Shown here piece by piece: positions 1 to 43,423 of a stretch of DNA of 43,423 nucleotides. The translations under genes and the position numbers were made by a program. The notes below the pieces were generated by a model that searched no databases, was not told the DNA's origin, and worked only from the letters and a program-made list of their open reading frames with translations. Source of the stretch: a virus; IMG/VR virus record IMGVR_UViG_3300007345_000079, positions 1-43,423 of that record, one strand, 5' to 3'. Position 1 is the stretch's first letter. Every line of letters begins with the position of its first letter.

Positions 1-56
1 ATGGGTGGAAGGAGTGATGGAAAATCGAAATCCAACACCCCGGCCTATGTCCTGAC

Positions 57-172
57 GGGGAGGGTCCCAGAGGTCTGGAGAAAAGGGGTCCCCGGCCCTT
101 GCTCTGAGGGGGAGGGTCCCCTAGTCTGTGTCGTGGGGACCGTCGGCCGGATGTCGTTCGTCGGGGTCCCCC
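57..172. repeat. Cluster of GGGGTCCC / GGGAGGGTCCC motifs
   Basis: GGGGAGGGTCCC occurs at 57-68 and again at 109-120, the palindrome GGGGTCCCC at 85-93 and 163-171, and the partial form GGGGACC at 135-141. The same 12-mer as at 57 recurs at 2647-2658 inside the RuvC-like gene. Function is unknown. The position near the terminase genes makes a terminase recognition site one possibility. Confidence 0.5.
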
Positions 173-228
173 TGATCGGCGGGACGGTGCGGATGCAGGC
201 TGGCGGACGAGAGCATGGCGGGCCTTTT

Positions 229-349
229 GTTAAGGTTAACGCGGGGAGGGGATTTGTTAAGGGTAACGGATTGGAAGGTTTCGTTAAGGTTAACGCGGCC
301 GGCATTTCTGTTAAGGTTAACGCCGGGAGCGATTTCGTTAAGGTTAACG
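229..349. repeat. Five-copy iteron array, 27-bp period
   Basis: GTTAAGGTTAACG starts at 229, 256, 283, 310 and 337, exactly 27 bp apart each time. The copy at 256 has one mismatch (GTTAAGGGTAACG); the others are identical. Each copy is preceded by a pyrimidine-rich TTT or TTC run. Each contains the palindrome GTTAAC. Such regular iterons typically bind a replication initiator, partition protein or regulator; none of these proteins is identifiable in this window. Confidence 0.85.
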
Positions 350-360
350 ACCGCCCGAAT

Positions 361-423
361 GTTCCCGAACGGGGTCATTTCGGTCAGATTCGGGCGGTTT
401 TTACGCTAATGTTCCCGAACGGG
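361..423. repeat. Direct repeat of GTTCCCGAACGGG, 50 bp apart
   Basis: GTTCCCGAACGGG occurs at 361-373 and 411-423, each preceded by AAT. Each copy contains the interrupted palindrome GTTC-CC-GAAC and the stem CCCG-AA-CGGG. It follows the iterons directly and may be an operator pair. Confidence 0.6.
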
Positions 424-429
424 AGCATC

Positions 430-482
430 AAAATGACCTCGATCCATAATAACCGCAAGGCAAAATGGCCTCGATCCATAAT
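430..482. repeat. 21-bp direct repeat pair, 32 bp apart
   Basis: The 21-bp units at 430-450 and 462-482 differ at one position (AAAATGA versus AAAATGG at the start) and share CCTCGATCCATAAT. They lie just past the terL stop. I see no hairpin with a U-tract here, so this is not an obvious terminator. Confidence 0.6.
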
Positions 483-501
483 TTTTGATTGGATGACCGG
501 C

Positions 502-2265
502 TCAGCGGTGGCCAGCGCCGGTCATCTTCTTCGTCCCGCGACGGGCCTTCTGCTTGGCCCATTTCAGATATTGCGAGGTGGCGTCCACTTGGTCGTCATT
601 CTTGCCGTTAGGGAAGGCCACGAGTTCCTTCTCATAATCGGCAAGCCACTTGGCGCTTTCCGGCAGGTAGACCTGCCCGGCCTCGAACATCGGCGTCACT
701 TCGTCGAAACGGAACGACTTGCTCGCGGTGCCCACCTCGATTGGGATCAGCGCGGTAGGAGCACCACCATTCGCCTTCAACTGGCAATAGGCCAGACCGT
801 TGCCCTTGGCTTCGACCAGCAGGGCGTCGGCGTCGTAGCGCTTCACCACGCGGGCGATCTCGGACGACAGTTCGACCAGTTCCATTCGCTTGCGGATCAC
901 GTCCACCAGATAATGGTTCCGTTTGAGGTCTTCGATCCAGACCGTGATGACGGTGTAGTCGCTTCGCTCCTTGTCCGTGTTCGCGGCGTCAACCGAAACC
1001 ACGGTGCGACGAATCTGGTTCTGCGTTCCCTTCTCAGGATCGGCCTTGGCCGGCGGATGGGTGTAGCGCTGGAACCATTCAGCATCGACCGCGCCGCCGC
1101 TCACGTCCATAGGCGTGCCCTGATACAGCGAGTTCCACGACGCGGAAGTCATATCGCTTCTGAGATTTTCCAATGCGTCGAGGTCGTAAACCTCTGGCCA
1201 CAATGCTTCGCCGGACGCCCGGCCTAGAATATCGTTGTCTTCTTCGGCGATGGCGGGGAGATTAATAATTTCAAAGCGGTATTTTTTGCGTTTTCCCTCT
1301 TTTTCCTCAAGAGAATCAATGAGTTGGTCCGCAAAATCTTTTTCTATTTTTTCTTGCTCTTCTCTTTTTTCCCGTTCTTCGCGGTCTGAGATGCGTCCGC
1401 AGAGGTCGTCAGAGTGCCAGCGGGTCATAATAATGCCCAGCGGGGAACCCGGCAGAAGGCGCGTGGAGAAGTCGTCTGAATACCATTTGAACGCGGTGTC
1501 GCGGATCGTCGGGCTTTCAGCGTCCTTGCGGCTCTTGTAGGGATCGTCCACCATACCGTAGTGACCACGGAAGCCGGAGATACCCTGTCCGACACCCTTG
1601 CCGACATATTTGCCCTTACCATTGGTCAGTGCCCAATAGTCCATGGCGCGCATGTCGTGCTTGATCTTGATGTCGGGGAAGACGCGCTGGTAATCCTCAG
1701 ACGCGATGATCTGGCGAACGGTTGCACCGATTTCCTTGGCGACGAAGTCCTGACTGTGCCCGGCTTGCAGGAACTTCTGCTTCGATCCGAACTTGCCGAA
1801 CCACCACGCAGGGAAGTGGTGCGACGAGTGGGTCGATTTACAGTGCCCCGGAGGCATGGACAGCATGAAGCGCATGGTCTCCTTGGAAGCGGAGGACATG
1901 AGCAAGTCTCCGATGAGTTTCTGGTGCGGCGACATGGTGTAACCATTCTCGCGCTGCATGAACTCATAGAAATCGTGGTAGCTCTCGCGCGCCAGTTCGA
2001 TCCAGACTTCGTCCAGTTCGGCCTCGGCGAAGTCGATCGTCTTATCGAGCGTGGTTAGCTGCGTGTCGAGATCGTCGGACTGACTAAGCGTCCGAAGTGC
2101 TTGGTAGTCGTGGGGCGAGAGGGTTGTCTGCTTGCGGACTGCTTCCTCCACTCGCGTCTGCAAGGACTTGAGTGACTTGACCGATGAGTGCAAGCGTGTT
2201 TTGCGGTCCCGCTTGCTTTCCGCTAGTTGCATCTGCTTGTGCTTTCTCGAACATTTTGAGGGCAT
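502..2265 (-). CDS. terL: Terminase large subunit
   Basis: The 587-residue protein has the two-domain layout of a phage terminase large subunit, the motor that pumps DNA into the capsid and cuts it. The N-terminal ATPase has a Walker A-like PPGHCKST at about 138-145 and an acidic Walker B region (YGMVDDPYK, about 236-244). The C-terminal RNase H-like nuclease has D426 (SVDAA), E485 (LLVEAKGNG) and a DDQVDA motif at 557-562. It is the last gene of a minus-strand operon and overlaps terS by 182 bases if translation begins at 2265. That overlap is unusually long, and the start has no clear ribosome binding site, so the true start could be ATG at 2232. Residues 293-331 form a Lys/Glu-rich insert written in AT-rich codons (about 1273-1389), unlike the rest of the gene. 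Confidence 0.95.
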   Translation of the reverse strand: MPSKCSRKHKQMQLAESKRDRKTRLHSSVKSLKSLQTRVEEAVRKQTTLSPHDYQALRTLSQSDDLDTQLTTLDKTIDFAEAELDEVWIELARESYHDFYEFMQRENGYTMSPHQKLIGDLLMSSASKETMRFMLSMPPGHCKSTHSSHHFPAWWFGKFGSKQKFLQAGHSQDFVAKEIGATVRQIIASEDYQRVFPDIKIKHDMRAMDYWALTNGKGKYVGKGVGQGISGFRGHYGMVDDPYKSRKDAESPTIRDTAFKWYSDDFSTRLLPGSPLGIIMTRWHSDDLCGRISDREEREKREEQEKIEKDFADQLIDSLEEKEGKRKKYRFEIINLPAIAEEDNDILGRASGEALWPEVYDLDALENLRSDMTSASWNSLYQGTPMDVSGGAVDAEWFQRYTHPPAKADPEKGTQNQIRRTVVSVDAANTDKERSDYTVITVWIEDLKRNHYLVDVIRKRMELVELSSEIARVVKRYDADALLVEAKGNGLAYCQLKANGGAPTALIPIEVGTASKSFRFDEVTPMFEAGQVYLPESAKWLADYEKELVAFPNGKNDDQVDATSQYLKWAKQKARRGTKKMTGAGHR

Positions 2266-2623
2266 CGCCCATCATCTTGAGGCATTCATTGGCGGCCTTG
2301 TATTCGCCGGCCGCCTGAGCGAACTTCACATTGGAAGCCATCATGTCCATGACACGTTGGAAGGTCCAAGCAGCCACTTCGACAGCGCTTTCGGGACTGC
2401 CTGCGGCTTGCTTTCGGAGAATGTCGAACTCCACGCTTTTGCGCTCGATCTCCGCACGCAATTCTTCCACCCGTTGTTTCACGAGCGGCTGGCTGGCGAG
2501 GGTGCTGGCGTTCGAGCTTGATGGCTCGTATCCAGCGTTGGTGTAGGCATCTAGCTGCGTGCAGCCTTCGGCGAGGAACTTGGCGAAAAGCTCCTGCTTC
2601 TTGTTCAGGTAGGTTTGGGCCAT
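2084..2623 (-). CDS. terS: Terminase small subunit (probable)
   Basis: A 179-residue protein just upstream of terL. The N-terminal part (about 5-65, KKQELFAKFLAEGC ... AGYEPSSSNASTLAS) fits the helix-turn-helix region of phage small terminases, which choose the packaging site. A helical middle part follows, then a low-complexity tail rich in Ser, Ala and Pro. ATG at 2623 is chosen because it overlaps the stop of the preceding gene in a TAATG arrangement; a longer frame upstream lies inside the resolvase gene in another frame. The call rests on the N-terminal pattern and on position. Confidence 0.85.
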   Translation of the reverse strand: MAQTYLNKKQELFAKFLAEGCTQLDAYTNAGYEPSSSNASTLASQPLVKQRVEELRAEIERKSVEFDILRKQAAGSPESAVEVAAWTFQRVMDMMASNVKFAQAAGEYKAANECLKMMGDALKMFEKAQADATSGKQAGPQNTLALIGQVTQVLADASGGSSPQADNPLAPRLPSTSDA

Positions 2624-3171
2624 TACTTGGGTGCCCCTTTTCTCTTGGGGAGGGTCCCGTTGATGAGACCGAGGTGGAAGGGTTGGGTGGGCTGGTGGCC
2701 CAACAGGATCGCGGAATAGAGGGCGATCAGAGCGGACTCGGCCCGGCCATGATCCATCTTGCGGGACCAGCCGGCGGTGCAATTCGGGAAGAGGAGCGAA
2801 GCGCGGTGCTTGGTCTGCTCCTTGTCGGCCGGGCACTGCATGTGCATCTTCCACTTGGCCGGGGCGACCGAAGCCATGGGGATGTCGAGGCCGGCGGCGA
2901 TGCCGAGGGCGATGCCAGTAACCTTACCGAAGGTGAACGCGCCGACATGACCATCGTTCGGCGTCGATTGCACGTTTTCGATCGTGCAGTAGTCGAGCGG
3001 GAAATGCGAAAACGCCGCGACGTAGCCATCCACGTCGCAGCGCTTGCGTTCTTTGTCCCCGACCTTGACGATCAGAGTGGGGGTGTCCCAGAGGTGAAGC
3101 TGGAAATCTTGGAGATCGAGGACCGCGAGTGCCCCGGTCAGGCCGGGGTCGATCCCACCGATGAAGCGCAT
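2623..3171 (-). CDS. RuvC-like Holliday junction resolvase
   Basis: 182 residues with the RuvC/RNase H-like fold signature: GIDPGLTGAL at 6-15 with catalytic D8, the second strand YCTIENVQS with E65, and KMDHGRAESALIALY at 138-152 supplying the last acidic residues (D140, E145). Family members cut branched DNA; in phages they resolve replication intermediates before packaging, which suits a place next to the terminase. It overlaps the upstream gene by 34 bases and couples to terS by TAATG. Catalytic residues look intact. Confidence 0.85.
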   Translation of the reverse strand: MRFIGGIDPGLTGALAVLDLQDFQLHLWDTPTLIVKVGDKERKRCDVDGYVAAFSHFPLDYCTIENVQSTPNDGHVGAFTFGKVTGIALGIAAGLDIPMASVAPAKWKMHMQCPADKEQTKHRASLLFPNCTAGWSRKMDHGRAESALIALYSAILLGHQPTQPFHLGLINGTLPKRKGAPK

Positions 3172-3497
3172 GGGGAGACTTTGAACAGAGGGATGACATT
3201 CCCCTCTCTGGTCTCCAGCACCGGCGGGCCGCCGGTGAAGAAGAGATCAAGTTCTCGGTAGGCGTCGAGGTAGCGGAGGATTTCTTCCACCGGTTCGACC
3301 ACCGGGAGCTTCCTGCCATCGTCCAGAAGGATTTCGGTTGCAGGTAGAAGGGAGCAGAAGTCGGACTCTACACCACTTTCCTCCACTTTGTCAAGCAATG
3401 ACTTGACAACAGCGATTTTGTCAATGTCAATCGAGACTGTCAGTGTTTCGATCGAGTCGGGCCGCCGGATCGGGACGGTGACCGGGAAGCTAAACAC
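3138..3497 (-). CDS. Hypothetical protein in terminase operon
   Basis: 119 residues, unrecognised. Acidic, with alternating strands and helices. The start is taken as GTG at 3497 because GGAGGAG lies upstream at good spacing and the codon overlaps the previous gene's stop. A longer frame to 3566 has an Arg-rich beginning typical of an antisense shadow. The C-terminus overlaps the RuvC-like gene by 34 bases. Confidence 0.7.
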   Translation of the reverse strand: MFSFPVTVPIRRPDSIETLTVSIDIDKIAVVKSLLDKVEESGVESDFCSLLPATEILLDDGRKLPVVEPVEEILRYLDAYRELDLFFTGGPPVLETREGNVIPLFKVSPCASSVGSTPA

Positions 3498-3825
3498 GGC
3501 GGCACTCCTCCGGGGTGGTCGGCCATGGCTCACCTTCCTCCGGGTAGAGAAACGGCGCAACGACAAGCATCCCGTTCGAGCCGACGGCGACCCACTCCTC
3601 GTTCCCGTAGGTGAAGACCTCGACCGAGAAGCGGATTTCGTGCTGTGGGGTCAGTGCGTGCAGATCGTCATATTCGGCCGGTGGTGGGATCAGCTTCATG
3701 GGAGGCACCCACGACAGCCGCATCGTCGGACCGAAGCCGCGATGGTAGCGACTGAAACCCAGATGCTGCCAGAAGATTGCCGCCAGTGCTTCGCGGCTGG
3801 TCGGCGGTAGCTCAGCGGTAAACAA
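3490..3825 (-). CDS. Hypothetical protein in terminase operon
   Basis: 111 residues, unrecognised. Mixed alpha/beta composition with aromatic patches (IFWQHLGFSRYHRGFG; VEVFTYGNEEWVAVGSNGM). It overlaps both neighbours slightly, so it is part of the same minus-strand transcript as the packaging genes. No membrane segment or metal-binding cluster. Confidence 0.7.
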   Translation of the reverse strand: MFTAELPPTSREALAAIFWQHLGFSRYHRGFGPTMRLSWVPPMKLIPPPAEYDDLHALTPQHEIRFSVEVFTYGNEEWVAVGSNGMLVVAPFLYPEEGEPWPTTPEECRRV

Positions 3826-4150
3826 GATAGTCCTCCAGCTTGATGTCCGCGAGTTGGTGGAAGCCTTCCCATGGGAAGGGGTGAATGATGACGCGATGAC
3901 CGCAGACGAGTGATGCGAACACCGTGCCGCCGAGCATCGCGTCTTCCAACGTGAAGGTCAGCGTGACCGGTCGGATTGGGAAGGGGTCGATCCCGTCCTC
4001 GTCGTCAGGCTCGCGGGGATAGGAGATCGCGCTGCGGGCGGGGAAATAATCGACCACCACCTTGCGGCGCTTGGTCGCAGCCATGATCTGAGGGACGCCA
4101 GCCAGCGCAGCCGCCTCCACCAATTCGGCGAAGGGTAGCTCCCGGCTCAT
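3812..4150 (-). CDS. Hypothetical protein in terminase operon
   Basis: 112 residues, unrecognised. ATG at 4150 (MSRELPFAEL) is chosen because it overlaps the previous stop in an ATGA junction; the extension to 4198 is the upstream gene in another frame. The centre is acidic (REPDDEDGIDPFP) and is followed by a beta-rich part ending in LEDYLVYR. Confidence 0.7.
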   Translation of the reverse strand: MSRELPFAELVEAAALAGVPQIMAATKRRKVVVDYFPARSAISYPREPDDEDGIDPFPIRPVTLTFTLEDAMLGGTVFASLVCGHRVIIHPFPWEGFHQLADIKLEDYLVYR

Positions 4151-4488
4151 GTGTTGGAACCCAGCGCGCGGATCATCGCGGCAGTGACCGGGTCGCAATC
4201 TGCGTCGTCGAGCAGGGCGACCAGTTCCGAGTAGGGAACATAGTAGCTCAGCGCGCCTGCCTTGATACCAACGATCGGATCGCGGGTGAGGGAAGGTGTG
4301 CTGTCATAGCTGACCCAGCGCGAATAGCTGATCGAGGTGATCGTGTGCTTGGGAAGCTCGACGCTCTCGAAATAGAGGTCTTTGGCGTTCGGACCGAGTT
4401 GATGTTCGTCGATCGCGATGAGAGAGGGGATGTAGTCGGTCGGGGCGGTCTTCGCGTTGTAGACCAGCCGATACCCGTGGGTGAGCAT
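4147..4488 (-). CDS. Hypothetical protein, first gene of terminase operon
   Basis: 113 residues, unrecognised. It is rich in Tyr and Ser with beta-strand character (VSYDSTPSLTRDPIVGIKAGALSYYVPYSELVALL). ATG at 4488 has a weak GGAG about 10 bases upstream. It is the most upstream gene of the minus-strand operon, directly beside the divergent control region. Confidence 0.7.
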   Translation of the reverse strand: MLTHGYRLVYNAKTAPTDYIPSLIAIDEHQLGPNAKDLYFESVELPKHTITSISYSRWVSYDSTPSLTRDPIVGIKAGALSYYVPYSELVALLDDADCDPVTAAMIRALGSNT

Positions 4489-4522
4489 TGATAGGGAACT
4501 CCGTGGCTTGAGGGCCTATGGT

Positions 4523-4546
4523 CAGCCAGAAGATACCCAATGTCAA
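4523..4546 (-). promoter_or_regulatory. Possible promoter of the terminase operon
   Basis: On the minus strand a perfect TTGACA lies at 4541-4546, about 55 bases upstream of the first gene. The -10 at a 17-base spacing is poor (GACCAT), so the site may need an activator or the real -10 may lie elsewhere. Confidence 0.35.
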
Positions 4547-4641
4547 GGGAAAATGGCGGTCAGGGAGGTTTGTAAAAATTACTGAAAAATCTAATAAAAC
4601 TGGTTGGACCGCTAACCCACGGTAATCCGCCGTCGTTTACG

Positions 4642-4707
4642 GAAGGTTCCCTACTATATTATATATTTATATATTTTTAATAATAAAGTATATAACCAAG
4701 AACCTTC
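4642..4707. repeat. AT-rich island bounded by an inverted repeat
   Basis: GAAGGTTC at 4642-4649 and its complement GAACCTTC at 4700-4707 flank about 50 bases that are nearly all A and T (TATTATATATTTATATATTT ... AATAATAAAGTATATAA). In a GC-rich genome such an island suggests a DNA-unwinding element or a protein-bound control site. Confidence 0.55.
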
Positions 4708-4893
4708 GCATAGGGCCTCACCGGTCAGAACGGGGCGATCAGGGCAGACCTAATTCGTGGCTGGGCTGAATAAAAACGAAACGTAAAAGTTGGTGGCGGC
4801 TCAAAAAAGCCCGGTAAAATCGCTGTAACCCGCAGAAAACAGCCATTTCTACACCATCACTCGTCCCTTATCACCTCCTCTAATTACCTCTCC

Positions 4894-5005
4894 ATCACGC
4901 CCAAATCGCAAAAACCCACCCCGCCATCACGCCCATCACGCCATCTCGATCCCCTCCATCACGCCTCCTCGGCATCACGATCATCACGCCATCACGATCA
5001 TCACG
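4894..5005 (+). repeat. ATCACG hexamer array
   Basis: ATCACG occurs at 4894, 4926, 4935, 4958, 4974, 4983, 4991 and 5000, always on the same strand, mostly as CATCACGCC or CATCACGAT. A related GTCACG follows at about 5017. The density rises toward the first plus-strand gene. It may be a regulator or initiator binding array. Confidence 0.6.
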
Positions 5006-5148
5006 CCATCATGGCCGTCACGTCAAAATGACACCCGAATATCCCGACAAAATGTCCAATAAAAAATAAAAAGACACCCGGCGGCCCCTGAAACCCTTGG
5101 AAATCCGTCGCTTTCACCTTCCACCACTTTTTCTAACATTTTGGATCG

Positions 5149-5177
5149 TTGACAATTATCGCGTGATGCACCATCAT
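5149..5177 (+). promoter_or_regulatory. Possible promoter of the AT-hook gene
   Basis: TTGACA at 5149-5154, then 17 bases, then a poor -10 CATCAT at 5172-5177. Predicted transcription would begin at about 5184, exactly at the ATG of the next gene, which would give a leaderless message. The weak -10 keeps confidence low. Confidence 0.35.
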
Positions 5178-5183
5178 GTGAGA

Positions 5184-6533
5184 ATGACCACACCAACCAG
5201 CCATACTGACGCTGCCGACTCGCAGACGCCCGCCGCCGTCCCTGATGTGCCCTTCACCAGCCGCTCCGGTGCGCTACCCAACGAGCGCGTGATGATCACC
5301 ACGGGCATCTTCTATGTGATGGAGCACGACGGCCCCATCCGCTTCTGGATTCACGCGCGCACCTACAACAAGCGCCCGGTCGCTGGTGGTCCCAAGCGCG
5401 TTCGCGGCTTCAACGAGTATGACAAGGCCGTGCGCTTCATGCGCCGGGCGACCAAGGACGCGATCGCCGCTGATCCTGCCGTCCGCAAATGGTTGGCCAG
5501 CTATGAAGGTGTTGAGGCCAACAATGCCGCCGGCATCCAGAACTTAGACCCTGTGCCCCCTCGCAAGCGTGGCCGGCCGGTGGGCAGCAAGAATGCACCC
5601 AAGCCGCAGAAGCCGGGACCGAAGCCCAAACCGCCCGAACCGAAGAAGCGCGGACCCAAGCCGAAACCCCAGCCGCCCGCGCCGATCGAGCATCCGCCCG
5701 TGTCCTTGACCGCGCTGGTTGATCGCTTCCGCATCGAGCCGGAGCTTTCCAACCCGATCGCACAGGTCTGGCGCTGCGTCTCGAACACGGCTCCTGCTCG
5801 TGGCCGCCGGGCGCGCACCGGGAACAACCAGACCGGCGACCTTCCGCACCTGATGGGGAGCTACCTCATCACGCACTATGACCGGGGCGTCTATTCGGCC
5901 GCCTCGGATGAAGACGGCGTGGCCTATATCTATCCGACGTGGATCGACGCGGAACGGGAGGCCAAGTTCTTTTACGAGCAAGCGCCGGAACCCAAGCTGC
6001 CGATGGAAGGGATCACCCACTACCGGGTCGATCATGTTGAGGTTCACCTGACGCCCGCCATCCACGACGGCCGGCCCTATTCGCTGTTCGACACGCGGGT
6101 CTGTGCATATGTGCGCGACGGGCGCGGATACAAGTCCTACACCCGACTCGACAGTGCAAAAGAAGCGGCAAACGAATATGCCGACCTCGCGCCCTTCTCG
6201 GTGCGGCTGGCCCGCGCGCTGGTGGAGACGCCGGAAGAGAAGGCGAACCGCGAGCGCCGCGAGGAACTGGAAGCGATCGAAGCCGCCCGCGCCCAAGAGG
6301 AACGCGACCGCCTCTATGAAGAGGAGATGGCTGACCTCGCGCGCCGCCGGGCGAACGCGCCAGAGCGCCGGTTCCTGACACCGGAGGAGATCGCGATCGA
6401 GAAGGCCAAGCGCGTGCAGATCATCAACCCGACGCCGGAGCAGAAGCTCGCCGCCCGCCGGGCCAAATATGTGCGCCGGTCCTATTCGGATCGGGAAGCG
6501 CGCGCCCACCGGCAGGCGGCGTCTGATTCGTAG
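5184..6533 (+). CDS. AT-hook-containing DNA-binding-like protein
   Basis: 449 residues, family not recognised. A Pro/Lys/Arg-rich linker in the middle carries an AT-hook-like core (PRKRGRPVGSKN) followed by repeated KxxGPKPKP units, which suggests minor-groove binding to AT-rich DNA. The N-terminal part has a compact alpha/beta segment (GIFYVMEHDGPIRFWIHART). The C-terminal third (about 335-449) is highly charged and probably a long helix or coiled coil. ATG at 5184 is chosen; longer frames begin at TTG 5097 or ATG 5166. The AT island 480 bases upstream is a plausible target, but this is inference. Confidence 0.75.
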   Translation: MTTPTSHTDAADSQTPAAVPDVPFTSRSGALPNERVMITTGIFYVMEHDGPIRFWIHARTYNKRPVAGGPKRVRGFNEYDKAVRFMRRATKDAIAADPAVRKWLASYEGVEANNAAGIQNLDPVPPRKRGRPVGSKNAPKPQKPGPKPKPPEPKKRGPKPKPQPPAPIEHPPVSLTALVDRFRIEPELSNPIAQVWRCVSNTAPARGRRARTGNNQTGDLPHLMGSYLITHYDRGVYSAASDEDGVAYIYPTWIDAEREAKFFYEQAPEPKLPMEGITHYRVDHVEVHLTPAIHDGRPYSLFDTRVCAYVRDGRGYKSYTRLDSAKEAANEYADLAPFSVRLARALVETPEEKANRERREELEAIEAARAQEERDRLYEEEMADLARRRANAPERRFLTPEEIAIEKAKRVQIINPTPEQKLAARRAKYVRRSYSDREARAHRQAASDS

Positions 6534-6542
6534 AATAAGTGG

Positions 6543-6571
6543 TTGATCGAATCACATCACGCGGTTATGTC
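6543..6571 (+). promoter_or_regulatory. Repeated-family promoter for 6599 gene
   Basis: -35 TTGATC at 6543-6548, 17-base spacer starting GAATC, -10 TATGTC at 6566-6571. Preceded by the shared AATAAGTG element. Confidence 0.6.
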
Positions 6572-6598
6572 CGTCTCAACGAAACAACAGGAGGACAC

Positions 6599-6970
6599 AT
6601 GAAATCCGAAGATATGGACCGCGATCAGTTGCTCGAACTGGTTGCCCGCCTGCGCGATCGCGTTGGTCTGCTGACGGCCGAGAAGAACGGCCAGCGGAAG
6701 GAATATGAAACCCGGATGGCTAATCTCCGGTCGGCCAAGCGTCTCGCAAACAAGCGCGCCGACGCGGCCGAGGAAGCTATGCGTGGCATGGCCGCCCAGA
6801 TGCAGAACCTGATCGCATACAAGACGCCGGCCGGTGCCGTCGTCTGGGAACTGCTGCGCCGCTGGGTCAAGCGCTATGAGGCTGTGCCCGCATGGTCGGC
6901 CGAGCGCGACATGCAGATTCTCCTCGACTCCCGCGCCGTCCTTGCTGAGCACGAGAAGGCGGCGGCCTGA
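6599..6970 (+). CDS. Coiled-coil hypothetical protein
   Basis: 123 residues, mostly helical, with heptad-like charged repeats at about 5-75 (DQLLELVARLRDRVGLLTAEK). ATG 6599 follows a strong AGGAGG. First gene of a unit reaching 7528; its stop overlaps the next start. Function unknown. Confidence 0.75.
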   Translation: MKSEDMDRDQLLELVARLRDRVGLLTAEKNGQRKEYETRMANLRSAKRLANKRADAAEEAMRGMAAQMQNLIAYKTPAGAVVWELLRRWVKRYEAVPAWSAERDMQILLDSRAVLAEHEKAAA

Positions 6971-7263
6971 TGTTCGGCTTCTTCAATCGCAAGCGGCCGG
7001 CCGCGCCGGTGACGCAGGTCCTCGTCGGCCTGACGCCGGAAGCGACCTCAGTTGCCATGAACGCGATCCGCCAGTCCATGGACAACATGGCGGAGCAGGA
7101 GGAGCAACTGCGGCGCGACGCCAAGGAACACCACGAGCGGGCCACGCAAGCGGAAAACAACGCACGCGATATGCGGCGCTATGGTCGCCGCTGCACGGAT
7201 GAAGCCGATGCCCTTGCCCAGAAGCGCGCCGCGCTCGCTGAAACGCTCAAGATCGGGGGATAG
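6970..7263 (+). CDS. Coiled-coil hypothetical protein
   Basis: 97 residues. After an N-terminal FGFFNRKR patch the protein is helical (about 30-90, EEQEEQLRRDAKEHHERATQ-like). It overlaps the previous stop by one base (TGATG). Function unknown; it may partner the similarly helical upstream protein. Confidence 0.75.
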   Translation: MFGFFNRKRPAAPVTQVLVGLTPEATSVAMNAIRQSMDNMAEQEEQLRRDAKEHHERATQAENNARDMRRYGRRCTDEADALAQKRAALAETLKIGG

Positions 7264-7264
7264 C

Positions 7265-7528
7265 ATGAACGACAAGGAATTCCTCACCATGGTCGCTTCC
7301 CACTGGCCATACACCCGCGACTGGATGACGCCGGGAGACCTCGAAGCCGAGCGCCAGCGTATCCGTGACATCGCCGATCGCCTCACGCCGGCCGACCAGA
7401 CGCCCGAAGACATCTTCCATGCCGGATACGAGGCGGCTCTGCGCCACACAAGCGGAGGCACGCGCCCCATGGACCTGACCGCTCAGAAGGCGTGGGCGCA
7501 ATACCAGCGGATGCAACAGGCGAAATAA
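7265..7528 (+). CDS. Hypothetical protein
   Basis: 87 residues, helical and acidic, unrecognised. ATG at 7265 directly follows the previous stop; a longer frame starting within that gene is not credible. A motif PEDIFHAGYEAALRH near residue 50 resembles short phage proteins of unknown role. Confidence 0.75.
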   Translation: MNDKEFLTMVASHWPYTRDWMTPGDLEAERQRIRDIADRLTPADQTPEDIFHAGYEAALRHTSGGTRPMDLTAQKAWAQYQRMQQAK

Positions 7529-7557
7529 TTCACCGCCATTTGCACAAACCCTATAGA
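7529..7557 (+). promoter_or_regulatory. Repeated-family promoter for 7667 gene
   Basis: -35 TTCACC at 7529-7534, 17-base spacer, -10 TATAGA at 7552-7557. GACAGTCTCAC follows at 7556-7566 and is shared with two other promoter regions. Confidence 0.55.
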
Positions 7558-7566
7558 CAGTCTCAC
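7556..7566 (+). promoter_or_regulatory. GACAGTCTCAC element, copy 1
   Basis: An 11-base element overlapping the -10 of this promoter, repeated at 12386-12396 and 16698-16708, each time in a promoter region. It may be an operator. Confidence 0.45.
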
Positions 7567-7666
7567 ATGACATAGGTATCAGAATCACATGACGAACGAA
7601 TCGCAAGCCACCCGGTCCTTCTTCGCGGAGATCGACCAGATACTCACCGAAGGAAAAGGAGCCTCC

Positions 7667-8212
7667 ATGCAGACCACCACCGACCGCACGATCGACTCCA
7701 GCGCAGCATTCGGCGCGCTGCTCGACGAAATCTTCGGCGCTGCCAAGCCCACGGCCCAGCCGGAACCGACCGCTGCCGACAAGGAAGACATCGAGAACGC
7801 GCTCGCCTTCATCGACCTGATGTCCGCTCTGCTGGGCGTGCCGCCGGTGGCTCCGACTGCCGCGCCGTTCGCGATGGTGCCCTTCGCCAAGCTGTTCAGC
7901 ACCCGCCACGGCCAGTTGCTGGTCACGCTCAACAACCCGACGCCGGAGCACGACGGACCGCACATCGTCATTCGCGGTGCCGGTCCGCGCGAATACACGC
8001 CCGAGTTCGTCATGGCCTACACGGGCACCGACGAGGGCTGGCTGTCGGCCGCGCGCGCGTTCGATGCCTTCTCGCAGGAAGTCGCCGAAGGTGCAGCAGC
8101 CGATCTGTCGGCGCGTGGTCAGGCGGCGTTCTCCGAGCAGTTGATGGCCGCCATGGCTGCGTCCGCCGAAGCGGGCATGACCGACACCACCAAGCACCGC
8201 GACGCGGTCTGA
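7667..8212 (+). CDS. Hypothetical protein, paralogue of the next gene
   Basis: 181 residues. The start at 7667 has AAGGAG at ideal spacing; an in-frame ATG at 7589 has none. The part from about 70 onward (FAKLFSTRHGQLLVTL ... DGPHIVIRG ... TDEGWLSAARAF) matches the next protein (FAKLFETEHGQLLATI ... DGPTICLRG ... TPQGWAEAEDFL), so the two arose by tandem duplication. The N-terminal 65 residues are unique to this copy. Function unknown. Confidence 0.75.
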   Translation: MQTTTDRTIDSSAAFGALLDEIFGAAKPTAQPEPTAADKEDIENALAFIDLMSALLGVPPVAPTAAPFAMVPFAKLFSTRHGQLLVTLNNPTPEHDGPHIVIRGAGPREYTPEFVMAYTGTDEGWLSAARAFDAFSQEVAEGAAADLSARGQAAFSEQLMAAMAASAEAGMTDTTKHRDAV

Positions 8213-8224
8213 TCGGAGGGACCG

Positions 8225-8524
8225 ATGGCAAAGTTCGCAAAGCTGTTCGAGACCGAACACGGTCAGTTGCTCGCAACGATCGAAGGCGTCGGTGACGACT
8301 TCGACGGCCCGACGATCTGCCTGCGCGGCGAAACCGCCGAAGGCGTCGAGCCGGCGTTCCGCGCCGGCCCGTTCACCGACACCCCGCAGGGCTGGGCCGA
8401 GGCCGAGGATTTCCTCGCTCGGATCGATCAGGAAGATGCCGAGAACATCGCCCGCAATCTGTCCGCGACCCTGAGCAACTTCATGCGCTCGGTCGAAGAC
8501 GAGGCGGCCGAGCAGGTTGGCTGA
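8225..8524 (+). CDS. Hypothetical protein, paralogue of the 7667 gene
   Basis: 99 residues consisting almost only of the domain shared with the upstream neighbour (see that entry). GGAGGGACCG lies before ATG 8225. A short strand-rich domain is followed by a C-terminal helix. Function unknown. Confidence 0.75.
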   Translation: MAKFAKLFETEHGQLLATIEGVGDDFDGPTICLRGETAEGVEPAFRAGPFTDTPQGWAEAEDFLARIDQEDAENIARNLSATLSNFMRSVEDEAAEQVG

Positions 8525-8771
8525 CGCCTTCTGCAACAAGTGCGGCTACTTCGGCCCTGAAACGACGGGTGGCGCTCATCGTCGCCCGTCGGACGGGGAG
8601 GTGTGCAACTATATGTGCGCCCCAGCCGCGCCGGTCTCCCCGGAGATCGCCGCCGAACGCGCCCGCATCCTCGCCGCTCTGGACGGGGAGGCGGAGCAAT
8701 ATCCCGGAACCGATTGGGAGCTTCACCTCCGAGCGGTCCAGTTCTTCCTCGAAACGGAGGTCTTCCCGTGA
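8517..8771 (+). CDS. Small putative zinc-binding protein
   Basis: 84 residues from TTG 8517, overlapping the previous gene by 8 bases. The N-terminus has CNKCGYFGP and two further Cys at about 30-34 (VCNYMC), so a four-Cys zinc site is possible. The C-terminal half is helical. Function unknown; the TTG start is the least certain part. Confidence 0.6.
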   Translation: MADAFCNKCGYFGPETTGGAHRRPSDGEVCNYMCAPAAPVSPEIAAERARILAALDGEAEQYPGTDWELHLRAVQFFLETEVFP

Positions 8772-9094
8772 GCTACCACAACCCGCGCACCGAGATCGCT
8801 GCGTCCATCGCTTCTGGTATGCTGGCGCGCGGCCGGGTATGGAACCCGAAGGAGGTTTGGTCTTTGGCCGATGAGCTTCTGGCGGCTGACCCGGAGGCGA
8901 ACCCAGCCGAACCGACCGCCTATGAGAAGGCGCTGGAAGAGCAGAACGCCGAGTTGGTGGAAGCGCTCGAACGAATCCTGCGGATCAGCCGCGACCGGTT
9001 GGACACTACGGACCCTATGTCCTCCTCCATCGTGGGGGATTTCCAGTGCATCGGTTACACGGCGCACCGGATACTGGCGAAGTTCCGGCCGTGA
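8768..9094 (+). CDS. Hypothetical protein
   Basis: 108 residues from GTG 8768, joined to the previous gene by a GTGA overlap. Starts SYHNPRTEIAASIASGML and is helical, with a central Glu-rich helix (YEKALEEQNAELVEALERIL). Related-looking small proteins are common in phages; function unknown. Confidence 0.7.
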   Translation: MSYHNPRTEIAASIASGMLARGRVWNPKEVWSLADELLAADPEANPAEPTAYEKALEEQNAELVEALERILRISRDRLDTTDPMSSSIVGDFQCIGYTAHRILAKFRP

Positions 9095-9420
9095 GCGTCT
9101 TCGAGATCATCGGCTATGTCGTGGTGATCCTCGCAGGGATCGCGGCGGGCCTGTTCGTCCTCGTCTGCCTCTATGCGAACCTGATCCACCAGCGGTTCGA
9201 GGCGATCCTGTTCCGCAAGACGCAGCGCCGTCTTTCGCTGGCGGCGTGGCATCACACGGCCCTTAGCCAGACGCCGAAAGACGAATGGCCGGCGAGCGAC
9301 TGGCCGATCAACGAGCGCCCTTTCTACCTGTCCTATCAGGCGTTCGGGCGACGCTTCTTCATCATGGCCGGCTCGCTGGGCGACCACCGGTTCAACGCCA
9401 TCAAAGGGGAGCACCCATGA
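9091..9420 (+). CDS. Small membrane protein
   Basis: 109 residues from GTG 9091 (GTGA overlap). One strong N-terminal transmembrane segment at about 5-30 (IIGYVVVILAGIAAGLFVLV) and a hydrophilic C-terminal part of about 75 residues rich in Arg, Trp and Phe. Function unknown. Confidence 0.7.
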   Translation: MSVFEIIGYVVVILAGIAAGLFVLVCLYANLIHQRFEAILFRKTQRRLSLAAWHHTALSQTPKDEWPASDWPINERPFYLSYQAFGRRFFIMAGSLGDHRFNAIKGEHP

Positions 9421-9695
9421 AGTTCACGGTTGAGGTGACGCAGATCGTCACCGTCACGCTCGACGAGACCAAGTTCACGTCGGAGTTCATGGATGAATTC
9501 CGCCAGTCGTTCTTCCAATTCGATACGCTCGAAGAGCACGCGGAACACCTCGCCCAGCTTGCGGCGCGCGGTATCGCGGAACCGTCGAAACACTGCGGCG
9601 AGTTCATCGAAGGCTATGGCCCGTCGGTGGATATGGGCATCACGACCAACGTGGACCTCCTCGAAACCTTCGTCATCGACAAGGCATCGGCATGA
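9417..9695 (+). CDS. Hypothetical protein
   Basis: 92 residues, acidic, unrecognised. It begins with a beta-strand (MKFTVEVTQIVTVTL) followed by helices. ATGA overlaps at both ends couple it to its neighbours. Confidence 0.75.
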   Translation: MKFTVEVTQIVTVTLDETKFTSEFMDEFRQSFFQFDTLEEHAEHLAQLAARGIAEPSKHCGEFIEGYGPSVDMGITTNVDLLETFVIDKASA

Positions 9696-9916
9696 GTTGG
9701 TTCCAGAAACAGCGGCAGGACTTCATCCGCGCCACGCTGATGACTTACGGCATGATCCGCCGCAAGCAGATCGTCGAGAAGTTCGACGTGACGCTGGCGA
9801 TCGCATCGTCGGACATCCAGACGTTCATGGACGCCCACCCGGACCTGATCGATTACGACCGCTACGCCAAGTGCTATGCGTTCGACGGCACCGACCTGCT
9901 GGAGGAGAAGCCATGA
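9692..9916 (+). CDS. Small winged-helix-like protein
   Basis: 74 residues. The helix-rich pattern RRKQIVEKFDVTLAIASSDIQTFMDAHP followed by a short beta hairpin (DYDRYAKCYAF) resembles a DeoR-like winged helix, so DNA binding is possible. ATGA overlaps at both ends. Confidence 0.7.
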   Translation: MSWFQKQRQDFIRATLMTYGMIRRKQIVEKFDVTLAIASSDIQTFMDAHPDLIDYDRYAKCYAFDGTDLLEEKP

Positions 9917-10272
9917 CCATCCCCAACACGAAGGAATCGCAGCGCGTCCTCGCCGAGGAGATCGCGAAGCAGGTGGCGGATAACTCCGGCTGGAAGTCCA
10001 TCACGTCCAACTACGCCCGTATCTATCAGGCCGCCTTCCTTGGCGTCGTGAAGACCTGCGAGCGGCTGGCCGCGTCGGCGGCGTCGGATGCCGAGTTCCA
10101 GATCGACAACATGGAGACCATCCGCCCCGGCGGCGGTCCCATCACGAATCTCTGCCGCGAGGTCGAGTTCGAGACGCGCTATGCCAATCCGCCGGGGAGC
10201 AATCCCTGCAACGAGATCATCGGCGGATCGCAGGACGACGTGCTGGTCGAGATCGACGAGAGCCGGCCATGA
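9913..10272 (+). CDS. Hypothetical protein
   Basis: 119 residues, unrecognised. The helical N-terminal 60 residues include TKESQRVLAEEIAKQVADNSGW; the C-terminal part is acidic and loop-rich with two Cys. ATGA junctions on both sides. Confidence 0.7.
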   Translation: MTIPNTKESQRVLAEEIAKQVADNSGWKSITSNYARIYQAAFLGVVKTCERLAASAASDAEFQIDNMETIRPGGGPITNLCREVEFETRYANPPGSNPCNEIIGGSQDDVLVEIDESRP

Positions 10273-10538
10273 CGGACTTCTCAATCGGGGACCGCGTTAA
10301 GTTGGCCGACCCGGAAAACTGGAAGCAGCCCTACCGCAAATTGGGAAACGATGGTCGCCTTGCGACCGTGACTTCCATCGTCGAGAGCAACTTTCGTGAT
10401 CCGATCAAGATCGAGTTCGACGTGAAGCGGAAGGGCGCTACCCACCACACGATCTGGCTCAAGGCGCGTGACATCACACTTACGGACGAGGACCGGCCGC
10501 TGGCCGGCATTCATCTGCATCAAGGAGGAGACCTATGA
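10269..10538 (+). CDS. Small beta-barrel-like protein
   Basis: 89 residues. FSIGDRVKLADPENW ... GRLATVTSIVE ... IKIEFDVKRKG looks like a small SH3/KOW-type barrel. A role in nucleic-acid or protein binding is only a guess. Translationally coupled to its neighbours. Confidence 0.7.
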   Translation: MTDFSIGDRVKLADPENWKQPYRKLGNDGRLATVTSIVESNFRDPIKIEFDVKRKGATHHTIWLKARDITLTDEDRPLAGIHLHQGGDL

Positions 10539-10981
10539 CTTCCGCAACGGGCTGGGTCACAATGAGCTTATCTCCAATTCAGCAGCCACCCTCTGACATG
10601 GAATCATCTGTGACCGCGATCATCGAAAACGAAAACTGGTTCGACGACCTCAGCTTCGACGCCAAGGGCGTAGCCGGCGCATGGTTCGGCATGATGGTGC
10701 CGGGCAAGGGCGAAGTCACCTTCCAGTTGCAGAAGGCCAAGCCTTCCCCGCGCGCTCAGGCGGCGCTTGACGAACTGGTGACCAAGGGTCTGGCCAGCGT
10801 CGAAGCCTTCAACCGCTACGGCGGCCTCGTCTACCGGCCGCTGGTGCGGTTCGACATGGCGATGGAATGGCTGGGCAGCAACCTTGACCACCCGGACATC
10901 AAGTTCGCCCTGACGGAAGAGGTCAAGGACGAGAAGGACGCGCGCAAGCACCAGAAGAAGGCGCTGGCCGTTGGCGGATAG
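10535..10981 (+). CDS. Hypothetical protein
   Basis: 148 residues with AAGGAGGAG before ATG 10535. Alpha/beta, unrecognised. A conserved-looking patch WFDDLSFDAKGVAGAWFGMMVPG lies near residue 40 and the C-terminus is Lys-rich. It may start at a later ATG, but the upstream Shine-Dalgarno supports 10535. Confidence 0.7.
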   Translation: MTSATGWVTMSLSPIQQPPSDMESSVTAIIENENWFDDLSFDAKGVAGAWFGMMVPGKGEVTFQLQKAKPSPRAQAALDELVTKGLASVEAFNRYGGLVYRPLVRFDMAMEWLGSNLDHPDIKFALTEEVKDEKDARKHQKKALAVGG

Positions 10982-11171
10982 CTCACTCCATTACATGGGC
11001 GACGACTACACCCGGTCGGTCGCCATGAAGATCGCCAGCGCAGCGGCGCAGGGCATCATCGAAGCGCCGTCGCTGGACGGCTTCCTGATGGCCGTCACCC
11101 GCGTGCTCAACACCGTAACGATCGACCACGCCGATCTGGGCGAGTTCGAGATCATCGTGAGGAAGAAATGA
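10971..11171 (+). CDS. Hypothetical protein
   Basis: 66 residues from TTG 10971, overlapping the previous gene by 11 bases; ATG 10995 is an alternative without a clear ribosome site. Helical (YTRSVAMKIASAAAQGIIEAPSL) with a C-terminal strand. Function unknown. Confidence 0.6.
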   Translation: MADSSLHYMGDDYTRSVAMKIASAAAQGIIEAPSLDGFLMAVTRVLNTVTIDHADLGEFEIIVRKK

Positions 11172-11452
11172 ACCACCGCCCCACACAGCCTGTCCCTTAC
11201 GCGCCGTTCCGCCGTCTCCTCGCATGGGTTCTCCGCCGCCGGCTGGTGGCGCTGGTTGACCATGACAACGAGGTGAATGTCCGGGTCGAGTGCTACGACA
11301 AGGATGGTAACCCGTTCGCATGGCGCTATAAGGGCATCAAGCGCGGCGTCCACCTCCGCGAAGGCGGCCTGACCGTCGGTATGTCCTTCGTCGAATACTG
11401 GTATCCGCTGGCGGACTTCCGCAAGCGTAGCCGGGCGAAGGGCTGGGCGTGA
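11168..11452 (+). CDS. Hypothetical basic protein
   Basis: 94 residues, Arg-rich N-terminus (FRRLLAWVLRRRL) that could lie on the membrane, followed by a beta-rich segment (VNVRVECYDKDGN). ATGA overlap with its upstream neighbour and GTGA with the next. Function unknown. Confidence 0.7.
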   Translation: MNHRPTQPVPYAPFRRLLAWVLRRRLVALVDHDNEVNVRVECYDKDGNPFAWRYKGIKRGVHLREGGLTVGMSFVEYWYPLADFRKRSRAKGWA

Positions 11453-11619
11453 CCGACGATCGGATCGAGGTCGTCATGCTCAAGCGCCGGATCGAGGAGC
11501 TTGAGCACCAGATCAACCACATCAAATCTCACATGGTGAACTCGGCCGGCCGTATCCAGATCATGCTGGATGAGGACGATTACGAGGGCATCTGCGAAGA
11601 ACTGGAAGCATGGAAATGA
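11449..11619 (+). CDS. Short coiled-coil protein
   Basis: A 56-residue frame from GTG 11449, joined by GTGA to the previous gene and by ATGA to the next, which makes it very likely real despite its length. Residues 5-27 form an amphipathic helix with Leu/Ile heptads (MLKRRIEELEHQINHIKSHM). Function unknown. Confidence 0.7.
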   Translation: MTDDRIEVVMLKRRIEELEHQINHIKSHMVNSAGRIQIMLDEDDYEGICEELEAWK

Positions 11620-11897
11620 CGCGGAGCTACCCTGTCCCGACCGAGCGCTGGTATCACAGCTACATCCCGTGCGTGGTCATCACGACCATCTTGGGCTTCG
11701 CCATGGCGGCATGGACCGACGGGACCACCACCGCTGTCATCCTGAGCTTCGGCATCATGGGCGTCCTGAGCTTCGCCGTCACGGCTGCTGCGTGGATGGT
11801 CGATGGCTTCACGGCGAAAAGCTGCGGTGCCTTCTGGACGATGATGACCTGCGGCGCGGTGTGCGCTTTCGTGCCTGTTGGGGTGGACCTGTTTTGA
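11616..11897 (+). CDS. Small polytopic membrane protein
   Basis: 93 residues. Three hydrophobic segments at about 16-37, 42-66 and 72-92. ATG 11616 forms an ATGA overlap; ATG 11610 is an in-frame alternative two codons earlier. No motif for a holin can be asserted and there are no lysis genes nearby. Confidence 0.75.
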   Translation: MTRSYPVPTERWYHSYIPCVVITTILGFAMAAWTDGTTTAVILSFGIMGVLSFAVTAAAWMVDGFTAKSCGAFWTMMTCGAVCAFVPVGVDLF

Positions 11898-12133
11898 GAA
11901 CCATCCGGGACATCCTGAGCGAAATGATCGTGCTGGAGGGCGAACTGAACCTTTGCAATTATGACCACGACGACGTGGTCTGCTTGCAAGATGGCTTCAT
12001 CGCTTCCTACCATCTCGCGGTGGAGGCGCTGGAGCTTCTGGACGCCGAAGCCCGCCGGGCGAGCGATGAAGCCGACGCCGAGGAAATGAACCGATTGGCC
12101 GGAGCTACCTACCGCCAGTCGCTTGGGGACTGA
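11894..12133 (+). CDS. Hypothetical acidic helical protein
   Basis: 79 residues from TTG 11894 (TTGA overlap with the membrane protein). Strongly acidic and helical (EALELLDAEARRASDEADAEEMNRLAG). Function unknown. Confidence 0.7.
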   Translation: MRTIRDILSEMIVLEGELNLCNYDHDDVVCLQDGFIASYHLAVEALELLDAEARRASDEADAEEMNRLAGATYRQSLGD

Positions 12134-12139
12134 CACACC

Positions 12140-12370
12140 ATGCGTAACTGCCTGACCTGCAAGTGGCGGGGACCGGCACGGACTCCGCAGTGCTCCAAGG
12201 AACCGGAGCATTCGGCGACCTGTGAATACCCGCTCCCGACCATCACCATGATCGGCTTCAACGTGACGGACGTGCGCCGCCACATCAATCTGGCGACGAT
12301 GTTGCCGGACAGTCCCTATTACCATGAGGCGCACGCTGCACAGGAATGCGCCACATGGGTTGACGCATAG
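12140..12370 (+). CDS. Small Cys-rich protein
   Basis: 76 residues. CLTCKW at 4-9, then C18 and C28 give a four-Cys pattern suitable for zinc binding. Its stop lies within the spacer of the promoter of the next unit. Function unknown. Confidence 0.7.
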   Translation: MRNCLTCKWRGPARTPQCSKEPEHSATCEYPLPTITMIGFNVTDVRRHINLATMLPDSPYYHEAHAAQECATWVDA

Positions 12371-12388
12371 GACGAATCATCCTACGAC
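12360..12388 (+). promoter_or_regulatory. Repeated-family promoter for 12434 gene
   Basis: -35 TTGACG at 12360-12365, 17-base spacer ending GAATCATCC, -10 TACGAC at 12383-12388. It sits in the end of the previous gene. GACAGTCTCAC lies at 12386-12396. Confidence 0.65.
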
Positions 12389-12396
12389 AGTCTCAC
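12386..12396 (+). promoter_or_regulatory. GACAGTCTCAC element, copy 2
   Basis: Identical to the elements at 7556 and 16698; overlaps the -10 of the promoter here. Confidence 0.45.
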
Positions 12397-12433
12397 ACGA
12401 CACTGAGTCGATTAGAAATAAAAGGAGACTGAC

Positions 12434-12751
12434 GTGGGCAAGGCCCTCACACATAATATCCGCTTCGAGGCCGAGGTCGGCACGCGCATCCTGCGATCGC
12501 ATTTCTGGGGCATCTGCGCGTCGGACGCCGACGGTCATGCCCTGTGGTGGTCGGACAAGGCGAAGCGCTGGTTGACGTGGGAAGAGTCCCGCGAACTGCG
12601 GTCGGGATACAGCACCCACTATCACGGTCCGCGCACCTACAAGGCATTCCTGAGTCATCTGCGCGACCACCCGGAACTGGCCGGCGCGACCGTCACGCTG
12701 GTAAGCCGCTTCCACGATCACAGCATCGTGGCCGAACCGACCATGCACTGA
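12434..12751 (+). CDS. Hypothetical protein
   Basis: 105 residues from GTG 12434 behind AAAGGAGACTGAC, the leader type shared by many units here. It is Trp- and His-rich (DGHALWWSDKAKRWLTWEESRELR), unrecognised. Confidence 0.75.
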   Translation: MGKALTHNIRFEAEVGTRILRSHFWGICASDADGHALWWSDKAKRWLTWEESRELRSGYSTHYHGPRTYKAFLSHLRDHPELAGATVTLVSRFHDHSIVAEPTMH

Positions 12752-12764
12752 GGAGACCGCTGCC

Positions 12765-13139
12765 ATGATGACCATGAACCAAGTGATCGCCGCCCTCAAG
12801 GAACTGGCACCGGAACGCCCGGTCGTGTTCAGCTTTGCTGACATCGCGCCGACGACCGTGGCCAGCTATCGCGGATATTATGACCAGCCAGCGCTGGGCT
12901 GGGAACCGACCGGATACGACGGCGACGCCCGCCCGCCGGAGGCTGAGGCACTGATCGAACAGCTTGAAGGTGCGATCGGCACGATCTTCACCGGCTGGAA
13001 GGGCGGGGACTATCGCTACAACGGCGACGAGACGCTATGGGTTGCGAACCCCGGCAGCAGCACCGGTAACTTCATCACGGGCCTCGACCTCAGCGGCTAT
13101 TTCGCCGTGCTGATCGTCGGCCGGGAGGAAGGATATTGA
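12765..13139 (+). CDS. Hypothetical protein
   Basis: 124 residues, behind GAGGAGA. Alpha/beta with an aromatic loop (SYRGYYDQPALGWEPTGYDG) and a C-terminal GDETLWVANPG segment. Similar small proteins of unknown function occur in phages. TTGA overlap to the next gene. Confidence 0.75.
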   Translation: MMTMNQVIAALKELAPERPVVFSFADIAPTTVASYRGYYDQPALGWEPTGYDGDARPPEAEALIEQLEGAIGTIFTGWKGGDYRYNGDETLWVANPGSSTGNFITGLDLSGYFAVLIVGREEGY

Positions 13140-13678
13140 GCGCCGACCAGATGCTGATCCTTGAGGCCGCTGCGTTCGCCGCCAGCCGCCATCACGGGCA
13201 GGTCCGCAAATGGACCGGTGAGCCTTACGTCACGCACACCTTGGAGGTCGCCTCCATCGTCGCGCAAGTGACCGACGACACCGACATGATCATCGCCGCG
13301 ATCCTGCACGACGTGGTGGAGGACACCAACACGCAAATCGGCGAGGTGTGGAACCGCTTCGGCTACGAGGTGGCGAACCATGTCCAATGGCTGACTGACG
13401 TGAGCAAGCCGTCGGACGGCAACCGGGCGATCCGCAAGGCGATGGACCGTGAGCATATCGCGAAGGCTCCGCCCCGGACGAAGACGATCAAGCTGGCCGA
13501 CCTGATCTCGAACTCCCGGTCGATCCTCGCGCTGGACGAAGGCTTCGCCCGCATCTACCTACCGGAGAAAATCCGGCTGCTCGGGGTGCTGATCGAGGGG
13601 AATGAATCCCTGTGGCAAGAGGCACACGAGATCGTCCAGCAGGGCCTCGCCAAGCTGGCGGAGAAGCGCGACGCATGA
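13136..13678 (+). CDS. Small HD-domain (p)ppGpp hydrolase-like protein
   Basis: 180 residues from TTG 13136, with GGAGGAAGG upstream. The sequence has the full motif series of the RelA/SpoT hydrolase HD domain and stand-alone small alarmone hydrolases (MESH1-like): R24 in VRKWTGEPYVTH, metal-ligand H34, the LHDVVEDT box with H58, D59, E62 and D63, and KLADLISN with D122 and N126. No synthetase or regulatory domain is present. Family knowledge predicts removal of the 3'-pyrophosphate of (p)ppGpp, which would blunt the host stringent response; other pyrophosphorylated nucleotides are possible substrates. Translationally coupled to both neighbours, whose functions are unknown. Confidence 0.85.
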   Translation: MSADQMLILEAAAFAASRHHGQVRKWTGEPYVTHTLEVASIVAQVTDDTDMIIAAILHDVVEDTNTQIGEVWNRFGYEVANHVQWLTDVSKPSDGNRAIRKAMDREHIAKAPPRTKTIKLADLISNSRSILALDEGFARIYLPEKIRLLGVLIEGNESLWQEAHEIVQQGLAKLAEKRDA

Positions 13679-13947
13679 GCGACTTCTACAAGCTGCATTT
13701 CTGGCGGCCGGCCGCCGGCTTCAATAGCATCACGCCCTGCGATCGCACGGACGAGCGCCTGAACCGCTGCGAGATCGAGTGCTTCGGTCCCGGCCGCGAC
13801 ACCCATGTCTTCCTCCGCGATGAAGGCGAGACGCTGCTGCGGTTCATCTATCGCATCCAAGGCGTCGAGACGCTGATGAAGGCCGCCCACTGGCAGGGCC
13901 GCCGGTTCCAAGCCGGCGTCATGAGAGAGGCGCTGGAAGTCCGATGA
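13675..13947 (+). CDS. Hypothetical protein
   Basis: 90 residues, ATGA-coupled to the HD protein. Mixed alpha/beta with Cys at about 22, 32 and 36 (LNRCEIECFGPG). Unrecognised. Confidence 0.7.
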   Translation: MSDFYKLHFWRPAAGFNSITPCDRTDERLNRCEIECFGPGRDTHVFLRDEGETLLRFIYRIQGVETLMKAAHWQGRRFQAGVMREALEVR

Positions 13948-14132
13948 CATTCGCCGACGAGGTAAAGCGCGAGCGGGACGGGGAGGGCGTCTCGATATTC
14001 GAAGCCTTCCACCGCGTCATGCAGCGACAGATGCTCCGCGACGTGGATGCGGCCGAAACGGTGGATGACCTCAAGCACATCCTCCGCGAATTGATCCTCG
14101 AAACCCGGTTCGATCGCCGCGTTGCTGGTTGA
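13944..14132 (+). CDS. Short helical protein
   Basis: 62 residues, charged and helical (VSIFEAFHRVMQRQMLRDVDAAETVDDLKHIL). Its stop overlaps the -35 box of the next promoter. Unrecognised. Confidence 0.7.
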   Translation: MTFADEVKRERDGEGVSIFEAFHRVMQRQMLRDVDAAETVDDLKHILRELILETRFDRRVAG

Positions 14133-14157
14133 CATCACGACTCACTTCGCATAGTCA
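14129..14157 (+). promoter_or_regulatory. Repeated-family promoter for 14203 gene
   Basis: -35 TTGACA at 14129-14134 overlapping the previous stop codon, 17-base spacer, -10 TAGTCA at 14152-14157. Downstream CATGACATCGAGTCG resembles the site at 22914. Confidence 0.6.
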
Positions 14158-14202
14158 TTTTAACATGACATCGAGTCGTTCAAGAATAACAGGGGACACC
14201 AC

Positions 14203-14367
14203 TTGAACAATCGCTACCTCTTCTTCTTCGCCATTATCGCCTTCATTCTGGTGACCGGCGTCCTCGCCCAACTCGGCCTCTCGTCCGCTGCGATCAGCGC
14301 GGGCATCGCCGCCGTCGTGATCGCTATCGGCCTGATGGCTGAGATCGATGGCACCTTCGCGAAATGA
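14203..14367 (+). CDS. Short two-span membrane protein
   Basis: A 54-residue frame from TTG 14203, with GGGGACACCAC upstream and an ATGA overlap with the next gene. Residues 5-25 and 29-47 are hydrophobic (YLFFFAIIAFILVTGVL; AGIAAVVIAIGLM). First gene after a promoter. Function unknown. Confidence 0.7.
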   Translation: MNNRYLFFFAIIAFILVTGVLAQLGLSSAAISAGIAAVVIAIGLMAEIDGTFAK

Positions 14368-14558
14368 GCAAGCGCCATTTCTATGGCGCGGCGAGCATCG
14401 CCTGCGTCATCACCGCCGGCTGGATGGCCGATCAGGGTCACTATTGCAGCACCATCTCGCTCATCATCGGCGGGATCATGTGCTTCTACGCTGCGATCGT
14501 CTGCGATGCCGATCGCATGGAATCCATGCTGGACGAAATTCTGGATAGCACCCCATGA
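14364..14558 (+). CDS. Short membrane protein
   Basis: 64 residues with hydrophobic segments at about 7-22 and 30-47, followed by an acidic tail (DADRMESMLDEILDS). It pairs with the preceding short membrane protein; their ATGA coupling suggests equal expression and perhaps a complex. Confidence 0.75.
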   Translation: MSKRHFYGAASIACVITAGWMADQGHYCSTISLIIGGIMCFYAAIVCDADRMESMLDEILDSTP

Positions 14559-14962
14559 TCAACACCGACGAGGCGCGCGGGACGGCAGTATGGCCGATGT
14601 CGATCGCCGACGAACTTGCAGACACGCTGACGCCCCGGCAGATCGAAAAGCTCTACGAGGCGCACAATCTGATCCACGACATGGCGGACGAGATCGAACT
14701 CCTCCGCAACTCCGGCGCTTTCCTGCTCGACGAGAAGCATAAGGAAGCGACCGAGGCGATGCTGTGGTTCGACCGTGCCCAGCAGTGGAAAGCCGATTTC
14801 TCTCGTTTGAATGGGGAATATGATGTGGCGCTGAGGGCGCTTCGCCCCTTCGCGGACTGTTGCGAGTTCATCGACGCCACCGAAGATGACGAAGAATGGG
14901 CGAAGTTCCGTCTTCTCATCAAACACTATCGAGCCGCAAAGCGCGCTGTAGGACCTGAATAA
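14555..14962 (+). CDS. Hypothetical helical protein
   Basis: 135 residues, helical and acidic (LTPRQIEKLYEAHNLIHDMADEIELL). No recognised domain. The alternative start ATG 14600 would give MSIADEL and cannot be excluded. Confidence 0.7.
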   Translation: MINTDEARGTAVWPMSIADELADTLTPRQIEKLYEAHNLIHDMADEIELLRNSGAFLLDEKHKEATEAMLWFDRAQQWKADFSRLNGEYDVALRALRPFADCCEFIDATEDDEEWAKFRLLIKHYRAAKRAVGPE

Positions 14963-15294
14963 TGGGCTTGAAGCAGAAGACGATGAAGACCGTCGAGGAT
15001 GTTCTTCTCTGGATTCACACCAACGAGCACCACATCGTCGGCGGTGATTACAGGCCCGGAGCGCCTTTCGAGGAAGGTCCGACCCACCATTATTACCAGA
15101 ACCACTTCGAGAAGATGCGCGTCCCGGCCAAGCTGTTCGAGGAATTGAAGGGCTTGCTCCAGCCGAACAAGCGCGCCTTCGACACCCGTATGTTCGCGCT
15201 CACCAAGGAAGGCAAGCGTCGCCTCTATCGGTGGGCCTACAGCAACAACCCCATCATCCCGGCGAACCGGGAGAAAGCAGCAGCATGTTCCTGA
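14962..15294 (+). CDS. Hypothetical protein, possible winged helix
   Basis: 110 residues. Helix-rich with a C-terminal FDTRMFALTKEGKRRLYRWAY that resembles the last helix and wing of MarR/PadR-like folds, but the match is weak. One-base overlap with the previous gene. Confidence 0.65.
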   Translation: MGLKQKTMKTVEDVLLWIHTNEHHIVGGDYRPGAPFEEGPTHHYYQNHFEKMRVPAKLFEELKGLLQPNKRAFDTRMFALTKEGKRRLYRWAYSNNPIIPANREKAAACS

Positions 15295-15593
15295 CACCGA
15301 TCGACGACATCCTTGGGGTGCTGGAAGCCAACGCGGTCGCCTATCGCAAGGCGCAGGAGACCGGTAAGCGTGCCGACATCAAGGCATGGAAAGACGCGGC
15401 AGGCGTCGCCGAAGTCACATGCGTCGGGCACATGCGGGCAGCGCTTACCGAGATCGCTGCGCTGCGACAGGCGCTCGACGACATGACGGACCTCTACACC
15501 GCCCTGATCAATTCCGGTGACTGCGGTCATTGGGACCCGGAGACGGACTGGCAGGTCATTGCCGCCCGCGCCGCCCGGAGTGACGACGCATGA
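15285..15593 (+). CDS. Hypothetical protein
   Basis: 102 residues from ATG 15285, overlapping the previous gene by 10 bases. Helical, with a middle segment MRAALTEIAALRQALDDMTDLYTALI typical of a short coiled coil. Unrecognised. Confidence 0.7.
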   Translation: MFLTPIDDILGVLEANAVAYRKAQETGKRADIKAWKDAAGVAEVTCVGHMRAALTEIAALRQALDDMTDLYTALINSGDCGHWDPETDWQVIAARAARSDDA

Positions 15594-15829
15594 GCGAACC
15601 GACACCGTGGCGCTGGTATGCCGGCCTCTACCCTGACGACGTGTTCGATCTGTCCGGCCCGTGCCTTACCCGCGAGGGCGCGATCAACGAGGCGCATGGG
15701 ACGTGCTGGGAGGATGGCGACACCTTCTATGTGATCGAGGCGCGAAGCGACGGCGACCCGGCCGACGAGGATGGCCTCTACTGGTTCGTGGAGACGCGGA
15801 ACCTCGAATGCGTGGAGTTCAAGGAATGA
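15590..15829 (+). CDS. Hypothetical acidic protein
   Basis: 79 residues, acidic, strand-rich (DGDTFYVIEARSDGDPADEDGLYWFVETRN). ATGA overlap at both ends. Unrecognised. Confidence 0.75.
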   Translation: MSEPTPWRWYAGLYPDDVFDLSGPCLTREGAINEAHGTCWEDGDTFYVIEARSDGDPADEDGLYWFVETRNLECVEFKE

Positions 15830-16026
15830 TGGTGTTCCTCGCTTGGTGCGGCATCGCATACATAACATGGTGCGTCGTAGGCTTTACCGTGGCCGGACTG
15901 CGGGACCGCTATGCACTCTACAGCCGCTTCGAGAAGGTTCTGGTCGCGGGACTCATCCCCTTGGTCGGCCTCTTCTATGTGGTGGCAACAGGCTGGCGCT
16001 GGTTTTTCTGGAGGCCCATCGAATGA
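15826..16026 (+). CDS. Small membrane protein
   Basis: 66 residues, with hydrophobic spans at about 4-24 and 37-56 separated by a basic loop (GLRDRYALYSRFEK). ATGA-coupled on both sides. Function unknown. Confidence 0.7.
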   Translation: MMVFLAWCGIAYITWCVVGFTVAGLRDRYALYSRFEKVLVAGLIPLVGLFYVVATGWRWFFWRPIE

Positions 16027-16418
16027 GCTTGATCTACGTCGCCGCGCCTTACAGCCATGCCGATCCGGCCGTCGTCGCATCACGCGTCAACGCCTTCACG
16101 CACACCATGCGGGAACTCATCGCCTTGGGACATCACCCGGTGTCCCCGCTGATGAACCATCTCCTCGCCGAGACGGGCAACGAGTTCCCGCTGACGTGGG
16201 ACTATTGGGCCGACTTCTCCAAGAAGCTGCTCACCCGATGCGATCGCTTGTGCGTCCTCATTCTGCCCGGCTGGGAAGAATCGACCGGCGTTCAGGCCGA
16301 GATCACGATCGCCAAAGATCACGGCATCCCGGTAGGCTTCTGGATACCGCCGGAGAAGCTGATCACCGAAGACCTCTACGACGAACTGGCGGCCCGCATG
16401 AACTGGAGGACCAGATGA
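16023..16418 (+). CDS. DUF1937 / nucleoside deoxyribosyltransferase-fold protein
   Basis: 131 residues. YVAAPYSHADPAVVASRV at 5-22, a central WDYWADFSKKLLTRCDRLCVLILPGW and ESTGVQAEITIAKDHGIPV fit DUF1937, a small family with a Rossmann-like fold related to nucleoside 2-deoxyribosyltransferases. The family is common in phages; its substrate is not established. The acidic residue in GVQAEI is at the place of the transferase nucleophile, but activity cannot be claimed. ATGA-coupled to both neighbours. Confidence 0.8.
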   Translation: MSLIYVAAPYSHADPAVVASRVNAFTHTMRELIALGHHPVSPLMNHLLAETGNEFPLTWDYWADFSKKLLTRCDRLCVLILPGWEESTGVQAEITIAKDHGIPVGFWIPPEKLITEDLYDELAARMNWRTR

Positions 16419-16690
16419 AGCGCGCGGAACTGGAAGAGCGAATCACCGAAATGGTGGAGGACACGCTGTATGAGAACGGCGTGGACATCGGCGAGTTTCG
16501 CCACACCAGAGATGCCACCGTGGCGATCATCGAAATGGTGCTCGAATATGCGGCACAGATCGCGATGAGCGATAAGCTGATCCTCAGCGAACATCGCAGT
16601 CGCGGGAGCTTTGGCGGCGCTCGCAAGAACCACGGCGAACTGATCGCACTGATGCTGCGCCAGCCGGAAGAATTTGAAAAATTGCCTTGA
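16415..16690 (+). CDS. Hypothetical protein
   Basis: 91 residues, helical (RAELEERITEMVEDTLYENGVDIGEF). Its stop overlaps the -35 box of the next promoter. Unrecognised. Confidence 0.7.
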   Translation: MKRAELEERITEMVEDTLYENGVDIGEFRHTRDATVAIIEMVLEYAAQIAMSDKLILSEHRSRGSFGGARKNHGELIALMLRQPEEFEKLP

Positions 16691-16715
16691 CGGCACCGAC
16701 AGTCTCACTTAACAG
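16687..16715 (+). promoter_or_regulatory. Repeated-family promoter for SPFH gene
   Basis: -35 TTGACG at 16687-16692 overlapping the previous stop, 17-base spacer, -10 TAACAG at 16710-16715. GACAGTCTCAC lies inside the spacer. Confidence 0.6.
16698..16708 (+). promoter_or_regulatory. GACAGTCTCAC element, copy 3
   Basis: Identical to the elements at 7556 and 12386. Here it occupies the spacer between -35 and -10 rather than overlapping the -10. Confidence 0.45.
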
Positions 16716-16747
16716 GCAGTCATCCCAAACAAAACAGGAGGTAACTT

Positions 16748-17539
16748 TTGAAGAAAATCGCTCTCGCATTTGCCATGGTTCTGGGCCTGAGCGCCTGCGG
16801 CGTCGCTTCGCCCGATCCGGGTCAGGAAGCCGTCCTCGTGCAGAAGCCCATGTTCTTCGGCCACGGCGGCGTCGTTGATACCCCGGTGAAGACCGGCAAG
16901 GCATACACGGCGTTCACGACCGACGCGATCTATGTCGATATGTTCCCCAAGGAATATAAGGTCTCGTTCGACGACCTCATGACCAAGGACGGCGTGCCGA
17001 TGCACTTCGACGCGACGCTGGTCCTGACCATCACGGACTCGGTCAAGCTGGTCGAGAAGTTCGGCCCCAAGTGGTTCGAGAACAACATCCAGAGCGTCTA
17101 CGGAAGCCTGATCCGTCAGGAAGTCCGCAAGCACCCGATGACCGAGGTCGCGATCGACACCACGGCGATCGACAACATCGACCGGGTGATCAACGCCGAA
17201 CTCAAGAAATATATCGCCGAGAAGGGCCTGCCGCTGGCCGTCGGCCGCAGCACCGTCGGCAAGGCCAATCCGCCCCCGTCGGTCAAGGACCAGCGCGTGA
17301 AGACGGCGCAGGAGCAGCAGCGCGCCGAGACCGAGGCCGCCGGCCAGAAGGCCGAAGTGACCCGCAAGGCCCGCGAGTTGGCCCGCGCCGAGGCGGACAA
17401 CGCCTACCGCACCCAGATGAACCTCAGCCCGGACCAGTTCGTCGAACTGGAGCGGGTCAAGGCCATCAAGGAAAGCTGCGCCGACGGTGGCAAATGCACC
17501 CTGATCGTCGGCGGACAGGCGCTCTACACCGCCAAGTAA
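16748..17539 (+). CDS. SPFH/Band 7 (prohibitin-like) lipoprotein
   Basis: 263 residues from TTG 16748 behind ACAGGAGG. It starts with a lipoprotein signal (KKIALAFAMVLGLSAC, lipobox Cys17), so it should be anchored to a membrane from the outside. Residues 25-190 fit an SPFH/prohibitin-type domain (strands around YKVSFDDLMTKDG and MHFDATLVLTITD, then NNIQSVYGSLIRQEVRKHPM and the INAELKKYIAEKG helix). A charged coiled coil at about 185-235 is Gln/Ala/Glu rich, as usual in ring-forming SPFH proteins. The end has a Cys pair (ESCADGGKC). Family members build membrane microdomains or guard proteases; the role for a phage is unknown. It is alone in its unit, followed by a long hairpin. Confidence 0.8.
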   Translation: MKKIALAFAMVLGLSACGVASPDPGQEAVLVQKPMFFGHGGVVDTPVKTGKAYTAFTTDAIYVDMFPKEYKVSFDDLMTKDGVPMHFDATLVLTITDSVKLVEKFGPKWFENNIQSVYGSLIRQEVRKHPMTEVAIDTTAIDNIDRVINAELKKYIAEKGLPLAVGRSTVGKANPPPSVKDQRVKTAQEQQRAETEAAGQKAEVTRKARELARAEADNAYRTQMNLSPDQFVELERVKAIKESCADGGKCTLIVGGQALYTAK

Positions 17540-17544
17540 GGGCC

Positions 17545-17577
17545 GAAGCGGCGAGGTGCCCGACGCCTCGCCGCTTC
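17545..17577 (+). terminator. Long hairpin after SPFH gene
   Basis: A perfect 12-bp stem (17545-17556 with 17566-17577) around a 9-base loop, with no U-tract after it. It could be a weak terminator, an attenuator or an RNA-stabilising structure; the next gene's ribosome site (CGGGAGCACATC) follows at once. Confidence 0.5.
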
Positions 17578-17591
17578 CTCGGGAGCACATC

Positions 17592-18053
17592 ATGACCGAC
17601 ATATATTGCAAGGGTTCGATCGCCCTCGGCACCGGGTGCATGAAGTGCTCTCGCTGCAAGGAAGAGATCGCGGCCGGCGTCACGCCCATCGCTGAGAAGC
17701 CCCGGAAGATGAAACCCATCCCGATCTCGGCGGCCGAACGGATCGCCAAGGACTATGGCTACGATCAGGTCGTCATCATGGCGCGTCGGATCGCCAATCC
17801 CGACGACGAAATCAACGGCGAACACATCACGACCTACGGAGGCAACAAGACGCATTGCGCCGTCGCCGCGATGATGGGGGATACCCTCAAGGACATCGCC
17901 GGCTGGCCTGAGCGCGCGGACTTCGACCTCGTCCGGGAAATGTATCACGAACTGCTCGACGGGCAGATCATCCATTCCGATTACGACCGCGCCTGCGAAA
18001 TGCTCGGCGCTCTCCGCCGCATCCTCTATCCGCGCGAACGGGACAAGAAATGA
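17592..18053 (+). CDS. Hypothetical protein with N-terminal Cys cluster
   Basis: 153 residues. C6, C16, C19 and C22 (TGCMKCSRCKEEI) suggest a small zinc-binding segment; the rest is alpha/beta with an acidic helix-rich C-terminus. ATGA-coupled to the following gene. Function unknown. Confidence 0.75.
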   Translation: MTDIYCKGSIALGTGCMKCSRCKEEIAAGVTPIAEKPRKMKPIPISAAERIAKDYGYDQVVIMARRIANPDDEINGEHITTYGGNKTHCAVAAMMGDTLKDIAGWPERADFDLVREMYHELLDGQIIHSDYDRACEMLGALRRILYPRERDKK

Positions 18054-18511
18054 CCCTCCCATATTACGACATATTTGGCGTCGGCGCGGCTGTCCGCTCC
18101 TTCATGCGGACCCTCGAAAACACCAACCGCAAAACCGGCCGGACCACCCGGACCGTGGAGCAGGTCCAGCCGGGCGATGTCGTCGTCTGCGGTGGTAACA
18201 AGACGCGGATGATCTACGCCTATGAACTCAAGAGGCGTGGTCTGGAAGTCGTTGGTTCGCCCAATCATCACTCCTACCGGAACGTCCTTCTGATCGTCGA
18301 TCGCCCGGACCCCGACCGCGATCTGCTCCGCGCCTACCCGCAGACAGACGGCACCATCCACTTCACCCACGACTATGTGGAGCGGGTCTATGGCGACGCC
18401 GTCGAGACCGCATCCAAGCGCCTCGCCAACATCCGGGATCGCTGGGGCAAGGAACCGGACCGGACCCGTGAACCCGCCATCAACCACATCGACCGTGAAG
18501 GATTCAACTGA
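18050..18511 (+). CDS. Hypothetical protein, NTPase-like start
   Basis: 153 residues. KTGRTTRTVEQVQPGDVVVCGGNKTRMIYAYELKRRGL looks like the beginning of a Rossmann or P-loop-like fold, but no true Walker motif is present (the GR-TT-R stretch lacks GK[ST]). Its stop overlaps the start of the nucleotidase gene, which hints at a shared pathway without proving it. Confidence 0.7.
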   Translation: MTLPYYDIFGVGAAVRSFMRTLENTNRKTGRTTRTVEQVQPGDVVVCGGNKTRMIYAYELKRRGLEVVGSPNHHSYRNVLLIVDRPDPDRDLLRAYPQTDGTIHFTHDYVERVYGDAVETASKRLANIRDRWGKEPDRTREPAINHIDREGFN

Positions 18512-19140
18512 TGCGCCAGCCGACCATCTATCTCGACTGCGACGGCGTGCTCGCGGATTTCGATCGCGGCTTCGAGGAGCATTGGGGAATGCTCAGCGCC
18601 GACTATGAGAAGCGCTATGGCTCCACCCGTTTCTGGGAAGAGATCGAAGGCCATCCCGACTTCTTCGGCACCCTTCCGCTGATGCGGGACGCGCTGACGC
18701 TGTATGAAGGCGTCAAGCACCTGCGGCCGATCATCCTGACCGGTATGCCCAAGGGCGGCTGGGCGGACATCCAGAAGCGCCGATGGGCCGCCGCCCATTT
18801 CCCCAACGTCAAGGTCATCACCTGCCTGTCGGCCAAGAAGGCGCAATATTGCCAGCCGGGCGACATCCTGATCGACGACACGCCCAAGCACCGCTCGAAG
18901 TGGATCGCGGCCGGCGGCGTCTGGATCGACCACGCGGATGCGGCCACCTCGCTCGAAGCTTTGTGGGCACACCGTCCTGACCTCCGTCCGGGGACAGCGG
19001 ACATCACCTTGGCCAAGGCCGCGCTGATCGACCGGATCATCGACGCCTACCACACCACCCGCGTCTCCGGCACGTCGGCTTCCGCGCACATCCTGTCGAA
19101 GCCTTATGTGAAGCAGGCTTTCGCGGCCCTCGGTCTCTGA
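18511..19140 (+). CDS. HAD-family 5'(3')-deoxyribonucleotidase-like protein
   Basis: 209 residues. Motif I is YLDCDGVLADFDRGF with nucleophile D9 and D11; motif II is the Thr in ILTGMPK (T77); motif III has Lys at about 109-110; motif IV is DILIDDTP with D122 and D123. This is the pattern of the NT5C-type deoxynucleotidases in the HAD superfamily, which dephosphorylate dNMPs; phages use such enzymes to adjust nucleotide pools. All catalytic residues look intact. It overlaps its neighbours by one base on both sides. Confidence 0.85.
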   Translation: MRQPTIYLDCDGVLADFDRGFEEHWGMLSADYEKRYGSTRFWEEIEGHPDFFGTLPLMRDALTLYEGVKHLRPIILTGMPKGGWADIQKRRWAAAHFPNVKVITCLSAKKAQYCQPGDILIDDTPKHRSKWIAAGGVWIDHADAATSLEALWAHRPDLRPGTADITLAKAALIDRIIDAYHTTRVSGTSASAHILSKPYVKQAFAALGL

Positions 19141-19310
19141 TGCTCAAGGGGTTGGCTTTGCTCGCCACTGCTTTCCTGTTGGCCATCTATGTCGGCGAGT
19201 CCATCGGCGTGGCTCTCATCGCCGTCTGTATCACCCTGATCCTGCTCCCGCCCTCGTGGGACCCGGCCATCATCATCAAAGAAAGACAACTGAACAATGC
19301 GTCCCGATGA
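19140..19310 (+). CDS. Short membrane protein
   Basis: A 56-residue frame from ATG 19140 in a TGATG overlap with the nucleotidase. Hydrophobic from about 3 to 37 (GLALLATAFLLAIYVGESIG, AVCITLILLP), then a short polar tail. It overlaps the next start by 14 bases. Function unknown. Confidence 0.65.
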   Translation: MLKGLALLATAFLLAIYVGESIGVALIAVCITLILLPPSWDPAIIIKERQLNNASR

Positions 19311-19593
19311 AGCCCTGAACCTGATCTTCTTCGATCAGGACAACTACGAAGAAACCTCGATCGCCGACTATTTCAAGCTGCAACTGGCGACGCTGTGGGA
19401 GGAAGGCGAAAGCTTCTCCGGCAAGCGCCCGTTCGGCAACAGCGGCTGGGAAATGTGCCTCGACTTCGTGCTGGTGAAGAACGGCTGCATCAAAGGCACG
19501 ATCGACGAGGAAGACCCGGACTATCCCGAAGTCTACGACGTGGACAGCAAGGAGCGCGACGCCTTCATCCAGCAGATGATAGAAGCGCTCTGA
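19297..19593 (+). CDS. Hypothetical acidic protein
   Basis: 98 residues, acidic, mixed fold (LIFFDQDNYEETSIADYFKLQL). Its stop overlaps the next start (TGATG). Unrecognised. Confidence 0.75.
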   Translation: MRPDEALNLIFFDQDNYEETSIADYFKLQLATLWEEGESFSGKRPFGNSGWEMCLDFVLVKNGCIKGTIDEEDPDYPEVYDVDSKERDAFIQQMIEAL

Positions 19594-19835
19594 TGGGATG
19601 CCCGACCGGCAAGGTAATGCACCGGGGAAAGCGGAGCGCTCATAAGGCGCTCCTCAACGTCCAGAGCAGGACCGGCCGGTTGGTGCCTTACTTCTGTCCC
19701 AAGTGCCGGCATTGGCATCTGGGGAACACGCCGCAGACCCGGTTGGAGCGGATGAACAATCTGTTCGACCGGGTCGCCCAGCTTGACGCTGCCCGGATGG
19801 TGGATGAATCGGTGAACGGTGTGAATCACCGTTGA
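19593..19835 (+). CDS. Small basic protein with zinc-ribbon-like motif
   Basis: 80 residues from ATG 19593. YFCPKCRHWHLGNT near residues 33-46 gives a CxxC and His pair that could bind zinc; C3 may be a further ligand. The N-terminal part is Lys/Arg/His rich. Nucleic-acid binding is possible. Its stop overlaps the next promoter's -35. Confidence 0.7.
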   Translation: MGCPTGKVMHRGKRSAHKALLNVQSRTGRLVPYFCPKCRHWHLGNTPQTRLERMNNLFDRVAQLDAARMVDESVNGVNHR

Positions 19836-19860
19836 CGTGGAGGAAGTATTGTCCTATTCC
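19832..19860 (+). promoter_or_regulatory. Repeated-family promoter for 19893 gene
   Basis: -35 TTGACG at 19832-19837, 17-base spacer ending ATTGTCC, -10 TATTCC at 19855-19860. The leader GATTCG ... GGAGACAGACA follows. Confidence 0.75.
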
Positions 19861-19892
19861 GATTCGCGAAGCAACGAACTTGGAGACAGACA

Positions 19893-20552
19893 ATGGTATA
19901 CCTCACCGAAGCAGTCCACGACGCGCCCCACAGCACCGAAGTCGAGATCGTAGAGGTCTCGCAATCGACCTACGGTGAGGTCTATCTGATCAGCCGCAAG
20001 GATGGGAAGCTCTTCACCAAGGAAGATGGGTCCATTATCATGCTGGCCTCCGTCGCGCCATTCCGGGTATCTGACACCCTTCCGCGCGCGATCAGCGTGA
20101 TCACCACCGCGCAGAAGGTGATCCAAGCCCGGCAGGGTGAACTCAAGGCGGAAGCCGACCGCCGCATCGCCGCCCTGAAAGCGGAGATCGCTGCTGAGCA
20201 GAAGGCCGAACTGAACCTACTGAGCGATCAGGCGCAGGCCCTTTATCGCGAGGAGAAATGGGCGGAACAGCGCGCGATCGTGGGCCACCCGCACGAAGGT
20301 AAGAAGGTCTACAAGACGATCCGTGCCGGCCGTATGGGTAAGCGCGAGGAGGTCGTCTTCGGCCTAATCGAAACGCGCCGCGCCGACACCAACTTGCCGG
20401 CAAATCGGGGCAACTGGAGCCTACCGAACATGGGCACCTCGTTCGTCCGCCTGCTCAAGAAAGATGGCAAACCGGGTCTCAATGTCGAGACTGCCTTTGC
20501 CGGTGATCCCCTACACGAAAATACCGGCTGGAAGCTGGTGGAGGAAGCTTGA
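19893..20552 (+). CDS. Hypothetical protein with central coiled coil
   Basis: 219 residues. A beta-rich N-terminal domain (about 1-60), a helical coiled-coil segment (about 70-125, ELKAEADRRIAALKAEIAAEQ) and a beta-rich C-terminal domain with Arg/Lys patches. GGAGACAGACA precedes ATG. Unrecognised; coupled to the next gene by TGATG. Confidence 0.8.
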   Translation: MVYLTEAVHDAPHSTEVEIVEVSQSTYGEVYLISRKDGKLFTKEDGSIIMLASVAPFRVSDTLPRAISVITTAQKVIQARQGELKAEADRRIAALKAEIAAEQKAELNLLSDQAQALYREEKWAEQRAIVGHPHEGKKVYKTIRAGRMGKREEVVFGLIETRRADTNLPANRGNWSLPNMGTSFVRLLKKDGKPGLNVETAFAGDPLHENTGWKLVEEA

Positions 20553-21250
20553 TGGCACGCGAAATCGAAGACCCCATCACCATCGAACAGGACGGCCCGC
20601 TCGGTGGGACGAAGACCCGGCACCCGTCGTTCGCGCAGATCGTCGCATCACGCGTCAGCGGTCAGACCGTCCTCTACGGCTCGGACTTCGTCCACCAGAA
20701 TTACATCACGATCACCGTGACGGCGAGCGAGCTTAACCGCACCCTGTCGAACGACTGGCACTTCGGCCGCAAGCAGATCATCGAACTGGCGATGAGTGAA
20801 GCGCAATGGTCCTCGTTCGTCTCGTCGATGAACATCGGTAGCGGCGTGCCCTGCACGCTGACATGGCAGGAAGGGAAGGGGGTGATCCCCGGCCTGCCCA
20901 TGCCCGAGGCGCGTGCCGACCAGTTCGGCAAAGAGTTTCAGGAAGACTTCGACGAAGCCATTCAGGCGCTCAAGGAAGCACTGGAAGAGGTGGGCACGCT
21001 GGGCCTGTCGAAAGCCAAGGCTGATCGGATGAAGGCCCGGATCATCACGGCCCATCGCAAGATCAGCGACGCCGCGCCGTTCGTCGCCAACCAGTTCGGT
21101 GAGCATATGGAGAAGGAACTGGAACGGGCCAAGGTGGAAATCCATGGCTATGCAACCAGCCTCTTCCAGCGCGCCGGGATCGCTGCTTTGACCGACGGAA
21201 CCGGACATTCCCCTCCTCCAATCGCTTTACCTGACAAAGGCGACGCGTGA
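20552..21250 (+). CDS. Hypothetical phage protein
   Basis: 232 residues from ATG 20552 (a TTG one codon earlier is less likely). A beta-rich N-terminal half (HQNYITITVTASELNRTLSNDWHFG ... IELAMSEAQWSSFVSSMN) and a long helical C-terminal half (about 125-210). The look is of a conserved accessory phage protein, function unknown. The HNH gene starts within its last codons. Confidence 0.75.
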   Translation: MAREIEDPITIEQDGPLGGTKTRHPSFAQIVASRVSGQTVLYGSDFVHQNYITITVTASELNRTLSNDWHFGRKQIIELAMSEAQWSSFVSSMNIGSGVPCTLTWQEGKGVIPGLPMPEARADQFGKEFQEDFDEAIQALKEALEEVGTLGLSKAKADRMKARIITAHRKISDAAPFVANQFGEHMEKELERAKVEIHGYATSLFQRAGIAALTDGTGHSPPPIALPDKGDA

Positions 21251-21690
21251 TCTCCTACCGCAAGAGAGGGATAGATGGTCTTGAACTTCTCGCATGGATT
21301 GAAAGCCACTGTGAGAAGGATGATGATGGGTGCTGGATATGGCCGGGTTCCGCCTCTGACCGAGGATATGGGACTATAAAATACAAGGGCAAGACGTGGC
21401 GCGTCCATCGTCTGACAGCCTTCCTTGCCGGGAAGGGAACACCTCCAGAGTGGGATCACAATTGTGAGAAAACTCTGTGCTGTCGTCCAGCCTGTTTAGA
21501 AGATGTGACACACCAAGAGAATGTCACCAGAGGCAATCTCGATAAAGTCTCAGCGATCCGGTATTCGACCGTAACTCACTGCCCCGCTGGTCATGAGTAT
21601 GCAGGAAGCAACCTGCATATCGACCGCAAAGGCCATAGACGCTGCAAGACTTGCGCGCGGGATTTACAAAGAGCGCGTAGAGCCGCTTAG
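21247..21690 (+). CDS. HNH homing endonuclease-like protein
   Basis: 147 residues from GTG 21247. CWIWPGSASDRGYGTIKYKGKTWRVHR at 29-55 and EWDHNCEKTLCCRPACLEDVTH at 68-89 form the core of an HNH_3-type nuclease (D70, H71, N72, then H89 and N92). The C-terminal HCPAGHEY ... HRRCKTC could bind zinc. Codon use is more AT-rich than neighbours, so it is probably a mobile intruder. Such free-standing enzymes cut DNA of related phages lacking the gene and so spread themselves. Confidence 0.9.
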   Translation: MISYRKRGIDGLELLAWIESHCEKDDDGCWIWPGSASDRGYGTIKYKGKTWRVHRLTAFLAGKGTPPEWDHNCEKTLCCRPACLEDVTHQENVTRGNLDKVSAIRYSTVTHCPAGHEYAGSNLHIDRKGHRRCKTCARDLQRARRAA

Positions 21691-21702
21691 TAAGGACGAC
21701 GA

Positions 21703-21990
21703 ATGATCGACTTTAGCATCACATCCTTCGCCATCGGCGCGGGCCTGATCGCGCTTGTCTGGTCCTTTTGGCCAGAGGCAGCACAGGTCAAATATTTCCG
21801 GGGCGTGGATTCCGCCAAGGAACTGTTGCAGCATAATTGGGACAACCGGACGGCGATCGAGCATTTCTACGAGGAGAGCTTCATGTTCTCCTCCGGCGAT
21901 GCCTATGACAAAGGCTATCGCGACACGCTGCTGAACCGCATCCGCGACATGGAGCGCACCGAGGAAACTACCTGCAAATGTAGGGCGTAA
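21703..21990 (+). CDS. Hypothetical protein with N-terminal membrane segment
   Basis: 95 residues. Residues 5-24 are hydrophobic (ITSFAIGAGLIALVWSFWP); the rest is hydrophilic and helical and ends CKCRA. Function unknown. Confidence 0.7.
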   Translation: MIDFSITSFAIGAGLIALVWSFWPEAAQVKYFRGVDSAKELLQHNWDNRTAIEHFYEESFMFSSGDAYDKGYRDTLLNRIRDMERTEETTCKCRA

Positions 21991-22003
21991 GTGGATAAAG
22001 TGC

Positions 22004-22032
22004 TTGACCGAATCGGTCATCCGGCTTAATCC
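22004..22032 (+). promoter_or_regulatory. Repeated-family promoter for 22065 gene
   Basis: -35 TTGACC at 22004-22009 in the context GATAAAGTGC-TTGACCGAATCGG, 17-base spacer, -10 TAATCC at 22027-22032, leader GATTCGTG and GAGGAGACAGGCG. Confidence 0.75.
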
Positions 22033-22064
22033 GATTCGTGTAACAACGGCTGAGGAGACAGGCG

Positions 22065-22247
22065 ATGACCATGATTGAACTGAACCCGGAATCGAAAGCG
22101 CCACACGCCTATGGCGTCGGCGTCTGGGACGGCAAGGACCCCAAGACGATCACGGATGTGCTGGTCCGAGCGACGAACCGCGATCAGGCTGCTCGCATCG
22201 CCGAGCGCGCCGGCTACGTCGCCCGCGACGTGAACATGGTCGGCTGA
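22065..22247 (+). CDS. Short hypothetical protein
   Basis: 60 residues with a strong GAGGAGA before ATG. Compact alpha/beta (AYGVGVWDGKDPKTITDVLVRA, QAARIAERAGY). Unrecognised. Confidence 0.75.
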   Translation: MTMIELNPESKAPHAYGVGVWDGKDPKTITDVLVRATNRDQAARIAERAGYVARDVNMVG

Positions 22248-22248
22248 T

Positions 22249-22440
22249 ATGGCGCGCTACATCACCGTCTTCCGCGACCCGCAGAACGCCCTCGATTGGG
22301 ATTTCCACATCTCCGAGTTCGAGGACGATCTCAAGCACGTCCACCACAACCTCATAGAGCGGGGCGTCACGACCGGCGCTTCCTATGCGCTGGGCGATAA
22401 GGTGGCCGACCTCGCCGCTCTCGCGAAGAAGGGGACCTGA
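22249..22440 (+). CDS. Short hypothetical protein
   Basis: 63 residues, one base after the previous stop. Starts with a strand (RYITVFRDP) and continues acidic and helical. Unrecognised. Confidence 0.7.
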   Translation: MARYITVFRDPQNALDWDFHISEFEDDLKHVHHNLIERGVTTGASYALGDKVADLAALAKKGT

Positions 22441-22441
22441 C

Positions 22442-22684
22442 ATGGCGCTCTATCAGTTCGACATCTACAGCGAGAAGCTGGAACTCATCGCCTCCGAAGT
22501 CATGGGTTTCGAGGAGAAGGTCCATGCCCGCGCCAAGGCCGGCCGCTTCGCCAAGAAGCATAACGGCCCGGTCGATGTGGCGACCTACGATCCGGCCAAG
22601 GATTTCGATGAGCGTTACATCACGACCGCCTACCCCAGCGTCCACACGCGGAGCGGCTACTATTTCGAGAGGATCGAGAATTGA
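22442..22684 (+). CDS. Short hypothetical protein
   Basis: 80 residues. LYQFDIYSEKLELIASEVMGFEEKVHARAKAG suggests a strand-helix fold. TTGA overlap with the next gene. Unrecognised. Confidence 0.7.
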   Translation: MALYQFDIYSEKLELIASEVMGFEEKVHARAKAGRFAKKHNGPVDVATYDPAKDFDERYITTAYPSVHTRSGYYFERIEN

Positions 22685-22917
22685 TCGTTCAGTCCCCCAC
22701 GCCCTCCTATCCCGGTATGGTTCTCCCGTCCGTCGGTCTGCTCCACCGGCTTGGGGCGCAGTTGAAAGCGCTGCGGGAATCCCGTGCCAGCCTGCCGTGG
22801 TGGCAGCGCAAGAACAAGCACATCCTCACCGGGGCGATCGCCGCCTACGAGGTCGAGATCGAAGACCTCAAGGCGCTGATGGCGAAGACCGTGGCTGACA
22901 CCGACATTATGGCTTGA
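22681..22917 (+). CDS. Short hypothetical protein
   Basis: 78 residues from TTG 22681. Helical with a basic-aromatic centre (SLPWWQRKNKHILTGAIAAYEVEIEDL). Its stop overlaps the next promoter's -35. Unrecognised. Confidence 0.7.
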   Translation: MIVQSPTPSYPGMVLPSVGLLHRLGAQLKALRESRASLPWWQRKNKHILTGAIAAYEVEIEDLKALMAKTVADTDIMA

Positions 22918-22943
22918 CATCGAGTCAGGTCCAAGCCTACTAA
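22914..22943 (+). promoter_or_regulatory. Repeated-family promoter for 22977 gene
   Basis: -35 TTGACA at 22914-22919 overlapping the previous stop; -10 TACTAA at 22938-22943 with an 18-base spacer (CTACTA at 17). Confidence 0.6.
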
Positions 22944-22976
22944 CAGGCAATCAAGAATCACTCGGAGACAGCCTTA

Positions 22977-23216
22977 ATGCCTTTTGATCTCGAAGACGAC
23001 GAGCAGAACACGCCGCGCGCCCGCTACAACACCTTGGAGGCCGGTCTGCCGGTCCCGGCGGTGGCGCAGTCGAACCGTGCGCTGTCCGAAGCGCTCTACA
23101 CTTACAGCGAGACGCACGAGTTTCGGATCGACCCCGAACTGGCGCTGACCATGTGGCAGATCGTCGAATGGGCACGCGCGGCGACGCCGGCCCAGATCGA
23201 GGAGATCAGGCTTTGA
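22977..23216 (+). CDS. Hypothetical protein
   Basis: 79 residues behind CGGAGACAG. Acidic N-terminus, then helical (LSEALYTYSETHEFRIDPELALTMWQIVEW). TTGA overlap with the next gene. Unrecognised. Confidence 0.75.
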   Translation: MPFDLEDDEQNTPRARYNTLEAGLPVPAVAQSNRALSEALYTYSETHEFRIDPELALTMWQIVEWARAATPAQIEEIRL

Positions 23217-23587
23217 CCTACACCACGGCGATCATGGGTATCCCGCGCGCTGCGTGGGACATCATGGCCATGGCTTTGGAAGAGGCTGGCTACGATCGCG
23301 AGATCATCACCATGGCCGGCGGCCTGAACATGGTCGCGCTCGACATGACGCATATCTCGGTGGTCGCCACCGATGACTCCGACATGGTCGCCAACTCCGG
23401 CCGCCTGAGCGACTTCGCCGTCCAGTCGAACGAAGAGGCATTCCGCGCCGGGTTCGAGGCCGCCCGCATCGGCGACTTCTACGAGAGCTATCACGCCGCT
23501 TGGAGTGAATACACGCCCAGCGACGACATCATGGCGTTGCAGGACGCCATCGCCGGCCGAGACATCGGTCATTCCGAAATCGACTGA
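23213..23587 (+). CDS. Hypothetical protein
   Basis: 124 residues from TTG 23213. Alpha/beta; the C-terminal segment NEEAFRAGFEAARIGDFYESYHAAWSEYTPSD resembles short phage proteins of unknown role. Acidic overall. Confidence 0.7.
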   Translation: MTYTTAIMGIPRAAWDIMAMALEEAGYDREIITMAGGLNMVALDMTHISVVATDDSDMVANSGRLSDFAVQSNEEAFRAGFEAARIGDFYESYHAAWSEYTPSDDIMALQDAIAGRDIGHSEID

Positions 23588-23601
23588 CACAAGGAACCAC
23601 C

Positions 23602-23877
23602 ATGAAATCGACGCCCACTTATCGCCTGACTGCCATCACCGCTGAGGGCACCAGCCTGTCCTCCGGGCGGGGCACCGGCCTTGAAGCCGCCATCAACTAT
23701 CTGAACCGCTTCGCGCTTGGCGATCCGACCGTCGTCGGGAACAAGACGCCGTTCGCGGCGGTCCTGCTGGAGGTCGATCCGGTCACCAGCGTTGCCACCC
23801 CGATCCACTCGTGGTCGGCAGGCGGCGACTTCACGCCGACCGTCGCCGAGGAAGCGCCCGTCAATGAAGCTGACTGA
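23602..23877 (+). CDS. Hypothetical protein
   Basis: 91 residues. Two beta-rich halves around a helix (GLEAAINYLNRFALG). It overlaps the thioredoxin-like gene by 14 bases. Unrecognised. Confidence 0.7.
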   Translation: MKSTPTYRLTAITAEGTSLSSGRGTGLEAAINYLNRFALGDPTVVGNKTPFAAVLLEVDPVTSVATPIHSWSAGGDFTPTVAEEAPVNEAD

Positions 23878-24184
23878 CGACAATTTCGAGCAGGTGCTGC
23901 CGGCGACGACCCGGCCGTTCCTGCTCAACTTCCGCTCGTCTTTCTGCGGCCCGTCCAATGTCGTCGCCGGCCTTCTCGATCACCTGTTCGACGAGGGCTG
24001 GCTGGCTGATGAGGACATCATCGACATTGATGTCGAAGCTTTCCCCAAGCTCACCCGCGCGATGCAGATCAAGGGGACGCCCACGCTGCTCCTCATGAAG
24101 GACGGCCAGCCGCTCGGCTCGCGCATCGGCACCATGCCCTATGAGGACTTGGTCGCCTTCATCTCAACCGCCCACGACAAATAG
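23864..24184 (+). CDS. Thioredoxin-like protein with CGPS active site
   Basis: 106 residues from ATG 23864. The thioredoxin fold is visible: strand PFLLNFRSSFCGPS, helix NVVAGLLDHLFDEG, strand DIIDIDVEAFP, then KGTPTLLLMKDGQ with the cis-Pro at 73. The usual WCGPC is FCGPS (C28 to S31), so only one active-site Cys remains. Such a monothiol site cannot do standard dithiol reduction; trapping, glutathione-linked chemistry or a structural role as in T7-type processivity partners are possible. Its 5' end overlaps the previous gene. Confidence 0.85.
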   Translation: MKLTDDNFEQVLPATTRPFLLNFRSSFCGPSNVVAGLLDHLFDEGWLADEDIIDIDVEAFPKLTRAMQIKGTPTLLLMKDGQPLGSRIGTMPYEDLVAFISTAHDK

Positions 24185-24193
24185 GAGATCGAA

Positions 24194-24589
24194 TTGAACG
24201 CCATCACTCTGGAATCGGAGACCGGCGATAGCCTGTCCCCCATCATCGGAAAGATCGTCACCGATCTGTTCTCGATCGTCGTGATCTTCATCGTCGGGCT
24301 GGGCGTCGCCGCCTACGGGGCCTTCGTCCTGACCACGATCTGGGACTGGTTTCTCGTGCCGGCCGGCTATGCTACCCTGTCGTTCAAGACGGCGATCGGC
24401 GCGGCGCTCATCGTGAGCCTGCTGACCGCGAAGGACGCCAAGGTCGCCGGGGCGATGCGGGAGATGCCTGAGAACAAGCCGGACCCCGCGATTTTCAGCG
24501 ACGCGGCCAAGCGGTTCACCATCGTCTGCGTGTTCATGACCATGGTCCTCGCGTCCGCCTTCGCGTGGACCCTGATCCTGCCGAACTGA
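24194..24589 (+). CDS. Polytopic membrane protein
   Basis: 131 residues from TTG 24194 behind AGGAGA. Hydrophobic spans at about 25-48, 62-76 and 108-128. A charged loop (AKDAKVAGAMREMPENKPDP) separates the last two. Last gene before a strong terminator. Function unknown. Confidence 0.75.
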   Translation: MNAITLESETGDSLSPIIGKIVTDLFSIVVIFIVGLGVAAYGAFVLTTIWDWFLVPAGYATLSFKTAIGAALIVSLLTAKDAKVAGAMREMPENKPDPAIFSDAAKRFTIVCVFMTMVLASAFAWTLILPN

Positions 24590-24615
24590 CCGCATCACTC
24601 GCCGCGTCAACGAGT

Positions 24616-24645
24616 AGCCCCGGAGAGCAATCTCCGGGGCTTTTT
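24616..24645 (+). terminator. Rho-independent terminator
   Basis: Perfect 11-bp stem (24616-24626 with 24631-24641), GCAA tetraloop and a T run at 24641-24645. It closes the unit that contains the thioredoxin-like and membrane genes. Confidence 0.9.
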
Positions 24646-24700
24646 ATTCTCCGCACATCACGCGGCGATTAGCCATCACATTCACCGCAAAGGAAGCAAC

Positions 24701-24910
24701 ATGACTCACAGCGAACGTGACAAGCTCGCGATCACCACTATCCTCCAGCAGATGGGAGACGCGACCTATCCCGACATTGCCCTGCGCGGCGGGGAGGGAC
24801 TGGCATCGCCCTTGATGGAGATGGTCTGCGCCGGCGAGGTGATCAAAGAACAGGACCCCAGCCGCCCGGTGTATCAGCAGACGCGGTATCGTCTCGCGAA
24901 TGTCGATTGA
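24701..24910 (+). CDS. Small winged-helix-like protein
   Basis: 69 residues behind AAAGGAAG. SERDKLAITTILQQMGDATYPDIALRGGEG ... LMEMVCAGEVIKEQ ... QTRYRLA resembles a winged helix in order of elements. Its promoter is not obvious; the terminator lies 55 bases upstream. Unrecognised beyond that. Confidence 0.7.
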   Translation: MTHSERDKLAITTILQQMGDATYPDIALRGGEGLASPLMEMVCAGEVIKEQDPSRPVYQQTRYRLANVD

Positions 24911-24935
24911 CGAAGAGGAACAATTGTCCTATTCC
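24907..24935 (+). promoter_or_regulatory. Repeated-family promoter for 24968 gene
   Basis: -35 TTGACG at 24907-24912 overlapping the previous stop, 17-base spacer ending ATTGTCC, -10 TATTCC at 24930-24935, leader ending GGAGACAGACA. Very close to the copy at 19832. Confidence 0.75.
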
Positions 24936-24967
24936 GATTCGTGTTACAGCGACACCGGAGACAGACA

Positions 24968-25321
24968 ATGGCGAACATCACCTACTTCTACGATGAGGAC
25001 GAGAACCGCATCGAACTCCCCACCAAGTGGGTGATCTGCGGCACCTGCAACGGCGACGGCGCGCACTCGCGTCATCTGGGCGCGATGACCCAGCAGGACC
25101 TCGACGATTGGGACCCGGACGCGTGGGAGGACTACAAGGCCGGCGTCTATGATCGCCAGTGCGAGGCATGTGATGGTGCGGGTAAGGTGAAGGTCGCCGA
25201 CACCGATCGGATGAACGCCGACCAACTCGCCCGGTGGCGTGAAGAGATGCAGGCCGAGGCGGAATACGAAGCCGAGGTTCGGGCCGAGCAGCGCTATTTC
25301 TATGGATTGGAGGCTTACTGA
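24968..25321 (+). CDS. DnaJ-type zinc-finger protein
   Basis: 117 residues. Two CxxCxGxG-type repeats, CGTCNGDG at about 24-31 and CEACDGAG at about 66-73, form a DnaJ central-domain-like zinc site; there is no J domain. The last 40 residues are an acidic helix. Similar pairs occur in the gene at the right edge of the window. Binding to proteins or single-stranded nucleic acid is possible. Stop overlaps the next start. Confidence 0.8.
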   Translation: MANITYFYDEDENRIELPTKWVICGTCNGDGAHSRHLGAMTQQDLDDWDPDAWEDYKAGVYDRQCEACDGAGKVKVADTDRMNADQLARWREEMQAEAEYEAEVRAEQRYFYGLEAY

Positions 25322-25602
25322 TGCAGGAAATCCGCATGACCGCAACACTTCGCGCGCCGTGGATGCCGGCCGTCGGCTCTCGTGAAGAGATGATCCTGAA
25401 CTTCATGACCGAGAACGGGCGCACCGGATACGAGAACGAAATCTTCGCGATCCACGACGACTTTTATCTCGTCCAGTCGGAGGCCGGGCCGGGCCATTAT
25501 CTGTGCCCGTTCGTGCAGGAAAAGCTCGACCGGATGAACAAGGAGATCGAGGAGATCGTGCAGGCCGCCGTTGATCGCTACGACGATTGGGCGACCGACT
25601 GA
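25321..25602 (+). CDS. Hypothetical protein
   Basis: 93 residues, one-base overlap with the previous gene. Mixed fold (NEIFAIHDDFYLVQSEAGPGHYLCP) ending in an acidic helix. An alternative start is ATG 25336. Unrecognised. Confidence 0.7.
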   Translation: MQEIRMTATLRAPWMPAVGSREEMILNFMTENGRTGYENEIFAIHDDFYLVQSEAGPGHYLCPFVQEKLDRMNKEIEEIVQAAVDRYDDWATD

Positions 25603-25667
25603 TTCCTCCGCTGGCTGACAAACAAGTTTGATCAGCGATAGGTGGAATATCAGGATGACAAAATAGA

Positions 25668-25696
25668 TTGACCGAATCGAACAACAAACCTACTTC
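25668..25696 (+). promoter_or_regulatory. Repeated-family promoter for 25728 gene
   Basis: -35 TTGACC at 25668-25673, spacer beginning GAATCG, 17 bases, -10 TACTTC at 25691-25696, leader with AATCGAAGGAGACAGAC. Confidence 0.75.
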
Positions 25697-25727
25697 GGTC
25701 AAGCTAGACTAATCGAAGGAGACAGAC

Positions 25728-26273
25728 ATGGACTTCGTCCGACAAGCCGTAGAACCCCTCCGGGCAGACGCGATCGAGCGCGCCCGGCAAGGGGCCGAGG
25801 AAGCGATCAAGAACGTCCACATCGCGCTCGCGGCGCATGAGTGGAACATCAACGCGGCGGCCCCTTATCCGCGCGACTTGGGTGGCGGCCTCCAGTTCTT
25901 CGCGGCGCGGGTCAAGCACAACCTGTTCCACGCGGTCACGCAGCAGGACCCGGCGCGTGGCTACCAGTCGAACAACGGCACCCGGCCGGTCTATGTCGTC
26001 ATGGATGCCGAGCGCGGACAGCGCTACATCACGCAGCAGATGGAACAGGCGGCGGCCGAATACGACGCCTTCATCCTCAAGCTCATCAACAAGGTCGGCG
26101 ACGTGACCGCTGCCGTGCTGCACGGCAACCACGTCTGGTCCTATTCGACGCTGATCGTCACTAAGCCGGACGGCTCTAAGGTCGCATGGCGGACCCAGCA
26201 GATTATGAATTACTCTAAGAACGGTAAGCCATTCCATCAATATCCTTCTAGGAAGGTGAAGATAGCTTCCTGA
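25728..26273 (+). CDS. Hypothetical protein with altered C-terminus
   Basis: 181 residues. Helical N-terminal part (ADAIERARQGAEEAIKNVHIALAAHEW) and an alpha/beta core. From about 26200 the codons turn AT-rich and the last 25 bases overlap the 3' end of the opposite GIY-YIG gene, so the present C-terminus may have been rewritten when that gene inserted. Unrecognised. Confidence 0.75.
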   Translation: MDFVRQAVEPLRADAIERARQGAEEAIKNVHIALAAHEWNINAAAPYPRDLGGGLQFFAARVKHNLFHAVTQQDPARGYQSNNGTRPVYVVMDAERGQRYITQQMEQAAAEYDAFILKLINKVGDVTAAVLHGNHVWSYSTLIVTKPDGSKVAWRTQQIMNYSKNGKPFHQYPSRKVKIAS

Positions 26274-26889
26274 CCGAGTAGCCCTTATGGTGCTTCCTTT
26301 TACCACTAGCTACGGAACTCATATGGCCCATCCCTAGGTTATTTTCGACGCAGTAAGCATTAAGGCTTCTTACTTCTACGACCTCTCCATTAGGAGTCGT
26401 TACCTCCCAGACATGGTCAAAAGTATCTAGGATAGCTGAGACTCTTTTCGCGGTTCGTTTTGGGTCCTCCTTGCCGCGCGTCTTCCCTAGTTTGGCCCGC
26501 CGGAGCTTGTCTCTCGTTTCCTCAGATATTGGGCTACGCCGGTAGGATGATTCTCTTATCCGGCTACGCCACTCAGGGGTCAGCCTAGGAGGCGTCTTAA
26601 ACCGTGCGTCCCCTTCTCTTCGATATTGCTGGTTCAGGATCAACGGATTGTCAAAGTTGGCTTCAATGAGGCGCTGCTCATAATCGTAAGCCTCTAACGG
26701 TGTTTCAAATTCTCGGACGACATAGGCATGGAAACTAGCATACCCCATGTCTTTGACCTTCTTCGATGACGATTGATAGACACCCAGATCGTCGCTCGCG
26801 TTGTTTTTGTTCGACTCGCGGTAACCAAAGTAGAAATGGCGAGTGTCCCGGTGAACCAGTATGTAGACATAAGGAAGTGCTTCGGCCAT
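26248..26889 (-). CDS. GIY-YIG homing endonuclease-like protein
   Basis: 213 residues on the minus strand, against all its neighbours. The N-terminal 95 residues carry a GIY-YIG-type nuclease with divergent motifs (YVYILVHRD ... FYFGY, an arm with R12-R21, then VVREFETPLEAYDYEQRLIE). Middle: SPISEETRDKLRRAKLGKTRG matches NUMOD3-type DNA-contact modules. The C-terminal WEVTTPNGEVVEVRSLNAYCVENNL ... GKRKHHKGYSVRK is a typical helix-turn-helix tail of homing enzymes. AT-rich codons mark it as a recent arrival. Its own promoter has an extended -10. Confidence 0.88.
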   Translation of the reverse strand: MAEALPYVYILVHRDTRHFYFGYRESNKNNASDDLGVYQSSSKKVKDMGYASFHAYVVREFETPLEAYDYEQRLIEANFDNPLILNQQYRREGDARFKTPPRLTPEWRSRIRESSYRRSPISEETRDKLRRAKLGKTRGKEDPKRTAKRVSAILDTFDHVWEVTTPNGEVVEVRSLNAYCVENNLGMGHMSSVASGKRKHHKGYSVRKLSSPS

Positions 26890-26892
26890 GTA

Positions 26893-26905
26893 ATTAGTAT
26901 ATCAC
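26893..26905 (-). promoter_or_regulatory. Possible extended -10 promoter of GIY-YIG gene
   Basis: On the minus strand TGATATACT (extended TG then TATACT) ends about 8 bases before the ATG at 26889, so transcripts would be leaderless or nearly so. No good -35 is seen. Confidence 0.35.
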
Positions 26906-26943
26906 ATAGTTTCCGGTAAAGCTAGGTAATAGGGACCATTTGA

Positions 26944-27339
26944 TTGATCTACCACGGCAAGCCTCCCTTCCTCGAATGCTCAAGTGCCGGCGACCGTCGG
27001 TTCAGTGCATTCTACGCCCGTCTGAGGGGCAGGGAAGGGCAAACGATCGAGCAGCTATACCAAGGAGCCAAGGTCTTCTCCTGCGGCTCCACGGGCCTCT
27101 CCATCAAGGAGGCGAAGGGACTGCGCCCGGTCAACGGCCGGGAGGTGCGGGCGCTCTACGCCGCGCTGTGGGACGAGTATATCGCCGAGAACCCGGACCT
27201 GATACCGGTGCTTCTGGCGGCGACCGGGCTGGCCGATCGCTTCGGCCGGCGCGGCGGCGTCTGTCAGGCCACCGAGCTTTGGCGTATCCGCGACAGACAT
27301 TTACACATGACTGTTGACGAACCGGAAGAATCGTCCTAG
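26944..27339 (+). CDS. Remote NADAR-like protein (conserved phage protein)
   Basis: 131 residues from TTG 26944. The order of motifs resembles the NADAR/YbiA superfamily: RRFSAFYARLRG (19-30; compare FSNFYP), QTIEQLYQGAKVF (33-45; compare the EHYFQAMKF motif with its active-site Glu), an helical middle, NPDLIPVLLAATG (83-95; compare the LL-ATG motif) and ELWRI near the end (compare the D..WG motif). NADAR proteins act on ADP-ribose joined to guanine or on riboflavin intermediates. The similarity is my own reading and is distant, so the assignment is tentative. Sits beside the GIY-YIG insertion, and the next promoter's -10 overlaps its stop. Confidence 0.6.
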   Translation: MIYHGKPPFLECSSAGDRRFSAFYARLRGREGQTIEQLYQGAKVFSCGSTGLSIKEAKGLRPVNGREVRALYAALWDEYIAENPDLIPVLLAATGLADRFGRRGGVCQATELWRIRDRHLHMTVDEPEESS

Positions 27340-27342
27340 TTC
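27314..27342 (+). promoter_or_regulatory. Repeated-family promoter for 27375 gene
   Basis: -35 TTGACG at 27314-27319, spacer ending GAATCGTCC (17), -10 TAGTTC at 27337-27342, whose TAG is the stop codon of the previous gene. Leader CAACAACGACTCAGGAG. Confidence 0.75.
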
Positions 27343-27374
27343 GGTGTCACCAACAACGACTCAGGAGACAGACC

Positions 27375-27737
27375 ATGGATTTCGACTCGATCGAACGCGC
27401 TGAACGGGACTTCGCCAACAACTTCATCACGACCCTCGCGCTCACGCTGGGTGCGCTGCCGGTCAAGACGGCGGAGACCATGGCGAAGGCGGCCTACAAG
27501 GTCTGCTGCGACACCTGCGTCGCCTACGGTCAGAACCCCGATTACGAGGTCTTCATGAAGACCCCGGAAGAATCCGGCGACTTCCTCGGCGGCCAGCCGG
27601 GCGTCTGGATCGTGTGTTGGGAGAGCGGCCCGTTCCAGTGGGCGATCCCCGCGAGCATGGAGATCGGCTCCACCACCGGCAAGCTCGTCGAACCCTATTA
27701 CAGCTTCGACCTGACCTTCTATCCGAGCGAGGACTGA
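27375..27737 (+). CDS. Hypothetical protein
   Basis: 120 residues behind GGAGACAGACC. Helical N-terminus (ERAERDFANNFITTLALTLGALP), then a Cys cluster (VCCDTCVAYG) and a beta-rich C-terminus with aromatic residues. Unrecognised. Confidence 0.75.
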   Translation: MDFDSIERAERDFANNFITTLALTLGALPVKTAETMAKAAYKVCCDTCVAYGQNPDYEVFMKTPEESGDFLGGQPGVWIVCWESGPFQWAIPASMEIGSTTGKLVEPYYSFDLTFYPSED

Positions 27738-27738
27738 C

Positions 27739-28002
27739 ATGACCGAGTTCAGCTATAAGGATGACGACGACTTCCTTGCCGCTGGTGAGGGCGAACTGTG
27801 GCACGTCCGGGTGATCAGCAGCCACGACGACTGCAACTATGTCGATTTCGAGGTCCGGGCCGAGACGGAGGAAGAGGCCGCCGAGAAGGCGGAGACCGTC
27901 GCCCGGCGCAACCCGGACTATTATTTCGAGGCGGTCTCGCCGCCGACTTATCACGCCGAGCGGCGCAACATCGAACGCATCGAAGAGGAGGGCGAAGCAT
28001 GA
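27739..28002 (+). CDS. Hypothetical acidic protein
   Basis: 87 residues, acidic. WHVRVISSHDDCNYVDFEVRAETEEEAAEKAETVARRNP has the strand-strand-helix pattern of small phage domains that pair a sheet with an EAxxKA helix. ATGA overlap with the next gene. Confidence 0.75.
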   Translation: MTEFSYKDDDDFLAAGEGELWHVRVISSHDDCNYVDFEVRAETEEEAAEKAETVARRNPDYYFEAVSPPTYHAERRNIERIEEEGEA

Positions 28003-28640
28003 AACTGATCGACGCGATCCGCAATGTCACCCGCCCGGCCGAGCCGGATCGGTGGCGTCACTCCGCGCCGCTGGAGGAAATCTGCGAGGCGCTGGGCATC
28101 GACTATGACTGGAACGAGCCGGAAGAACTCCAGACGCGCCTCCAGTCCTACCCGATCTTCAACTGGCTCTGCACCGACACGCACGTCGGCCTCAACGCCA
28201 TCTATTTCGATGGCGAACCGGTCGGCTGTTCCATGCAGACGGCGCGCAAGTCCAGCACCAACGTAGAATGGATTTCGGCGGAGGACGCCCGACGGGTCCG
28301 AGAAGCCATCCTGAGCTATCGGGAAGAGAAGCTTTTCGACCTGATCAAGCCGGACGCCGAGATCGGTGACGACGCTGGTGTCGCCTATACGAGTCAGGCG
28401 CTGACGAATGAGGGCACCTATCAGGGCCGGCCGGTAACGGCGCTGGTCTGGTATGACGGCCTGACCTCGCGTTCCACGCCGGAGGAGTATCGCAAGCCGG
28501 GCCGGGCCTACACTGAGGCGGTGCCCTACGCGGACGAGAAATCCAACTGCGTCCTCGTGCAGGACGGCGACGAGCAGCGGATCATCCCGATTGAGGATTT
28601 CCGCATCGCTTTCAACGTGAAAGGCGTGCAGGCAGCATGA
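27999..28640 (+). CDS. Hypothetical protein
   Basis: 213 residues, unrecognised. An acidic N-terminal helix region (LEEICEALGIDYDWNEPEELQTRL) is followed by a beta-rich part; residues 140-205 (GTYQGRPVTALVWYDGLTSRSTPEEY ... NCVLVQDGDEQRIIPIEDFR) look like a small barrel. ATGA overlaps at both ends. Confidence 0.75.
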   Translation: MKLIDAIRNVTRPAEPDRWRHSAPLEEICEALGIDYDWNEPEELQTRLQSYPIFNWLCTDTHVGLNAIYFDGEPVGCSMQTARKSSTNVEWISAEDARRVREAILSYREEKLFDLIKPDAEIGDDAGVAYTSQALTNEGTYQGRPVTALVWYDGLTSRSTPEEYRKPGRAYTEAVPYADEKSNCVLVQDGDEQRIIPIEDFRIAFNVKGVQAA

Positions 28641-28879
28641 ATAAGCGGGACAAGGAACGCCTTCAACGCCTGATTGACCGGGCGGCCGAGGCAACCAGCG
28701 AACACTTCAAGGCGGTCTCCGCGCTGGATGCGTTCTGCCTATCCCACTTCGGAACCACCCCTTCCGATCTGGACGCTGACAGCATCATTGACTCCGTTCT
28801 CGGAGGTGGCGGCCTCGCCTCCGGTATGAAAGCCGAGGACTTCATCGCGATCATGGAAAACGAGGGCAACGAACCTTGA
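28637..28879 (+). CDS. Short hypothetical protein
   Basis: 80 residues, helical N-terminus (KRDKERLQRLIDRAAEATSEHFKAV), acidic C-terminus. TTGA overlap with the next gene. Unrecognised. Confidence 0.7.
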   Translation: MNKRDKERLQRLIDRAAEATSEHFKAVSALDAFCLSHFGTTPSDLDADSIIDSVLGGGGLASGMKAEDFIAIMENEGNEP

Positions 28880-29268
28880 AATTCTACCTCTGCCAGACTA
28901 CCGACGGCCCGCAATACGTCCACCTCCAAGCGGACGCCAAGCGGATCGATCCGAAGTTCGAGACGGTCGAAGTTGATCTGACCAAGGAGGCGATCATGAA
29001 TCGCCTCAACGAGTTGATGCGACAGGCGCACTCAGGTGCCGTCCCTGACGCATCGCTGGAGGAGCCACAGGACATTCCCCCCGCACCTGTCGCTCCTCCG
29101 GCACCCAAACCGGTAGCCAAGCCTGACCGGGCCGCACGCAACGACGCCCAGATCGCATGGGAGGAGTTCATCTGGGACATCCCGGCCGGCGAGGCTTATC
29201 GCCTCAACACCTTGCAGAAGGTGATCGAAGAGCGCCGGTCCGAGATCGAGGAAGGCGTGAACGTATGA
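28876..29268 (+). CDS. Hypothetical protein with Pro-rich linker
   Basis: 130 residues from TTG 28876. A strand-helix N-terminal domain (KFYLCQTTDGPQYVHLQADAKRI), a Pro/Ala linker (about 65-90, PPAPVAPPAPKPV) and an acidic helical C-terminus. Unrecognised; the C-terminal helix could bind a partner. Confidence 0.75.
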   Translation: MKFYLCQTTDGPQYVHLQADAKRIDPKFETVEVDLTKEAIMNRLNELMRQAHSGAVPDASLEEPQDIPPAPVAPPAPKPVAKPDRAARNDAQIAWEEFIWDIPAGEAYRLNTLQKVIEERRSEIEEGVNV

Positions 29269-29588
29269 AGGATATGCCCGAAGAAATCGCCTGCGTCGCG
29301 ATCAAGTATCCCGACATCGGGACTCTTGCGCTGCCCGCGCCCGCCCGCCACCACCATGTCATGTGGACGCGGCTGTTCGTGGACGGGAAGAAGACCGGCG
29401 GCGAAGCGAAGCAGGGGTTCCTCACCACCCACGGGCGCTTTGTCGATCGGGAAGAGGGCCTGCGGATCGCCAAGGCCAACGACCAGATCGTCGTGAAGCA
29501 TGGCAACGCCAATGAACTCTATTCGGAGGACATGTGGGACACGCCGCCGGAGGCGCGCGACTACCGGATCGCCTACGCAGACGATTAG
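29265..29588 (+). CDS. Conserved phage protein
   Basis: 107 residues from ATG 29265. APARHHHVMWTRLFVDGK ... EAKQGFLTTHGRFVDREEGLRIAKANDQIV ... NELYSEDMWD follows a pattern I recall from small proteins found in many alphaproteobacterial phages and prophages; no function is known to me. Acidic. Confidence 0.8.
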   Translation: MKDMPEEIACVAIKYPDIGTLALPAPARHHHVMWTRLFVDGKKTGGEAKQGFLTTHGRFVDREEGLRIAKANDQIVVKHGNANELYSEDMWDTPPEARDYRIAYADD

Positions 29589-29612
29589 TAGATTAAGTGG
29601 TGAACGAATCGG

Positions 29613-29641
29613 TTGACCGGGCAGTCGAATCATCCTAGATG
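29613..29641 (+). promoter_or_regulatory. Repeated-family promoter for 29675 gene
   Basis: -35 TTGACC at 29613-29618, spacer ending GAATCATCC (17), -10 TAGATG at 29636-29641. A partial second copy (GATTAAGTGG-TGAACGAATCGG) lies directly upstream, and GGAGACAGACACAG follows. Confidence 0.7.
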
Positions 29642-29674
29642 AAGTCACAGACAGAATAAGGAGACAGACACAGA

Positions 29675-30034
29675 ATGCTTGCTTCATCTCAGGTTGCCGT
29701 AGACCGCGCCGCAGCGTCCGACGCCACCATCCTTCGCCCGATGCCGCGCCGGGGCCGTCAGGGCTTGCCGCCCATGAAGGAAAAGCCGACCGTGCGCTAT
29801 TACAACACCGCCGGCTATCTGGTGCGGGAAGCCATGATCGAGACCGGCATCGACCACCACGATCTGATCCACGCACTGCTGGAGCGCGACCATACGGTCG
29901 AAGACATCAAGGCGATGTCTCCTCGCAAGCGCCTGCAAGAATATCTGCACTGGAATTTCTACATGGACCGCGCGGACGTGATCCTTGCTGTTGCCGACGC
30001 TGCCGGCCTGACCGGGGAGGGCGCACACGCATGA
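29675..30034 (+). CDS. Hypothetical protein
   Basis: 119 residues. A basic N-terminal segment (PMPRRGRQGLPPMKEKPTVRYY) leads into a helical domain (DHHDLIHALLERDHTVEDIKAM). ATGA overlap with the amber-interrupted gene. Unrecognised. Confidence 0.75.
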   Translation: MLASSQVAVDRAAASDATILRPMPRRGRQGLPPMKEKPTVRYYNTAGYLVREAMIETGIDHHDLIHALLERDHTVEDIKAMSPRKRLQEYLHWNFYMDRADVILAVADAAGLTGEGAHA

Positions 30035-30600
30035 AAGACCTTCTCGCACTCCAGACCCGCATCAAGGCAGCTTGGGCTGACATCCATTGGCTCCAGAACC
30101 GCGACGCGACCGAATAGGATTTCACCGAACTCCTCGACGACACCAAATCGATCGTCAAGGCGCTCGATCAGATCGTCGCCCGGCGCACGCCACGGCAGGT
30201 TGGCGCGGAAACCGACTCACAGATGGTCGAGTTCCTTGAGGGCGTCACCGGCGCGGTGGATGCGGACGACTACGCCTACCACGCATTGTGGGAACGCTTC
30301 GCTGAGGAAGCGACCAAGTTCTTCGACAGCGGTAAGCGCATCCGTTACTCGTGGGTAGCCAACACTGTCGGGCTTCGGACCTGCGTCGGCACCTATGACG
30401 GACGCGAGTGCTGGGTCAGTCTGACCACCGCCGTCGTCGATGGACAGAAGCTCCTCTTCTATTATGGCACCAGCACCTTCGTCGATCACGACCTGATCCG
30501 CACATGGCTGGACGCCAACATCCCCGCCACCGGCCGCCAATCGGATGGCCGCATCCATCACACCGATGCCACGAACTTCGTGAACATCCTCCGCCGATAA
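30031..30600 (+). pseudogene. Gene interrupted by an in-frame amber codon
   Basis: ATG 30031 (ATGA overlap with the previous gene) opens a frame that meets TAG at 30115-30117 after 28 codons and then continues in the same frame without another stop to 30600. The stretch directly after the TAG (DFTELLDDTKSIVKALDQIVA) reads like real protein and there is no ribosome site before the next ATG at 30223, so the intact gene was probably 189 codons with CAG or similar at the amber. Other genes here end in TAG, so a general recoding of TAG is unlikely. Either a nonsense mutation, a sequencing error, or deliberate readthrough. The C-terminal 125 residues have a beta-rich core (RIRYSWVANTVGLRTCVGTYDG) of unknown function. 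Confidence 0.75.
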
Positions 30601-30611
30601 GGAGACCCATC

Positions 30612-31136
30612 ATGAACCGCCGCGAAATTCTCGCCAGCATCGGCGTCGCCGCCGTGGGGGCCTTGCTGCCTACCGTCGCCTTCGCCCGCAGCACCGCCAT
30701 CGAATGGGCACCCGGCACGCTCGACAACCCGCACGCCGCCTTGGTGGGGACATGGATCAACGAACGGATCGAGGAAGGCGTCCTCTACACCCGTGGTAGC
30801 AACGTCATCGACAACCAGATCGTCAAGCTGGTCATGCCGCACTTCCGAGTCGTGCCCGGCAAGCCGGTCTGGAGTTGGATGACCGGACCGACCGACGAAC
30901 CCGGCCTCGCGATCTTCATCACCGAGATGGGCGTCCCCATCACGGAGACCAGCATCCTCACCTCGAACGGGTATGAGGCGTATTTCGGCAAGCCCAAGCC
31001 GGAGCACATGCCTGACTATGCGGTCAAGCAGCCCTTCCTCAATTACGACCAGACGAAGTTGATCGAACCCTACCTCCCGAAGGGGCATATCGACTACGAC
31101 ATGCGCTGGATCGAATCGTTGAAGGAGGCCCGCTGA
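30612..31136 (+). CDS. Exported protein with twin-arginine-like signal
   Basis: 174 residues behind AAGGAGACCC. N-terminus NRREILASIGVAAVGALLPTVAFA has an RR pair and a hydrophobic core with a probable cut after AFA (about 25); it fits a Tat or Sec signal peptide. The mature part is unrecognised, beta-rich and Pro-containing, with no Cys. An exported phage protein of this kind could act at the periplasm or membrane. Confidence 0.75.
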   Translation: MNRREILASIGVAAVGALLPTVAFARSTAIEWAPGTLDNPHAALVGTWINERIEEGVLYTRGSNVIDNQIVKLVMPHFRVVPGKPVWSWMTGPTDEPGLAIFITEMGVPITETSILTSNGYEAYFGKPKPEHMPDYAVKQPFLNYDQTKLIEPYLPKGHIDYDMRWIESLKEAR

Positions 31137-31309
31137 GCTTGGTCGAACGTAAAAGCCCTTGGGCATTCGAAGCCCCGTGGACTCCGTGGTATGTCTGGTA
31201 TCCGCGTCTGATCCGCGACGAAGCGCTGGAGATCACCGCCATCATGTGGCTCGAAACCGTCGAGCGACGCCGCGTCGCTGGTCGTTGGGAATATAGGATC
31301 GCACGATAA
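31133..31309 (+). CDS. Short Trp-rich protein, non-ATG start
   Basis: A 58-residue frame. The start is CTG 31133, in a CTGA overlap with the previous stop and 5 to 6 bases after GGAGG, or TTG 31139 two codons later. It is rich in aromatic residues (SPWAFEAPWTPWYVWYPRL) and ends with an Arg-rich helix. Function unknown. Confidence 0.6.
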   Translation: MSLVERKSPWAFEAPWTPWYVWYPRLIRDEALEITAIMWLETVERRRVAGRWEYRIAR

Positions 31310-31322
31310 GGCGATCCGGCCA

Positions 31323-31351
31323 TTGACATTCTGACTTAACACAGTTACCAG
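31323..31351 (+). promoter_or_regulatory. Repeated-family promoter for 31381 gene
   Basis: -35 TTGACA at 31323-31328, 17-base spacer, -10 TACCAG at 31346-31351. The leader differs from the common type. Confidence 0.55.
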
Positions 31352-31380
31352 AATCACTGAACAAAGAAATCGGAGTCGTA

Positions 31381-31596
31381 GTGACTGAAAACCAGCGTAA
31401 CCTTGCAGTTCGCCTTTTGCGTGAACAGCACATCGCCCTTTCGCAGCGTAATGAAGTCATGCGAAAGAACTTCGGCGATCGCCTGACCAAAGCACTCAAT
31501 GCTGAGTGTGAGCAGCGTGATCGCGAGATCGAAGCCCTCGACCTGACGATCGACCTGCTCAACAAGGTCAAGGTCGTGGAAATTCGGAGTGCCTGA
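31381..31596 (+). CDS. Short coiled-coil protein
   Basis: 71 residues from GTG 31381 behind ATCGGAG. Helical along nearly the whole length (NLAVRLLREQHIALSQRNEV ... REIEALDLTIDLLNKVKVVEI). Function unknown. Confidence 0.75.
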   Translation: MTENQRNLAVRLLREQHIALSQRNEVMRKNFGDRLTKALNAECEQRDREIEALDLTIDLLNKVKVVEIRSA

Positions 31597-31873
31597 CGCC
31601 GATCCGAACTCTCGTCTGCCGATCTACCGGTTGCCCCGGTATCGGACGGAAGGGACGGCCGGGGCATTCGGACGCTGGGTGGGCAGCAAGCCATCACGCC
31701 CAGCGCCCGCAGCGCCACAGGCCGAAGTCCTCATCGGCCAGCCGGACCTGCCGCCCATCTGTTCGGGCGACGAATGCCGGCTCGGCCGCGAGAACCCCTG
31801 CACGAAGTGGTGCCGCCTGTCAGCCCGTGCTGACAAGCCGGAGCCGGAACTGCCCAAACCGCCGTCACGTTAA
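31589..31873 (+). CDS. Short Pro- and Cys-containing protein
   Basis: 94 residues from GTG 31589, overlapping the previous gene by 8 bases. Pro-rich with Cys at about 60, 65, 72 and 77 (CSGDECRLGRENPCTKWC), a possible metal site. Function unknown; the low complexity lowers confidence. Confidence 0.6.
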   Translation: MPDADPNSRLPIYRLPRYRTEGTAGAFGRWVGSKPSRPAPAAPQAEVLIGQPDLPPICSGDECRLGRENPCTKWCRLSARADKPEPELPKPPSR

Positions 31874-31891
31874 AGCGTCACGACCGACATT

Positions 31892-31920
31892 TTGACTTGA
31901 CATAACGATCATTTTCAATA
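31892..31920 (+). promoter_or_regulatory. Possible promoter for 31932 gene
   Basis: TTGACT at 31892-31897 overlaps TTGACA at 31897-31902. The -10 is TCAATA (31915-31920, 17-base spacer from the first) or TATGGA (31919-31924, 16 from the second). Assignment uncertain. Confidence 0.35.
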
Positions 31921-31931
31921 TGGAGAATGTC

Positions 31932-32276
31932 ATGTCCACCCGCCCGACCCTCAAGATGCTTTCTGGACATCAGCGAGCAGCGTCTTACCAATTCCCTGTA
32001 GGCTCCCACTGGCGGCACCAGTCGTCGGGCAAGGTCTACGAGGTGACCGGCCACGTTACGCTTGAGGCGAGCGGGGAGGCGGCGGTGTGCTATCGCCCGG
32101 CCGAATGTGATGACCTTGAACTCCTGACCTTCGGCGAGGCCCCGTCCTCCGAAGTGGTCTTCGCGCGTCCTGCGCATGAGTTCACCGAAGCCGTGAGCTA
32201 CCACGATGGCTCGGTCACCCGGCTGGGGCCGCGCTTCGTGCCTGTCATCCGCCAGACCCGGTGGGTCAGCCCGTGA
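31932..32276 (+). CDS. Hypothetical protein
   Basis: 114 residues from ATG 31932, chosen for GGAG at 8 bases; ATG 31920 lies too near the promoter. Beta-rich with a VGSHWRHQSSGKVYEVTGHV segment, in the style of small barrel proteins. GTGA overlap with the next gene. Confidence 0.7.
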   Translation: MSTRPTLKMLSGHQRAASYQFPVGSHWRHQSSGKVYEVTGHVTLEASGEAAVCYRPAECDDLELLTFGEAPSSEVVFARPAHEFTEAVSYHDGSVTRLGPRFVPVIRQTRWVSP

Positions 32277-32410
32277 TCGCGTCCAAGACGATCGCTGCGC
32301 TGGCCGGCGTTACCGGCACACCGCCGCCACTTCCTGATCCCGGCTCGTTCCTCATCCTTGCGACAGCCTGTGCTTTGTTCGGTGAGACTCTGATCCGATG
32401 GTTCCAATAA
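32273..32410 (+). CDS. Very short hydrophobic protein
   Basis: A 45-residue frame from GTG 32273 (GTGA overlap) with one hydrophobic stretch (SFLILATACALFGE) after a Pro-rich loop. It overlaps the SLOG gene by 13 bases. Real expression is not certain. Confidence 0.5.
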   Translation: MIASKTIAALAGVTGTPPPLPDPGSFLILATACALFGETLIRWFQ

Positions 32411-32868
32411 CGAGTAATCTGCCCGGCGTTCTGTGCGTCGAAGTGAGTGAACTGGAGCCAGACCCGAACGCCTTATACCGCTGCTGCTTCACCGGCGGCC
32501 GGGATTTCACCGACAAGGATTGGGTCTGGCGCAACCTCTACGAACTGAACGGCTATGCCGAGGTAGGGGCGATCGCCGAGATCGGAATCGGCTGCGCCAC
32601 CGGCGTGGATGCCTTGGTGCTGGAATGGGCGATCGCCAAGAACGTGGCGTGGACTCGCTACGTCGCCGATTGGGATCGGTTCGGCACCGCCGCCGGCTCC
32701 ATCCGCAACACCGCCATGCTGGAGGACTTCCAGCCGGACTATCTGGGAGTGTTTCCCGGTGGCGTGGGCACGACCCACTGCGCACGAACAGCACGCAAGC
32801 TGGGGATCGAACGCGTGTTCCTTACCCCTGAGATCGATCCCTTCGAAGAGGCTTCCAAATGGGGATGA
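32398..32868 (+). CDS. YspA-type SLOG-family protein
   Basis: 156 residues. FTGGRDFTDKDWVW at 31-44, IGIGCATGVDALVLEWA at 63-79, ADW ... AAGSIRNTAML at 90-107 and LGVFPGGVGTTHCARTA at 116-132 reproduce the YspA (DUF2493-like) branch of the SLOG superfamily, Rossmann-like domains that bind nucleotide-derived ligands. SLOG proteins are predicted sensors or processors of NAD+-, ADP-ribose- or cyclic-nucleotide-type signals in conflict systems; the phage role is unknown. The glycine-rich phosphate loop and the RN pair are intact. Confidence 0.8.
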   Translation: MVPITSNLPGVLCVEVSELEPDPNALYRCCFTGGRDFTDKDWVWRNLYELNGYAEVGAIAEIGIGCATGVDALVLEWAIAKNVAWTRYVADWDRFGTAAGSIRNTAMLEDFQPDYLGVFPGGVGTTHCARTARKLGIERVFLTPEIDPFEEASKWG

Positions 32869-33107
32869 GAAACCAAGCGACCGTCAAGGTCATGTTCCCG
32901 GACGGCCTCCGCGAGGTCCCGGCCTACATGCAGCTTTTCGATCACGGCAACCCCTTCCGCTGCCGGGGTGGCCTGACGCCGGAGGACATGAGCGGATGGG
33001 AATTCCACCGCATCATCGGCCGGGATTACGAGTGGGTGGCGCACGAATGCCGTCGCCCTGCCGACCCTGAACCCTTTCTTTTCGCCGTCGCGGCGGGCTG
33101 GGAATAA
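32859..33107 (+). CDS. Hypothetical protein
   Basis: 82 residues from ATG 32859, overlapping the SLOG gene by 10 bases. Beta-rich; the centre (FRCRGGLTPEDMSGWEFHRII) is conserved-looking. Located between the SLOG and AAA+ genes. Unrecognised. Confidence 0.7.
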   Translation: MGMRNQATVKVMFPDGLREVPAYMQLFDHGNPFRCRGGLTPEDMSGWEFHRIIGRDYEWVAHECRRPADPEPFLFAVAAGWE

Positions 33108-33108
33108 C

Positions 33109-34329
33109 ATGAGCATCCGCAAGTCCATCACGCATCAACTCAAGCACAACAGCGCCCTCCACGGCGCGATCCTGTCCGGTGGCGCGGCGCTCATCACCAA
33201 GCTCTACGAGGCATATCAGGAGCGGCAGGTGCTTCGGGTCCGGTTCAATTCGGACATGCCTGACTATGCCGCCATCACGCGCTACATCACCGATCATCTG
33301 CTCGACACCGAGCGGAGCCGGTCCTTCACCTATTCGGCGGACAGCCGCTGGCGGGACGGCGAGGAAACCACCGAGAACCAGACGCTGGCGATCGGCTACG
33401 GCAACCACGCCGGGCGCTTCCGTGGCACCCTGATCGAAGTGGAGCGATCCCTCGACGAGAGCAACCGGGCGGGGACGTTCAAGGAAACGCTGGTCGTGAC
33501 CTTCATCACTCGCGACAAGGCCGTCGTCCGGGATTTCATCGACGAACTGGTCAAGATCACCAGCGCCGGGTCGGCCGTGTTCAAGCACGTCCCAATCTAC
33601 ACCAACACTTCGTCCTATTGGGATCGCACCGGCAAGCTGCCCCTGCGTTCGATCGAGAGCGTGTTCACGGCGGACGACGCCGGGCAGCATGTGGTGGACG
33701 CCGTCCGCGCCTTCGAGGCCAAGAAGGATGAGCATCACCGCCTCGGCCTGCCCCATCACATCGGCATCCTCCTGCATGGCGAACCGGGCTGTGGTAAGTC
33801 GAGCCTGATCCATGCCGTCGCCTCCGAACTCCAGCGGTCGATCTATTATCTCAATCTGGGGTCGGTCACCGACGACTCCTGCCTCACGAGCCTGCTGGCC
33901 GGGACGCGTGATTGGTCGAAGGCGCTACTGGTGCTGGAGGACATCGACGCAACCGGCGTGATGGTCAACAGGGCCGAGGGAGGCGCTGAGAAGGGCAAGA
34001 AGAAGAAAGACAAGGCGAAGGAGCAGGACGCGGCGGTAACCGCCTCCAGCAGCCCTGTGAGCCTGTCTGTGCTGTTGAACTCGCTGGACGGCATCCTGTG
34101 CCCGGACGGTCTCGTCGTCATCGCCACCACCAACCACCTCGACCGGCTGGACCCGGCCCTGCGCCGCCCCGGCCGCTTCGATCACCTGATCGAGCTTGGC
34201 AAGCTGGGCTATGACGATTTCGTCCGCATGGCCCGCCTGTTCGGCAAGGACCCTAACCAGTTCCTCGTCGCAAATGACGTGGAGATGACCGGGGCACAGA
34301 TGCGCGCGATCCTGCTGGATGTCGCATAG
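33109..34329 (+). CDS. BCS1-like AAA+ ATPase
   Basis: 406 residues. Residues 16-32 are weakly hydrophobic and could bind a membrane, as in BCS1 proteins; a beta-rich domain follows (35-180). The AAA+ core has Walker A GEPGCGKS (224-231), Walker B ALLVLEDID (272-280), sensor 1 ATTNH (339-343) and arginine fingers in LRRPGRFD (351-358). A Lys/Glu-rich loop (about 291-310, EKGKKKKDKAKEQ) interrupts the core between Walker B and sensor 1. BCS1-like AAA+ proteins remodel or move folded proteins; phage homologues have no known role. Directly after the SLOG and an unknown gene, before an exonuclease. Confidence 0.88.
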   Translation: MSIRKSITHQLKHNSALHGAILSGGAALITKLYEAYQERQVLRVRFNSDMPDYAAITRYITDHLLDTERSRSFTYSADSRWRDGEETTENQTLAIGYGNHAGRFRGTLIEVERSLDESNRAGTFKETLVVTFITRDKAVVRDFIDELVKITSAGSAVFKHVPIYTNTSSYWDRTGKLPLRSIESVFTADDAGQHVVDAVRAFEAKKDEHHRLGLPHHIGILLHGEPGCGKSSLIHAVASELQRSIYYLNLGSVTDDSCLTSLLAGTRDWSKALLVLEDIDATGVMVNRAEGGAEKGKKKKDKAKEQDAAVTASSSPVSLSVLLNSLDGILCPDGLVVIATTNHLDRLDPALRRPGRFDHLIELGKLGYDDFVRMARLFGKDPNQFLVANDVEMTGAQMRAILLDVA

Positions 34330-34555
34330 CCCCGTCGTCCGGGACGAATATGGACTCCGTGTGGTCCGCTTGTCCCCGCTCCGCACCCGGCGGCTCCTCC
34401 AGATGGCTGAGCACCCCGGTTTTCACCACAAGGCATTCTACAGCCAATACTGCCGCCTCATAGAAGAGGGCTGGGTAGGGTGGGTGATTGGGATGGCTTA
34501 CCTCAAACCCGACGGCCAGCAGCATCTGGCCGCCATGCTACAGGAAGGAATCTAA
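34319..34555 (+). CDS. Hypothetical protein
   Basis: 78 residues from ATG 34319, overlapping the ATPase by 11 bases. Helical (LRTRRLLQMAEHPGFHHKAFYSQYCRLIEEGWVGWV), resembling a short winged-helix-like element ending in a YLKPDGQQHLAAM helix. Unrecognised. Stop overlaps the next start (TAATG). Confidence 0.65.
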   Translation: MSHSPVVRDEYGLRVVRLSPLRTRRLLQMAEHPGFHHKAFYSQYCRLIEEGWVGWVIGMAYLKPDGQQHLAAMLQEGI

Positions 34556-35163
34556 TGGCGAAGAACGCGATGGTCGATCTGGAGACGTGGGACCTGATCC
34601 CCGGTTCCGATCTCCGCAGCATCGGCGCGGTCATCTTCGACATCGAGACGGGCGAGTTCATCGACGAGTTCTATGTCGCGATCAAGACGCCTTGGTATCT
34701 CATAAAGCGGTGGTGGTGGCCGTTCGGCAAGCTGACCCGCTCTGCTGACACCATCAAGTGGTGGTCGCAGCAGTCGGAGGAAGCACAGAACGCTTTCACC
34801 AACCCGGTTAGCATAGGCGAAGCGCTGGGGATGCTGGATGACTGGTGGCGCAAGCACGAGAGCTTCGACTACACCCGCTTCTGGGCGCACGGGCCTCACT
34901 TCGACGAGCAGCTTCTGGCCGCCGCCTACCGCCTCGTGAAAGCGGAGAAGCAGTGGGGCAAGTCCTACCTCAAGGCACCATGGCTCTACCGGGCACCGCG
35001 CGACCTGCGGACCTTTCTCGAAGCGGCCGGTATGGACCCCAAGACGGGCATCCCCAGCTTCGGCACCGCCCACAACGCCCTCGACGACGCCAAGGCTCAG
35101 GCGCTGGCCGTGGTCGAAGCTCGCCGCCGCCTGACAGCGCCCCGGCTGGCAGAAGCCGCGTGA
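34555..35163 (+). CDS. DEDDh 3'-5' exonuclease (DnaQ/DexA-like)
   Basis: 202 residues. AMVDLETWD has D8 and E10; FWAHGPHFDEQLLAAAY has D117; FGTAHNALDDAKAQA has H173 and D178. This is the DEDDh set of proofreading-type and T4 DexA-like exonucleases. A large insert rich in Trp (PWYLIKRWWWPFGKL) is like that in the phage DexA/ExoVIII-type group. It would trim DNA 3' ends in recombination, repair or host-DNA breakdown. Last enzyme of the accessory region. Confidence 0.88.
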   Translation: MAKNAMVDLETWDLIPGSDLRSIGAVIFDIETGEFIDEFYVAIKTPWYLIKRWWWPFGKLTRSADTIKWWSQQSEEAQNAFTNPVSIGEALGMLDDWWRKHESFDYTRFWAHGPHFDEQLLAAAYRLVKAEKQWGKSYLKAPWLYRAPRDLRTFLEAAGMDPKTGIPSFGTAHNALDDAKAQALAVVEARRRLTAPRLAEAA

Positions 35164-35399
35164 GCGCCAAGATGACCCGCATCCTCCTCCCCGGTCTGCC
35201 GTCCGGGGAGGGCTATCTGGATTGGGACGAGCGCTCGATCGAGGATATGGTCTCCATCATGCGCCGCCGGGCGGCCCACTACCGGATGGTGGCTGACGCC
35301 ATCGACCGGGCGGCCGACGAGGACTTCAAGATCGACATCGTCCGGGGATCGATCGTCCAGCACCACATCCGCAACCTCCAGCCGGGACGCGACGCATGA
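35160..35399 (+). CDS. Short hypothetical protein
   Basis: 79 residues from GTG 35160 (GTGA overlap with the exonuclease). Helical centre (DERSIEDMVSIMRRRAAHYRMVADAIDRAADED). Unrecognised. Confidence 0.7.
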   Translation: MSAKMTRILLPGLPSGEGYLDWDERSIEDMVSIMRRRAAHYRMVADAIDRAADEDFKIDIVRGSIVQHHIRNLQPGRDA

Positions 35400-35689
35400 G
35401 CTTCGAATTGCTCTCACCCGGCCCGCTAGGTGCCATCCTCCACGTCAACCGCCAGTTCATCGCCATGAACGCCAAGGACGGAGGCAACCGCCCCGTCTAC
35501 ACCCTCAAGCCCAACGGCCCGAACTCGACACCGATCTATGCCCGCGAGGTCTCCGTCGATGGTCCCTCGCGCTGCGTGTTCAGCGCCGACCGGCTCGCCT
35601 GCGGTGCCCATGCTTGGATTGCTATCCCGCCCGGCACCACCCTCGGCCTTCACGATCCGATGACCTTCGAGGAGGCCAAGGCCGCCTGA
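35396..35689 (+). CDS. Hypothetical protein
   Basis: 97 residues, beta-rich and Pro-containing (FSADRLACGAHAWIAIPPGTTLGLHDPMTF). Last gene before a terminator and attP; the first inverted pair of arm-like repeats starts at its stop codon. Unrecognised. Confidence 0.7.
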   Translation: MSFELLSPGPLGAILHVNRQFIAMNAKDGGNRPVYTLKPNGPNSTPIYAREVSVDGPSRCVFSADRLACGAHAWIAIPPGTTLGLHDPMTFEEAKAA

Positions 35690-35705
35690 CCTACCGCTGA
35701 CCTAC
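35686..35705 (-). repeat. Arm-type-like repeat pair 1 (inverted)
   Basis: CTGACCTAC at 35686-35694 and 35697-35705, start to start 11 bases. It is the complement of the GTAGGTCAG units on the other side of the terminator. Confidence 0.7.
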
Positions 35706-35719
35706 CGTTGTCTCCACCT

Positions 35720-35756
35720 CACCCGTCGTCCGAAAGGCCGGCGGGTGTTTTGTTTT
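35720..35756 (+). terminator. Rho-independent terminator
   Basis: Stem CACCCGTCG (35720-35728) with CGGCGGGTG (35739-35747), including one G-U pair in RNA, extended inside by CC-GAAA-GG, then TTTTGTTTT. Closes the long plus-strand accessory region. Confidence 0.8.
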
Positions 35757-35831
35757 GTGATTCGCGAGCCGCTGAATTTCCCCCATAAGACCCATCTTGA
35801 CCCATGGCGTAACACCGTGAGCCAAGGAAAA

Positions 35832-35852
35832 GTAGGTCAGAAAGTAGGTCAG
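35832..35852 (+). repeat. Arm-type-like repeat pair 2
   Basis: GTAGGTCAG at 35832-35840 and 35844-35852, spacing 12, on the left side of the attP core. Confidence 0.7.
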
Positions 35853-35867
35853 CGCCAAGAAACGAAA

Positions 35868-35891
35868 AGCCCCGCCGGTTAGGGCGGGGCT
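35868..35891 (-). terminator. Minus-strand terminator carried with the tRNA 3' end
   Basis: Perfect 9-bp stem AGCCCCGCC (35868-35876) with GGCGGGGCT (35883-35891), followed on the minus strand by a TTTT run. It lies about 30 bases downstream of the tRNA-derived CCA and in the same direction, so it probably is a copy of the host tRNA gene's own terminator. Confidence 0.75.
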
Positions 35892-35919
35892 ATAAACCCT
35901 TGATTTACAAGGGAGAAAA

Positions 35920-35965
35920 TGGTGGACGCACTAGGGTTCGAACCTAGGACCCGCTGATTAAGAGT
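35920..35965 (-). other. attP: attP core: 3' half of tRNA-Lys(CUU)
   Basis: Read on the minus strand, 35965 to 35920 gives the anticodon loop CTCTTAA, the 3' anticodon strand TCAGC, the variable loop, a TPsiC arm with GGTTCGAACC, the acceptor strand and CCACCA. This matches tRNA-Lys with anticodon CUU from the loop to the 3' end. The 5' half is absent and the bases before the loop do not pair with TCAGC, so it is not a complete tRNA gene. This is the usual form of an attP whose recombination restores the host tRNA gene. Confidence 0.88.
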
Positions 35966-36094
35966 GACAAACTCCTGTTACACGACGAGACGCGCCGAGA
36001 CAAGCTGTCTCAAGAAAACCCCGGAAATCCGCCATTTTTGGTCCTTTCTTAGTAACAACGTGGGACATCCTGTTTCATCCAGAAACGACAAAAA

Positions 36095-36114
36095 GTAGGT
36101 CAGGAGTAGGTCAG
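36095..36114 (+). repeat. Arm-type-like repeat pair 3
   Basis: GTAGGTCAG at 36095-36103 and 36106-36114, spacing 11, to the right of the attP core and upstream of int. Confidence 0.7.
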
Positions 36115-36136
36115 CCCTCTTGCGGCGGCGCTCCGG

Positions 36137-36156
36137 GTAGGTCAGAAGTAGGTCAG
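36137..36156 (+). repeat. Arm-type-like repeat pair 4
   Basis: GTAGGTCAG at 36137-36145 and 36148-36156, spacing 11, ending 31 bases before the integrase start; occupation here could repress int. Confidence 0.7.
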
Positions 36157-36187
36157 AAACTCGATCTGCAAACAGGAAGATTTGTCC

Positions 36188-37543
36188 ATGAAGAAACAGC
36201 TTACGGCGGCCTTCGTCAAGGGCCTCAAGCCCGGTCCGAAGAAACAGGTGATCACTGATTCTGTGGCGGCCAACCTCCGCCTGATCGTCCACCCGACCGG
36301 GCGAAAGATTTGGGCATGGCAAGGCAAGGTGAACGGTGAGCCGAAGACGGTGACGCTGGGTCAGTGGTTGGAGACCGGAGGCATGGACCTGTCCGCCGCC
36401 CGCGAGCGAGCGACCGAGATCAACACCGCCAAGGTCGAGGGAAGAGCGGTGAGCTTCCTAACGCCCAGCGAGGAGTCATCCGAGCCGGCGATCGACCCGC
36501 GCGCCTCCCTCACCTGCGACTGGATGTTCGATCAATATATGGCGGCCGAGGGCGAGACGAGGAAGACGGCCAAGGAGAAGCGGACCACCTACAACCGGGA
36601 GATCAAACCGACGCTGGGTGAGCGGCAGATCGACACCATCACCTACGACGATCTGGCGGCGATCGTGCAGAAGAAGTTTGCGGAAGGGAAGGGGCCGGCG
36701 TCGAACCGGCTCAAGGCGCTCATCGCCCGCTGGTGGAAGTGGGGCGTCTCGCGCGGCCGGGCCGTGACCGGTCTGACCGTCAACCCGGCGATCGATCTGG
36801 TGAGCCTCGCCGACGAGAACAAGCGTCGTCGCTACCTCACGAATTACGAGATCGGGGTGTTCTTCAAAGGAACCTATTTGGCTCGTGACACCTTCGCTGA
36901 GATGATGACCGTCATCCTCTACACCGGCCTGCGACGGAGCGAGGCGGCCGGTCTGACATGGGACGAGGTCCGCTTCCACGACAACACGATTCTGATCAGC
37001 GGTGAGCGGATCAAGAACGGGTTGGACCTGCTGCTGTGGATGCCGGACACGGTGGTCGCGATCCTGCGCCAACGCAAGCGCCTCACCGGCAATTACAAAT
37101 ACGTCTGGCCGGCCCCGTTCTCGTGGAGGCAGGGCGAGACGGTCGATGAAGACGAGGACACGTCGAAGGAGCTAATCAGCTTCACGAAGCCCATGAACGC
37201 GCTCAACGAGACCTGCCAGAAGCTGGCGGCGAAGGAGCGGAAGACCATGGAGCGGTTCACCGTCCACGATCTGCGTCGCACGCTGGCGACGGGTATGCGG
37301 GGATTGAGGGATGCCGAGGACAAGCCTCTCATCCTGTCGGACATCGTCGAGCGGGTCATCAACCACATCATCGGCGGCGTCCGGGGCAACTACGATCACC
37401 ACGACTATTTCGCGGAGAAGAAGGCGGCGCTCCGCATTTGGGCGGAGCACCTTGATCCGATCAGGCTGACCGCTCACGCAGCCATTGAGAAAGCTCACTC
37501 CGCAGCCAGCGGGTCGCCTGCACGTTCACTGGCTGAGGCATGA
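36188..37543 (+). CDS. int: Tyrosine integrase
   Basis: 451 residues from ATG 36188, with ACAGGAAG upstream; TTG 36182 is a poorer alternative. Layout of P4-type phage integrases: N-terminal arm-binding domain (about 1-95, with the RLIVHPTGRKIWAW strand), core-binding domain (about 108-200) and catalytic domain with R249 (ILYTGLRRSE), K276, H360 and R363 (VHDLRRT), H393 (INHIIGG) and nucleophile Y402 (RGNYDHHDY). All catalytic residues are present. It should recombine attP at 35920-35965 with a host tRNA-Lys gene. The 3' end overlaps the opposing excisionase gene by 83 bases. Confidence 0.95.
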   Translation: MKKQLTAAFVKGLKPGPKKQVITDSVAANLRLIVHPTGRKIWAWQGKVNGEPKTVTLGQWLETGGMDLSAARERATEINTAKVEGRAVSFLTPSEESSEPAIDPRASLTCDWMFDQYMAAEGETRKTAKEKRTTYNREIKPTLGERQIDTITYDDLAAIVQKKFAEGKGPASNRLKALIARWWKWGVSRGRAVTGLTVNPAIDLVSLADENKRRRYLTNYEIGVFFKGTYLARDTFAEMMTVILYTGLRRSEAAGLTWDEVRFHDNTILISGERIKNGLDLLLWMPDTVVAILRQRKRLTGNYKYVWPAPFSWRQGETVDEDEDTSKELISFTKPMNALNETCQKLAAKERKTMERFTVHDLRRTLATGMRGLRDAEDKPLILSDIVERVINHIIGGVRGNYDHHDYFAEKKAALRIWAEHLDPIRLTAHAAIEKAHSAASGSPARSLAEA

Positions 37544-37781
37544 ACTTTCCGTCGCGCCGCCAGCGGTAAAGCGTCTGCCGGCTGATCTTGAGCTTGGCGC
37601 AGATTTCCGCGATCGTAATGATTTCGTCGGGATCAGCATCACGCGCCGGGGTGATAGTGCCGAGGAGAGTGGCCATGCTGAGGAGGCCATTCAATTCGGC
37701 ATCATCAAGGGTGATACCGAGGCCGCTGGCTTTAGCGGCCTCGATCTTCGCACACAGGGAGGTCATGTCGGTCATGCTCAT
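37461..37781 (-). CDS. xis: AlpA/MerR-type excisionase-like protein
   Basis: 106 residues on the minus strand. The C-terminal half (about 50-103, DEIITIAEICAKLKISRQTLYRWRRDGKFMPQPVNVQATRWLRSEL) is a winged helix-turn-helix of the AlpA/excisionase group, which bends attachment-site DNA and favours excision. The first 45 residues are extra and helical. In-frame ATGs lie at 37781, 37775 and 37766; no strong ribosome site separates them. Convergent with and overlapping int, so transcripts are antisense to each other's 3' ends. Confidence 0.8.
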   Translation of the reverse strand: MSMTDMTSLCAKIEAAKASGLGITLDDAELNGLLSMATLLGTITPARDADPDEIITIAEICAKLKISRQTLYRWRRDGKFMPQPVNVQATRWLRSELSQWLRERSA

Positions 37782-37861
37782 GGTCTGCCCAGAATGACCA
37801 TCACTGTCAATTCATAATAGCTCTTGGTCGATCATCACGCGCCATCACGTCATTTTCCGTC

Positions 37862-37890
37862 TTGACCCATCGGACAAATCTTCCTATTCG
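37862..37890 (+). promoter_or_regulatory. Repeated-family promoter for 37926 gene
   Basis: -35 TTGACC at 37862-37867, spacer ending AATCTTCC (17), -10 TATTCG at 37885-37890, leader CATCAACAACGACTCG and AAGGAGACAGACCG. Confidence 0.75.
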
Positions 37891-37925
37891 CTTCTCATCA
37901 ACAACGACTCGAAGGAGACAGACCG

Positions 37926-38315
37926 ATGGCTTTCAAGATCACCAAGACCGACAACGCCCGCGTGATGAAGCTGGCCGGCGAACTCGACGATATGCGAACC
38001 GAGATCAACGACAAGCTCGACGAATGGCGGGGCGAACTGAGCGGCCTGCTCGACGCCCTCAACGAGAAGCGTGAGGAACTGCGTGGCGTGATCGAGGACA
38101 TCCAAGCCGAACAGCAGAGCGCCTATGACGACATGTCGGAGCGCTGGCTCGAAGGCGACCGCGCCTCGCCCACCGAAGACTGGATCGGCGCGCTTGCGGA
38201 TGCGGAGGCATTGGTCTCCGACGACTTCACGTTCGAACTGCCTGACGAAATGGAATTCGACGACGAGTTCGAAACCCTCAAGGACGAGGGTCTGCCCACC
38301 GAGCCGGAATATTGA
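37926..38315 (+). CDS. Acidic coiled-coil protein
   Basis: 129 residues. A coiled coil at about 8-75 (NARVMKLAGELDDMRTEINDKL ... EKREELRGVIEDI) followed by an acidic tail (FELPDEMEFDDEFETL) that could mimic nucleic acid or bind a basic partner. Single-gene unit behind a family promoter. Function unknown. Confidence 0.8.
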   Translation: MAFKITKTDNARVMKLAGELDDMRTEINDKLDEWRGELSGLLDALNEKREELRGVIEDIQAEQQSAYDDMSERWLEGDRASPTEDWIGALADAEALVSDDFTFELPDEMEFDDEFETLKDEGLPTEPEY

Positions 38316-38332
38316 AACGGCAAAATGGCGGT

Positions 38333-38361
38333 TGACGAACCGGAAGAATCGTCCTAATTCG
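38333..38361 (+). promoter_or_regulatory. Repeated-family promoter for 38397 gene
   Basis: -35 TTGACG at 38333-38338, spacer ending GAATCGTCC (17), -10 TAATTC at 38356-38361, leader CATCAACAACGAATCG and AAGGAGACAGACC. Nearly the consensus of the family; 24 of the first 24 bases match the copy at 27314 except in the -10. Confidence 0.8.
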
Positions 38362-38396
38362 ACCCCATCAACAACGAATCGAAGGAGACAGACCCT

Positions 38397-38747
38397 ATGG
38401 CTCAGAAGCTCATCCTTGATGACCAGATGGAGGTGCTGCGGCAGAACGGGGCGGTCGCCTCGCGCTCCGGCGACGGCAGCGATCTTCGTCCCGTGCTCAA
38501 GCTCTTCACCCCGGACGGCGCGGCGACGTGGCTTATCTCCGAGATCGATGCCGACGGCGACACGCTGTTCGGTCTGTGCGATCTGGGCCTCGGAGAACCA
38601 GAGCTTGGTTACGTCTCGCTGACCGAGATCAAGTCGATCCGGGGCGGGCTGGGTCTCCCGGTCGAACGGGACATCTCGTTCACCCCGACGATGACCATGG
38701 CCGAATATACCACCAAGGCTCGCCGGGCCGGCCGGATCGTTCTTTGA
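38397..38747 (+). CDS. DUF2958-family protein
   Basis: 116 residues. VLKLFTPDGAATWLISEIDADGDTLFGLCDLGLGEPELGYVSLTEIKSIRGGLGLPVERDISFTP gives the DUF2958 pattern (a KLFTPDG start, GLEPELGY-type centre, RGxLGLPVERD end). DUF2958 proteins are common on plasmids, integrative elements and phages; their function is not known. TTGA overlap with the next gene. Confidence 0.85.
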   Translation: MAQKLILDDQMEVLRQNGAVASRSGDGSDLRPVLKLFTPDGAATWLISEIDADGDTLFGLCDLGLGEPELGYVSLTEIKSIRGGLGLPVERDISFTPTMTMAEYTTKARRAGRIVL

Positions 38748-39148
38748 CCGGGCCGCCGGCCACGGTCCTCCTGACCTTGAAGGAATCCGAAGCCTTGCTC
38801 TGGGGCTTCGCCATGATGGGGGACTATGCTCACGAGCCGCCGGACGATGAGACTGATCCGGTCTATCTCCTGCTCAAGGCAGGGTATAGGCCGGAGCAGT
38901 TCGAGGCCGCCTGCAAGCGCCTCCGTCCGATGGCACTCGACGATTATCTGCGTGAGCCGTTCTCGGACCTCGAAAAGATGATCTTGCGGTTGGCGGTGGA
39001 GAACACATCGTGGATCACCACCTACCGCACCCACGCCCCAACCCGTGACTCGCCCATGCTGATCCGTGAAGCATTGACCGCGTTGCGAACCCTCGCCGCC
39101 AAGCTCGAAGACTTCGGCATCGAAGTCAACTACATCCCCAACGATTGA
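38744..39148 (+). CDS. Hypothetical protein
   Basis: 134 residues from TTG 38744. Helical, acidic, two or three helical bundles (ESEALLWGFAMMGDY ... YRPEQFEAACKRLRPMALDDYL). Unrecognised. It lies between the DUF2958 gene and the NAD+ pathway. Confidence 0.7.
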   Translation: MTGPPATVLLTLKESEALLWGFAMMGDYAHEPPDDETDPVYLLLKAGYRPEQFEAACKRLRPMALDDYLREPFSDLEKMILRLAVENTSWITTYRTHAPTRDSPMLIREALTALRTLAAKLEDFGIEVNYIPND

Positions 39149-39159
39149 AAAGGAGCCAC

Positions 39160-40260
39160 ATGTTCGACATCTGTGTATTCGCTGGCCGTATGCGTCCGCC
39201 GACGGCCGCTCATCTGGCCAACATCCGCGCCGGCCTCGCCGCTTCCCAATATGTCTTCGTCATCATCGGCTCGACCGGTGAAGCCCCGCACTTCAAGAAC
39301 CCCTTCACGTTCGACGAAGTCCAGACCATGATCCGTGGCTCGCTGTCGGCGGCCGAGAATGATCGCGTCTTCGTCCACGGCGTCCGCGACCGCGACAATG
39401 ACCTTGCGTGGGTCCGCGACGTGCAGAAGATCGTCCACGAACAGGCGACCGCGCTGTCGATCCCCGGCGAGCCGCGTATCGCTCTGGTAGGCTGCAACAA
39501 GGACGGCTCGTCCTATTACCTCAAGCTCTTCCGCCAGTGGGGAAGCATCGGTGTCGAGCCGATCCTGAACGACGGCGAATCGATGTCGGCGACCGCCATG
39601 CGTATGGCGCTCTACGAAGCCGAGGACCCCGGCCGCGTCCTCAAGACGTGGAAGGACCTGTTCGGCGCTTCCTATCTCCCGCACGGCACCTTCTGGTTCC
39701 TGCGCCAGTGGGTGAACACCGAGCACTTCCAGCAGATGCGGGCCGAGGCGCTGTTCATGCGGGACGAACTCAAGAAGTTCCAGCCGAACCCCTACACCGG
39801 CCAGCCGCAGCAGCACAATTGCGCCGACTTCTATCTACAGCACGGCGGCGCTGTCCTGCTGGTCAAGCGCGATCGGATGCCCGGCGAAGGGCTGTGGGCG
39901 GTGCCCGGCGGGCACAAGCACGCCTACCAGACGTTCCGCGACGCAGCGCTCGCTGAGCTTGGTCAGGAAACCAGCATCTTCGACCTGAACGAAGCCATCA
40001 CGCCCGACGTGATCAACAGCTACATCCGGGGCGACAAGCTGCTCGACAATCCGTGGCGGTCGAACCGCGAAGTGACCGTCTCGGTAGCTTACGGCGCGCT
40101 GCTGCCCGGCAGCTTCACCCGGCCGCTGATCGAAGGCGCTGACGACGCCCGCGAAGCCCGCTGGTGGAACATCGACGAGATCACCCGTGACATGATGTTC
40201 GAAGACCACTTCAACATCATCGAGGATTTCTCGAACCGCTTCCGCGATCTGACGATCTAA
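39160..40260 (+). CDS. nadM: Bifunctional NMN adenylyltransferase / Nudix protein
   Basis: 366 residues from ATG 39160 behind AAAGGAG. N-terminal nucleotidyltransferase domain (1-185): AGRMRPPTAAHLANI holds the T15-x-x-H18 form of the (H/T)xGH motif, and SMSATAMRMAL with R148 is the ISxxxxR motif; together they predict NMN + ATP to NAD+ + PPi. C-terminal Nudix domain (about 222-355): AVLLVKRD ... LWAVPGGHKHAYQTFRDAALAELGQETSIF. In the Nudix box the usual REUxEExGU reads AELGQETSI, with Arg and one Glu replaced, so ADP-ribose hydrolysis may be weak or lost. The fusion follows the bacterial NMNAT-Nudix type. With the next gene it forms a two-step nicotinamide-to-NAD+ pathway. Confidence 0.88.
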   Translation: MFDICVFAGRMRPPTAAHLANIRAGLAASQYVFVIIGSTGEAPHFKNPFTFDEVQTMIRGSLSAAENDRVFVHGVRDRDNDLAWVRDVQKIVHEQATALSIPGEPRIALVGCNKDGSSYYLKLFRQWGSIGVEPILNDGESMSATAMRMALYEAEDPGRVLKTWKDLFGASYLPHGTFWFLRQWVNTEHFQQMRAEALFMRDELKKFQPNPYTGQPQQHNCADFYLQHGGAVLLVKRDRMPGEGLWAVPGGHKHAYQTFRDAALAELGQETSIFDLNEAITPDVINSYIRGDKLLDNPWRSNREVTVSVAYGALLPGSFTRPLIEGADDAREARWWNIDEITRDMMFEDHFNIIEDFSNRFRDLTI

Positions 40261-40272
40261 TCAGGAGACCCC

Positions 40273-41739
40273 ATGAGCTATATCACGACCATCGGGGAAC
40301 TGCTGAACCAGCCGATCCTCAACAGCGACACCTACAAGAACAGCCACTGGACGTTCGAGCACCCGCAGTTCACTTCGAGCTACGGCTACATCGAAGCCCG
40401 TAAGGGTGGCGAGTTCAGCGAGGTCATGTTCTTCGGCCTGCAATACCTGCTGCGCTATTACCTGACCCAGCGCGTCACCGACTCGGTGATCGCCCACGCC
40501 CGCCGCTTCCTCCCGCTGCACGGCGTGCCGTTCAACGAAGAAATGTGGACGACCATCCGCGACAAGCACGATGGCCGGTGGCCGGTGCGGATCAAGGCGC
40601 TTCCAGAGGGCGTCCTCGTCCCGCAGGGCTGTGTCCTTGTCACGGTGGAATCGCTCGACGAGGAATGCGCCGGTGTCGCCGCGTTCGTCGAAACCCTGCT
40701 GCTTCGCGGCGTCTGGCTCCCCACCACGATCGCCACCCGGTCGATGCGCTGGTGGCGTCTGGTCGATCGCTACCTCACCCAGAGCGGCACGCCGGAGACG
40801 GCGGAGTTCAAGGTGGTGGACTTCTCGGCGCGCGGCGTCCGGTCGTCCGAGGACGCAGGCATCTCCGGCATGGCCCATCTCCTGAACTTTCAGGTGACCG
40901 ACAATCTGCTTGGCATCCTGTTCGGCCAGAACGCCTACACGACCGAAACCATGCTGGGATATTCGATCCCGGCGACCGAGCACTCGGTCACCACGTCGTG
41001 GGGCAAGGAAAACGAGCAGGCGTTCTTCGAGCACATTCTCGAAGTCCATGGCCAGACCGTGAACCCGCTGGGCGGCCGGTCGCCGGTGTCGGTGGTGATC
41101 GACACCTACGATCAGGACAACGCCGTCCGCATGTGGCTGACGCCGGCCGAGAAGGGCGGTTGCGGCCTCCGCGAGAAGCTGGAAGCGTCGAACATGTGCG
41201 TCGTGCTGCGGCCGGACTCGGGTGATCCGATCATCAACGTCGTCCACCTGCTCGACCTGATCGGAAGCCTGACGGGCTGGACGGTCAACGAGAAGGGCTT
41301 CCGCGTCCTCCCGGATTTCGTTCGCGTCATTCAGGGCGACGGCATCCACGAAGAATCGCTGCGCCGCATCCTCCAGCGTGTGGTCTACCACACTTGGTCG
41401 ATCGACAACCTGACCTTCGGTTCGGGCGGTGGTCTGATGATGCACGACGTGGAGCGCGACACCCACCGCTTCGCCATGAAGACCTCGGAAGTGGTCATCG
41501 GCGGTATCACCAGCGCCGTCCGCAAGGAGGTCAAGACCGATCCGTCCAAGGCATCCAAGGCCGGGCGCTTCGCAGTGGTGATGGAGAACGACGTGCTGAT
41601 CACCATCCCGGAAGACGAACTCAACGGTCGTCTCAACTATCTGCGGACGGTCTACGAGGACGGCGAACTGGTCGCCCCTGAGACGTTCGATCAGGTCCGG
41701 GAGCGCGCTCGCCAGTGGCGCGTCATCGGGCACGGCTAA
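40273..41739 (+). CDS. nadV: Nicotinamide phosphoribosyltransferase
   Basis: 488 residues, full length for the NadV/NAMPT family, which makes NMN from nicotinamide and PRPP. Recognisable sites by comparison with human NAMPT: the RGV segment FSARGVRSSEDAG with R187, the nicotinamide-selecting D210 (NFQVTD), catalytic H237 (PATEHS), RPDSGDP at 313-319, IQGDG at 353-357 and GSGGGL at 383-388. AGGAGACCCC precedes ATG. It lies 12 bases after the NMN adenylyltransferase gene and before a strong terminator, so the pair is one unit. Known phage pairs of this kind rebuild NAD+ after host defence systems deplete it. Confidence 0.95.
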   Translation: MSYITTIGELLNQPILNSDTYKNSHWTFEHPQFTSSYGYIEARKGGEFSEVMFFGLQYLLRYYLTQRVTDSVIAHARRFLPLHGVPFNEEMWTTIRDKHDGRWPVRIKALPEGVLVPQGCVLVTVESLDEECAGVAAFVETLLLRGVWLPTTIATRSMRWWRLVDRYLTQSGTPETAEFKVVDFSARGVRSSEDAGISGMAHLLNFQVTDNLLGILFGQNAYTTETMLGYSIPATEHSVTTSWGKENEQAFFEHILEVHGQTVNPLGGRSPVSVVIDTYDQDNAVRMWLTPAEKGGCGLREKLEASNMCVVLRPDSGDPIINVVHLLDLIGSLTGWTVNEKGFRVLPDFVRVIQGDGIHEESLRRILQRVVYHTWSIDNLTFGSGGGLMMHDVERDTHRFAMKTSEVVIGGITSAVRKEVKTDPSKASKAGRFAVVMENDVLITIPEDELNGRLNYLRTVYEDGELVAPETFDQVRERARQWRVIGHG

Positions 41740-41745
41740 TGGAAG

Positions 41746-41771
41746 GGCCGCCCTCCGGGGCGGCCTTTTTT
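41746..41771 (+). terminator. Rho-independent terminator
   Basis: Perfect 8-bp stem GGCCGCCC (41746-41753) with GGGCGGCC (41758-41765), TCCG loop, then six T. Closes the NAD+ salvage unit. Confidence 0.92.
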
Positions 41772-41784
41772 ATGGAATAAGTGA

Positions 41785-41813
41785 TTGACTGAATATCTTG
41801 CTTCCCGTAAATG
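41785..41813 (+). promoter_or_regulatory. Repeated-family promoter for 41843 gene
   Basis: -35 TTGACT at 41785-41790 in the context GAATAAGTGA, spacer beginning GAAT (17), -10 TAAATG at 41808-41813. Confidence 0.7.
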
Positions 41814-41842
41814 CTATGGCTCAACCGGAGAAGGAGACAGCC

Positions 41843-42709
41843 TTGAATTTCATCGACCGCATCTGTGAAGACGAACCCCTCGCGCGCGAACTGTTCGAGG
41901 GCGTCAGGGTCGTCACGGTGCATGACGATGTCTATCAGGCGGCTGTCGAACTGATGGAACGCGACGCGACCAAGATCGCCGGCATCGCCAAGTTCACCTG
42001 CTGGCCGGACTATAACACATGGATCGAAATCCCAGCGCCCAAGGGGCAGCACACGATGGGGTTCTTGTTCTATGGCGGCCTCACGAAGAAAGAGCAGAGC
42101 GTCACGGCAGGCCATGGGCTGGTGTTCATCGGCTTCCCTGATGGTGAGATCATGGCCATCCCTGTTCGCTACGATCTGGAGAGCTACAGCCTCGTATGGG
42201 CAGATCATCACCAGCTTGCCGCCCGCGCCGCCAAGGCCAACAACGCCAGCCCGGCTGTCCTGTCCCTGCTTGCGATCCACCAGCGGGCGACGACTGATCC
42301 CATCCTGATCCACTCGCAATATGCGGGCGTGCTCGATCACGCCAAGCCGCTGATGTTCTCGCTGCTGGCGTTCATCAATTCACCGAAGCTCGTCCGCATC
42401 CGGGAATGCGACAAGGCGCGGCTGAACGCCCGCCGACTCAAGCGTGGGAAATATCCCTTCCATCCGCATCACGAGGTGCGGCTCAACATCGACAAGCACA
42501 TCCTGAGCATCACACAGGGGCAGGGGGACGGCCCTGAGCGCGAACTGCACTTCGTCCGGGCGCATCTGCGCTTCCTCGTCCACCCACGCTACAAGAACGT
42601 CTCCGTGACGCTGGTGCAGCCCCACTACCGGGGCAACCCGGAACTTGGCATCTTGAACACCAGCTATGCGATCGACCGGACGAACTCCCGGTGGAAGGAT
42701 GCGGAGTAA
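41843..42709 (+). CDS. Conserved hypothetical phage protein
   Basis: 288 residues from TTG 41843, chosen because GAAGGAGACAGCC precedes it; the in-frame ATG 41816 lies at or before the predicted transcription start. Alpha/beta N-terminal two thirds. The C-terminal part (RARRLKRGKYPFHPHHEVRL-like, then ELHFVRAHLRFLVHPRYKNVSVTLVQPHYRGNPELG) has a HFVRAHxR ... PHYRG pattern that I recall from unannotated proteins of proteobacterial phages. Function unknown. Single-gene unit. Confidence 0.8.
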   Translation: MNFIDRICEDEPLARELFEGVRVVTVHDDVYQAAVELMERDATKIAGIAKFTCWPDYNTWIEIPAPKGQHTMGFLFYGGLTKKEQSVTAGHGLVFIGFPDGEIMAIPVRYDLESYSLVWADHHQLAARAAKANNASPAVLSLLAIHQRATTDPILIHSQYAGVLDHAKPLMFSLLAFINSPKLVRIRECDKARLNARRLKRGKYPFHPHHEVRLNIDKHILSITQGQGDGPERELHFVRAHLRFLVHPRYKNVSVTLVQPHYRGNPELGILNTSYAIDRTNSRWKDAE

Positions 42710-42716
42710 GTGAGGG

Positions 42717-42739
42717 ACGAGTCCGCTGCGCGGACTCGT
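42717..42739 (+). terminator. Hairpin without U-tract
   Basis: Perfect 10-bp stem (42717-42726 with 42730-42739) and a TGC loop just after the stop codon, followed by GGAGAAAG rather than T. It may slow polymerase or protect the RNA end. Confidence 0.5.
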
Positions 42740-42750
42740 GGAGAAAGTGC

Positions 42751-42779
42751 TTGACCAATTCGCCGGGCTGAACTATCTG
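42751..42779 (+). promoter_or_regulatory. Repeated-family promoter for 42812 gene
   Basis: -35 TTGACC at 42751-42756 in the context GAAAGTGC, 17-base spacer, -10 TATCTG at 42774-42779, leader GCAACAGCGAATCAGGAG. Confidence 0.7.
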
Positions 42780-42811
42780 AGTCGCAGCAACAGCGAATCA
42801 GGAGACAGACG

Positions 42812-43423
42812 ATGTGCGGAACTTGTGGAAACCTTGCTCACGACGATCTCGACGATGACATCGGCGACATCTTCGGCACGGGCCAGATGAGCACCGAGGA
42901 CGCCGCACGCGCTGCTGAGTTCGCCAAGGCTGTCTCGGACAACACCCGCCCGGCCGCCGGCCCGGTTCTCTATTGGGACACCTGTGGCTCGTGCCGTGGG
43001 TCGGGCAACTTCATCACCTATTCCGGCCGCGTCGGTGGGGCCTGCTTCAAGTGCAAGGGCAAGGGACAGGTTCCCTTCAAGACCTCACCGGAGAAGCGGG
43101 CGGCTGATGCCGAGCGCAAGCGCAAGAACCTCGCCACCAAGCTCGAAGCCTTCGTCACCGCCCACGCGGACGAATGGGCATGGATCGCGACGGAGGCTCC
43201 CAAGTTCGACTTCGCCAAGAGCATGTTCGACAAGCTGCTCAAGGATGGTGAACTGACGCCCGGCCAGTTGGCAGCGGTGCAGAAGCTCATCGCCCGCGAA
43301 CAGGCCCGCACTGAGGCGGAGGCCGCCCAGAAGGAAGCCGCGCCGGTGATCGAGGAAGCATCACTCGCCAAGATCGAGGAGGCATTCGCCGCTGCGATCG
43401 CCCGCGACATCGCGCGTCCCAAG
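42812..43423 (+). CDS. DnaJ-type zinc-finger protein, partial at window edge
   Basis: An open frame from ATG 42812 to the end of the window, 204 codons without a stop. A Cys-rich start (MCGTCGNL) and acidic stretch precede a pair of CxxCxGxG motifs, CGSCRGSG at about 58-65 and CFKCKGKG at about 78-85, a DnaJ-like zinc site without a J domain. A helical Ala/Lys/Glu-rich part follows. GGAGACAGACG stands before the ATG. Related in motif to the gene at 24968. The C-terminus and any catalytic domain lie outside the window. Confidence 0.8.
   Translation, partial: MCGTCGNLAHDDLDDDIGDIFGTGQMSTEDAARAAEFAKAVSDNTRPAAGPVLYWDTCGSCRGSGNFITYSGRVGGACFKCKGKGQVPFKTSPEKRAADAERKRKNLATKLEAFVTAHADEWAWIATEAPKFDFAKSMFDKLLKDGELTPGQLAAVQKLIAREQARTEAEAAQKEAAPVIEEASLAKIEEAFAAAIARDIARPK

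Follow-up and report, generated by a model that had tools for sequence, protein, structure and literature searches.

A predicted nicotinamide-to-NAD+ gene pair with a clade-specific Nudix variant in a sphingomonad-type phage

Our analysis suggests that two adjacent genes of a sphingomonad-type phage, encoding NadM-Nudix and NadV, form a working NAD+ salvage pair within a single expression unit, that the Nudix half of NadM is probably weak in hydrolysis or has lost it, and that the upkeep of NAD+ is the likely benefit to the phage; we consider this reading, taken as a whole, to be probable. Phage salvage by NadV and NadM, with a proposed role against NAD+-depleting defences, is already published. 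What is new, as read from the protein sequence, is a variant form of NadM's Nudix half that is shared by a small clade.

Results

The window, by which we mean the whole stretch of DNA that was analysed, is a viral record 43,423 bases long and a fragment of a phage genome of about 150 kb; over positions 32273-43423 it matches a 151-kb contig (L002) at 99.98% identity. The nearest named phages are Sphingobium phage Lacusarx, set by its authors beside the PhiCbK-like phages (PMC5648845), and the Erythrobacter phages XM05 and vB_EliS-L02 (L02), the latter of which has been described as a Cbk-like siphovirus (PMC9127768). The gene for the terminase large subunit (PF17289; 502-2265, minus strand) confirms a tailed-phage genome, and an HD-domain protein (PF13328), which may be a nucleotide hydrolase, is encoded at 13136-13678. 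When NadV and the altered NadM clade were used to scan the bacterial genomes of GTDB, no relatives turned up at the sensitivity used. The pair itself consists of two intact open reading frames separated by 12 nt:

39160-40260, plus strand: NadM-Nudix, 366 aa from ATG, NMN adenylyltransferase fused to a Nudix domain with an altered box
40273-41739, plus strand: NadV, nicotinamide phosphoribosyltransferase by family models and motifs, 488 aa

Both starts are preceded by ribosome-binding-site-like sequences (AAAGGAG for NadM, CAGGAG for NadV). The preliminary description had placed an NMN adenylyltransferase-Nudix gene next to nadV, which protein families, the intact frames and the short gap confirm, and the predicted route from nicotinamide to NAD+ that it drew from the two genes finds good support in families, motifs, fold and the conservation of the pairing. 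As a reading of the locus, it was right about the two enzymes and their route and overlooked the clade-specific alteration of the Nudix catalytic signature described below. NARP2 is composed of phage enzymes that lead from nicotinamide to NAD+, and on this general description the window's adjacent genes, with their 12-nt gap, are of the NARP2 type. An adjacent NadM-NadV pair is common to XM05, Lacusarx, L02 and Mesorhizobium phage Cp1R7A-A1 and occurs in many phages overall, so that it is not a chance reading. A broken pathway was considered and rejected, the reading frames being intact in both the window and L002.

NadV scored 453 bits over its full length against the family model NF006629 (cut-off 405), matched PHROG 448, nicotinamide phosphoribosyltransferase, at 9e-129, and lay above the cut-offs of both Pfam NAPRTase and NAMPT_N. 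Its motifs DFSARG, FQVTD, PATEHS, RPDSGDP, IQGDGI and FGSGGGL align with solved NAMPTs, and the active-site elements (the histidine of EHS, RPDSG, QGDG and the aspartate of FxxTD) are all present and invariant in the clade. The nearest solved relatives being NAMPTs, the substrate suggested is nicotinamide rather than nicotinate. A search for a PRPP synthetase in these phages found none, and PRPP must therefore be supplied by the host.

The best NCBIfam model for NadM is the bifunctional NMN adenylyltransferase/Nudix model NF003786 (2e-67), and the assignment to the NadM-Nudix family is clear, though the score of 228 bits is below the curated 397-bit cut-off. NadM also matches PHROG 395 (4e-54) and Pfam NUDIX (PF00293; 3e-10, 40.5 bits, cut-off 21.1). 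Its predicted model (pLDDT 92.8) has an intact fold, with 2r5w and 2qjo as the best PDB matches; both the Pfam hit and these whole-length matches place a C-terminal Nudix fold behind the adenylyltransferase half. The bacterial NadM-Nudix enzymes of Synechocystis (2qjo) and Francisella (2qjt, 2r5w) share this two-domain fold at a TM of 0.80-0.85 over the whole length and are related in sequence at 1e-30 to 7e-35; their Nudix boxes are kept (RELKEE, RELFEE), whereas that of the window is not.

Residues were compared across 168 distinct phage NadM-Nudix proteins, a sample to which each large homologue scan contributed no more than its 80 best relatives; one of the three scans searched by the canonical Nudix motif pattern and two did not. 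The adenylyltransferase half of the window's NadM contains both signature motifs of its domain:

39184-39213, plus strand: GRMRPPTAAH, nucleotidyltransferase (T/H)xxH motif; R10 and H18 in 168 of 168 listed homologues
39586-39603, plus strand: SATAMR, second nucleotidyltransferase motif (SxTxxR); R148 in 168 and T145 in 153 of 168 listed homologues

The first of these reads TAAH where HxGH is usual, with a threonine at the first position in 11 of the 168 listed proteins. We considered the change from HAGH to TAAH as a loss of the adenylyltransferase and rejected it, TxxH recurring in other phages that mostly have canonical Nudix boxes. Because of this recurrence, and because R10, H18 and R148 are present throughout the listed proteins, a loss of NAD+ synthesis does not appear to be indicated; the change could also lower that synthesis. 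A second NadM variant, with GPQH for HxGH, a replaced glycine in the preceding GR and a canonical Nudix box, was seen in L003 (6925-7986), L008 (6912-7985) and L019 (4001-5041).

Two motifs of the Nudix half are altered:

39907-39978, plus strand: altered Nudix box GGHKHAYQTFRDAALAELGQETSI, canonical form GX5EX7REUXEEXGU
40057-40077, plus strand: RSNREVT, replacing an RSxRGRT-type motif; Val305 in the window, L004 and L005

The RExxEE core of the box has become AELGQE, and we class the protein as a variant rather than as a standard bifunctional enzyme. Position 269, the first glutamate of EE, is Glu in 165 of the 168 listed phage homologues; the window, L004 and L005 alone have Gln there. The same three proteins have lost Arg265, which is present in 164 and replaced by Lys in one further protein, and position 305 is Arg in 137 and Val in just these three. 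All 168 proteins, that of the window included, have E266 and E270. The L004 and L005 proteins, 63% and 57% identical to the window's NadM, come from other metagenomes, and the recurrence of the same altered motifs in them makes a sequencing error unlikely. The three proteins form one clade in a tree built without the motif columns (SH-aLRT 99); since their closest relatives have canonical boxes, the simplest history is a single change on the branch that the three share. Scans by DNA pattern for more members of the clade gave the same three contigs only, five other matches being due to chance. Between the window and L004, dN is about 0.28 and dS about 0.96 in the Nudix half (0.34 and 0.89 in the NMN adenylyltransferase half), which argues that the Nudix half is under purifying selection and not decaying. 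Together, these observations point to an ADP-ribose/NAD hydrolase half that may have been weakened or re-used.

Two phages of the altered clade also encode, at another place in the genome, a separate Nudix protein that has N-terminal cysteine pairs and whose Nudix box is intact (L102, 855-1376, minus strand, on the G001 contig; L103, 673-1197, plus strand, on the G003 contig). Compensation by such a second gene shows no clear correlation with the altered box, because Lacusarx and the L003 phage also have a second Nudix gene, and within the altered clade the L002 and L004 phages have one and the L005 contig has none.

The pair is probably the distal part of a longer transcription unit:

38332-38360, plus strand: promoter-like element with TTGACG, a conserved spacer containing GGAAnnATnnTCC and a -10-like TAATTC; includes an exact copy of TTGACNNNNNGGAANNATNNTCCTA
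38384-38393, plus strand: GGAGACAGAC leader, just 5' of the ATG at 38397, recurring behind the same promoter type
38397-38747, plus strand: DUF2958 protein, first gene of the unit (PF11171, 6e-39)
38744-39148, plus strand: orfX, about 134 aa, start codon uncertain, ending 11 nt before NadM
41746-41771, plus strand: intrinsic terminator GGCCGCC-CTCCGG-GGCGGCC-TTTTTT, with a 7-bp G+C stem core, a 6-nt loop and T6

TTGACNNNNNGGAANNATNNTCCTA has eight matches in the window with up to three mismatches, compared with 0.15 expected:

12360-12384, 19832-19856, 24907-24931, 25668-25692: copies of TTGACNNNNNGGAANNATNNTCCTA
27314-27338, 29613-29637, 37862-37886, 38332-38356: further copies of TTGACNNNNNGGAANNATNNTCCTA

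The element carries a conserved dyad in its spacer and is often followed downstream by GGAGACAGAC (17 matches with up to one mismatch, 3.6 expected) and then a start codon; these repeats may define a phage regulon. Similar promoter-like copies lie 5' of the unit in most relatives examined. A DUF2958 gene lies 5' of the pair in most related loci that reach far enough, those of Lacusarx, L02, XM05, L015 and L017 among them, and an orfX homologue (40-52% identical) directly precedes NadM wherever a related locus extends to this point. orfX has no Pfam match and belongs to no known family; it is a possible functional partner of the pair. We infer that DUF2958, orfX, NadM and NadV form one transcription unit ended by the hairpin at 41746-41771. 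A strong terminator had previously been proposed to close the pair, and this is borne out by the G+C hairpin with its T6 run and by the folding of the stretch 41733-41785 (-26.1 kcal/mol, z -3.3). A simple terminator scan missed the hairpin, probably because its stem extends through G-T and A-T pairs into the T-run.

The pair had also been placed beside an integration module. This is literally true, a tyrosine recombinase with an arm-binding domain being encoded upstream of the unit (36188-37543, plus strand), but the true context is the conserved phage unit. An AlpA/HTH_17-like gene (37461-37781, minus strand) is convergent with the recombinase gene and overlaps its end; XM05 and L02 have just one other, smaller tyrosine recombinase, elsewhere in the genome. 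In other members of the group the pair has no recombinase next to it, and Lacusarx, with two recombinases, was nevertheless virulent in a lysogeny test (PMC5648845). The neighbouring integrase thus does not show lysogeny and says little about the pair. Further upstream, the window encodes a YspA/cpYpsA-related SLOG-family protein (PF10686; 32398-32868), of a family linked to nucleotide-derived ligands, and an AAA ATPase with a BCS1-like N-terminal domain (33109-34329) that is conserved in the XM05, L02 and L004 loci.

Discussion

In the mechanism that we propose, NadV would convert nicotinamide and PRPP to NMN, and the adenylyltransferase half of NadM would join NMN and ATP into NAD+, as families, motifs and fold indicate for both. 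To judge from the DNA sequence, the two enzymes would be expressed from one phage unit that runs from the clade-specific promoter near 38332 to the terminator at 41746-41771. The fixed changes in the Nudix box and the nearby motif would probably leave the ADP-ribose/NAD pyrophosphatase weak or absent, with the domain kept for structure or ligand binding. Hydrolysis may persist, since E266 and E270 are retained and since one known Nudix enzyme is active although its Glu/Arg pair is substituted (GX5YX7KEUXEE; PMC3655063). The likely benefit would be that NAD+ is kept up or restored during infection, including under depletion by host defences, as reported for other phages.

Comparable systems place the variant among close relatives. 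In Lacusarx, L02 and XM05 the pair has the same gene order, with orfX and DUF2958 upstream, and NadV is 64-67% and NadM 50-55% identical to the window's proteins; their Nudix boxes are canonical (RELIEE, REFIEE and RELVEE), in contrast to AELGQE. Vibrio phage KVP40 encodes homologous enzymes, NatV (34.5% identical to the window's NadM) and NadV, which were reported to be sufficient for functional salvage (PMC7139368, citing Lee 2017). Unlike in the window, natV has no nadV within 3 kb and its Nudix box is canonical (RELQEE); a scan with the single KVP40 NatV sequence reached only two near copies. The likeness to NARP2 lies in the phage-encoded rebuilding of NAD+ from other metabolites after depletion (PMC12300627, PMC11984713). 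The window's pair, whose function is predicted, differs in its altered Nudix half.

NARP1 and NARP2 are reported to counter NAD+ depletion (PMC11984713, PMC12300627), and phage NadV and NadM have been proposed to counter NADase effectors (PMC9503650). By analogy, a counter-defence role for the window's pair is plausible. It is quite possible that the pair instead raises NAD+ for DNA replication and metabolism with no role against defences. This is how the authors of L02 read their pair (PMC9127768), and NadV is widespread in large phages: 22% of medium-sized phages carry it, as do 33% of jumbo phages (PMC9503650). On the other side, related pathways rebuild NAD+ and defeat defences that deplete it (PMC11984713, PMC12300627). 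One role does not exclude the other.

The other alternatives concern NadM itself. The Nudix half could still be an active ADP-ribose/NAD pyrophosphatase, or one with a shifted substrate, making the pair an ordinary bifunctional one despite the changed box. The presence of E266 and E270 in all 168 listed proteins, the tolerated replacement of the Glu/Arg pair in an active Nudix enzyme (PMC3655063) and the continued purifying selection on the domain all speak for this; we nevertheless consider it rather unlikely, E269 (165 of 168 listed) and R265 (164 of 168) being near-invariant elsewhere and the third motif having changed from RSxRGRT to RSNREVT in the same three phages. A conserved, altered box under selection would also suit a domain that senses ADP-ribose or NAD+ without hydrolysing it and adjusts the adenylyltransferase half. 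Sensor Nudix folds with an altered box exist in NrtR, an ADP-ribose sensor (PMC9503650) whose Nudix domain (3gz8) is among the nearest folds, and in the NUDT9H domain of TRPM2, which binds ADP-ribose without hydrolysis (PMC4974056). These offer a parallel in principle, being fused to a DNA-binding domain and an ion channel, respectively, whereas the window's Nudix domain is fused to an NMN adenylyltransferase. The change to RSNREVT would fit a loss of ligand binding just as well, and we regard a sensor as unlikely; we are just as doubtful that the clade converted its NadM from pyrophosphatase to sensor, which would make an NAD+-rebuilding enzyme responsive to the products of host NADases. That NadM is degenerating, with both halves impaired, only NadV of consequence and a host enzyme taking NMN to NAD+, appears very improbable. 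Both signature motifs do depart from their commonest form, but TxxH recurs in 11 of the 168 listed homologues, mostly with an intact Nudix box, R10, H18 and R148 are present in all 168, dN/dS indicates constraint on both halves and the fold is predicted to be intact.

We therefore retain the reading of a working salvage pair whose Nudix half is probably impaired in hydrolysis. According to one proposal, the fused Nudix domain regulates NAD+ through cleavage (PMC9503650), and the altered clade beside relatives with an intact half provides a ready-made comparison between hydrolysis on the one hand and NAD+ supply and escape from defences on the other. The shared promoter-like element gives a handle on the regulation of the unit in this phage group. 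If the Nudix half has indeed lost its activity, these phages may possess an NAD+ maker that lacks the usual ADP-ribose/NAD breakdown activity.
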